Part shown: positions 1 through 42,510 of the stretch, one piece after another
Layout of the letters: every line of letters starts with the position of its first letter
Numbering within the stretch: the first letter of the stretch is position 1
NCBI GenBank assembly: GCA_003214175.1
Contig: QCLZ01000009.1
Location: 1-42,510 of the forward strand
Reading direction: 5' to 3'
DNA length: 42,510 bases
Source of the DNA: Prochlorococcus sp. AG-418-I20
Lineage (GTDB): Bacteria; Cyanobacteriota; Cyanobacteriia; PCC-6307; Cyanobiaceae
The notes under the pieces: generated by a model
Databases searched by the model: none
Seen by the model: the letters and a program-made list of their open reading frames with translations, nothing else
What the model was told of the DNA's origin: nothing
Position numbers and translations under genes: made by a program

Positions 1-316
1 GTCCAAATTGCAAATCATAAACTTCATCTTCATATGTTGTTTCTACTTCAAGATCTGAAGTTGCTTTTGCGACACAAAGCAGTGCATATCCTTTTTCTTT
101 TAATAATTGAGATACCCCCATGGCTTCAGGTTGTTGCAAAGTACCAGAAATTATTTTAACCGCACAACTTGTACAGCAACCATTTCTACATGAAAATGCA
201 AGCTTAAAACCATTCCTTTCAAATTCCTTAAGAATATACTCGTCACTATTAACCTTCTCTTTGTAGACCTTTCCGGTTTCTTTATTTTTAATAGTGACTT
301 CGAAAGTCTTGTTCAA
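1..316 (-). CDS. 2Fe-2S plant-type ferredoxin, 3' end outside window
   Basis: Reading the minus strand from a TTG at 316 gives about 105 residues that run off the window edge. The protein carries the plant-type [2Fe-2S] signature CRNGCCTSC (Cys at +0, +5 and +8) and a fourth cysteine later in LLCVA, the usual C-x4-C-x2-C...C ligand set. It should be a soluble one-electron carrier. Whether it is a main photosynthetic ferredoxin or a divergent paralogue cannot be told. The TTG start is chosen because AGGAAAG lies just upstream and a TGA overlapping it closes one alternative frame; no in-frame ATG comes earlier. The C-terminus is missing only because the window ends. Confidence 0.85.
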
Positions 317-364
317 ATAACTTTCCTCAAAATGGGATGATAAAAGGTTAGGATAAGTTCCTTG

Positions 365-451
365 GGAGAGGTGGCCGAGTGGTTGAAGGCGCAGCACTGG
401 AAATGCTGTATAGAGGCAACTTTATCGAGGGTTCGAATCCCTCTCTCTCCG
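365..451 (+). tRNA. tRNA-Ser (anticodon GGA)
   Basis: An 87-base cloverleaf. The acceptor stem GGAGAGG pairs with TCTCTCC with one G-T, followed by discriminator G, which is usual for serine tRNAs. The anticodon stem CAGCA/TGCTG encloses loop CTGGAAA with anticodon GGA at 399-401, which reads UCC and UCU. A long variable arm is present, and the T arm is GAGGG-TTCGAAT-CCCTC. CCA is not encoded. Confidence 0.96.
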
Positions 452-664
452 TTTTATATTAGTTGATTTTGGTTAAATACATCAACAATTTTGTTTATAT
501 AGAATGTATTAAAATATTTACTAATCAATTTGACAAGTTATAAATAATCTTATTTATTTAAATTAAGTTGAAAATATTTGATTTTTATTATTATATGTAA
601 ATATCTAAGATAAAAATTAATTAAATTTTTAGTAAATTTTGCTTTAATTTAGCCATCTAAAATC

Positions 665-2662
665 ATGGGGCAGATAGTTGGAATTGATTTAGGTACTACT
701 AACTCTGTTGTTGGAGTTATAGAATCTGGCCGTCCAATTGTTATTGCAAATTCTGAAGGATCTAGAACTACGCCTTCTATAGTCGGTTTTACAAAAGACA
801 AAGAAATAGTAATAGGTGAACAAGCAAGAAGACAGCTTGTATTAAATCCTAAAAATACCTTTTATAATTTGAAGAGATTTATTGGTAGTGATTGGGATGA
901 ACTTGATGAGACAAGTATTTCAGTTCCTTATAGTGTCAAAGCAAATAATAATGGAAGTGTTAGGGTTCTTAGTGCAAATACAGAAAGAGAATATGCTCCT
1001 GAAGAGTTAATTAGCTCATTAATTAGAAAATTGATTAATGATGCCGAAACATATTTAGGAGATACTATTGATTCAGCTGTAATTACAGTACCTGCATATT
1101 TTAATGAATCTCAAAGGCAAGCTACTAAGGATTCTGCAATATTAGCTGGTATCAAAGTAGATAGAATCCTAAATGAACCAACTGCAGCTGCTCTTGCATA
1201 TGGCTTTGAAAAAAGTTCCTCTAATAATGTATTAGTTTTTGATTTAGGGGGAGGAACATTTGATGTATCATTATTAAAAATTTCAAATGGTGTATTTGAT
1301 GTTAAGGCTACCTGCGGAGATACCCAATTAGGTGGGAACAATTTTGACTCAAAAATAGTTGATTGGCTTGCTGAAAAGTTTCTTGCTAAATATGATATTG
1401 ACTTAAGAAGGGATAGGCAGGCTTTGCAGAGATTAACTGAAGCTGCTGAAAAAGCTAAATGTGAATTATCAGGATTGTTTAAAACAAAAATATCATTACC
1501 TTTTATTACCACAAGTAAAGAGGGTCCATTACATATTGAAGAGACTTTAGATAGAAAAAAATTTGAATCATTATCTCAAGATCTATTAGACAGATTATTA
1601 GAGCCTGTGCAAATTGCCTTGGATGACTCTGGTTGGAATGCAGAAGATATAAATGAAGTGGTTCTTGTTGGAGGAAGTACAAGGATACCTATGGTTCAAC
1701 AATTAGTTAAGACTCTTGTTCCTAATGACCCCTGTCAATCTGTTAATCCGGATGAAGTCGTTGCAATTGGTGCAGCAATACAATCAGGAATAATAAGTGG
1801 TGATTTACAAGATTTATTACTGAATGATGTTACACCTTTATCTTTGGGTTTAGAAACTATAGGAGGTCTAATGAAGGTACTTATTCCACGTAATACACCT
1901 ATACCTGTAAGACAATCTGATGTTTTTAGTACATCTGAAGCAAATCAATCCTCGGTTGTTGTTCAAGTTAGGCAAGGTGAAAGACCATTGGCCTCTGAAA
2001 ATAAATCACTTGGCAAATTCAGGTTATCAGGTATTCCTCCAGCTCCTAGAGGAATACCACAGGTTCAGGTAGCATTTGACATTGATGCAAATGGTCTTTT
2101 AGAAGTAAGTGCAACCGATAGAACCACCGGTAGAAAGCAAACCGTTTCAATTTCTGGAGGCTCTAATTTAAATGAACAGGAAATTAAGTCTATAATTGAA
2201 GAAGCTAAATCAAAAGCTAATGAAGATAGAAAGAAGAGATCTGTTATTGATAGAAAAAATAGCGCTTTAACTCTTATTGCACAAGCTGAACGAAGGCTCA
2301 GAGATGCTTCTTTAGAATTTGGACCATATGGAGCTGAACGACAACAAAGAGCTGTTGAATTAGCTATTCAAGATGTTGAAGAATATATAGATGACGAAGA
2401 TCCTCAAGAATTAGAAATTTCTGTAAGCGCTCTTCAAGAAGCTTTATTTGGTTTAAACAGAAAATTTGCTTTTGAAAGGAAAACTGATAATAATCCACTA
2501 CAAAGTATTAAAAATACATTTGGGTCACTAAAGGATGAACTTTTTTCTGATGATTATTGGGAAGATGACCCTTGGGATAATCAAATGAATAGAAATTATA
2601 GAAATTCGAGGTATGGTAATTCTAGAGATGATGATCCATGGGACAATGACTATTTCCTCTAA
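665..2662 (+). CDS. dnaK: Hsp70 chaperone DnaK paralogue
   Basis: ATP-dependent Hsp70 chaperone of 665 residues. Visible landmarks are the phosphate-1 loop GIDLGTTNS (6-14), the phosphate-2 motif [10 protein letters not shown] (191-200), the adenosine motif [11 protein letters not shown] (332-342), the interdomain linker ending in DVTPLSLG (about 388-395), a beta-sandwich substrate domain and a helical lid. Cyanobacteria carry several DnaK paralogues. This one has no EEVD-like end; its acidic tail instead contains DDPWDN twice (634-639 and 656-661). Its 3' end overlaps a dnaJ gene, an arrangement described for cyanobacterial dnaK3 loci, so it may be the dnaK3 type. That paralogue assignment is inference. 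The start ATG at 665 matches the family N-terminus. Confidence 0.95.
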
Positions 2663-3590
2663 AAAAGACTATTTGTCGATTTTGGGTTTATCCAATGATT
2701 TCGACGATAAGGAATTAAAAAAGGCCTTCCGAAAAGAAGCGAGAAAATGGCATCCTGATTTAAATAAGAATGATATAAATGCAGAAGAGAGATTTAAACT
2801 AATTAATGAAGCGTATGAATACTTAAGTAATCTTAAAAACCGAAATGTAATTTCTGATTTATATTCTCATGATGAATACACAAATAATATTTTCAAAACA
2901 GGTTTTCCTGATTTTCAACATTTTCTTGATTCATTATTTGGATACAACTTCAACACAGAAGATACTGAAGAACTTAGTAACGATTCATTCAATGATGAAT
3001 CTGCAAATTTAGATAAAGATGAAACTATAGATAATGATGAATTTAATAATTATGACTACCCTACAACCTCGCCAGAAGAGCCACCTCCAGTTAAACTCCA
3101 CCACGATATTGAAACGATAATCGAATTAACTCCTTATGAGGCATTAAATGGTGCCACAATTTTGATAGAACTTGAAGATCTAACTGTAGTAGAAGTTGAC
3201 ACGCCACCATTTGCTGGAGATGGATGGAGATTAAGGCTTGAACATATTGCGAAGGGAGGAAAAGATCATTATCTACAGTTAAAAGTACAAACTGAAAGTG
3301 GTCTAAGAATTGATGGTTTACGTGTTCTTTATAAGTTAGAGTTATTTCCTCATGATGCTCTTCTAGGTTGCGCAGTAGAAGTACCAACCTTAGATGGAAA
3401 TGTCACCCTACAAGTCCCTCCAAAATCATCTACTGGAAGAATGTTACGTTTAAAAGGTAGAGGTTTATCATTTGAGGATAATATAGGTGATCAATATGTT
3501 GAAATCTTGGTTGTTATTCCTGCTGATATTAATGATGAAGAAATTGCCTTATATACAAGATTACAAGAATTATCACTTTCTGATTCTTAA
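2646..3590 (+). CDS. dnaJ: J-domain co-chaperone (DnaJ without zinc finger)
   Basis: A 314-residue DnaJ/Hsp40 protein that would stimulate the ATPase of the DnaK encoded just upstream. The J-domain occupies about residues 8-70 and has HPD at 36-38. A long Asp/Asn/Glu-rich linker follows, then the C-terminal substrate-binding beta domains from about residue 140. No CxxCxGxG repeats are present, so it is the CbpA-like (type II) form. The ATG at 2646 is preferred because the J-domain begins a few residues later. The same frame is open from an ATG at 2613, but that adds 11 residues ([11 protein letters not shown]) unlike any J-protein. With the chosen start the gene overlaps the dnaK stop by 17 bases, suggesting translational coupling. 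Confidence 0.92.
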   Translation: MTISSKKDYLSILGLSNDFDDKELKKAFRKEARKWHPDLNKNDINAEERFKLINEAYEYLSNLKNRNVISDLYSHDEYTNNIFKTGFPDFQHFLDSLFGYNFNTEDTEELSNDSFNDESANLDKDETIDNDEFNNYDYPTTSPEEPPPVKLHHDIETIIELTPYEALNGATILIELEDLTVVEVDTPPFAGDGWRLRLEHIAKGGKDHYLQLKVQTESGLRIDGLRVLYKLELFPHDALLGCAVEVPTLDGNVTLQVPPKSSTGRMLRLKGRGLSFEDNIGDQYVEILVVIPADINDEEIALYTRLQELSLSDS

Positions 3591-3623
3591 TCAAATATCA
3601 TATAGTAAGAGAGAAAAATAATT

Positions 3624-4004
3624 ATGCACATATTTGTTCTTTTATATAATTCAGGAACGGATAAAGAAGGAATTCATTCAATCGAACTTAAAGGGAGAAC
3701 TATAGTTCTTATGTTTGAAGAACGTGATGATGCTACAAGATACTGTGGTCTACTTGAAGCTCAAGACTTCCCTTTGCCAACAGTTGAAATGATCGAAATT
3801 AATGAAATAAAAGACTTCTGCAAAAAGTTAGATTATGAATGTAGACTAGTAGAGAAAAATTTTGTTCCTAAAACACCAGAAGATAGGTTACTAATCTCTC
3901 CTCCTCAGAAAAATATTGAAGTAAATGATTGGGCGGGGGAGGCAGATAATAATGAAAAAATTGATATGAATACTATTAAAGAAAACCTTGAAAAGTTGCT
4001 GTAA
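3624..4004 (+). CDS. DUF3110 family protein
   Basis: A 126-residue soluble protein recognised as the cyanobacterial/plastid DUF3110 type. The N-terminus (MHIFVLLYNSGTDKEGIHSIE) is followed by a segment like FEERDDATRYCGLLEAQDFP and a VEMIEINEIKDFC strand-helix element. The function is unknown. The C-terminal 30 residues are polar and acidic and look disordered. It starts 33 bases after dnaJ and 36 bases before the cyclophilin, all on the same strand, so it may be cotranscribed with the chaperone genes. That is suggestive only. Confidence 0.8.
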   Translation: MHIFVLLYNSGTDKEGIHSIELKGRTIVLMFEERDDATRYCGLLEAQDFPLPTVEMIEINEIKDFCKKLDYECRLVEKNFVPKTPEDRLLISPPQKNIEVNDWAGEADNNEKIDMNTIKENLEKLL

Positions 4005-4040
4005 GGATTAATATATATATAAATTTATAAATAGATAAAA

Positions 4041-4478
4041 ATGACAAAAGCATTATTTGAAACTGAAGTTGGGAATATTAATATTGAATTCTTCTCTGAT
4101 GACGCGCCAAATACCGTTAAAAACTTTACAAAATTGATAAGTGATGGATTTTATGATGGTTTAGCATTTCATAGAGTTATTCCTGGATTTATGGCTCAGG
4201 GTGGTTGCCCAAATACCCGTGATGGAGCATCTGGTATGCCTGGAACAGGGGGTCCTGGATATAATATTAAATGTGAAATTAATTCCAATAAACATCTGAA
4301 AGGTTCACTTTCTATGGCTCATGCAGGAAAGGATACAGGTGGGAGTCAGTTTTTCATAGTTTATGAACCACAACCTCATCTCGATGGAGTACATACTGTT
4401 TTTGGTATGACAAATGATATGGATGTTGTTCTAAAACTTACTAATGGATCAAAAATTCTAAAAGCAACCTTGAAATAA
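4041..4478 (+). CDS. cyclophilin-type peptidyl-prolyl cis-trans isomerase
   Basis: A 145-residue single-domain cyclophilin that catalyses cis-trans isomerisation of Xaa-Pro bonds. Visible family motifs are [15 protein letters not shown], which holds the catalytic Arg and the Phe/Gln pocket residues, then GGSQFFI and [10 protein letters not shown]. There is no signal peptide or membrane segment, so it should be cytoplasmic, like E. coli PpiB. It lies at the end of a run of folding-related genes and is convergent with ribBA, whose stop codon is 5 bases away. Confidence 0.93.
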
Positions 4479-4482
4479 TAGT

Positions 4483-6207
4483 TTAACCTTCAAAAACAAT
4501 ACTAAATGTCTCTTTATCTAAATTAAATTTTCTAGTAGAGGAATATAATTTTTCATTATTAAGAGAGAATTTAGTATTAATAAGCTTGATGCTATTTTTT
4601 GGATGCAAAGCTAGTTCAATATTTTTAGAAACAATAATCCCAATTTTTGTACTATTTTTGAAATTAGATAAAAACTGAATAAATAATTCAATATTCTTTA
4701 TTTCCTCGTCAGTAATGTTGGAATTTGTTCTATTTTGATCATGTAAAATTCGCCAAACTAATTTTGGTCTATTCCAAAAAGCTAATAATCTTGGTGTACT
4801 TTCAAGTTTAATATTTATGTTTTGCTCACTACAGAATTTAATAACATTATTTTTTATTGAAACTAGATCAATAGATTTATATTTTCCGTCAAGAAAAATA
4901 GATATAAATGGATCAATATTCATAGAATGTAAATTTTCTTCATCAATCATATGACCAAGTTTTGTTCTTTTAACACTTAAATATTCTGCATTATTATCAT
5001 TTGGGCAAATCACTAATGGAACTCTTTCAATAACTTCTATTCCATAACCTCCTAAACCAGCAATTTTTCTAGGATTATTCGTTAGTAATTTTAATTTTTT
5101 AATACCAAGATCAGTTAATATTTGTGCCCCAACTCCATAATTTCTTAAATCAGCAGGAAATCCTAATTTTTCATTTGCTTCAACCGTGTCTAATCCACCA
5201 TCCTGAAGACTATATGCTTTTAATTTATTTATAAGGCCAATACCTCTACCTTCTTGTCTCAAGTAAACGAGAACGCCTTCTTCTTCTTTTTCTATCCTTG
5301 ATAATGCTGCCTCCAACTGGGGTCTACAATCACAACGTAATGATCCAAAAGCATCACCAGTTAAGCATTCTGAATGCATTCTTACTAATACAGGCTCACT
5401 TAACTTTGATGATTTCTGTTTTACTAATGCAACATGCTCCGAACCATCAAGTTCGTTAATATATCCAAATGCTTTAAAATTTCCAAAAATACTTGGAAGA
5501 ACTGCATTGGATTTTCTAAAAACAAATCTCTCATTTTGAAATCGATAACTTATTAAATCTGCAATTGATATTAATTTCATCCCCCACTGCTTGGCATATT
5601 CCTTAAGTTGCGGAAGTCTTGACATTGATCCGTCAGGATTTTGTATTTCACAAATAACTCCAGCTGGATATAAACCTGACATTGCCGCAATATCTACTGC
5701 TGCTTCTGTATGACCTGCCCTTTTTAAAACTCCGCCTTGTTTAGCTCTTAATGGAAATATATGTCCTGGTCTTCTTAAATCCTCAGGTTTAGTATTTGGA
5801 TTTATAGCAACTTGAATTGTCTTTGCTCTATCTTCAGCTGAGATACCAGTTGAAACATTATTTTCAGGGCCTGCATCAATAGAAATCGTAAAAGCTGTTT
5901 GATTTTCATCTGTATTTCTATCTACCATTAATGGTAAATCTAAAGAGTCAAGCTTCTCTCCTTGCATAGCTAGGCATATAAGACCTCGTCCCTCAGTAGC
6001 CATAAAATTAATTTGTTGAGGAGTTGCAAACTGAGCAGCACAAATTAAATCTCCCTCATTTTCTCTTCTTTCATCATCAACCACAATTATGCATTCACCA
6101 TTCCTTATCGCAGCTAATGCATCACTGATAGGATCAAATTCAATTTTAAAAGATTCATTTATATCCAAAATTGTTCCATTATTTAATTTGGGACTTGTTT
6201 CTTTCAT
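4483..6207 (-). CDS. ribBA: bifunctional DHBP synthase / GTP cyclohydrolase II (RibBA)
   Basis: Carries both entry steps of riboflavin synthesis. The N-terminal half (about 20-225) makes 3,4-dihydroxy-2-butanone-4-phosphate from ribulose-5-phosphate, shown by [12 protein letters not shown] and [10 protein letters not shown]. The middle (about 230-425) is GTP cyclohydrolase II, with zinc ligands C-x10-C-x-C in [16 protein letters not shown], then [10 protein letters not shown] and NNPRKI. About 145 further Asn/Lys/Ile-rich residues form a C-terminal extension of unknown role; RibBA proteins without it are near 400 residues. The frame is open to a TTG at 6219, but the ATG at 6207 is preferred because AGGA sits directly before it. 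It is divergent from argC. Confidence 0.95.
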
Positions 6208-6295
6208 TATTCCTATCAATATAGAAAAATAGTGTGTTTGTTATCCTAAATTCAACACTTTATAATCCTATCTCAAAGTCTGCCAATTCAAAGAA

Positions 6296-7351
6296 ATGAA
6301 TGTTGCAATAGTAGGTGCTACTGGTTACGGAGGTATTCAAGCAGTAAATCTTCTAAAGAAAAATAAAAACTACAAAATCTCATTTTTAGGAGGAAATAAA
6401 ACATCTGGAACAAAGTGGAATGATAATTTCCCTTTTATTTATCTAGATAATGATCCTTATATAGAAAAAATTTCAGTAGAGAATATCTCTAACAATGCAG
6501 ATATAGCTTTGCTTTGTTTACCAAATGGCCTATCCTCCACTTTGACAAGAAAACTATTAGATAAAGGGGTTAGGGTTATCGATTTATCAGCAGATTATAG
6601 ATATAAGTCATTAGAGGAATGGAAAAAAGTATATTCAAAAGAATCAGCTATTTATAAAAGGAATGATGATGATTTATGCAAAGAGGCAATTTACGGTCTT
6701 CCTGAAATAAATAAAGAAGCAATTTCAAAAGGAAGATTAATTGCATGTCCAGGATGCTATCCAACATCTGCTCTTATTCCATTAGCTCCTTATCTTTCAC
6801 AAGGAATTATTGATAATGAAGGTATCGTAATTGATTCTAAAAGCGGAACCTCAGGAGGAGGGCGAGAACCAAATCAAAAACTACTCTTATCAGAATGTGG
6901 AGAAGGTCTATCAGCATATGGATTGATAAACCATAGACATACTTCAGAGATCGAGCAAGAAGCATCATTAATCTCAGGAAATAAGATTGAACTGCTTTTT
7001 ACACCTCATTTGGTTCCAATTGCTAGGGGTATGCAAACGACTATATATGGGAGATTAAGAGATCCAGGATTGACTTCTGACGATTGCAGAATACTTATGG
7101 ATAATTATTATAGAAATTTTAACAATATTAAAGTTTTACCTGTAGATACATATCCATCAACAAAATGGGTTAAAAATACAAACCAAATTTTTCTTTCTGT
7201 GAAAGTTGATATAAGAAATGGAAATATAATTATTCTTTCTGTGATTGATAATTTGTTAAAAGGACAGACTGGACAAGCAATTCAAAATCTAAATATTATA
7301 AGTGGATTCTCAATGGATGATGGTCTTGAATTAACTAATAATTTTCCATAA
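6296..7351 (+). CDS. argC: N-acetyl-gamma-glutamyl-phosphate reductase
   Basis: Third step of arginine synthesis: NADPH reduction of N-acetylglutamyl-5-phosphate to the semialdehyde. The 351-residue length is normal. The NADP-binding loop VGATGYGG is at 6-13, the active-site cysteine is C154 in ACPGCYPTSAL, and SGTSGGGREP and HRHTSEIEQE are conserved downstream. It is divergent from ribBA with about 88 bases between the starts. Its last 17 bases overlap the end of the convergent purN. Confidence 0.96.
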   Translation: MNVAIVGATGYGGIQAVNLLKKNKNYKISFLGGNKTSGTKWNDNFPFIYLDNDPYIEKISVENISNNADIALLCLPNGLSSTLTRKLLDKGVRVIDLSADYRYKSLEEWKKVYSKESAIYKRNDDDLCKEAIYGLPEINKEAISKGRLIACPGCYPTSALIPLAPYLSQGIIDNEGIVIDSKSGTSGGGREPNQKLLLSECGEGLSAYGLINHRHTSEIEQEASLISGNKIELLFTPHLVPIARGMQTTIYGRLRDPGLTSDDCRILMDNYYRNFNNIKVLPVDTYPSTKWVKNTNQIFLSVKVDIRNGNIIILSVIDNLLKGQTGQAIQNLNIISGFSMDDGLELTNNFP

Positions 7352-7991
7352 TATTACTTCTTATCAAGAAACCAGCATAAGAGACTGAATGAGGTAAAAT
7401 TTTGTGCTCAAGGATATGTATTCTTTTGGAAAGTGATTCAATATCATCATCATCTCTTATTGCCAATGCAGCTTGCATTATTAAAGAACCACTATCTACC
7501 TCTTCATCTACAAAATGTACTGAACAACCAGTTATTTTTGAACCATTAAGTAAAGAGTCCTTTATCGCAAAACCACCCTTGTATGCTGGAAGTAGGGATG
7601 GGTGAATATTAATAATTTTATTTTTAAATTTATTAATGAAGAAGGGTGAGACAATTTTCATCCAGCCAGCCATTACAATAAGTTCAACATTATTGTTAAT
7701 TAAAGTATTTACAATTTCTAATTCAAATAGCTCATTTTGCGAAAAATCTTTAACTCTTATTATTTTGTGAGGTATTTTTGCACTTTCAGCTCTTTTTATA
7801 CAACCTGCATCATCTTTGTCAGTTACAAGAACTTTTATATCTACATCTAAGTCTCCTTTTTCTGAGAGATTAATTAACTCCTGAAAATTTGTGCCTTTCC
7901 CAGAAGCAAGTACACCTATTTTTAATTTTGGTGAAAATCTCCTAAATTCTGATATATCAGGAGAAATTATGTAATTAAATGATTTATCCAA
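7335..7991 (-). CDS. purN: phosphoribosylglycinamide formyltransferase
   Basis: Transfers a formyl group from 10-formyl-tetrahydrofolate to GAR, the third step of purine synthesis. It has 218 residues, a little longer than the approximately 210 of E. coli PurN because of about 23 extra N-terminal residues. The phosphate loop is VLASGKGTNFQ, the catalytic Asn-His pair lies in INIHPSLLPAYKG, and the catalytic Asp is in HFVDEEVDSG. It is convergent with argC and overlaps it by 17 bases. The ATG at 7991 has no obvious competitor nearer the conserved domain. Confidence 0.95.
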   Translation of the reverse strand: MDKSFNYIISPDISEFRRFSPKLKIGVLASGKGTNFQELINLSEKGDLDVDIKVLVTDKDDAGCIKRAESAKIPHKIIRVKDFSQNELFELEIVNTLINNNVELIVMAGWMKIVSPFFINKFKNKIINIHPSLLPAYKGGFAIKDSLLNGSKITGCSVHFVDEEVDSGSLIMQAALAIRDDDDIESLSKRIHILEHKILPHSVSYAGFLIRSNIMENY

Positions 7992-8164
7992 AGTTTTTTA
8001 TTCAATGATAAATTCTTAAGTAATAAAAAACACCCCTATTCAGATTGTTTATATTCAAAAACATATTTATTTGAAGATATAAATTTAAACAAATTTAAAT
8101 GATTCAAATCTATGTACTATTTGTATAGATATAATTAAATAATTAAAAGGAACACATATATAAA

Positions 8165-8257
8165 ATGAATGGAGATTTAAACTCTTGGGAAAAATTTTGT
8201 AATTATCTTTGGTTTGATAAAAAAATTAAATATTTGGTTAGACATAAGCAAAATTAA
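8165..8257 (+). other. pgi: displaced N-terminal segment of pgi, frame closed by TAA at 8255
   Basis: The ATG at 8165 follows a good ribosome-binding site (AAAAGGAA, 8145-8152). It reads [20 protein letters not shown] up to the A7 run, which resembles the W-x-x-Y/F-C-x-x-L-W/Y-x-x-P/K start of cyanobacterial glucose-6-phosphate isomerases. After the run the frame goes to [10 protein letters not shown] and stops. In the other frame the text continues [10 protein letters not shown], the expected Pgi sequence. One A too many relative to a continuous gene explains this exactly. Confidence 0.8.
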
Positions 8258-9749
8258 TTTCACAAGTAAAGAGATAAAAAATTTAGAAGAGAAATTTATA
8301 GATGTTTTTTCTTCAATAAAAGAGCTAGAAAATGGTGCAATCTCAAATGTAGATGAAAATAGACAAGTTGGACATTATTGGCTTAGAAATCCTTCAATTT
8401 CACCTTCTTCTAAAATCAGAGAGGAGATTAGTGCAGATATTAATGAAATTTCAGAATTTGGAAAACAAATTTTAAATGGGAATATTAAGAATAAGAATAA
8501 TCAGAACTATACAGATGTCCTATGGATAGGAATTGGTGGAAGTGGTTTAGGCCCATTACTTATTACTGAGTCACTGCAGAAATGCTCAAAAGGACTAAAT
8601 TTTTCTTATATAGATAATGTTGATCCTTTTTTAATTAGCGAAAAGTTAGAAGAGTTACGTGAACAATTATCCACAACATTATTTGTAATTGTAAGCAAAT
8701 CAGGTGGTACACCTGAACCTAGAATTGCTATGGAAATTATTAAAAGTCATTGCGAAAATAATTCTCTTGAATGGAATTCTAATGCTATAGCTATAACTAT
8801 GAAAGATAGTAAGTTATTTAAAAAAGCCACTTCCGAAAATTGGTTAAAAATATTTAATTTGCAAGATTGGGTTGGAGGAAGAACTAGTATTACAAGCTCT
8901 GTGGGATTACTTCCATTAGCCCTAATTAATGAAAATATATTTGAATTTATTAGAGGTGCAGAAGTAATGGATGAGGCCACACGTACTAGTGATTTTAAAA
9001 ATAACCCCGCAGCATTATTATCATCTGCATGGTATTTAACAGGTGATGGCGTTGGAAAGAGAGATATGGTCGTTTTACCTTATAGAGATAGGTTACAGGT
9101 ATTTAGTAAGTATCTTCAGCAATTAGTAATGGAATCATTAGGTAAGAAATTTAATAGGAATGGTGAAGTAGTTAATCAAGGAATTTCTGTTTTTGGTAAT
9201 AAAGGATCAACAGATCAACATGCTTATGTTCAGCAACTGAGAGATGGTATTGATAATTTCTTTTGTATTTTTATTGAATTATTAGATTCTCCATCTACTA
9301 ATATTTTTGAAGAGAAAGAGAATCCTAAAGAATATCTTTCTGGTTTTTTGCAAGGGACTAGATCAGCACTCTCAAGTGAAAATAGACAAAGTATCACTAT
9401 CACATTAGAAAAATTAAATTGTTTTTCGCTAGGTGCCTTAATCGCTTTATTTGAGAGAGCTGTATCCTTCTACGCTGAATTGGTAAATATAAATGCATAC
9501 GATCAACCTGGAGTTGAAGCTGGAAAGAAAGCAGCCGCAAATATTATTGAGTATCAACAAAAAGTAAGTAATTTATTAGAAGATGGAGGAGAATATTCTA
9601 TACATGACATAACATCATTATTTGATAATTCAGTGAGTGAACCTATATTTTTCATATTGCGTGAAATGTGTTTCGGTAATGATAATTATTTAGTTAAGGG
9701 CGATTGGTCAAATCCAAATTCATTAGTCATTCAAAAAACAAATACTTAA
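8214..9749 (+). CDS. pgi: glucose-6-phosphate isomerase, main reading frame (N-terminus displaced by frameshift)
   Basis: Interconverts glucose-6-phosphate and fructose-6-phosphate. The frame carries the usual motifs: [37 protein letters not shown] and [14 protein letters not shown]. The first start-like codon in this frame is a TTG at 8214, giving 511 residues, but it overlaps a run of seven A (8219-8225) and no SD precedes it. The true start appears to be the ATG at 8165 in another frame, preceded by AAAAGGAA at 8145-8152. That short frame encodes the usual cyanobacterial N-terminus and joins this one if one A is skipped, which would give 527 residues. The stop overlaps the end of leuS by 4 bases. 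It may be a real frameshift, an assembly error or rescue by slippage. Confidence 0.93.
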
Positions 9750-12316
9750 ACAACAATATTCATAATTTTTCCTTTAACAATAATTATTTTTCTGATTTCC
9801 TTATCTTGAGTCCATTTTAATATGTTAGGTCTTTTAAGAGTCAATTCTTTAATATGATCTTCATTTATATCATTTTTAATTTTTACTTTATCTCTTACTT
9901 TTCCATTCACTTGTATCACTAGCTCATATGAATCTTCCTTTAGTGCATCGGCATTAAAGGATGGCCAGTGTTCTAAATGCACAGAATTTTTATATCCAAT
10001 TAGATGCCATATTTCTTCTGCAATATGAGGTGCAAATGGAGCTAACAAAATGCAAAATGTTTTTAAAGCTTCTTTTTTTAAATTATTGTTTACGTCATTA
10101 ATGGAATTTGATAATGAATTATAAAACTTCATTAGTTCTGAAATCGCTGTATTAAATTGGTTATTTAATATGTCATTTGAAATTTCTTTTATAGCAATGT
10201 TCATCGACTTTATTAAAGATTTTTCTTTATCTGGATAGGTTTTTCTTTTACTATTTATATCTTTTGCACAATTTATATAAAGCTTCCAAATCCTGCTTAA
10301 AAATCTAAATTGTCCTTCAACATCTGCATCTCCCCATTCCAAATCTTTTTCTGGAGGTGCTTTAAATAATATAAACATTCTTGCTGTATCTGCTCCATAT
10401 TTTTTAATTACTGATTCAGGGTCTATTCCATTATATTTTGACTTAGACATCTTCTCGAAAAGAACTTCGAGTTTAGAATTGTCAATTGGATCTGTAGGAT
10501 TTGATAGATCATTAATATCGGAAGGAGAAACATATTTACCAGTTTTATTGTTTTTATAAGCTGCCGCTTGAACCATTCCTTGCGTTAATAGTTTTTTGAA
10601 TGGTTCATCAATTTCAAATAGTTCGTTATCTCGCAAAGCTTTTGTAAAAAATCTTGCATATAACAAATGCAATATTGCATGCTCTACTCCCCCAACATAT
10701 TGATCTACTGGCAACCACTTATTAATTTCAATCTTTTCAAATGGCTTAGTAGAACATTTTGAAGATGGATATCTTAAAAAATACCATGAAGAACACATGA
10801 AAGTGTCCATAGTATCAGTTTCTTTTCTTGCCGCTATTCCACATTTTGGACATAAAGTATTTATCCAATTATTATTATCACCTAAAGAATTAATTTTATT
10901 AGCAGAGATTTCTATATCTTTTGGTAAGGAAACAGGTAATTCAGATTGTTTTAAAGGAACAGAGCCACATTTTTTGCAATTAACTATGGGTATCGGACAT
11001 CCCCAATATCTTTGTCTAGAGATTAACCAATCTCTTAGACGATATTGAATTTTATTTTCAGCCCATCCATTATTTACTCCCTCCTCTGAAATTTTTAATT
11101 TAGCAATAGTATTTTCTATACCATCGTATTGATTTGAATTAATAAGATATCCTTTTTCTACATAAGCTTCATCAAGCTCTTTAGTTTGTTCACTTTTATC
11201 CTTTAGTATTACCTGTTTAATATCAATATTATTTTTCTTAGCAAATTCAAAATCTCTTTGATCATGAGCAGGCACGCCCATAACAGCACCTGTACCGTAT
11301 TCATCGAGAACATAACTTGCCACCCAAATCGGAATAGGCTCAGAATTAAATGGATTTATTGCTATTAAGTTAGTTTTAATTCCAATTTTTTCAAGTTCAT
11401 TATTTTTATTATTTTTCAAATATTGTTTTAGATTTTCAATATCTTGTATGGTTTCTTGATCAGAAATATTATTAACTAATGAATGATTAACAGAAATTGC
11501 TAAATAAGTAACTCCAAATAACGTATCTGGCCTTGTTGTAAATACAGTTATTTTCTCTTCTGGATTGGTATTGATATTGAAATTAATATTTGTACCAATT
11601 GACTTTCCAATCCAATTATCTTGCATTATTTTTACTCTTTCTGGCCAGTTATGTAATTTTTCTAAATCCTTCAATAACTCATCTGCATAATTTGTAATTC
11701 TTAAAAACCATTGCTTTAATAATTTTTTTTCAACTATTGCACCAGATCTCCAAGATTTACCCTCTGAGTCAACTTGTTCATTCGCTAAGACTGTATTATC
11801 TATAGGATCCCAATTAACTTCTGATTCCTTTTGATATACAAGACCTGCCTTGTATAACTCTAAAAATAGATATTGTGTCCAGATATAATAATTTTCATCA
11901 CAAGTTGCAAATTCCCTATCCCAATCAACTGATAGTCCCAAAAGCTTTAATTGTGACTTCATATGAGAAATATTTTTTTTAGTCCAGACACTTGGACTAA
12001 TTCCTCTTTCAATCGCTGCATTCTCAGCAGGTAAACCAAAAGCGTCCCAACCCATTGGATGCAAAACAGATTTGCCCTTAAACCTTTGGAACCGAGCTAT
12101 TAAGTCTGTAATAACATAATTCCTAACATGTCCCATATGAAGATTACCTGAAGGGTAGGGAAACATTGATAGGGCATAAAATTTATTGCTATTGTCAGTT
12201 AATTCATCTGTTTTGTATAAATTTTTTTCTGTCCATATTGACTGCCATTTTTTTTCTATACCAGATGGATTATATAAATTGCTATCAGCCTCATATTGTT
12301 TATCGGGAGAAATCAC
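9746..12316 (-). CDS. leuS: leucyl-tRNA synthetase
   Basis: Class I aminoacyl-tRNA synthetase of 856 residues charging tRNA-Leu. The HIGH-type motif is in [16 protein letters not shown] near residue 55, the KMSKS motif near residues 621-625 in [14 protein letters not shown], and a zinc-binding module contains CKKCG and CPKCG. The CP1 editing domain lies between the halves of the Rossmann fold ([14 protein letters not shown]). The start codon is GTG at 12316, with an in-frame TAA immediately upstream, so it cannot be longer. Its 3' end overlaps pgi by 4 bases in convergent orientation. Confidence 0.97.
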
Positions 12317-12423
12317 TTAATTATTATTTGTTAAATTATTATTTTAATATCCATTGTATAAAATAGAAATAGATTGTTAAAAGGAATAATTTATAATTAA
12401 AATTTAAAATATATTATCTACAA

Positions 12424-13284
12424 ATGAAAAATATAACTTTTGAAAAATATCAAGGTAACGGAAATGATTTCGTAGTAATTGATTCAAGAGGTAATGATTT
12501 ATATAAAAATTACAAGACAAATAAAATATTTGATATAAAAAAAATTTGCAACAGGCAATTTGGTATAGGAGCCGATGGTGTGATTTTTATTGAAGAACCT
12601 AATCAAGATAATTATGCAAAAATGATAATCTTTAATTCAGATGGTTCTGAAGCACAAATGTGTGGAAACGGAATTAGGTGTTTAGTTGAGTATCTCCATG
12701 TAAATGATTCAATGAATAATAAAAATATAGAATATAAAATTGAGACTAAAGCAGGTTTAAAAATTGCAAAATACATAAATGATGAAATTACAGTAAAAAT
12801 GGGAGTGCCAATTTTAGATAGTCAAAATATTCCAACAACAATTGAAAAAAAAATCAATTCAATTCCTTCACATGAATTTATTGAGAAAAATTTTAATAAT
12901 ATAGGCTATGCCGTGGGAATGGGAAATCCTCATTTAATATTCTTTGTAAAAGACCTAGAGTCAATTATTCTCTCCAGACTTGGTCCTATATTTGAAAAAA
13001 ATGAATTATTTCCAGAAAAAACTAATGTTCATTTTTGTCAAATCTTAAATAGAGATAATATTAAAGTAAAAGTATGGGAAAGAGGGGCAGGACAAACCTT
13101 AGCCTGTGGAACAGGTGCCTGTGCTATTCATGTAGCAGCTTATAAATTAGGCCTTTGTAATAAACAAACCATAGTAACTTTACCAGGCGGTAATCTTAAA
13201 ATTGATTGGTCAAAAGACGATTGTGAAGTCATGATGACCGGTAATGCTAAAAAGGTTTTCTCAGGATCATTTTTAGTAAAATAA
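12424..13284 (+). CDS. dapF: diaminopimelate epimerase
   Basis: Converts LL- to meso-diaminopimelate for lysine and peptidoglycan. It has 286 residues with both catalytic cysteines visible: C80 in AQMCGNGIRC and C228 in LACGTGACA. The N-terminal YQGNGNDFVVID motif is also conserved. Its TAA shares a base with the next gene's ATG (TAATG at 13282-13286), a strong sign of translational coupling with the cysteine desulfurase. Confidence 0.96.
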   Translation: MKNITFEKYQGNGNDFVVIDSRGNDLYKNYKTNKIFDIKKICNRQFGIGADGVIFIEEPNQDNYAKMIIFNSDGSEAQMCGNGIRCLVEYLHVNDSMNNKNIEYKIETKAGLKIAKYINDEITVKMGVPILDSQNIPTTIEKKINSIPSHEFIEKNFNNIGYAVGMGNPHLIFFVKDLESIILSRLGPIFEKNELFPEKTNVHFCQILNRDNIKVKVWERGAGQTLACGTGACAIHVAAYKLGLCNKQTIVTLPGGNLKIDWSKDDCEVMMTGNAKKVFSGSFLVK

Positions 13285-14456
13285 TGGAAAATAATTTTAT
13301 CTATTTAGATAATGCATCCACAACTCCATTATCTGAGAATGTTTTAAATATAATAAATTCAACTTATAGGAATTATTGGCATAATCCATCATCTACATAT
13401 GAGCTTGGGATAAAATGTTCTACATATCTTGAAGAAATTAGATCTAAAATTGCTTATATATTTGAAGCAGAAACAGAGGATATAATTTTTACATCTGGTT
13501 CTTCGGAATCAACAAATATTGTATTTAATAATATCTATGAGAACTTTAATAATGGTAGAGTTGTTATTACGAATGTTGAACATCAAGCAACAAATATATG
13601 TGCTAATAAACTAAGAAAACAAAATTGGGATATTTACGAATGGATGGTAAAAAATGATGGAATATTAAATCTTTCTAATATCGATAAAATTTTAAGCAAT
13701 GACACTAGACTTGTATCAATTATTTGGGGACAAAGTGAAATTGGGACAATACAACCTGTTCAATTTATAGGTTCCAAATGTGAAGAATTAAATATAATGT
13801 TTCATTTAGATGGAACTCAAATATTAAGTAATGGAATATTCAGTTGGAAAGATCTTAAATGTGATTTATTAAGTTTATCAGCTCATAAATTTGGAGGTCC
13901 AAAAGGTACCGGAATTCTTTTAACAAAAGAAAAATCTAGAAAATTTTTAAAAAATAAAGACATATCACTTACTCAGGAATTTTCAATAAGACAAGGTACA
14001 CAAGCTTTGCCATTAATCGCTGGCATGTATGAATCATTAAAAAATATTAAAGGAAAAATAAAATTATATGATTACATAACTGAATTTCCTTCTAATAATA
14101 TTAATAAACTTAAAAAATATTTTTTTCAAAAGATTAAGGATAATAATCACATAAAGATTACGGGCAGTATTAACCATAGACTTCCCAATCATATTTCGTT
14201 TCTACTATTAAATAAACTATTTGAACCTATAAGGGCCTATAAGATTGTTAATTTCATGTCAGAAAATAGAATCGCCATAAGTAGTGGAAGTGCATGTTCA
14301 AGCTCATCTGGAAAACCTAGCTCAACACTTAAAAATATTGGTTTAAAAGATGATGAACTATATTCAAATATTCGTGTTACTTTAGGTTCAATAAACAATA
14401 AGTCAGAAATAGATAAATTTTTAGAACTTATTGATATATGTATTGACAAATTTTAA
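13284..14456 (+). CDS. cysteine desulfurase (NifS/IscS-like aminotransferase class V)
   Basis: PLP enzyme of 390 residues that removes sulfur from cysteine for Fe-S clusters or thiolation. The PLP-ring histidine is H100 (TNVEHQAT), the Schiff-base lysine is K202 (SLSAHKFGGPKGTG), and the persulfide cysteine is C338 in SSGSACSSSSGKPS. This layout matches the IscS/NifS group rather than SufS. It is coupled at both ends by TAATG overlaps, with dapF upstream and the DUF1995 gene downstream. Which sulfur acceptor it serves is not shown by the sequence. Confidence 0.92.
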   Translation: MENNFIYLDNASTTPLSENVLNIINSTYRNYWHNPSSTYELGIKCSTYLEEIRSKIAYIFEAETEDIIFTSGSSESTNIVFNNIYENFNNGRVVITNVEHQATNICANKLRKQNWDIYEWMVKNDGILNLSNIDKILSNDTRLVSIIWGQSEIGTIQPVQFIGSKCEELNIMFHLDGTQILSNGIFSWKDLKCDLLSLSAHKFGGPKGTGILLTKEKSRKFLKNKDISLTQEFSIRQGTQALPLIAGMYESLKNIKGKIKLYDYITEFPSNNINKLKKYFFQKIKDNNHIKITGSINHRLPNHISFLLLNKLFEPIRAYKIVNFMSENRIAISSGSACSSSSGKPSSTLKNIGLKDDELYSNIRVTLGSINNKSEIDKFLELIDICIDKF

Positions 14457-15082
14457 TGGAAACTAATTACAGACTACCTAAAGATTTATATGAATCCCTT
14501 AAAAATATGGAGGATGCAATTATTCCAAGTTTATTAGATTCAAATAAAAGATTTACTATAGAATTAAATTTTGAAGGATTAAAGTTTAATAGAATTGGAA
14601 TAACTATCTACAAGATATTATCTGTAAATAATAATGTATTCATAACATTTGCTGATCAAGGAGCTGTGGCTTTGGCTCAAAGAGACTATCCAGATATCAA
14701 AGATAAAATCTTTACTTTTAAATCATTTAATGAATCAAATAATATAAATAATATTGATAGTGTAATGATATCGATACTACCTCAGCCATATGACTTCGAT
14801 TCATTTGAACCTATGTCTGATAATTATCAAGGAACGCATTATTCATTAAATCCAAAATTTGAAGATGCCAATATTGGTATAGGAAGTGTTATTAGAGAGA
14901 GGCGTAAAAACTTTGTCAAAACTTGGAAAAATATTTATTTTCTTCAGCCTTTAAATAAAGCTGCTCTTATGCATATTTATCCAAATAACTGGTTGCTTTT
15001 CAAAGAAGAAAATAAAAAATATTTTTTTAAAAAAGAATTTGAAATTAAACCCGACAATGAAACTATTTTTGTAAATTTATAG
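14456..15082 (+). CDS. DUF1995 family protein
   Basis: A 208-residue protein that I recognise as the DUF1995 type found in cyanobacteria and plastids. It opens with RLPKDLYESLKNMEDAIIPSLLDS, has RFTIELNFEGLKFNRIG, then FADQGAVALAQRDYPD, and ends with a conserved KTWKNIYFLQPLN...MHIYPNNWLLFKE segment. No signal peptide or membrane helix is visible. The function is not established; some plastid members take part in photosystem biogenesis, which cannot be inferred for this gene. It is translationally coupled to the cysteine desulfurase and lies 1 base before dacB. Confidence 0.75.
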   Translation: METNYRLPKDLYESLKNMEDAIIPSLLDSNKRFTIELNFEGLKFNRIGITIYKILSVNNNVFITFADQGAVALAQRDYPDIKDKIFTFKSFNESNNINNIDSVMISILPQPYDFDSFEPMSDNYQGTHYSLNPKFEDANIGIGSVIRERRKNFVKTWKNIYFLQPLNKAALMHIYPNNWLLFKEENKKYFFKKEFEIKPDNETIFVNL

Positions 15083-15083
15083 A

Positions 15084-16310
15084 TTGAAAGTGATAAAAAA
15101 AATTTATTCATTTTTCTTAATTGTACTTGTATTAGTAACATCTCCTTTTTTAATAAGATATTTACTAATAAATCATAAAATATCCATTTTAAATAGTATT
15201 TATTTTAATTTTCCTGGAATAATTAATAGGAAAAAATCATGTCCCAGCTACGATTCATTATTAAGAAAAAATCTCGATAATACATTTAGTGTATCTATTA
15301 TTAATGAAAACGGTGCAATAATTAGTTCTTATAATGATGAAATACTAAGATTACCAGCCTCAAATCAAAAATTATTTTCATCGGCTTATGTATTGAGTAA
15401 ATATAAATTAGATCACAATTTAAAAACTACCCTATTTAAAAATAAAAATAATTATTTCTTAGTTGGGCAAGGCGATCCTGATTTAAATTATTCAGATATA
15501 GTTAAATTACTTTCTAATGTCAAATCAAATAAAAATATTAATTTTAATATTGCAGAAATTAATTCGAATTTATATTGGCCAAATGGATGGACATATACAG
15601 ATAAACTCTATAAATATGGTTCCCCACTTACAACTCTTGCCATAGAAAGTAATCAGAATCAATATGACAATATTTATAACTTAAAAAATTTTATTGCAAA
15701 CTATCTAAATGATAAATTTATTAATTCAAACATTAATATTAATATCATAGATACAAAAAAAATATTCTATTTAAAAAATTCTAATAAGATATATCAAATA
15801 GAATCAAATCCTATTCTTTCATTATTAACACTAACCAATTCAGAAAGTCATAATTTCACTGCAGAATCTCTTTTTAAAAATGCATCAAAAACATGGAATG
15901 ATAATGAATATAAAGATTTGAAAAATTGGTTAAAAAATAAAGGTCTCCCAGTTACTAATACTTTATTTGAAGATGCAAGTGGTTTGTCTAGAAATAATAA
16001 AATTACAACAAAGTTAGTTGTATTGTTTTTAAATAAAATGAAATACTCTTCAGATTTTAATGCTTATCAATCAACACTTTCAATTATTGGAGTAAGAGGA
16101 ACATTAGCAAAACGATTTGTAAATAGTGAATTATCTGGAAAGTTTTATGGAAAAACTGGTACTCTTTCAAATGTCTTTGCATTATCTGGCTATTTATATA
16201 AAAATGAAAAGCCAATAATTATAAGTATTATCCAAAATTCTAATAATATTGATAAAGAAAAAGCTTTTCAATTATTAAGTGATGTTTATTACTTGAAATC
16301 TTGTAAATAA
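15084..16310 (+). CDS. dacB: D-alanyl-D-alanine carboxypeptidase/endopeptidase (PBP4 family)
   Basis: Periplasmic penicillin-binding protein acting on peptidoglycan cross-links. The N-terminal 7-27 is one hydrophobic helix, either a signal or an anchor. The three serine-acylase motifs are visible: SxxK in LPASNQKLFSS, SxN in SESHNFTAESL, and KTG in YGKTGTLSNV. With 408 residues it is shorter than typical family members. The start is a TTG at 15084, one base past the previous stop; a GTG at 15090 is an alternative that would barely change the protein. It is convergent with coaD, 5 bases away. Confidence 0.88.
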   Translation: MKVIKKIYSFFLIVLVLVTSPFLIRYLLINHKISILNSIYFNFPGIINRKKSCPSYDSLLRKNLDNTFSVSIINENGAIISSYNDEILRLPASNQKLFSSAYVLSKYKLDHNLKTTLFKNKNNYFLVGQGDPDLNYSDIVKLLSNVKSNKNINFNIAEINSNLYWPNGWTYTDKLYKYGSPLTTLAIESNQNQYDNIYNLKNFIANYLNDKFINSNININIIDTKKIFYLKNSNKIYQIESNPILSLLTLTNSESHNFTAESLFKNASKTWNDNEYKDLKNWLKNKGLPVTNTLFEDASGLSRNNKITTKLVVLFLNKMKYSSDFNAYQSTLSIIGVRGTLAKRFVNSELSGKFYGKTGTLSNVFALSGYLYKNEKPIIISIIQNSNNIDKEKAFQLLSDVYYLKSCK

Positions 16311-16315
16311 AAATA

Positions 16316-16789
16316 TTATTTAAAATGTTCTTTTAAATCCTTTTCAACAGAGGGGGGTACCATGTGATTAATTTCACCTCCAAATTTTGCAACTTCTTTT
16401 ACTAAAGAACTACTAAGAAAACTAAAATTTGTATTTGTCGATAAAAATATTGTTTCAATATCATTATTAAGAGATTTATTTGTATGAGCAATCTGCAGTT
16501 CATACTCAAAATCACTCATTGCTCTTAAGCCTCTTAGAATAAGATTAGCTTTTAGATCATTGGCACAATCAACAGTGAGTCCGGAATAAGAAATAACTTC
16601 AATATTAGGTAAATGAGAAAGAGATTTTTTTATTTGTAATATTCTTTTTTGAAGATTAAATGTTGGTGTTTTAGAAGTATTTTCTAAAACAGCAACTACT
16701 AGATTACCAAATATTTTTTCAGCCCTTTCTATTAAATCGATATGCCCGTTTGTTAAAGGATCAAATGTACCTGGATAAAGAATTTTCAT
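16316..16789 (-). CDS. coaD: phosphopantetheine adenylyltransferase
   Basis: Penultimate step of coenzyme A synthesis: ATP plus 4'-phosphopantetheine gives dephospho-CoA. Its 157 residues are typical. The nucleotidyltransferase motif is [12 protein letters not shown] at the N-terminus, followed by [17 protein letters not shown] and the [18 protein letters not shown] segment. Its ATG is at 16789, 59 bases from the divergent ATG at 16849. Confidence 0.96.
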
Positions 16790-16848
16790 GAATTTATTAT
16801 GAACGAATAAGAAATTTAGTTAAAATAAGTTTATTAGATAAATCAATT

Positions 16849-17337
16849 ATGACATTAAATCTAGAAGCAAAAAAAATCTTATTAAGAAAAATACCTCACG
16901 GATTATTCATTTGTGGCGTTAGAGACGAGGATAAAAATGAAGTAAATGGATTTACTGCTAGTTGGGTTACTCAAGGTTCATTCACCCCCCCATTAGTAGT
17001 AATGGCAGTTAGATCAGAAGGTTCAAGTCATGAAATAATAAAGTCAACCAATAAATTCTCATTAAATGTACTCAAAAGTGATCAAAAAGATTTAGCTGCT
17101 GTTTTCTTTAAACCCCAAAAAGCATTAGGAGGTAGATTTGAATCTGTTGAGTTTAATTTAGGTGAGCTTGGTTTGCCTATTTTAGTTGATAGTGTAGGTG
17201 GAGTTGAATGTAGTGTAGTTGGAAGTGTTATTCATGGAGACCATACCGTTTTTGTTGGAGAAGTTCAATCTGCATATTTGAATAATGATGTTGACTCACT
17301 AAATTTATCTTCAACTGGCTGGAATTATGGAGGTTAG
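16849..17337 (+). CDS. flavin reductase-like, FMN-binding split-barrel protein
   Basis: A 162-residue single-domain protein of the flavin reductase-like family. It has IPHGLFICGVRDEDKNEVNGFTASW, then QGSFTPPLVVMAVRSEG and FSLNVLKSDQKDLA, the usual barrel strands that hold FMN, and GVECSVVGSVIHGDHTVFVGEV at the end. The substrate is unknown. Related domains occur in flavodiiron proteins and flavin:NAD(P)H reductases, and nothing visible decides which chemistry applies. It is 9 bases upstream of uvrC. Confidence 0.8.
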   Translation: MTLNLEAKKILLRKIPHGLFICGVRDEDKNEVNGFTASWVTQGSFTPPLVVMAVRSEGSSHEIIKSTNKFSLNVLKSDQKDLAAVFFKPQKALGGRFESVEFNLGELGLPILVDSVGGVECSVVGSVIHGDHTVFVGEVQSAYLNNDVDSLNLSSTGWNYGG

Positions 17338-17346
17338 TCATTATAA

Positions 17347-19305
17347 ATGAGTAATTCCTCTATCGAAACAATAGATAACAAATATAATTTTAAAATCGAA
17401 TATAAATTAATTAATAATAAGGAGTTACTAAAATCAAGATTATCCGAAATCCCAAAATCTTCTGGTTGTTATCTTTTTAAAGATATAGATAATAATTTAC
17501 TTTATATTGGTAAATCTAAAAAACTACGGAGCAGAGTAAGTAGTTATTTCAATAATTTTTCAGATTTAACTCCAAGATTAAGTTTAATGGTTCGTCAAAT
17601 AACTGAAATAGAAATTATTGTCACAGATAGCGAATATGAAGCACTAAATTTAGAGTCAAATTTAATAAAAACGCAAAAACCATATTTTAATATTCTTTTA
17701 AAGGATGATAAGAAATATCCATATCTTTGCATAACTTGGAGTGAAAAATATCCTCGAATATTTATTACAAGAAGAAGAAGAAATAGAAATAATTTAGATA
17801 GATATTATGGACCTTATGTTGATGTTGGATTATTAAGGAGAACATTATTTACGATAAAAAAAATATTTCCACTTAGACAAAGACCAAGGCCAGTCTATAA
17901 AGATAGAACTTGTTTGAATTATTCAATAGGTAGATGTCCAGGTGTTTGCCAAGAAGTAATATCATCTGACGATTACAAAAAAATAATGAAACAAGTATCT
18001 ATGATATTTCAGGGGAGAAATGATGACTTAGAAATATTTTTGCAAAAAAAAATGTTGCAATTTTCAAATGATTTAGATTATGAGAATGCTGCAAAAATAA
18101 GGGACCAAATTTCAGGTTTAAAATTATTAACTGAATCACAAAAAATATCAATACCAGATTCTTCAATTAATAGAGATATCTTTGGAATAGTTTCAGAAAA
18201 AAATATAGCTAGTATACAAATTTTTCAGATGAGATCTGGTAAGCTCATTGGGAGGATTGGATATAGTCAAAAATTAAAGAATAAAGATGAGAATCTTATT
18301 CTGCAAAAGGTATTAGAAGAGCATTATATGAATGTTGAAAGCATAGAAATACCATCTGAAATTCATATCCAGTATAAACTTCCAAAGCAAACAACAATAG
18401 AGGATTGGTTAACGGGTTTAAGAAAAAATAAAGTAAAAATCATAATCCCAAAAAGAAATAAAAAACATGAAACTGTAGAGATGGTTTTAAAAAATGCGAA
18501 ATTAGAATTAGATAGAATATTAAATGGGATACAAGATAATGAATCATCAATTGAAGATCTGGCTCAAATACTTGAATTAAGCGAACAACCTAAAAAAATT
18601 GAAGGTTATGATATAAGCCATATTCAAGGTACTGACCCTGTAGCATCACAAGTCGTTTTTATTGATGGTATTCCTTCTAAACAGCACTATAGGAAATATA
18701 AGATTAAAGATCCTAACGTTTTTATAGGTCATAGTGATGATTTTGCTTCGATATATGAAGTAATTCATAGAAGGTTTAGAAAATGGTCAATATTTAAAAA
18801 AAACGGAGGGGATTTTTCAATGTTAAATGATAAAACGAATAGCAAATTAGAAAATGAACTTCTATCAGATTGGCCCGATTTAGTAATGATTGACGGAGGC
18901 AAAGGCCAGTTAAATGCGGCTATTAAAGCATTAAAAGAATTAAATCTTGAGGAAGAAGTTACTATATGTTCATTAGCAAAAAAAAATGAAGAAATATTTA
19001 TTCCCGGCATTACAAAGTCTCTTGATACCGATGAAAATCAAAAAGGAGTTCTTCTATTAAGAAGAATAAGAGATGAAGCACATAGATTTGCATTATCATT
19101 TCATAGAGACAAAAGATCTAAGAGAATGAATAGATCACAATTGTCCCAAATAAGTGGACTAGGACCATCAAGAATAAGAGAATTGCTTGAGCATTTTAAA
19201 TCCATAGATGCGATTAGAATTGCTAGTAAAGAGGATTTATCAAAAGTCAAAGGACTTGGAAAAAATTCAGTAAATGATATATATGAATATTTTCACGAGT
19301 TATAA
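17347..19305 (+). CDS. uvrC: excinuclease ABC subunit C
   Basis: Endonuclease that makes the two incisions in nucleotide excision repair with UvrA and UvrB. Of 652 residues, the N-terminal GIY-YIG nuclease is seen in GCYLFKDIDNNLLYIGKSK (about 40-58). A UVR motif follows at about 230-250 (DYENAAKIRDQISGL). The RNase H-like C-terminal nuclease includes GYDISHIQG and MIDGGKGQLNAA, and two helix-hairpin-helix elements end the protein (ISGLGPSRIRELLEHF and VKGLGKNSVNDIYEYF). Length is normal for the family. Confidence 0.97.
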   Translation: MSNSSIETIDNKYNFKIEYKLINNKELLKSRLSEIPKSSGCYLFKDIDNNLLYIGKSKKLRSRVSSYFNNFSDLTPRLSLMVRQITEIEIIVTDSEYEALNLESNLIKTQKPYFNILLKDDKKYPYLCITWSEKYPRIFITRRRRNRNNLDRYYGPYVDVGLLRRTLFTIKKIFPLRQRPRPVYKDRTCLNYSIGRCPGVCQEVISSDDYKKIMKQVSMIFQGRNDDLEIFLQKKMLQFSNDLDYENAAKIRDQISGLKLLTESQKISIPDSSINRDIFGIVSEKNIASIQIFQMRSGKLIGRIGYSQKLKNKDENLILQKVLEEHYMNVESIEIPSEIHIQYKLPKQTTIEDWLTGLRKNKVKIIIPKRNKKHETVEMVLKNAKLELDRILNGIQDNESSIEDLAQILELSEQPKKIEGYDISHIQGTDPVASQVVFIDGIPSKQHYRKYKIKDPNVFIGHSDDFASIYEVIHRRFRKWSIFKKNGGDFSMLNDKTNSKLENELLSDWPDLVMIDGGKGQLNAAIKALKELNLEEEVTICSLAKKNEEIFIPGITKSLDTDENQKGVLLLRRIRDEAHRFALSFHRDKRSKRMNRSQLSQISGLGPSRIRELLEHFKSIDAIRIASKEDLSKVKGLGKNSVNDIYEYFHEL

Positions 19306-19394
19306 ATATTAATTAATTTTTTAAAAATTGATTTCTTGATATTGTTAAATATAACTATATTAAAAATATATACCTAAAAAATTAATCAAGTAAT

Positions 19395-19961
19395 TTGGCA
19401 GCTGAAGCATATCTCTGGTTTAAATCACTTCACATTATTGGTGTAATCGTTTGGTTCTCGGGACTTTTTTATTTAGTAAGACTTTTTATATATCATGAAG
19501 AATCTAAAAATATGGATAATGAATTAAAAATTGCTTTTAATAATCAATACACCTTGATGGAAAAAAGACTGGCGAACATAATCACAACTCCTGGGATGAT
19601 ATTAGCTTTAAGCATGGCGATATGTATGGTTATTATGCAACCAAGTTGGTTAAGTGAGAAGTGGTTACAAATAAAAATTTCTTTCGTTTTGGGTTTAGTA
19701 ATTTATCATTCCTATTGTTACAAAATAATGAATGCATTACAAAATGGGGCCTCAACGATTTCAGCAAAAAAATTGAGATTATTAAATGAATTGCCTACTT
19801 TATTATTATTTATAATTGTACTTTTAGTTATTTTTAAAAATAATTTTCCAACTAGTGTTGCAACATGGAGCGTAGTAGGACTTGTTATTTTCATGTTGGC
19901 TTCAATACAATTATATGCAAAGATTAGAAAGAAAAATGAGAATTCAATAAGTAATGAATAG
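19395..19961 (+). CDS. hemJ: HemJ-type protoporphyrinogen IX oxidase
   Basis: Membrane protein of 188 residues of the UPF0093/HemJ family, the protoporphyrinogen IX oxidase of many cyanobacteria (Synechocystis slr1790). The opening LWFKSLHIIGVIVWFSGLFYLVRLFIYH includes the conserved histidine of helix 1. About four more hydrophobic helices follow. The start must be the TTG at 19395: an in-frame TAA lies four codons upstream and no ATG is available before the conserved helix. Its last 8 bases overlap the next gene. It would supply protoporphyrin IX for haem and chlorophyll. Confidence 0.88.
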   Translation: MAAEAYLWFKSLHIIGVIVWFSGLFYLVRLFIYHEESKNMDNELKIAFNNQYTLMEKRLANIITTPGMILALSMAICMVIMQPSWLSEKWLQIKISFVLGLVIYHSYCYKIMNALQNGASTISAKKLRLLNELPTLLLFIIVLLVIFKNNFPTSVATWSVVGLVIFMLASIQLYAKIRKKNENSISNE

Positions 19962-20601
19962 GGAAGCCTTAATAAAATTAACTTCCAATATTAATAAATA
20001 TAGTTGTCCTAAATATATTAATTTTCACTGTCATACAAAATATAGTGATGGAAGTCTAGAACCGTATGAACTTTTAGAACAAGCTTTTAAAAATAACCTG
20101 AAATTTTTATCAATAACCGATCATCATACAATTAAAGCTCATGAATATATTAATAAAAATAATATACTCAAAAAATATCCCAATGATTCTTTTACATTAA
20201 TTTCGGGAATAGAAATTAATTGTTTAATTCTAGGATGTTTAGTTCATGTAATTGGATTGGGAATAGATATAAAGAATAGATACCTTAAACCTTACATCCT
20301 TGGGGAATCCCCAATAGGTAATGATTTAAATATTAAATCAGTTATTAAGGCAATAAATTTAGCTGGCGGTTTATCATTTCTAGCTCATCCAGCGAGATAC
20401 AGGATTCCCTTTTATAAATTAATTCCAGAGGCAAAAATACAAGGAATTGATGGAATAGAGGTATGGTACGATTATGAACTTAATGAAGAATGGAAACCTA
20501 GTTTATTTGTCTGTTCAGAAATAGATAAATTAGCAGATAAATATTCAATGTTAAAAACATGCGGAACTGATAGTCATGGACTATCATTATTTGGCCGATA
20601 A
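19954..20601 (+). CDS. PHP-domain phosphoesterase
   Basis: A 215-residue PHP-family protein, probably a metal-dependent phosphoesterase. The metal-binding signatures are visible in order: NFHCHTKYSDGS (about 24-35), ITDHHTIKAHEY, SGIEINCL, FLAHPARYR and GTDSHG near the C-terminus. No polymerase or other fused domain is seen. The substrate is unknown; nucleotide 3',5'-bisphosphate and short-RNA nucleases occur among relatives. The ATG lies inside hemJ, overlapping by 8 bases. Confidence 0.85.
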   Translation: MNREALIKLTSNINKYSCPKYINFHCHTKYSDGSLEPYELLEQAFKNNLKFLSITDHHTIKAHEYINKNNILKKYPNDSFTLISGIEINCLILGCLVHVIGLGIDIKNRYLKPYILGESPIGNDLNIKSVIKAINLAGGLSFLAHPARYRIPFYKLIPEAKIQGIDGIEVWYDYELNEEWKPSLFVCSEIDKLADKYSMLKTCGTDSHGLSLFGR

Positions 20602-20602
20602 T

Positions 20603-23600
20603 TCAGAATTCGTTCTTTTCAATTATTGAATCAGTATTAATAATTATGTGCTTTAAATTATCAATAACATCAGAAGAATAAGTATTCCACATTTTTCTAT
20701 TGATAATTTCAAGAAATCTTTGTGCAATATCTCTTAGAGCCCATGGATTATTCTCTAGAAAGAAATTTTTAAGATCATGATCACATAACCATGATTTATA
20801 AACTTCCTCATAACACCAATCTGATACAACTTCAGTTGTGGCATCAAAAGCATATAAGTAATCTAGACTGGCTGAAAATTCAAACGCTCCTTTATAGCCA
20901 TTATCCTTCATTCCATTTATCCATTTAGGGTTAAGAATTCTTGATATAACGACTTTGTTAATTTCATCTTGTAATTTTGAAATTTTAGATAATCCAAATT
21001 TAGATAAATCACCATGATACATTGCAGGTAATTTACCGCTTATTTTTTTAATTGCTGAAGATAAACCGCCCTGAAACTGATAATAATCATCAGAATCTAA
21101 AATATCATGTTCCTTATTATCTTGGTTATGGACAACTAATTGCACATTTTTAAGAGCATTTTCTAATGATTTCTTATCCTCTATTGGTTCAAGATTATCA
21201 CTGTAAATCCACTTACTCCAATTAAGAAAGGATTCTCCAAAATCATCAATATTTTCCCAATTAGAATTTGATATTAGCTCTTGTAGACCAGCTCCATATG
21301 AACCTGGCGCTGACCCAAATATACGATTAATAGGATCTCCATCTTTCAATGCCCTCGCAAGAGGGTTAAATTTATCATTCTCATTAAGATTAGAAACAAG
21401 AGTTATTGCTTTATAAGTTAATTTAACTAACTGAGGAAACGCATCTCTAAACATTCCCGAAATCCTTAAAGTAACATCAACCCTTGGTCTTTCTAGAACA
21501 GATAAAGGTATGATTTCTAAATCTATGACTCTTCTTGAGGGTCCATCCCAAATAGGTTGTACTCCTAATAAATATAGTATTTGACAAATATCTTCTCCTC
21601 CATTTCTCATTGTTGATGTTGCCCATACAGATATTGCTATATTTTTTAAATCTTCTCCATTGTCTTGTTTGTATAAATCAAGTATTTGAGAAGCAGATTG
21701 ACAACCAACACTCCATGCTGATTCAGTTGGCAGTCCTCTCGAATCAACTGAAAAGAAATTTTTACCAGTGGGTAAAGCTTCAGTTTTACCTCTCGTAGGG
21801 GCTCCAGATGGACCACTATTTACATAGTGTCCATTTAATGAATTAATAAATGATAATTTCTCATTAAATGAAGAATTAATAATTGGATATAGAATCTCAT
21901 TTTTTAATAATAAAAAATAGTTATTATGTTTTTTATTATTGAAGAAAGTGTCTATTATTTTTTGATTTTTATATTTTTCTAGATTTTTTATATTGGTTTT
22001 CTTTTTGTAAAAAAATAAATAGATTAAATACCTTGCTTGTTGTTCCAAAAAGTCAATAGCCATTCTAAGGTTTAAAATGTTTTTGTTGGAAAAGGTAAAT
22101 AATATTTTTTTGTCATTTTCACTTAACTTTTGATCATAATTATTTGTCCAAGGATTCACATCTAATTTTAAATGCTTTGCTATATACTGAACAACACCAA
22201 TACGATTTGCTTTTGGTACTCGAGCAATACACAAGAATAAATTTATTTCATTAATGTTATTTTGCCTTTTGCCAAAAACATGCAAGCCGGTCCTAATTTG
22301 AGATTCTTTAATTTCACAAATATAGGAATCAATTTCTTCAATATGATTATTTTTATTACTTAATTTAATTTCACTAAAATCTTTTTTTATTAATTCAAAA
22401 ATAGATTTTTCTATAATTTCAGTACGATTAGAATTTAATAATTTTGCTTCAAAATATTCGTCTAAATAATATTCCAAAATTGAATATTTTCCATATAATT
22501 CTGACCTATCCAAAGGAGGAGTTAAATGATCAATAATTGTGGCAGCAGTTCTTCTTTTTGCCTGAGAGCCCTCACCAGGATCATTTACAATAAAGGGATA
22601 TATATTAGGTATAGCTGGGCAAATAATATTTGGAAAACATTTATTGCTAAGACCTATTGATTTGCCAGGTAACCATTCAACAGTCCCATGTTTACCAATA
22701 TGGCATATAGCATTTGCATTAAAAACTTTTTCTATCCAAAAATATTGAGCTAAATATCTATGAGGAGGTGGAAGATCTGGCGAATGAATATCCTTATCAG
22801 TGTAAGCATCATATCCTCGTTGAGGTTGAATCAATAATGTTATTTTTCCAAATCTAAGACCATTTATTGAGAAGCCCTCATTATCAAGATCGACCGCGTC
22901 AGATGGTTTGCCCCAACGATTAATAATAGAATTTTTTGGTTCATTTTCTAAATAATTCCAATATTTTATATATTCACTAAGAGGTAAAAAATCTAATGGT
23001 TTATTATTTTGAGATTCAATATCATTAGTTCTAGTTTTTATGAGAATTGACATTAATTCAGAAGAATCTTGAGGATAATTACAAGATCCAAGGTCATAAC
23101 CTTCTTCTTTTAACCAGTTAAGAATATTTATTATCGAAGATGGTGTATTAAGACCAACACCATTACCGATTCTTCCATTCTTTACTGGATAATTACTTAT
23201 TACTAAACAAATATTTTTATCAAAATTATTAAGTTTTTGAAGTTTCACATAATTTGTGGCTAATTTAGAAATCCACTTAATACCTCTTTGATCAGCTTTG
23301 TAACTAGTTATTTCACTGTAGAGTGAATTTTTTTCAGAAATTATTTCTTTAAAGGCCGAAGGACAGGTAGTAATTCTTCCATCAAATTCGGGAATAATTA
23401 TTTGCATTAATAAATCAGATGAGTTCATTCCAATGGATGAATTTAACCAATTTTTTCTTGATTTATTAGAAGAAAGAAGCTGTAAAATTGGAATTTTAAG
23501 AGAAGTAAAAATATTTGTAGAATTTTCAATTAAATCGTTATTTTTGATTTGAGATGAAGAAAATGAAGTTGTGGTAATTATTAGTTTAATATCTTCTTTT

Positions 23601-24340
23601 TTAAAAATGTCTATTAATTTCTTTTGAAGAATATGATCTTTTAGAGTTGAAATAAAAAATGTTTTAGGCGATAGTCCGCATCTTCTTAACTGCAAGTTAA
23701 GTTTTTCATTTACTTCAATTTCATTAGCCAAAAAAAGTGATTTATAGGATATTATTCCTATCTTTTCTCCTTTTTCAATTTTCCAATCATGTAAATAAGG
23801 ATCTGCATAAAAAGTAATATTCAAATATTTATCAGGAATTAGTGTTTCGCCGGCCTTTATATAATTTAAACAATTAAGAAATTTTCTATAATTTTCCAGT
23901 CCCCCAGATCTTAGTAATCTAGAAATATTTAATACAATATTTTTATCTATACTACTTATTTCACATAGGGAATCTTCCTGATCAATGGTCCCTGATAGGA
24001 TTACTAACTTCCTTTTTTTATTAACTGCTTGCCAATTTAAAAGTTGATCAATTCCATAGCTCCATGTACCTTTATCTCCGAATATTCTAAGTATGACAAC
24101 TTTTGCATAATTAATTGTTTTTAATAAATAATTATCTATTTGAGCTGGGGAATTTAAATTAGAAATTTCTAAAGCTCTTATATTGTTGTTTAATGAAGAA
24201 AATTCTTTTTCTAACAACAAGTTTGATATGAGATTTAAATCAGCTTTTACACTTGTTATAAAAATAAAATCTGCTGCTGGCTGCTCAATTAAATCATCCT
24301 TATTCTTTTCATTTCCTGCTATATTTAATATCCTGTGCAT
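20603..24340 (-). CDS. cobN: cobaltochelatase subunit CobN
   Basis: A 1245-residue member of the CobN/magnesium chelatase H family. CobN inserts cobalt into hydrogenobyrinic acid a,c-diamide in cobalamin synthesis. Recognisable parts are GDKGTWSYGIDQLLNW near the N-terminus, NYPVKNGRIGNGVGLNTPSS, HIGKHGTVEWLPGKSIGLS, NDPGEGSQAKRRTAATIIDHLTPPL and GPSGAPTRGKTEALPTGKNFFS in the C-terminal half. The GRGNGVGLD-type and PTGxNFxS motifs separate CobN from the chlorophyll enzyme ChlH only by overall likeness, but length and N-terminus fit CobN. cobU and metH in the same window agree with a cobalamin-making strain. Confidence 0.9.
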   Translation of the reverse strand: MHRILNIAGNEKNKDDLIEQPAADFIFITSVKADLNLISNLLLEKEFSSLNNNIRALEISNLNSPAQIDNYLLKTINYAKVVILRIFGDKGTWSYGIDQLLNWQAVNKKRKLVILSGTIDQEDSLCEISSIDKNIVLNISRLLRSGGLENYRKFLNCLNYIKAGETLIPDKYLNITFYADPYLHDWKIEKGEKIGIISYKSLFLANEIEVNEKLNLQLRRCGLSPKTFFISTLKDHILQKKLIDIFKKEDIKLIITTTSFSSSQIKNNDLIENSTNIFTSLKIPILQLLSSNKSRKNWLNSSIGMNSSDLLMQIIIPEFDGRITTCPSAFKEIISEKNSLYSEITSYKADQRGIKWISKLATNYVKLQKLNNFDKNICLVISNYPVKNGRIGNGVGLNTPSSIINILNWLKEEGYDLGSCNYPQDSSELMSILIKTRTNDIESQNNKPLDFLPLSEYIKYWNYLENEPKNSIINRWGKPSDAVDLDNEGFSINGLRFGKITLLIQPQRGYDAYTDKDIHSPDLPPPHRYLAQYFWIEKVFNANAICHIGKHGTVEWLPGKSIGLSNKCFPNIICPAIPNIYPFIVNDPGEGSQAKRRTAATIIDHLTPPLDRSELYGKYSILEYYLDEYFEAKLLNSNRTEIIEKSIFELIKKDFSEIKLSNKNNHIEEIDSYICEIKESQIRTGLHVFGKRQNNINEINLFLCIARVPKANRIGVVQYIAKHLKLDVNPWTNNYDQKLSENDKKILFTFSNKNILNLRMAIDFLEQQARYLIYLFFYKKKTNIKNLEKYKNQKIIDTFFNNKKHNNYFLLLKNEILYPIINSSFNEKLSFINSLNGHYVNSGPSGAPTRGKTEALPTGKNFFSVDSRGLPTESAWSVGCQSASQILDLYKQDNGEDLKNIAISVWATSTMRNGGEDICQILYLLGVQPIWDGPSRRVIDLEIIPLSVLERPRVDVTLRISGMFRDAFPQLVKLTYKAITLVSNLNENDKFNPLARALKDGDPINRIFGSAPGSYGAGLQELISNSNWENIDDFGESFLNWSKWIYSDNLEPIEDKKSLENALKNVQLVVHNQDNKEHDILDSDDYYQFQGGLSSAIKKISGKLPAMYHGDLSKFGLSKISKLQDEINKVVISRILNPKWINGMKDNGYKGAFEFSASLDYLYAFDATTEVVSDWCYEEVYKSWLCDHDLKNFFLENNPWALRDIAQRFLEIINRKMWNTYSSDVIDNLKHIIINTDSIIEKNEF

Positions 24341-24412
24341 TTTTATATATAAATAAGGTTTAGAATACGTAAGTAGGATAAAACAAGTTTACCTTAATTA
24401 ATTAAATTGAAT

Positions 24413-25324
24413 ATGCATGAATTTCTTCCATACGCCTGGTTCGAAGGTAAATGTATTCCATTTAAAGAAGCAAAAATATCAATAGCTACTCATGCACTAC
24501 ATTATGGTACTGCAGCTTTTGGAGGAATGAGAGCGATACCCAACCCTTCTAATAACAAAGAATTTCTCTTGTTTAGGACTGATAAACATATAAAAAGATT
24601 ATCTCAAAGTGCAAAATTACTCTTAACTGATATTTCTGAAGAATATATATTTAGAGCCTTAGAAGAAGTTATAAAAAGAAACAAGCCAAAAAACCCTATT
24701 TATATAAGACCATTTGTATATACAAGTGATTTAGGTATAGCTCCAAGGTTACACAATATTGAAACAGATTTCTTTATTTATTGTATTGAACTAGGAGATT
24801 ATCTATCTCCAGATGGAGTTTCTTGTCGAATGAGTAGTTGGACTAGGCAAGAAGATAGATCACTCCCATTGCGTGGGAAAATAAGTGGAGCTTACATTAC
24901 TAGTTCATTAGCTAAAACAGAGGCTAGTTTATCGGGGTTTGATGAAGCCTTGCTATTAAATTCAAATGGTAAAGTAAGCGAAGCTAGTGGTATGAATTTA
25001 TTTATTGTAAGAAATGGAGACCTAATAACTCCTGGAGTTGATCAAGATATCCTTGAAGGGATTACGAGAGCTAGTGTAATTGAACTAGCAAAATATTTTG
25101 GAATAAATGTAATTGAAAGGCCAGTTGATAAAACAGAATTATTAATAGCAGATGAAGTTTTTCTAACTGGTACAGCAGCAAAAATTACTCCAGTTAAAAA
25201 AATTGAATCAACAGAATTAAATGTTAAAAGACCAATAATGAATAAATTAAAAAATAAGCTTATAGAAATAACAGAAGGTCGTTCTCAAGACTATGATAAT
25301 TGGGTAACAAGAATTTCAGTATAA
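24413..25324 (+). CDS. ilvE: branched-chain amino acid aminotransferase
   Basis: PLP class-IV aminotransferase acting last in Ile, Leu and Val synthesis. The protein is about 303 residues. FLPYAWFEGK starts the family profile, HALHYGTAAFGGMRA and the Schiff-base lysine in RGKISGAYITSSLAK are present, followed by EASGMNLFIVRNG and EGITRASVIELA. A TTG at 24407 in the same frame would add two residues; the ATG at 24413 is preferred. It starts about 72 bases from the divergent cobN start and ends 18 bases before metH. Confidence 0.93.
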   Translation: MHEFLPYAWFEGKCIPFKEAKISIATHALHYGTAAFGGMRAIPNPSNNKEFLLFRTDKHIKRLSQSAKLLLTDISEEYIFRALEEVIKRNKPKNPIYIRPFVYTSDLGIAPRLHNIETDFFIYCIELGDYLSPDGVSCRMSSWTRQEDRSLPLRGKISGAYITSSLAKTEASLSGFDEALLLNSNGKVSEASGMNLFIVRNGDLITPGVDQDILEGITRASVIELAKYFGINVIERPVDKTELLIADEVFLTGTAAKITPVKKIESTELNVKRPIMNKLKNKLIEITEGRSQDYDNWVTRISV

Positions 25325-25342
25325 AATCGAATTTTATAATAA

Positions 25343-28300
25343 ATGGAATCATTCAGAACCTATCTAAATAGAGAAGAAAAGCCATTAATTATTTTTGACG
25401 GAGGTACCGGAACATCATTTCAGAACTTAAATCTTACTGCAGATGACTTTGGAGGAATAGAATTAGAAGGATGTAATGAAAACCTTGTTTTATCATCACC
25501 AAAAGTAGTTGAAAAGGTTCATAATTCATTCTTAGAAGCAGGTTGTCATGTTATTGAAACTAATACTTTTGGAGCTTCATCCATAGTTCTCGATGAATAT
25601 GATATTGCAGATAAGGCATATGTCATAAATAAAAATGCTGCATTAATAGCAAAAAACGCTGCAACCAAATATGCATCAGTTGATAAACCAAGATTTGTTG
25701 CTGGTTCAATTGGTCCAACCACTAAATTACCCACATTAGGACATATAGATTTTGATGAATTAAAGCAATCATATAAAGAACAAATATATGGTCTTATTGA
25801 TGGAGGAGTTGATCTTCTTTTAATTGAAACTTGTCAAGATGTCTTGCAAATTAAATCTGCCTTATTAGCATCAAAAGAAGTACTTGCTAGTAGAAATATA
25901 GATATACCCATAATGGTATCTATAACAATGGAAACAACAGGTACTATGCTTGTTGGATCTGATATCGCATCTGCTTTAACAATATTAGAGCCATTTAATA
26001 TAGATATCCTTGGACTTAATTGTGCAACGGGTCCAGAACAAATGAAGGAACATATTAAATATTTGTCTGAAAATTCACCCTTCGCTATAAGTTGTATTCC
26101 TAATGCAGGTCTACCTGAAAATATTGGTGGTGTAGCTCACTACAGATTACAGCCAACTGAATTAAAAATGCAGTTAATGAATTTTATATACGACTTTAAT
26201 GTTCAATTAATTGGTGGATGTTGTGGGACTACACCTGACCATATTAAATATCTATCTTCAATAATTGATGAAGTAATTCATAACGAAAGGACTAACAAAA
26301 AAAGTAAGAACAATTCATGTGGTTACATTCCTTCTGCATCATCAATATATAATTCTGTGCCATACAAACAAGATAATTCAATTTTGATTGTAGGAGAAAG
26401 ATTAAATGCAAGTGGATCTAAAAAGGTAAGGGAGTTGCTAAATAATGACGATTGGGATGGCTTAGTTTCAATTGCCAAGCAACAACAAAAAGAAAATGCA
26501 CATGTTCTTGATGTAAATGTTGATTATGTGGGGAGAGACGGGGTGAAAGATATGAAAGAAATAACTTCAAGACTAGTTACCAACATAAATTTACCATTAA
26601 TGATTGATTCTACAGATGCTGACAAAATGGAAAGTGGATTAAAGTCTGCTGGCGGTAAATGTATTATAAATTCAACTAATTTTGAAGACGGTGATGAAAG
26701 ATTTGATCAAGTTCTAAATTTATCCTTGGGTTATGGTTCAGGACTTGTTATCGGAACTATTGATGAAGATGGAATGGCAAGAAATGCAGATAAAAAATAT
26801 GATATTGCTAAACGAGCGATAAATAGAACCAGAGAATGTGGTTTGTCTGATTATGAGCTCTTTTTTGATCCATTAGCTCTGCCAATATCTACTGGGATAG
26901 AAGAAGATAGATTAAACGCTAAAGAAACAATTACTGCAATATCAAAAATTCGTAAAAATTATCCAGAGATACATATCATATTGGGGATATCAAACATTAG
27001 TTTTGGTCTTTCACCATTATCCAGAATAAATCTAAATTCAATATTTTTAGATGAATGCATTAAAGCAGGATTGGATTCTGCTATCATTGCACCAAATAAA
27101 ATTTTGCCATTATCAAAAATTTCTGATGAAACTAAAAAGCTTTGCTTAGATTTGATATATGACAAAAGAGAATTTGAAGATGAAATTTGTATTTATGATC
27201 CATTAGTTGAATTAACAAAGGCTTTTCAAGATTTATCTATTCAAGATTTCAAAAAAGCATCTTCAGAAAATAAAAATCTTACTCTGGAAGAAAGTCTAAA
27301 AAATCATATTATTGATGGAGAAAAAATAGGTTTAGAGAATCAATTAAATAAAGCGTTAAAAAAATATAAACCTCTTGAAATAATTAATACCTTTTTACTA
27401 GATGGGATGAAAGTTGTAGGAGATTTATTTGGTTCAGGTCAAATGCAATTGCCATTCGTACTCCAATCCGCTGAAACAATGAAATTTGCTGTCTCAATAT
27501 TAGAACCATATATGGAAACTGTAGAAGAAAACATTTCAAATGGAAAACTATTAATTGCAACAGTCAAAGGAGATGTTCATGATATTGGAAAAAATCTTGT
27601 TGACATAATACTTACAAATAACGGTTATGACGTAATAAATCTTGGAATAAAGCAAGATGTTTCCGCAATCATAGATGCACAAAAGAAGCATAATGCAGAT
27701 TGCATCGCTATGAGCGGATTACTTGTAAAGTCAACTGCATTTATGAAAGATAATTTAGAGGCTTTTAACAAAGAAGATATTAGTGTACCAGTCATATTAG
27801 GAGGTGCAGCGTTAACGCCAAAATTTGTAAATGAGGACTGCAGCAAAATATATAAAGGGAAAATATTGTACGGAAAAGACGCGTTCACCGATCTTAAATT
27901 TATGAACGAATATATGGATAACAAAAAAAAGGGGAATTGGTCAAATACAGAAGGATTTATTAATAATGAGGCTATAAATAGTAATTTAGCCACATCAAAA
28001 ACTAACTCTGGTGCAGTTAATAAATCAATATCCATAACTACTGAGACTTCAAAATTAAATTTAAAAGATAATTTTATAAGATCTAAATTTGTAAATGAAG
28101 AAGAACCGATTGAAGCTCCTTTTTTGGGAACGAAAGTCTTATACGACGTTGATATCGATTTAAATAAGTTAATTTTTTATTTAGATAAAAAAGCCCTATT
28201 TAGCGGACAATGGCAAATAAAAAAAGGAAAAAACCAAACCGTAGATGAATACAACAACTATCTGGATTCATTTGCTACACCATTGTTAGATAAATGGTTA

Positions 28301-28909
28301 GAGACAATTGTAGATAAAAAACTTATTTCTCCAAAAGCAGTTTACGGATATTTCAGATGTGGTAGAAAAGATAATAGTATTTTTTTATTTGATGATAAAT
28401 CATTAAATAAAATTTCCCAATTCAATTTTCCAAGGCAAAAATCTGGGAATAATCTTTGCATAGCTGATTTCTATTGTGATTTAAAAAATGATAAACCAAT
28501 AGATATATTTCCGATGCAGGCAGTAACAATGGGTGAAATTGCTAGTGAATATTCTCAAAAATTATTTAAAGAAGATAAATATAGCGATTATTTATTATTC
28601 CATGGACTTACAGTGCAATTAGCAGAAGCTCTTGCTGAGTATATCCATGCATTAATTCGTATTGAATGCGGTTTTAGGACTGAAGAACCAGACAAAAATA
28701 GAGAGATACTTGCTCAAAAATATAGAGGAGCTAGATATTCCTTTGGATATCCTGCATGTCCAAAAGTATCTGATTCAAACATACAATTATCATTGTTGGA
28801 TGCAAAAAGAATTAACTTGACAATGGATGAATCTGAACAACTTCATCCAGAACAGAGTACTACAGCTATCATTTCACTACACTCAAAAGCTAAATATTTC
28901 AGCGCTTAA
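25343..28909 (+). CDS. metH: cobalamin-dependent methionine synthase
   Basis: A 1188-residue enzyme methylating homocysteine with methyl-tetrahydrofolate through cobalamin. Domain order is complete. A homocysteine barrel has the zinc cysteines in GLNCATGPEQM and GGCCGTTPDHI. A pterin-binding barrel follows (VGERLNASGSKK, DVNVDYVG). The four-helix cap is FGSGQMQLPFVLQSAETMK. The cobalamin domain has the base-off ligand in DVHDIGKN near residue 745, and the AdoMet activation domain ends in YRGARYSFGYPACP. Length is near that of E. coli MetH (1227). No cobalamin riboswitch could fit in the 18-base gap after ilvE. Confidence 0.97.
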   Translation: MESFRTYLNREEKPLIIFDGGTGTSFQNLNLTADDFGGIELEGCNENLVLSSPKVVEKVHNSFLEAGCHVIETNTFGASSIVLDEYDIADKAYVINKNAALIAKNAATKYASVDKPRFVAGSIGPTTKLPTLGHIDFDELKQSYKEQIYGLIDGGVDLLLIETCQDVLQIKSALLASKEVLASRNIDIPIMVSITMETTGTMLVGSDIASALTILEPFNIDILGLNCATGPEQMKEHIKYLSENSPFAISCIPNAGLPENIGGVAHYRLQPTELKMQLMNFIYDFNVQLIGGCCGTTPDHIKYLSSIIDEVIHNERTNKKSKNNSCGYIPSASSIYNSVPYKQDNSILIVGERLNASGSKKVRELLNNDDWDGLVSIAKQQQKENAHVLDVNVDYVGRDGVKDMKEITSRLVTNINLPLMIDSTDADKMESGLKSAGGKCIINSTNFEDGDERFDQVLNLSLGYGSGLVIGTIDEDGMARNADKKYDIAKRAINRTRECGLSDYELFFDPLALPISTGIEEDRLNAKETITAISKIRKNYPEIHIILGISNISFGLSPLSRINLNSIFLDECIKAGLDSAIIAPNKILPLSKISDETKKLCLDLIYDKREFEDEICIYDPLVELTKAFQDLSIQDFKKASSENKNLTLEESLKNHIIDGEKIGLENQLNKALKKYKPLEIINTFLLDGMKVVGDLFGSGQMQLPFVLQSAETMKFAVSILEPYMETVEENISNGKLLIATVKGDVHDIGKNLVDIILTNNGYDVINLGIKQDVSAIIDAQKKHNADCIAMSGLLVKSTAFMKDNLEAFNKEDISVPVILGGAALTPKFVNEDCSKIYKGKILYGKDAFTDLKFMNEYMDNKKKGNWSNTEGFINNEAINSNLATSKTNSGAVNKSISITTETSKLNLKDNFIRSKFVNEEEPIEAPFLGTKVLYDVDIDLNKLIFYLDKKALFSGQWQIKKGKNQTVDEYNNYLDSFATPLLDKWLETIVDKKLISPKAVYGYFRCGRKDNSIFLFDDKSLNKISQFNFPRQKSGNNLCIADFYCDLKNDKPIDIFPMQAVTMGEIASEYSQKLFKEDKYSDYLLFHGLTVQLAEALAEYIHALIRIECGFRTEEPDKNREILAQKYRGARYSFGYPACPKVSDSNIQLSLLDAKRINLTMDESEQLHPEQSTTAIISLHSKAKYFSA

Positions 28910-28917
28910 CTAAACCT

Positions 28918-29136
28918 TTATTTGTTTTCGAGATATTCAATAATTTCTTCCTTAAGTTCTTCCATCATTTCATTATCACCAAGATCAAATCCCTCACCCG
29001 CTGCGTCTTGTGTTAATTCAAGATAGAATGAAGCACCATCACTAGATAAGAATTCTAATGCGGAAGTTTCTTCACTATCTTTAAAAGCATCATAAAGAGC
29101 TTTAAATGCTATGTTTTCTGTAAAGTCCCAATCCAT
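28918..29136 (-). CDS. small acidic hypothetical protein
   Basis: A 72-residue minus-strand gene, MDWDFTENIAFKALYDAFK at its start. It is strongly acidic with runs such as DSEETSALEFL and EMMEELKEEIIEYLENK, and is predicted mostly helical at the C-terminus. No signal peptide or membrane helix is present. I do not recognise a family, although small acidic proteins like this recur in marine picocyanobacteria. It is convergent with metH, 8 bases away. Codon use is like the neighbours, with no stop in 72 codons, which supports a real gene. Confidence 0.65.
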   Translation of the reverse strand: MDWDFTENIAFKALYDAFKDSEETSALEFLSSDGASFYLELTQDAAGEGFDLGDNEMMEELKEEIIEYLENK

Positions 29137-29236
29137 AATGAAAAAAACCTTATTAGAATTATTACCTTCTTAACCCCCATACTCGTCAACCTTTTTTTAA
29201 GAAATGTTTGTGTTTTATTATTATTAAAAAAAATCT

Positions 29237-29620
29237 ATGACCATAATTAATCAAGTTCAATTAAATGTTTTAGGAAAAGAAATTGAGGTTTGTAGTTGTG
29301 CACCTATGACAGGCTGGTTCAGAGATGGATTTTGCAATTATGACAAAAATGATGGAGGGAATCATTCTATATGTTGTGTAATGGATGATAATTTCCTGAA
29401 ATATAGTAAATCACAAGGTAATGATTTAATAACTCCTATGCCAAATTATTCCTTTCCAGGATTAAAGGACGGTGATCATTGGTGTATTTGTCTTGATAGG
29501 TGGAAGCAAGCATTATTAGACGGTCTTGCGCCAAAAGTCATATTAGAATCAACAAATATTGTAGTATTAGATTCAGTACCTCTAGAAAAATTGAAAGAAT
29601 ATCAATTTAATAAAAAGTAA
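29237..29620 (+). CDS. DUF2237 family protein
   Basis: A 127-residue protein of the DUF2237 type. Its cysteine/aromatic pattern is MTGWFRDGFCNY, HSICCVMDDNFLKYSKSQGNDL, then FPGLKDGDHWCICLDRWKQALLDGLAPKVILEST, which is the whole conserved core of that family. There is no signal peptide, so it should be cytoplasmic. The function is not known; the six or so cysteines invite the idea of metal binding, but no standard motif is met. Confidence 0.8.
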   Translation: MTIINQVQLNVLGKEIEVCSCAPMTGWFRDGFCNYDKNDGGNHSICCVMDDNFLKYSKSQGNDLITPMPNYSFPGLKDGDHWCICLDRWKQALLDGLAPKVILESTNIVVLDSVPLEKLKEYQFNKK

Positions 29621-29668
29621 TTACAAATTTATTATTTTTTTTAGAATGATTATGATAATTTTTTTTAA

Positions 29669-30499
29669 ATGAGTTTAGAAAAATATTGGAAAAAAGCACT
29701 AGAGCAAACTCGATTATCAATTGAAGATGAATCATTATATCCTCTCAAAACTGATATCATTACAAACGATTTATATGAAAAAGACGACTTCATAATTAGG
29801 AAACTCGACACTTCAAAATTCAATAAAAAAAAAATTTATGGTCCTAAGCAGAATCCATTTTGTCCATGGGAAAAGATACTAGAAATTGATAAAATTGGTG
29901 ATCATCATCAATTAATATTAAACAAGTACCCTGTACAAAAAGGACATATTTTACTAATTACAAATAAATGGAAGCCACAAAATGGATGGTTAGAAATTAA
30001 TGATTGGAAAGCGATCCAACAAGTTAATAAAGATACTAGTGGATTATGGTTTTTCAATAGTTCTCCAATTGCGGGAGCAAGTCAACCCCACAGGCATTTT
30101 CAACTCCTGCGTAGATCTAGAGATGAAATATCATGCCCAAGAGAAAAGTGGTTTTTAGAGATGAACTCATATCAAGATATAAACAATAAGCTTAAAAAAA
30201 ATATTATTGTATCCAAATTTAATTTTTTAGAAAATTCATCAAATATTTTTGAATTTTATTTAGAATTAAGCAAGAAACTAGGACTTGGGGACCCTATTAG
30301 TAATAACAAACCAAAACATCCTTACAATATTTTAATAACTAATAAATGGATCGCTATTATAAAGAGAAAAAGTGATCATATTCATGGTTTCAGTATTAAC
30401 GGTTTAGGGTTCGCAGGATATATATTAGTAACTGAAAAATCGAATATTAATTATCTAAAGAAATTTGGTCCTGAAAAACTTCTAGAAAGTTTTATTTGA
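29669..30499 (+). CDS. ATP adenylyltransferase (Ap4A phosphorylase-like, HIT superfamily)
   Basis: A 276-residue protein with the split HIT-type active site of Ap4A phosphorylases. The N-terminal half has NPFCPWE and LNKYPVQKGHILLIT, and the active-site motif is PHRHFQLLRR (HxHxQ). Such enzymes phosphorolyse diadenosine tetraphosphate to ATP plus ADP. Its own SD is unclear. The next gene, on the opposite strand, ends 3 bases after it. Confidence 0.87.
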   Translation: MSLEKYWKKALEQTRLSIEDESLYPLKTDIITNDLYEKDDFIIRKLDTSKFNKKKIYGPKQNPFCPWEKILEIDKIGDHHQLILNKYPVQKGHILLITNKWKPQNGWLEINDWKAIQQVNKDTSGLWFFNSSPIAGASQPHRHFQLLRRSRDEISCPREKWFLEMNSYQDINNKLKKNIIVSKFNFLENSSNIFEFYLELSKKLGLGDPISNNKPKHPYNILITNKWIAIIKRKSDHIHGFSINGLGFAGYILVTEKSNINYLKKFGPEKLLESFI

Positions 30500-30502
30500 T
30501 CA

Positions 30503-30682
30503 CTAGTTAGATACTTCAACTTCTTTATCCCTGCTTATTTGGCTTTCTAAAACTTCTATAGAAGCTGTTACAGAGGCGATTTTACGTTCAAGTGAATCTT
30601 TAATATAATTGAGCATTTCTAATTTCTTATGTTGATAAAAACTCTTTTTTTCCTTAGATGATTTGAAATAGCAATTAAACAT
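30503..30682 (-). CDS. small coiled-coil hypothetical protein
   Basis: A 59-residue minus-strand frame from ATG at 30682 to TAG at 30503. It opens MFNCYFKSSKEKKSFYQHKK, followed by a helix with heptad-like hydrophobics (LEMLNYIKDSLERKIASVTA, then SIEVLESQIS) and a charged end. It looks like a short coiled coil. The basic N-terminus and acidic end, the lack of stops in an AT-rich region and the tight packing against the previous gene favour a real gene. No family or function is recognised. Confidence 0.55.
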   Translation of the reverse strand: MFNCYFKSSKEKKSFYQHKKLEMLNYIKDSLERKIASVTASIEVLESQISRDKEVEVSN

Positions 30683-30827
30683 TTTTGTTTTTATTATAAA
30701 AAGATACTTAATTGACTCGTGACATGAAAATAAGTTGGTTTTAATTTAAAAACAATATTCTATGTGGACTTTCAATTTTTTTTGAATAAAATTAAATAAA
30801 AATCCTTACTAATCAAGATAAATATTA

Positions 30828-31841
30828 TTGAATATTCCTGAAAATTCAAATACAAAAAGAATTTCAATTGATTTGCCTGAGGAACTAATTTCCAGGTTTG
30901 ATCAATTACGAAAAGAGTGGGGATTTAGAGCAAGAGGTCCTGTAATTGAAAAGATACTTAAAGAAGTTCTTCAAGAAGATGATTTACTACCTAAGAACCA
31001 ACAGCAAGAAATAGATTTCACCGAGAAAAAGAATAATAATAAAAATCTAAATATTGATGAAAATACTGCATTGGTATTAATAAAATCAGACATTAAAAAA
31101 GAAGTTAATGAGATATCTTTAAATAAAAGAGTTATAAATAACGAGCAATATAAAGAAAAAGCCAACTTAAACATAAGCCTTCCCAATTTTGTTGAAAAAA
31201 AAGTAAAGAATCTAAGAAGAAGTATTAATATTGAAAAATCAAAGGAGAATATAAATGATATTCAAGTTAATACAATTAAAGAAACTGAATTAATAAAATG
31301 TCGAATAGCGTTAATTAGTCATTGGAAAACCTTATATGGAACAGTCCCTAACGATAATGTAGTAGAAGCTGCGATGGATTGGTTTGGAAGGGATATATGG
31401 CCAAATCTCGAGGGTACAGAAAATTTACCCTTTACGTGGAGTGTAGCCAATAAATTCATGTCTGAATTGTGTCCATTTTGGGTAAAAAAAAGTCCATCCC
31501 TTGAAATTGTTTTATTAATGATTGGCGTATTAGAAGACCCTTTTGCTACTTCAGATTTAATAAATAGGATACCAACATTAATGAGGAGGTTTGTAAGTAG
31601 ATTTAAGAGAAATAACAGATCAAATTCATTTGAAACATTGGACTCAACAATGACGGTACATGGAGCACTTAAATTATTGAATTTATCAACATCCGCAGGA
31701 TCAGCTCATACATTACGAAAAATTAGGGAGGCATATAAATTAATAGCTCTAGAGACGCATCCAGATGCTGGAGGATCAACAGACCAAATGAGAAAATTAA
31801 ATGAAGCGTATCAATTGCTAAAAAATCTATATAGAAATTAG
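30828..31841 (+). CDS. ribbon-helix-helix-like domain fused to a C-terminal J-domain
   Basis: A 337-residue protein from a TTG at 30828. Residues about 9-50 (TKRISIDLPEELISRFDQL then a GFRARGPVIEKILKEVL helix) resemble a ribbon-helix-helix DNA-binding fold of the CopG/MetJ type. A charged Asn/Lys-rich linker follows (about 52-150), then a conserved-looking helical segment (about 155-265: ISHWKTLYGTVPNDNVVEAA, FGRDIWPNLEG). The last 65 residues form a J-domain, with ALKLLNLST, LRKIREAYKLIALETHPDAG (HPD at 311-313) and MRKLNEAYQLLKNLY. It could tether Hsp70 to DNA or to a regulator. No family name is known to me. No membrane segment is visible. Confidence 0.8.
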   Translation: MNIPENSNTKRISIDLPEELISRFDQLRKEWGFRARGPVIEKILKEVLQEDDLLPKNQQQEIDFTEKKNNNKNLNIDENTALVLIKSDIKKEVNEISLNKRVINNEQYKEKANLNISLPNFVEKKVKNLRRSINIEKSKENINDIQVNTIKETELIKCRIALISHWKTLYGTVPNDNVVEAAMDWFGRDIWPNLEGTENLPFTWSVANKFMSELCPFWVKKSPSLEIVLLMIGVLEDPFATSDLINRIPTLMRRFVSRFKRNNRSNSFETLDSTMTVHGALKLLNLSTSAGSAHTLRKIREAYKLIALETHPDAGGSTDQMRKLNEAYQLLKNLYRN

Positions 31842-31859
31842 TATCTTTATTCTCATAAT

Positions 31860-31888
31860 AGACTTATTATAAGTCTAGTAAATAGTCT
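31860..31888. repeat. 12-bp-spaced AGACT/AGTCT box array A
   Basis: AGACT begins at 31860, AGTCT at 31872 and AGTCT at 31884, each 12 bases apart. The first two arms form the perfect palindrome AGACTTATTATAAGTCT (31860-31876). The array starts about 20 bases after the stop of the RHH/J-domain gene and shares CTAGTAxATAGTCTTA with array B. Confidence 0.75.
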
Positions 31889-32020
31889 TATAATAGATAA
31901 CTGCGACATAAATTTCTTGACTTAAATAAATTAAAAAAAATTATCCAAAATCAATGGATGCAATAATTTTGAATAAATAAAAATTTCTATAGAAATATAT
32001 TAATATTGTTGTATAGCAAT

Positions 32021-32069
32021 TCTTATATGAGACTTATAAATAGTCTAGTATATAGTCTTACAAAAGACT
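32021..32069. repeat. 12-bp-spaced AGACT/AGTCT box array B
   Basis: Boxes begin at 32030 (AGACT), 32042 (AGTCT), 32054 (AGTCT) and 32065 (AGACT), at 12, 12 and 11 base intervals, about one helical turn each. TCTTATATGAGACT at 32021-32034 opens the array and recurs in reverse complement in array C. Confidence 0.78.
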
Positions 32070-32228
32070 AAAGAGATCTATTCCTTCTTTTAATTCGAAT
32101 AAGCCATGTATTGCTAAATGCTTAAAAATTAAAAATTTATGAATAAAGCAATTAATTATGTCCTTTAATTGTCCAAGTAAAAAGTAATGCTTAAAAAGTA
32201 TTATTATAACTGAGTTTTATCTATATCC

Positions 32229-32249
32229 GTACTGCCTTAAAGACAGTAC
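32229..32249 (-). terminator. possible hairpin at the end of the small secreted gene
   Basis: On the minus strand GTACTGTCTT and AAGGCAGTAC pair (one U-G) around a one-base loop centre, starting at the stop codon of the 82-residue gene. The sequence after it is GGATATAGAT, not a T-run, so it is at best a weak intrinsic terminator or an RNA-stability element. Confidence 0.4.
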
Positions 32250-32497
32250 TACTTAGATTGTAGCTTTTCAATGGCAGTTTGTTTATCAATACTAGGGACA
32301 TCACTTAATCCGTTAGCATCAAACCAAGGGGCGCTAGCCCAATCAAACCCTTCACCAAAAGTATTATCTGGTGCAGTAATATACCAATGACATGAGGCAT
32401 CTGGTATGTCAACAGCGCACTTTGACCAATCATCTGACCATTGAGGTACTTGTACCCACAGTACTGAAGATAGTAGTAGAGAAAGCAAATTGATCAT
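32249..32497 (-). CDS. small secreted hypothetical protein
   Basis: An 82-residue protein beginning with a short hydrophobic stretch (MINLLSLLLSSVLWVQVPQW, about 3-17) that reads as a signal peptide or anchor. The mature part is Trp/Asp-rich with two Cys (SKCAVDIPDASCHWY) that could form a disulfide, then FGEGFDWASAPWFDANGLSD. I do not recognise a family. It stands alone between the J-domain fusion and pheT and has box arrays on both sides; array C lies 67-90 bases upstream of its ATG. It is probably periplasmic or exported. Confidence 0.7.
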   Translation of the reverse strand: MINLLSLLLSSVLWVQVPQWSDDWSKCAVDIPDASCHWYITAPDNTFGEGFDWASAPWFDANGLSDVPSIDKQTAIEKLQSK

Positions 32498-32542
32498 TGA
32501 TTAATCATACAGCATTAATTAGTTTTATAGGATTATTCACTA

Positions 32543-32589
32543 TCTTATATAAGAATTAAATTAAGACTAGTATTTAGTCTCATATAAGA
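32543..32589. repeat. 12-bp-spaced AGACT/AGTCT box array C, inverted relative to B
   Basis: AGACT begins at 32564 and AGTCT at 32576, 12 bases apart. AGTCTCATATAAGA (32576-32589) is the exact reverse complement of the 14 bases opening array B. The palindrome TCTTATATAAGA lies at 32543-32554 and differs by one base from TCTCATATAAGA at 32578-32589. The array lies between the pheT stop and the start of the small secreted gene. Confidence 0.75.
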
Positions 32590-32601
32590 TTAACGATACA
32601 A

Positions 32602-35046
32602 TTAATTCCTCAATTTGGTATTAAAACATTTTTCAACATTAGAAATAATATTTGAATGTATTGACGTAATGTCCGAGTCCAGTAATGTTTTATTTTTATC
32701 TCTATAAGATAATCTAAATGTATAACTTATATGATCATCTCCAAATTTAGTATCTTCAAAAATATCAAGTAAATTTACATCCTCTAAGAGATTTTTTCCT
32801 GTTTTTCTTATCTGTGATGTTATTTCACTAATTAAAAATTTCTTACTGAAAACAAAATTTATATCTCTTTCCATTTTCGGAACAATTGGGTATTGCTTAT
32901 ATATTGGGATCCATTTATTTTTTCTTGTACTAGCTCCCAAGAGGTTAGAGACATTAATGCTAAATAAATAAACTTTTTTTAGTGACTTCTTTTCTAATAT
33001 TAGTTTGGGATGTATTTCACCAAAATAACCTGTATCTTTCCCTTCAATAACTAATTTCGCTGTTCTTCCCGGATGAAGAAAATCAATTGAATCAGTAGGT
33101 TTATCCTCAATTTTTATGTTCAAAGATGATAAAGCCTCCTTTAACTTTCCTCTGGCTTGGTAATAATTAAGATCGTTATCCTTACCCGAATTTATCCATT
33201 TTCCAAATTTTCTATTTCCATAAATCGCACCATTTAGAATTTCTTCTTGAATGAACTCAGTTTTATTTTGAAAAACATTTCCAATTTCAAATATATAACA
33301 ACTTAATTGTCCAGCTTTTATATTACGGTTCACTATCTCCAAATGTTCTTTCCAGATATTATCTCTAAGACAGCTTGTTTCTAATAACAAAGGATTAGAA
33401 ATCTTTATAAGTTTTTCATTATCTTCAGGAACAAGAGAGTAGCTTAGTACCTCGTTAAAACCATTCTCTATAAAACCATTTTTTACTTTTCTCAATGCCA
33501 ACTGTTCTGATGACAATTTTCCAGGTTTAATTGGATTAGGAAGGTTTAAGTCGAATCTGTCATACCCTATTAATCTCGCTATTTCTTCAATTAAATCTAT
33601 TTCTCTTATTAAATCATGCGATCTATTAGGAATTACTACTACATCCCAGCCATAATCTTGATTCTTTAAAGTACAACCTATGAGTGTTAATTTATCAACT
33701 ATTTCATTATCAGTTAAATTTCTTTTTTCAAATTGATCGTTAATTATTAGTGGACCAAGAATTTTATGTATTCGATTTCTACGTAGTTTAATATATATAT
33801 CCTCATTATTTATTAAATTGGAAGTATTGATGATTGGTGAATTAATAGAAAAATATTCTTCTAAAAGATTAATTGCCCTTGTTACTGCACTTATTGTATT
33901 TTTTGATGAAATCCCTTTTTCATACCTGCTGCTAGATTCTGTTCTTATACCAACCGCCTTTGAAGATTTTCTTATAGTAACTGGATTGAAAACAGCGCCT
34001 TCAAGGTAAATAGATGAGGTAGTATTAGTTACAGAAGTCTCTAAACCGCCTATCACCCCAGCAATGGCTACCGGTTTATCACAACAAGTAATGACTGTGA
34101 TTTTGTCATTTAAGTCATATTCTTTACCATCTAAGCAAATAAGGCTTTCGTTATCCTTGCCTTTTCTTACAGAGAAATCTTCTGGAGAAACTTCCTTACC
34201 AATTAAGTTTGATAGTTTATCTTTATCAAACGCATGCAATGGTTGACCTTGTTCTAAAAGAATATAATTTGTCAAATCAACTAGAAGATTAATAGATTTT
34301 ATACCAGATTTTTCTATACGGTCTTTAAGCCAATTTGGCGATAATTTCTCTCCATTTACTCCATCAATGCAGCATATTGTATAAATGCAATTAGATTCTA
34401 TAGCCTTTGGACAAAGTTTAATTCCCTTAAGTAAATGAATATTGTATTTATGGTTTAATTCTGGAAAATATAAGGTGGATTCTAAAAGGGCGGAAATTTC
34501 ACGGGCTATACCTATAACAGACATTCCGTCAGGTCTATTAGCTGTAATGGCTAAATCATATATAAAATCATTTAATTGAAGCAATTCAGACCCTGGAGTG
34601 CCCAATTCATGTTTTAAGGCTAAATCTTCATCAATGATCTCTATCCCATCGCTAGATTCCTCTAAACCCATTTCCTGCAGTGAACATATCATTCCTTCAC
34701 TCATGACACCTCTAATTTCACTTCTTTTAATAGTTAAATCAACTGCATTTAATTTCGCGCCGACAGTAGCAACATAAACATAAATATTTGGTTTAATATT
34801 CTTTGCTCCACAGATGATTTGTAAATTCTTTGAAGTACCAATATCGACTTGGCAAATTGAGAGTTTATCAGACCCCTCATGTTTTAAAACAGATAAAACT
34901 TTACCTAAGACAACGCCATTTACATTCTCAGAACAATCTTCTAATGATTCAACCTCAAATCCACCAATAGACAATTTCTCAGATATAACTTCAGGAGTAG
35001 AAGTAATTTCTACTAAACTTTTCAACCAATTTTGAGAAACTTTCAT
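32602..35046 (-). CDS. pheT: phenylalanyl-tRNA synthetase beta subunit
   Basis: Beta subunit (814 residues) of the alpha2-beta2 class IIc enzyme charging tRNA-Phe. N-terminal tRNA-binding OB domain at about 40-145 (VLGKVLSVLKHEGSDKLSICQVD, split here as VLSVLKHEG and LSICQVD). B3/B4 editing domain in the middle (LLVDLTNYILLEQGQPLHAFD). B5 domain at about 400-480, catalytic-like core (PNRSHDLIREIDLIEEIARL), and C-terminal anticodon-binding ferredoxin-like domain (KYPIVPKMERDINFVF-type segment, here YPIVPKMERDINFVF). Length is normal. pheS is not in this window. It is divergent from rpmG. Confidence 0.96.
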   Translation of the reverse strand: MKVSQNWLKSLVEITSTPEVISEKLSIGGFEVESLEDCSENVNGVVLGKVLSVLKHEGSDKLSICQVDIGTSKNLQIICGAKNIKPNIYVYVATVGAKLNAVDLTIKRSEIRGVMSEGMICSLQEMGLEESSDGIEIIDEDLALKHELGTPGSELLQLNDFIYDLAITANRPDGMSVIGIAREISALLESTLYFPELNHKYNIHLLKGIKLCPKAIESNCIYTICCIDGVNGEKLSPNWLKDRIEKSGIKSINLLVDLTNYILLEQGQPLHAFDKDKLSNLIGKEVSPEDFSVRKGKDNESLICLDGKEYDLNDKITVITCCDKPVAIAGVIGGLETSVTNTTSSIYLEGAVFNPVTIRKSSKAVGIRTESSSRYEKGISSKNTISAVTRAINLLEEYFSINSPIINTSNLINNEDIYIKLRRNRIHKILGPLIINDQFEKRNLTDNEIVDKLTLIGCTLKNQDYGWDVVVIPNRSHDLIREIDLIEEIARLIGYDRFDLNLPNPIKPGKLSSEQLALRKVKNGFIENGFNEVLSYSLVPEDNEKLIKISNPLLLETSCLRDNIWKEHLEIVNRNIKAGQLSCYIFEIGNVFQNKTEFIQEEILNGAIYGNRKFGKWINSGKDNDLNYYQARGKLKEALSSLNIKIEDKPTDSIDFLHPGRTAKLVIEGKDTGYFGEIHPKLILEKKSLKKVYLFSINVSNLLGASTRKNKWIPIYKQYPIVPKMERDINFVFSKKFLISEITSQIRKTGKNLLEDVNLLDIFEDTKFGDDHISYTFRLSYRDKNKTLLDSDITSIHSNIISNVEKCFNTKLRN

Positions 35047-35147
35047 ATATATTTTTTAATCAGTGATGATAAAAGAAATGAGTATATCTTTAAAAAAGTT
35101 TGTTAAAGATGTACAATAGAAAATTATACAATAAAGTATTAATTAAA

Positions 35148-35342
35148 ATGGCCAAAAAAGGGACAAGAGTTGTAGTGACCCTGGAATGTACTGAAGCTAG
35201 GACAAGCACAGATCCTAAGAGATCAAATGGTGTCTCAAGATATACTACCGAAAAGAATCGAAGAAATACAACTGAAAGATTAGAACTAAAAAAGTTTAAT
35301 CCTCATTTAAACAGAATGACAATTCACAAAGAAATAAAGTAA
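35148..35342 (+). CDS. rpmG: 50S ribosomal protein L33
   Basis: A 64-residue bL33. [20 protein letters not shown] and [19 protein letters not shown] are the family signature. Only one cysteine is present, so it is the zinc-free form. The frame is open upstream to 35100, but ATG at 35148 gives the canonical N-terminus. It is followed 17 bases later by rpsR. Confidence 0.96.
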
Positions 35343-35359
35343 TCAAATCAAAGTTAATC

Positions 35360-35581
35360 ATGCCTAATTCAATTTTTAAAAAACAATTATCACCTATCAA
35401 ACCTGGAGATCCTATTGACTATAAAGATGTAGAGCTCCTAAAAAAATTCATAACAGAGAGGGGTAAAATCTTGCCAAGAAGGATGACTGGTTTAACCTCA
35501 AAGCAACAAAGAGATCTTACATTAGCTGTAAAAAGAGCCAGAATAGTAGCTCTATTACCCTTCGTAAATCCAGAAGGTTAA
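35360..35581 (+). CDS. rpsR: 30S ribosomal protein S18
   Basis: A 73-residue bS18 with [40 protein letters not shown] and [11 protein letters not shown], the conserved core. It follows rpmG closely, the usual picocyanobacterial pair, and probably shares its transcript. Confidence 0.97.
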
Positions 35582-35626
35582 CTTCATATTCGATATAGTT
35601 GGCAATATACTTGATATTTCAAATAT

Positions 35627-36811
35627 TTGAAAGATTTAACTAATTTAAAAACATATATTATTGACTCTGATGATCCACATGAGGTTGATGATGCTATTTC
35701 TTTAGAAATAATAGAGGGAAACATAAAAAATTTATGGATACATATTAGTAATCCATGCAAACTATTTTTGCATAACTCTAATGTTGATTTAGATGCGAGA
35801 AGGAAAAATAGCAGTTTATATTTAATTGATCAATATGTCCCAATGTTACCTAAAGAAATTCTTGAAAAAGCAAATCTAGCTCAAAATAAAATTTCAGAAA
35901 CTATTAGTGCAGCAATAGAATTTAACGACGATGGATCAATAAATAATTATGAAATAATTGAAGCAATAATAAAACCAAAATATCAATTAACATATGAAGA
36001 TGCTAATGAAATATTAGAGTTAGAACCTAAAGAAGAAATTGAATTAGTTGAAATTAAAAATTTATTAGAAAAAAGTATTGAATTTAGAAAAAAACAAGGT
36101 GCAATTATTTTTGAAAGTCCTAGTAGTAAAATAAAAATATACAATAAAAAAATTTTAATAGATAAATTAGAGAAAAAAGTATCGCAAATTATTGTTTCAG
36201 AAGCGATGATATTGATGGGTTATGTAACAAGTTTATTCATAAATAAATATAATTTAGCTGCAGCATTCAGAATCCAAAAAATCAATTGTAATCCATCTGA
36301 AATACTTAATAGATACAAAGAAAGTGAAATAAAATATATAATTTTAAAACAATATATGGGGAAAAGTTATATTACAACTAAGCCGGGAAACCATGAATCA
36401 TTAGGGCTTAAAATTTATGTACAATGTACTTCCCCACTACGAAGATATTTAGATTTAATTATACAAAGACAGGTTTATAATAAAATTAACAATTACGAAC
36501 TTCTAAGTATAAATTCAGTATCAGATATTATTGATTATTCTAAGAGTAGAATAAAAGAGAATAATAATATCTATAAAAGTGATAAAATTAAGTATTTAAT
36601 ATTATTTTTTAATAATGAAAATAAACCTTTTTATAAAATAATATTTGTTAAGTGGATTAATCATAAAAGAAATATTGCATTAGTTTTCTTTCCGGATTAT
36701 TCACTAGAAATACTTATTACTCTTTTTGTATCAATAGAAATATATAGTAATAAAATATATAAAGTTAAATATATTATAAATGATAATAATCTTTTAGAGT
36801 TTATTTATTAA
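35627..36811 (+). CDS. RNase II/RNB-family exoribonuclease, catalytic core only
   Basis: A 394-residue RNB-domain protein from a TTG at 35627. The metal-binding Asp cluster is at the very N-terminus: DSDDPHEVDDAISLE. Further family elements are DLDARRKNSSLYLIDQYVPMLP, EAMILMGYVTSLF and the late YVQCTSPLRRYLDLIIQRQ, which is the conserved Arg/Tyr loop. Typical RNase II is about 640 residues with N-terminal cold-shock and C-terminal S1 domains. Here both RNA-binding ends are missing or extremely reduced. It would trim RNA 3' ends. Its N-terminal third is very Lys/Ile/Asn-rich. It follows rpsR by 45 bases. Confidence 0.85.
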   Translation: MKDLTNLKTYIIDSDDPHEVDDAISLEIIEGNIKNLWIHISNPCKLFLHNSNVDLDARRKNSSLYLIDQYVPMLPKEILEKANLAQNKISETISAAIEFNDDGSINNYEIIEAIIKPKYQLTYEDANEILELEPKEEIELVEIKNLLEKSIEFRKKQGAIIFESPSSKIKIYNKKILIDKLEKKVSQIIVSEAMILMGYVTSLFINKYNLAAAFRIQKINCNPSEILNRYKESEIKYIILKQYMGKSYITTKPGNHESLGLKIYVQCTSPLRRYLDLIIQRQVYNKINNYELLSINSVSDIIDYSKSRIKENNNIYKSDKIKYLILFFNNENKPFYKIIFVKWINHKRNIALVFFPDYSLEILITLFVSIEIYSNKIYKVKYIINDNNLLEFIY

Positions 36812-36879
36812 TAAAATAATTAAACTAATAACGAGTTAATAGTTTAAAAAATATCTGTTAATATTAATAAAAAAGCTTT

Positions 36880-38415
36880 ATGACTTTTGTCATTACTACA
36901 CCTTTGTACTATGTTAATGATAAACCCCATTTAGGTAGTGTATACACGACTATAATTTGTGACACAATTGCTAGGTATAAAAGGCTTTTAGATGAAGATG
37001 TTATTTTCATAACAGGCGTTGATGAACACGGTTTAAAAATACAAAGGACAGCTAATGAAAAAGGTATTGAGCCAAAATCGCATTGTGATGAAATCTCCGA
37101 AATCTTTAATAATAATTGGAAAAATTGGAATATTTCTTTTGATAAATTTATAAGGACAAGCTCTAAAAATCATGAGTTGGTTGTTAATGAATTTTATGAA
37201 AGAGTAAAAGCATCAGAAGATATCTATATGGGTGTACAAAAAGGGTGGTATTGTGTCGGTTGCGAAGAATTTAAAGATAATCCAGAAAACTCATCAACAT
37301 ATAAGTGTCCAATACATCAAAAGAATTTAGAATGGAAAAATGAAGAAAATCTTTTTTTTAGGCTTTCGAAATATCAAAAAGATATAGAGAAAATAATCAA
37401 CAAAAAGTCTTTCATAGAACCAATAGAAAGAAGGAATGAAATTATAAATTTTGTTTCAAGAGGTTTAAAGGATTTTTCAATATCAAGAACAAATGTCTCA
37501 TGGGGTATTCCTGTTCCAGATTACGATAATCATACTTTTTACGTGTGGTTTGATGCTTTGCTGGGATATGTAAGTGCGATTAGTTCTAATGAATCAGATC
37601 CTTCATTGAATAAATCTATTAATGGAGGATGGCCAGCTAACATTCATTTTATTGGGAAAGATATACTTAGGTTTCATGCTGTCTATTGGCCTGCAATGCT
37701 TATTTCTGCTGGGATGAAACTCCCAGAAAAAGTTTATGGACATGGTTTTCTTACAAGAGAAGGCCAAAAGATGGGTAAAAGTTTAGGAAATGTACTTGAC
37801 CCCGAGTTACTGCTTTCAAAATATGGGAATGATGCCGTTAGGTGGTATCTAATAAAAGATATATCTCTAGGTAATGATGGAGATTTTCAAAATAGAAGAT
37901 TTGTTGACATTATTAATAATGACTTAGCTAATACTATTGGTAATTTACTAAATAGAACATCTTCTATGTCTAGAAAATGGTTTGATAATAAGGTTCCAAA
38001 TATTGAAAAGAGATCGAATAATAATCAAATAGAAAGTCTTACAAAAATTGCCATAGAAAAATACATTGATAAATTTAATACTTACAAATTAGATTTAGCG
38101 GCAAATGAAGTTCTAAGTCTCGCAACTAAAACAAATTTATATCTAAACGATAATCAACCATGGTTGTTAATTAAAGAGAAAGATAATTTGAATGTTGTTA
38201 AAGAAATTATTTATAACGTACTAGAAAGTACGCGAATAATAGGATTATTATTATTACCCTTAGTACCAGATTTATCATCTAAAATAGATGATCAACTTGG
38301 TTCTATATACAAAAAAGACGTCCCTTGGAAAGAACAACTTCGATGGGGATTATTGATTAGTAATACAAGTCTTCCTAAACCAACTCCAATAATAAATAAA
38401 CTTGATTATGAATAA
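36880..38415 (+). CDS. metG: methionyl-tRNA synthetase
   Basis: Class I synthetase of 511 residues. The HIGH-type motif is TTPLYYVNDKPHLGSVYTT at the N-terminus (PHLGS). The signature loop is QKMGKSLGNVLDPE, a KMSKS variant with Gly in the third position. The zinc knuckle has YCVGCEEFK and CPIHQK. There is no C-terminal tRNA-binding EMAPII domain, which suits the short form. Its last 8 bases overlap the start of the LptC-like gene. Confidence 0.96.
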   Translation: MTFVITTPLYYVNDKPHLGSVYTTIICDTIARYKRLLDEDVIFITGVDEHGLKIQRTANEKGIEPKSHCDEISEIFNNNWKNWNISFDKFIRTSSKNHELVVNEFYERVKASEDIYMGVQKGWYCVGCEEFKDNPENSSTYKCPIHQKNLEWKNEENLFFRLSKYQKDIEKIINKKSFIEPIERRNEIINFVSRGLKDFSISRTNVSWGIPVPDYDNHTFYVWFDALLGYVSAISSNESDPSLNKSINGGWPANIHFIGKDILRFHAVYWPAMLISAGMKLPEKVYGHGFLTREGQKMGKSLGNVLDPELLLSKYGNDAVRWYLIKDISLGNDGDFQNRRFVDIINNDLANTIGNLLNRTSSMSRKWFDNKVPNIEKRSNNNQIESLTKIAIEKYIDKFNTYKLDLAANEVLSLATKTNLYLNDNQPWLLIKEKDNLNVVKEIIYNVLESTRIIGLLLLPLVPDLSSKIDDQLGSIYKKDVPWKEQLRWGLLISNTSLPKPTPIINKLDYE

Positions 38416-39031
38416 TCTACATAAGTTAATAATTATTATTCCAGTTTTGATTACTGGATGTTCACCAAATGTAATTGAAGAAAATAAAGTAATTCAAAAA
38501 ATAGACAGTTTAGATATGAATATATTCTCTAATGAAGGAGAAAAAATATATTCTGTAAAAAGTCCATATTCTAGTTATGACAAAAACAAACAAGAATTCC
38601 AATTAAGGAAAACAACTATAAATATTTTTAAAGGTGAAGAAACCAAATACATTATTGATTCAGATGAGTCATCCTTATCCGATAACAACAAACACCTAGA
38701 ATTGAAAGGTAATGTAAAAATGATAACTATAAACCAAGAAGATGAAATTTTATATGCAGATAGTTTTTCTTGGAACATAGACGAGACTTACTATTTATTA
38801 AAGGGAAATATAAGATTTGAAAACAAAAATATAATATTAAATTCAGAAAAAGCAACCTTGGGTACGGATAATATAATCGAATTTTATAATCCAGTAAAAT
38901 ACATAATTAAAGATGGTAATAATGAAAAAAAATATGAAATTAACTCAGAAAATGCTTTCTACAATATAAATACAGAATCTGTTAGTTTTAGTACAAAGGA
39001 AAAAAGAGTTCGTTCAAAAATTTACTTTTAA
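38408..39031 (+). CDS. LptC-like lipoprotein
   Basis: A 207-residue protein from ATG at 38408. The N-terminus is basic, then hydrophobic, ending in the lipobox ITGC with Cys18. The body shows repeated beta-strands such as LELKGNVKMITINQEDEILY and YADSFSWNIDETYYLLKGNI, which match the OstA/LptC-type jellyroll that carries lipopolysaccharide from the inner membrane. A TTG at 38402 would add two residues; the ATG is preferred. It overlaps metG by 8 bases and is convergent with the next gene, overlapping it by 4 bases. Confidence 0.8.
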   Translation: MNNLHKLIIIIPVLITGCSPNVIEENKVIQKIDSLDMNIFSNEGEKIYSVKSPYSSYDKNKQEFQLRKTTINIFKGEETKYIIDSDESSLSDNNKHLELKGNVKMITINQEDEILYADSFSWNIDETYYLLKGNIRFENKNIILNSEKATLGTDNIIEFYNPVKYIIKDGNNEKKYEINSENAFYNINTESVSFSTKEKRVRSKIYF

Positions 39032-39654
39032 ATATTATTTTTTAAAAAAATATTATTAAGTTTTCTGGCCCAATTATTTATCCATTTTTCATCAGACTTA
39101 GTAAAGCATTTTGTACTCCAACCACCTATTAATACAAAAGCTTTATTGTTTATAGGTACAATCAAAATTGAAGGTATATCAGGAGAAAAATTATTAAATT
39201 CATCCCTTCCTGGATAAAATTTTGTGTTAGCTAAAGATATCAACTTCATTTCTTTTATTGATCTTTGACATGTCTCCCCGGGCTTAAACTGATTACTAGA
39301 TGTAATACCTCTTATTAATACATTCACTCCATCATTGTGAATTAGAATTGCTGCAGCTGCTGTAGAAGTCAATATAGACTCAGATCCCCAAGCAAGTTCA
39401 TCAACTACTTCATCAGGAATATTTTTGTCAAATGAGAAATTATTTTCTCCTTTAAGATCAGCTTTCTTCCCCGCTAAAGGTTCAAATTGTTTGAATAAGA
39501 AACCTATCAAAATAATAATCAAAGAAGCTATCGCAGCTAATATTTGCGCTCTTTCGAGCTCAGGAGTAATCACATCTATTGAAAAGAAATTTGCTATCTG
39601 AAAAATGAATAGTATTGCTCCGATTATTATTAAAGATTTCCCATTAAAACCCAT
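39028..39654 (-). CDS. cofactor assembly of complex C, subunit B (CCB) family protein
   Basis: A 208-residue protein with two N-terminal membrane helices (about 8-27 and 38-56) and a long soluble C-terminal domain. The pattern FQIANFFSIDVITPELERAQILAAIASL, then LKGENNFSFDKNIPDEVVDELAWGSESILTSTAAA, fits the cyanobacterial/plastid CCB2/CCB4 type that helps attach haem c' to cytochrome b6. It would act in the thylakoid membrane. This is a family match by eye. Its 3' end overlaps the LptC-like gene by 4 bases. Confidence 0.75.
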   Translation of the reverse strand: MGFNGKSLIIIGAILFIFQIANFFSIDVITPELERAQILAAIASLIIILIGFLFKQFEPLAGKKADLKGENNFSFDKNIPDEVVDELAWGSESILTSTAAAAILIHNDGVNVLIRGITSSNQFKPGETCQRSIKEMKLISLANTKFYPGRDEFNNFSPDIPSILIVPINNKAFVLIGGWSTKCFTKSDEKWINNWARKLNNIFLKNNI

Positions 39655-39766
39655 GTATTAACAATTTTAATTGTATAAAGTTGACTTTCACTATTATATT
39701 GGGTTGTAATTTTAAAAATACTCAAACATATTGTTTTTAATATATAATTAATCAAAACAAATTAAA

Positions 39767-40078
39767 ATGATTCAATCTTTAAAAAAATATCTTTTTTCTT
39801 TCATAGTCGCCGGTTTAATATTTATCTTTATTCCTCTTACTACAAACGCAGAAACTATTAATAACAACAATACATTTTCCTCTATATCGCAACAAAAAAC
39901 AATAATTAATTATGAAAAGAGCCAACCTTCGTCAATTGACAATCCAGTTGTGGATCCCAACTTTAATGTCATGAGATCCGAAGATACTAGTAGATCAACT
40001 GCTACATATATCGTCATTGGATTGTTAATTGCTGCAACTATTATTCCTTTAGCAACTTGGTGGTACTTCTCTAAATAA
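39767..40078 (+). CDS. hypothetical membrane protein with signal peptide
   Basis: A 103-residue protein with a hydrophobic leader (about 8-27) ending NA-E, which would suit signal peptidase cleavage. A Ser/Asn-rich linker (about 30-75) follows, then a single C-terminal hydrophobic helix (TATYIVIGLLIAATIIPLAT) ending WWYFSK. It would be anchored with its linker outside the cytoplasm. No family is recognised. It is 9 bases upstream of cobU. Confidence 0.7.
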   Translation: MIQSLKKYLFSFIVAGLIFIFIPLTTNAETINNNNTFSSISQQKTIINYEKSQPSSIDNPVVDPNFNVMRSEDTSRSTATYIVIGLLIAATIIPLATWWYFSK

Positions 40079-40087
40079 AGAGAATTC

Positions 40088-40648
40088 ATGAATAGCAAAA
40101 ATTTAAGTATTTATGATAATTCATCTCACATAATATTTATAACTGGAGGTACAAAGAGTGGTAAGAGTGAATTTGCAGAACATCTAGCTAAGCAAATAAA
40201 GAATATAACTTATGTTGCACTATCTGAAAATAATAACGGTGATCAAGAGTGGGAAAAGAAAATTAAAAAACATAAAAAAAGAAGGCCAAAAGATTGGAAA
40301 TTTATTGAAACAACAGATCTATTTTCTACATTAAACCAAGAAAAAAGTCCATTATTAATAGATTCGATAGGTGGATTTGTTATGGAAAGTATTGGGAAAG
40401 AAGATAATGAATGGTCAAAAAAGATGAGTTTACTAATAACTCTTCTTAAGAAAAGGAAAAACACAATAATTATTGTTGGAGAACAGGTAGGTTGGAGTTT
40501 GGTCTCCGAATATAAAATAGGTAACACCTATATTGAAAGAATCGGCGAGTTGCAAAAGAATATAACTAAAATATCTAAAGAAAATTGGCTTGCAATAAAT
40601 GGTAGAGCAATCAGAATAGATGAAATAAGTTTAGAAATACCTTCATAA
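40088..40648 (+). CDS. cobU: adenosylcobinamide kinase/guanylyltransferase
   Basis: A 186-residue bifunctional enzyme of late cobalamin synthesis that phosphorylates adenosylcobinamide and adds GMP. The P-loop GGTKSGKSEFAE is near residue 19. HKKRRPKDWKFIE and VGEQVGWSLV follow, and a C-terminal NWLAINGRAIRI block ends the family profile. It agrees with cobN and metH here. It is followed 2 bases later by trmL. Confidence 0.9.
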   Translation: MNSKNLSIYDNSSHIIFITGGTKSGKSEFAEHLAKQIKNITYVALSENNNGDQEWEKKIKKHKKRRPKDWKFIETTDLFSTLNQEKSPLLIDSIGGFVMESIGKEDNEWSKKMSLLITLLKKRKNTIIIVGEQVGWSLVSEYKIGNTYIERIGELQKNITKISKENWLAINGRAIRIDEISLEIPS

Positions 40649-40650
40649 AT

Positions 40651-41133
40651 TTGGAAGTCTCTCTTTTTGAACCCAGAATTCCCCAAAATACAGGAAATAT
40701 CGCAAGATCATGTGCAGCATTTAATATACCCTTAAATTTGATAGAGCCCTTAGGATTTAAATTAGAAGATAAATATTTAAAAAGAGCAGGATTAGACTAC
40801 TGGCCTCTCGTCAAAATTAATAAGTACAAAAACTTTGAGAGATTTTTAGAGTCAAAATATTCAAGAAGGATAATATCTTTCAGCAAAAAAAATGGAACAT
40901 ATTTGAAGGACTTTAAATTTCAGAAAGATGATGTTTTATTGTTTGGGAGAGAAGATACGGGATTGCCAGAAAGTATTATTGATAAAAGTGATGTTTTAAT
41001 ATCAATATTTATGCCTAATTTACAAACTAAGCAGTTTGACAAAAAAGGCGTAAGAAGTTTAAATCTTTCAGTAGCATGCGGCATAGCAATATATGAGGCT
41101 CATAAACAAATAAATTCTAAAAATAGTAATTAA
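40651..41133 (+). CDS. trmL: tRNA (cytidine/uridine-2'-O-)-methyltransferase, SPOUT family
   Basis: A 160-residue SpoU-type methyltransferase of the TrmL/YibK class that methylates the wobble nucleotide of certain tRNA-Leu in E. coli. Key motifs are SLFEPRIPQNTGNIAR at the N-terminus, LLFGREDTGLPE, and the trefoil-knot end RSLNLSVACGIAIYEAH. The start is a TTG at 40651, since there is no ATG nearby and the family N-terminus begins there. It is tightly packed behind cobU. Confidence 0.9.
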   Translation: MEVSLFEPRIPQNTGNIARSCAAFNIPLNLIEPLGFKLEDKYLKRAGLDYWPLVKINKYKNFERFLESKYSRRIISFSKKNGTYLKDFKFQKDDVLLFGREDTGLPESIIDKSDVLISIFMPNLQTKQFDKKGVRSLNLSVACGIAIYEAHKQINSKNSN

Positions 41134-41162
41134 GTACAAATAATGTCTTACAATATTCCCAT

Positions 41163-41236
<74 letters not shown>

Positions 41237-41304
41237 TTTTAATTTCTTTAGGATTGAAAAGCTTAGGTTAAATTTTTAATTGGCTAAAACTAATACAGAT
41301 TATT

Positions 41305-41592
41305 ATGTTTAATTCACTAAATGCAGTATTAGATCAAAATAAATCTAAAGCAAAATATCCAGAAGCGAAGGTAATAGTTCTTGATGATAGTTTTAATACA
41401 TTTCAACATGTCGCAAATTGTCTCACGACAATAATTCCAGGTATGAGTGAAAATAATGCATGGGAATTAACCATCAAAGTTGACAAGAAAGGGGCTGCGG
41501 TAGTTTGGAGAGGTAATCTTGAACAAGCAGAGCTATATCATGAACAACTCGCCTGCAAAGGATTAACAATGGCTCCCATTGAGAAAACATAA
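41305..41592 (+). CDS. clpS: ATP-dependent Clp protease adaptor ClpS
   Basis: A 95-residue adaptor that hands N-degron substrates to ClpC/ClpP. The core reads VIVLDDSFNTFQHVANCLTTIIPG and AWELTIKVDKKGAAVVWRG, the family's conserved DDxxNT pocket and K/V-rich helix. Cyanobacteria may have two ClpS types and this sequence does not tell me which one it is. The N-terminal 20 residues are variable and likely flexible. It follows tRNA-Met. Confidence 0.92.
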   Translation: MFNSLNAVLDQNKSKAKYPEAKVIVLDDSFNTFQHVANCLTTIIPGMSENNAWELTIKVDKKGAAVVWRGNLEQAELYHEQLACKGLTMAPIEKT

Positions 41593-41953
41593 ATAATAAA
41601 TATTGACAGAAGATCTTTTCTTACAAATTCGAAACTTTAAGGGTTAAAAGATTATCAAAGAACGAACAAAATAGATACTTTTTGAATATATTATTATTTA
41701 CGCTATAAGAATTATTGGTGTTTTAGTAAAAGAACTAACTCTTATGTAAAGAAGAGAGGATCTTAAAGTTGATACAGCTAGAGATAACTAAAAAGTTATA
41801 CGATCAAGGTTACTGAATTTTAAATATTCTATTAATTTTAGGATCATTCTTTATAAAGTGAATTAGAAATAGTTTCATAAACATTTATTATTGCTAAATT
41901 TCTATATCTCATTAAAAATCAATCTCGCATTTAATAGTAAAGTGTGACACTAA
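41593..41953. other. 361-base spacer, no convincing gene
   Basis: AT-rich, with no frame longer than a few dozen codons that looks like protein. A 15-codon open stretch from TTG at 41769 is preceded by AGAGAGG but is too short to call. A small hairpin ATAACT-AAAA-AGTTAT lies at 41784-41799. The palindrome AGTGTGACACT is at 41941-41951. Confidence 0.55.
41941..41951. promoter_or_regulatory. AGTGTNRCACT palindrome, downstream copy
   Basis: AGTGTGACACT is a perfect palindrome around a central G, located 3 bases past the stop of the minus-strand RHH-like gene. It shares the AGTGTNRCACT form with the two copies at the other end of that gene. Confidence 0.55.
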
Positions 41954-42316
41954 TTATTCAAGAATATCGTTATTATGCTTCATGACTTTCTTAAAATGCT
42001 TAAATTCAATGAATTCATGCATCATTTTGATATTGTCAGATAGCCCTTTTTTATTAACTATATAGTCATCCGAATTCCCTGAGGATTTATTATTTTTAGA
42101 TATTTCTTCTTGTTCAAAAGAAAATTTTAATAAATCTCCATCATCACTACTAATATCAAATGATTTTTTTAATATTCCTCGAGATCTTAATGCTTCTTCA
42201 ACCAATAAACCTGTGACTTTTGACTGACTAAAATTATTAGCTGTGCACAATTTTTCTATAATTTCATGAACATCTTCACTTGGCAAATAACCAATCCTTT
42301 TCCTAGGAGAGGGCAT
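41954..42316 (-). CDS. small ribbon-helix-helix-like putative DNA-binding protein
   Basis: A 120-residue protein from ATG at 42316. Residues about 5-50 (RKRIGYLPSEDVHEIIEKLC then NNFSQSKVTGLLVEEALRSRG) fit a ribbon-helix-helix pattern: a short basic strand and two helices with SxSKVxxxLVEEAL spacing. The remainder is polar and charged with no recognised domain. The frame is open to an ATG at 42349, but that would add MCKCYTIFFLI and put the start inside the palindrome pair. It probably regulates itself, given the palindromes at both ends, and may regulate the divergent small membrane gene too. The likeness is visual. Confidence 0.7.
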   Translation of the reverse strand: MPSPRKRIGYLPSEDVHEIIEKLCTANNFSQSKVTGLLVEEALRSRGILKKSFDISSDDGDLLKFSFEQEEISKNNKSSGNSDDYIVNKKGLSDNIKMMHEFIEFKHFKKVMKHNNDILE

Positions 42317-42330
42317 AATTAGAAAAAATA

Positions 42331-42365
42331 TAGTGTAACACTTGCACATTATAAGTGTTGCACTA
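42331..42365. promoter_or_regulatory. paired palindromes, candidate operator of the RHH-like gene
   Basis: AGTGTAACACT (42332-42342) and AGTGTTGCACT (42354-42364) are each palindromic and start 22 bases apart, two helical turns. As a pair they form a larger inverted repeat with a 9-base centre. They lie 15 bases upstream of the RHH-like gene's ATG, between it and the divergent gene at 42395. Confidence 0.7.
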
Positions 42366-42394
42366 TATTTGATTTAAGTCAACTAATTTTTGCT

Positions 42395-42510
42395 ATGTAT
42401 TTTCTAATATTTCCTGCCGGATTTATTCTTTGGTATTTAGCTTATGAAGCAAAACCTATCATTAATGATGAAGTAAAACTTCATTGGGAAGAGAAAAATA
42501 CAAATAAAAG
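42395..42510 (+). CDS. small membrane protein, 3' end outside window
   Basis: From ATG at 42395 a frame runs to the window edge for 38 residues: MYFLIFPAGFILWYLAYEAK, then a charged part with IINDEVKLHWEEKNTNK. One hydrophobic helix is present at the N-terminus. No family can be assigned from this fragment. It is divergent from the RHH-like gene and shares the palindrome pair in the intergenic space. Confidence 0.5.
   Translation, partial: MYFLIFPAGFILWYLAYEAKPIINDEVKLHWEEKNTNK

Follow-up and report, generated by a model that had tools for sequence, protein, structure and literature searches.

A frame-breaking seventh A in the pgi gene of one Prochlorococcus draft genome is probably a private insertion without function

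The closest described parallels to a reading frame broken at a run of A are genes of the insect endosymbionts Buchnera and Blochmannia, where slippage at long A runs is reported to restore 12-50% of transcripts (PMC5009743), the runs in the Buchnera mur genes being of about ten (PMC6260861). With E. coli RNA polymerase, reporters are described as giving no detectable slippage on runs of fewer than seven T or fewer than eight A, and for the poly(A) runs examined the same report describes no detectable deletion, insertion at one run of seven A amounting to 0.39% of sequenced transcripts (PMC6260861). Work cited there had out-of-frame lacZ with 7-11 A slipping in both directions, with an efficiency of insertion at least double that of deletion. 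In transcripts of E. coli and Buchnera, a survey placed insertions mainly in A and T runs and saw no transcription error that restored a frame (PMC5574713). Under laboratory selection, bypass of frameshifts is reported in repeats of 3-8 bases, and A runs are given as known sites of replication slippage (PMC3812077). These slippage measurements come from bacteria other than Prochlorococcus; a literature search on transcriptional slippage in Prochlorococcus gave no such case in the portions of sources that it returned, which name Prochlorococcus in a reference, in a table on another gene or not at all, and no slippage test on Prochlorococcus RNA polymerase was found in the literature searched.

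The locus compared here with these systems is pgi, encoding glucose-6-phosphate isomerase, in a 42,510-nucleotide stretch of Prochlorococcus sp. AG-418-I20 (the window), part of a 95.6%-complete draft genome (1.498 Mb, 24 contigs), two contigs of which (C23 and C24; 5,252 bases) are all N. The native ATG opens a frame of 30 codons that closes at a TAA (8255-8257), the remaining Pgi is in a different frame that stays open up to a TAA ending at 9749, and the switch falls inside a run of exactly seven A (Table 1). This arrangement, put forward in an earlier note made from the letters of the window, was confirmed by frame reading. The note also credited the ATG with a good Shine-Dalgarno sequence: a Shine-Dalgarno-like AAAAGGAA is indeed present, but its 12-nt spacing is long and the wording a little generous. 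In the downstream frame the TTG at 8214 is the only ATG, GTG or TTG after the upstream stop (8178) and before 8730, and no Shine-Dalgarno-like sequence precedes it, in keeping with its description as the sole, and poor, alternative start. A scan of 7950-8300 for sigma-70-like promoters gave no site, against 3.6 expected in shuffles.

Table 1. Features around the 5′ end of pgi, in coordinates of the window.
Feature	Position	Strand	Basis
AT-rich intergenic stretch preceding pgi, 16.8% G+C	7992-8164		composition count
Shine-Dalgarno-like AAAAGGAA, 12 nt 5′ of the ATG	8145-8152	+	sequence reading
30-codon frame from the native pgi ATG; genuine N-terminus in codons 1-20, last 10 out of frame	8165-8257	+	ORF reading, relatives
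TTG, sole alternative start in the downstream frame before 8730, without Shine-Dalgarno-like sequence	8214-8216	+	sequence
A7 run with the extra base; six bases in the relatives read	8219-8225	+	relatives' loci, genus pattern search
Remainder of pgi (glucose-6-phosphate isomerase), open frame	8226-9749	+	PF00342, frame reading

The downstream frame matches PF00342 over window positions 8226-9746 with 219.5 bits, against a curated cut-off of 22. The segment upstream of the run is also genuine Pgi, since in the relatives read a single frame runs through it into the remainder, and residues S7, W8 and K10 to K20 are invariant in 19 aligned Prochlorococcus Pgi sequences, all close relatives that are 95-98% identical to the first sequence. 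From residue 5 onwards an intact relative's Pgi matches NCBIfam NF010696 (829.5 bits, cut-off 671) and aligns with the solved chain 7e76; a predicted structure model of intact Pgi has a mean pLDDT of 42.3, too low to be of use. The window copy is like the intact Prochlorococcus genes that belong to NF010696 (for example L066) in the gene itself, its N-terminus and the leuS neighbor downstream, and differs from them by one extra A, so that in the AG-418-I20 assembly the N-terminal part is broken off at the run, where in relatives it is in one frame with the rest. The proposal that this is a displaced, true N-terminus is borne out by the relatives, and the check that went with it, whether relatives lack the upstream segment, comes out in the negative, the segment being present in all uncut relatives' loci read, which rules out a naturally shorter N-terminus in them. 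No second pgi copy was found by a family search of this 95.6%-complete genome, the two matches being pieces of the same gene.

In a pattern search that tolerated up to three mismatches, the frame-breaking A7 form was present in one of 266 genus genomes, AG-418-I20 itself, which rules out a conserved frameshift or programmed recoding. The frame-keeping six-base form was present in 167, AG-418-I20 not among them, and the other 98 had neither pattern, pgi being missing, cut or more divergent. Among 109 relatives' loci (L003-L111), the stretch compared, which comprises the bases between an aspartate codon and the next hydrophobic codon, has six bases in 107 (106 by pattern and L025, with a substitution in the anchor, by eye) and seven in none, the other two being cut at a contig end there. 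The sets L003-L031 and L032-L111 partly overlap, so these are counts of loci and only those out of 266 are counts of genomes; the 80 relatives in L032-L111 are labelled Prochlorococcus, with a few Synechococcaceae. The count of A in related genomes that the earlier note had called for thus comes out for the six-base form, and its claim that six A would join the two parts of Pgi is matched by the single intact frame of the relatives with six bases there. Run length alone is harmless, since G144 and G095 both have seven consecutive A at this site, produced by a frame-preserving substitution. The frame-breaking seventh A is private to the AG-418-I20 assembly. The gene was found in 60 of the 66 genus genomes with at least 90% completeness and at most 5% contamination. 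Two genomes given as 96-97% complete (G054 and G055) gave no pgi match, probably through assembly gaps, though true absence is possible.

The median dN/dS of the downstream frame against 78 relatives is 0.093, and that of the relatives' own pairs is 0.107 with quartiles of 0.088 and 0.128; 13 of the 78 have a lower mean value than AG-418-I20 (the set is L032-L111 without L065, with clean 1,500-base stretches, and relatives' pairs were used where dS exceeded 0.02). These values point to normal constraint, with no relaxed selection and no decay, so that the lesion would be fresh, false or compensated; such constraint is equally expected under an error or a fresh mutation. Runs of seven A are commonplace in this genome and the unusual point is that one of them breaks a frame at pgi. 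The long ORFs (at least 450 nt, crudely trimmed of their first 60 nt; 718,944 nt from 945,346 bp, with the pgi run itself outside the census) contain 580 runs of exactly seven A and 302 longer ones, 882 in all, and 233 runs of at least seven T. With so many A runs inside long ORFs, the genome would pay a high price if A7 runs slipped efficiently.

Lesions of the same general kind occur in sister drafts. Among tblastn matches with more than 55% identity, pgi is broken in two of 112 sister loci (58,581 residues covered), both elsewhere than at the A run, one by an in-frame TAA (L065, about 1960) and the other by two frameshifts (L216, about 2620 and 1785). The essential downstream neighbor leuS is broken or frameshifted in four of 111 loci (L024, L050, L216 and L217; 80,061 residues covered), apparently from three genomes, L024 and L050 being on contigs alike in length and layout that look like one contig. 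The essential gene is hit about as often as pgi. As its lesions can hardly all be real, drafts of this genus include false or very fresh lesions, at a background level sufficient to yield one case in pgi. The private lesions of L065, L216, L217 and L024/L050 resemble that in the window in being single lesions, each in its own place, in constrained genes, pgi and leuS both; they differ in that L216 carries several in a space of 4.5 kb and that the window comes from an assembly that looks cleaner. With its absence from relatives, and with similar lesions in the indispensable leuS of sisters, the seventh A has the marks of a private lesion.

The 5′ part of pgi is also a place where contigs end. 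Nine matches start within pgi at base 1-3 of their contig (in G019, G049, G124, G174, G056, G166, G047, G037 and G081), three of them beginning at query residue 28, and the contig of L029/L047 ends right at the A run. Perhaps low read coverage of this AT-rich stretch, the counterpart of window 8219-8310, lies behind these breaks. For Prochlorococcus single-cell contigs, alignment gaps are reported at 0.70 per kb with 454 data only and 0.44 per kb for the hybrid assembly (PMC2731171).

For the lesion rate within this assembly, 945,346 bases were compared with the 1.64 Mb of the single-contig relative G108, retaining best matches with at least 60% identity. Split matches were found for 16 of 896 matched ORFs. 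In nine the difference sits 5′ of the likely start codon, one is a start-site difference in pdhA, two are in short doubtful ORFs, and four are inside plausible coding parts, those of pgi, an ArsM-like methyltransferase gene, a small cupin-like ORF (-4) and a small membrane-protein-like ORF, at its end (the last two named by eye). In the reverse direction, with the ORFs of G108, eight split matches were listed for 880 ORFs, two of the eight concerning a single ORF; of the six inspected, which do not include that in C9 (1-421), two are inside coding parts. The AG-418-I20 assembly is thus about as clean as that of G108, and with four in-coding splits here and two in G108 an assembly-wide homopolymer fault is unsupported. 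The ArsM-like gene, whose protein scores below the curated cut-offs of NCBIfam, is split by a +1 insertion outside any homopolymer (L227, about 8820; G000:C1, about 148820, minus strand). It has a match in 77 of 101 genomes, as two pieces with stops in AG-418-I20 and G064, as pieces at contig ends in G074 and G046, and as a partial match in G087. Where relatives match it over its full length, the gene is almost always in a single frame, and its lesion looks private or nearly so.

From all this the seventh A is probably an artefact of amplification, sequencing or assembly. It would be a private one-base insertion without function that arose in one of these steps within a very AT-rich stretch, the same in which other drafts of the genus break, and pgi in the cell itself would have been ordinary and intact. 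We infer an error instead of an in-cell mutation, and several points stand against this. The assembly is not rich in faults, as the comparison with G108 shows; the ArsM-like lesion, outside a homopolymer, is less typical of read error; and the leuS lesions are mostly from poorer assemblies, that of L217, near the C-terminus, being one that could be tolerated. A real and very recent +1 mutation, from six A to seven by replication slippage, with Pgi abolished or strongly lowered and no rescue, is possible, if on balance doubtful. Such slippage is what A runs are prone to, the ArsM-like insertion suggests that there are real private lesions in this genome, and with no further pgi-like gene found in the genome the result would simply be a damaged cell, but with pgi so general among good genomes and under normal constraint, natural knock-outs should be rare. 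Of the options in the earlier note, strain mutation and assembly error both remain, with the frame-breaking A7 private, and it is slippage rescue that is left unsupported.

That the A7 is real in the cell and enough Pgi is nevertheless made, by slippage on a run shorter than those known to permit rescue or from the TTG, seems very unlikely. Restoration of such an allele by RNA polymerase slippage from seven A to six or nine, or by +1 or -2 ribosomal frameshifting, can draw on the bypass seen in short repeats under laboratory selection, on the restored transcripts of the endosymbionts, on the two-way slippage of lacZ with as few as seven A and on the normal constraint on the downstream frame. 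The likeness to the Buchnera and Blochmannia genes (PMC5009743) extends to the AT-rich small genome, the break at an A run and the constrained gene; the differences, on what is reported of those genes, are that the run here is of seven and not long and that the broken frame is in one genome, with no conservation across relatives. A run of about eight A or more is the reported requirement for E. coli polymerase, and ten or more are present in most known cases (PMC6260861, PMC3812077). As the frame is shifted by +1, rescue in mRNA requires that one A be lost or two gained, and the direction required is the less favored one in the reported experiments, with no detectable deletion on poly(A), sparse insertion at A7 and no frame-restoring error reported for Buchnera (PMC6260861, PMC5574713). 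Together with the cost of efficient slippage in a genome so rich in A runs, this makes restoration by slippage or frameshifting highly improbable. Least probable of all is a shortened working Pgi initiated at the TTG, which is in frame with nothing missing downstream. Besides the poor context of that codon, such a protein would be without residues 1-16 and changed at residues 17-18, so losing S7, W8 and K10-W16, part of the stretch invariant to K20, from a protein that both the NCBIfam family and the solved chain match from residue 5. If either form of rescue were true, a central enzyme of sugar metabolism in a free-living AT-rich bacterium would depend on a frameshifted gene for a low, leaky supply, and a real A7 with rescue would bear on the slippage tolerable to bacteria with thousands of A runs. 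Most likely the extra A is not a special reading of the gene and has little biological weight; the caution to be drawn is that, for a frameshift in a central gene of a marine draft genome, recoding should be proposed only after comparison with an essential control gene in the same set of assemblies. The gradings given to these readings are judgements and not computed.

Some differences from G108 concern starts. The N-terminal difference in pdhA was considered as a lesion and rejected, its 348-codon open frame being common to 13 others of the 40 genus genomes searched. In the pdhA start region (L245, about 6333; G000:C2, about 166333) the frame differs between G108-like genomes and the others, and is shorter here. 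In the window, at about 29228-29237, a 2-base difference from G108 lies directly 5′ of the ATG at 29237, outside the coding sequence.
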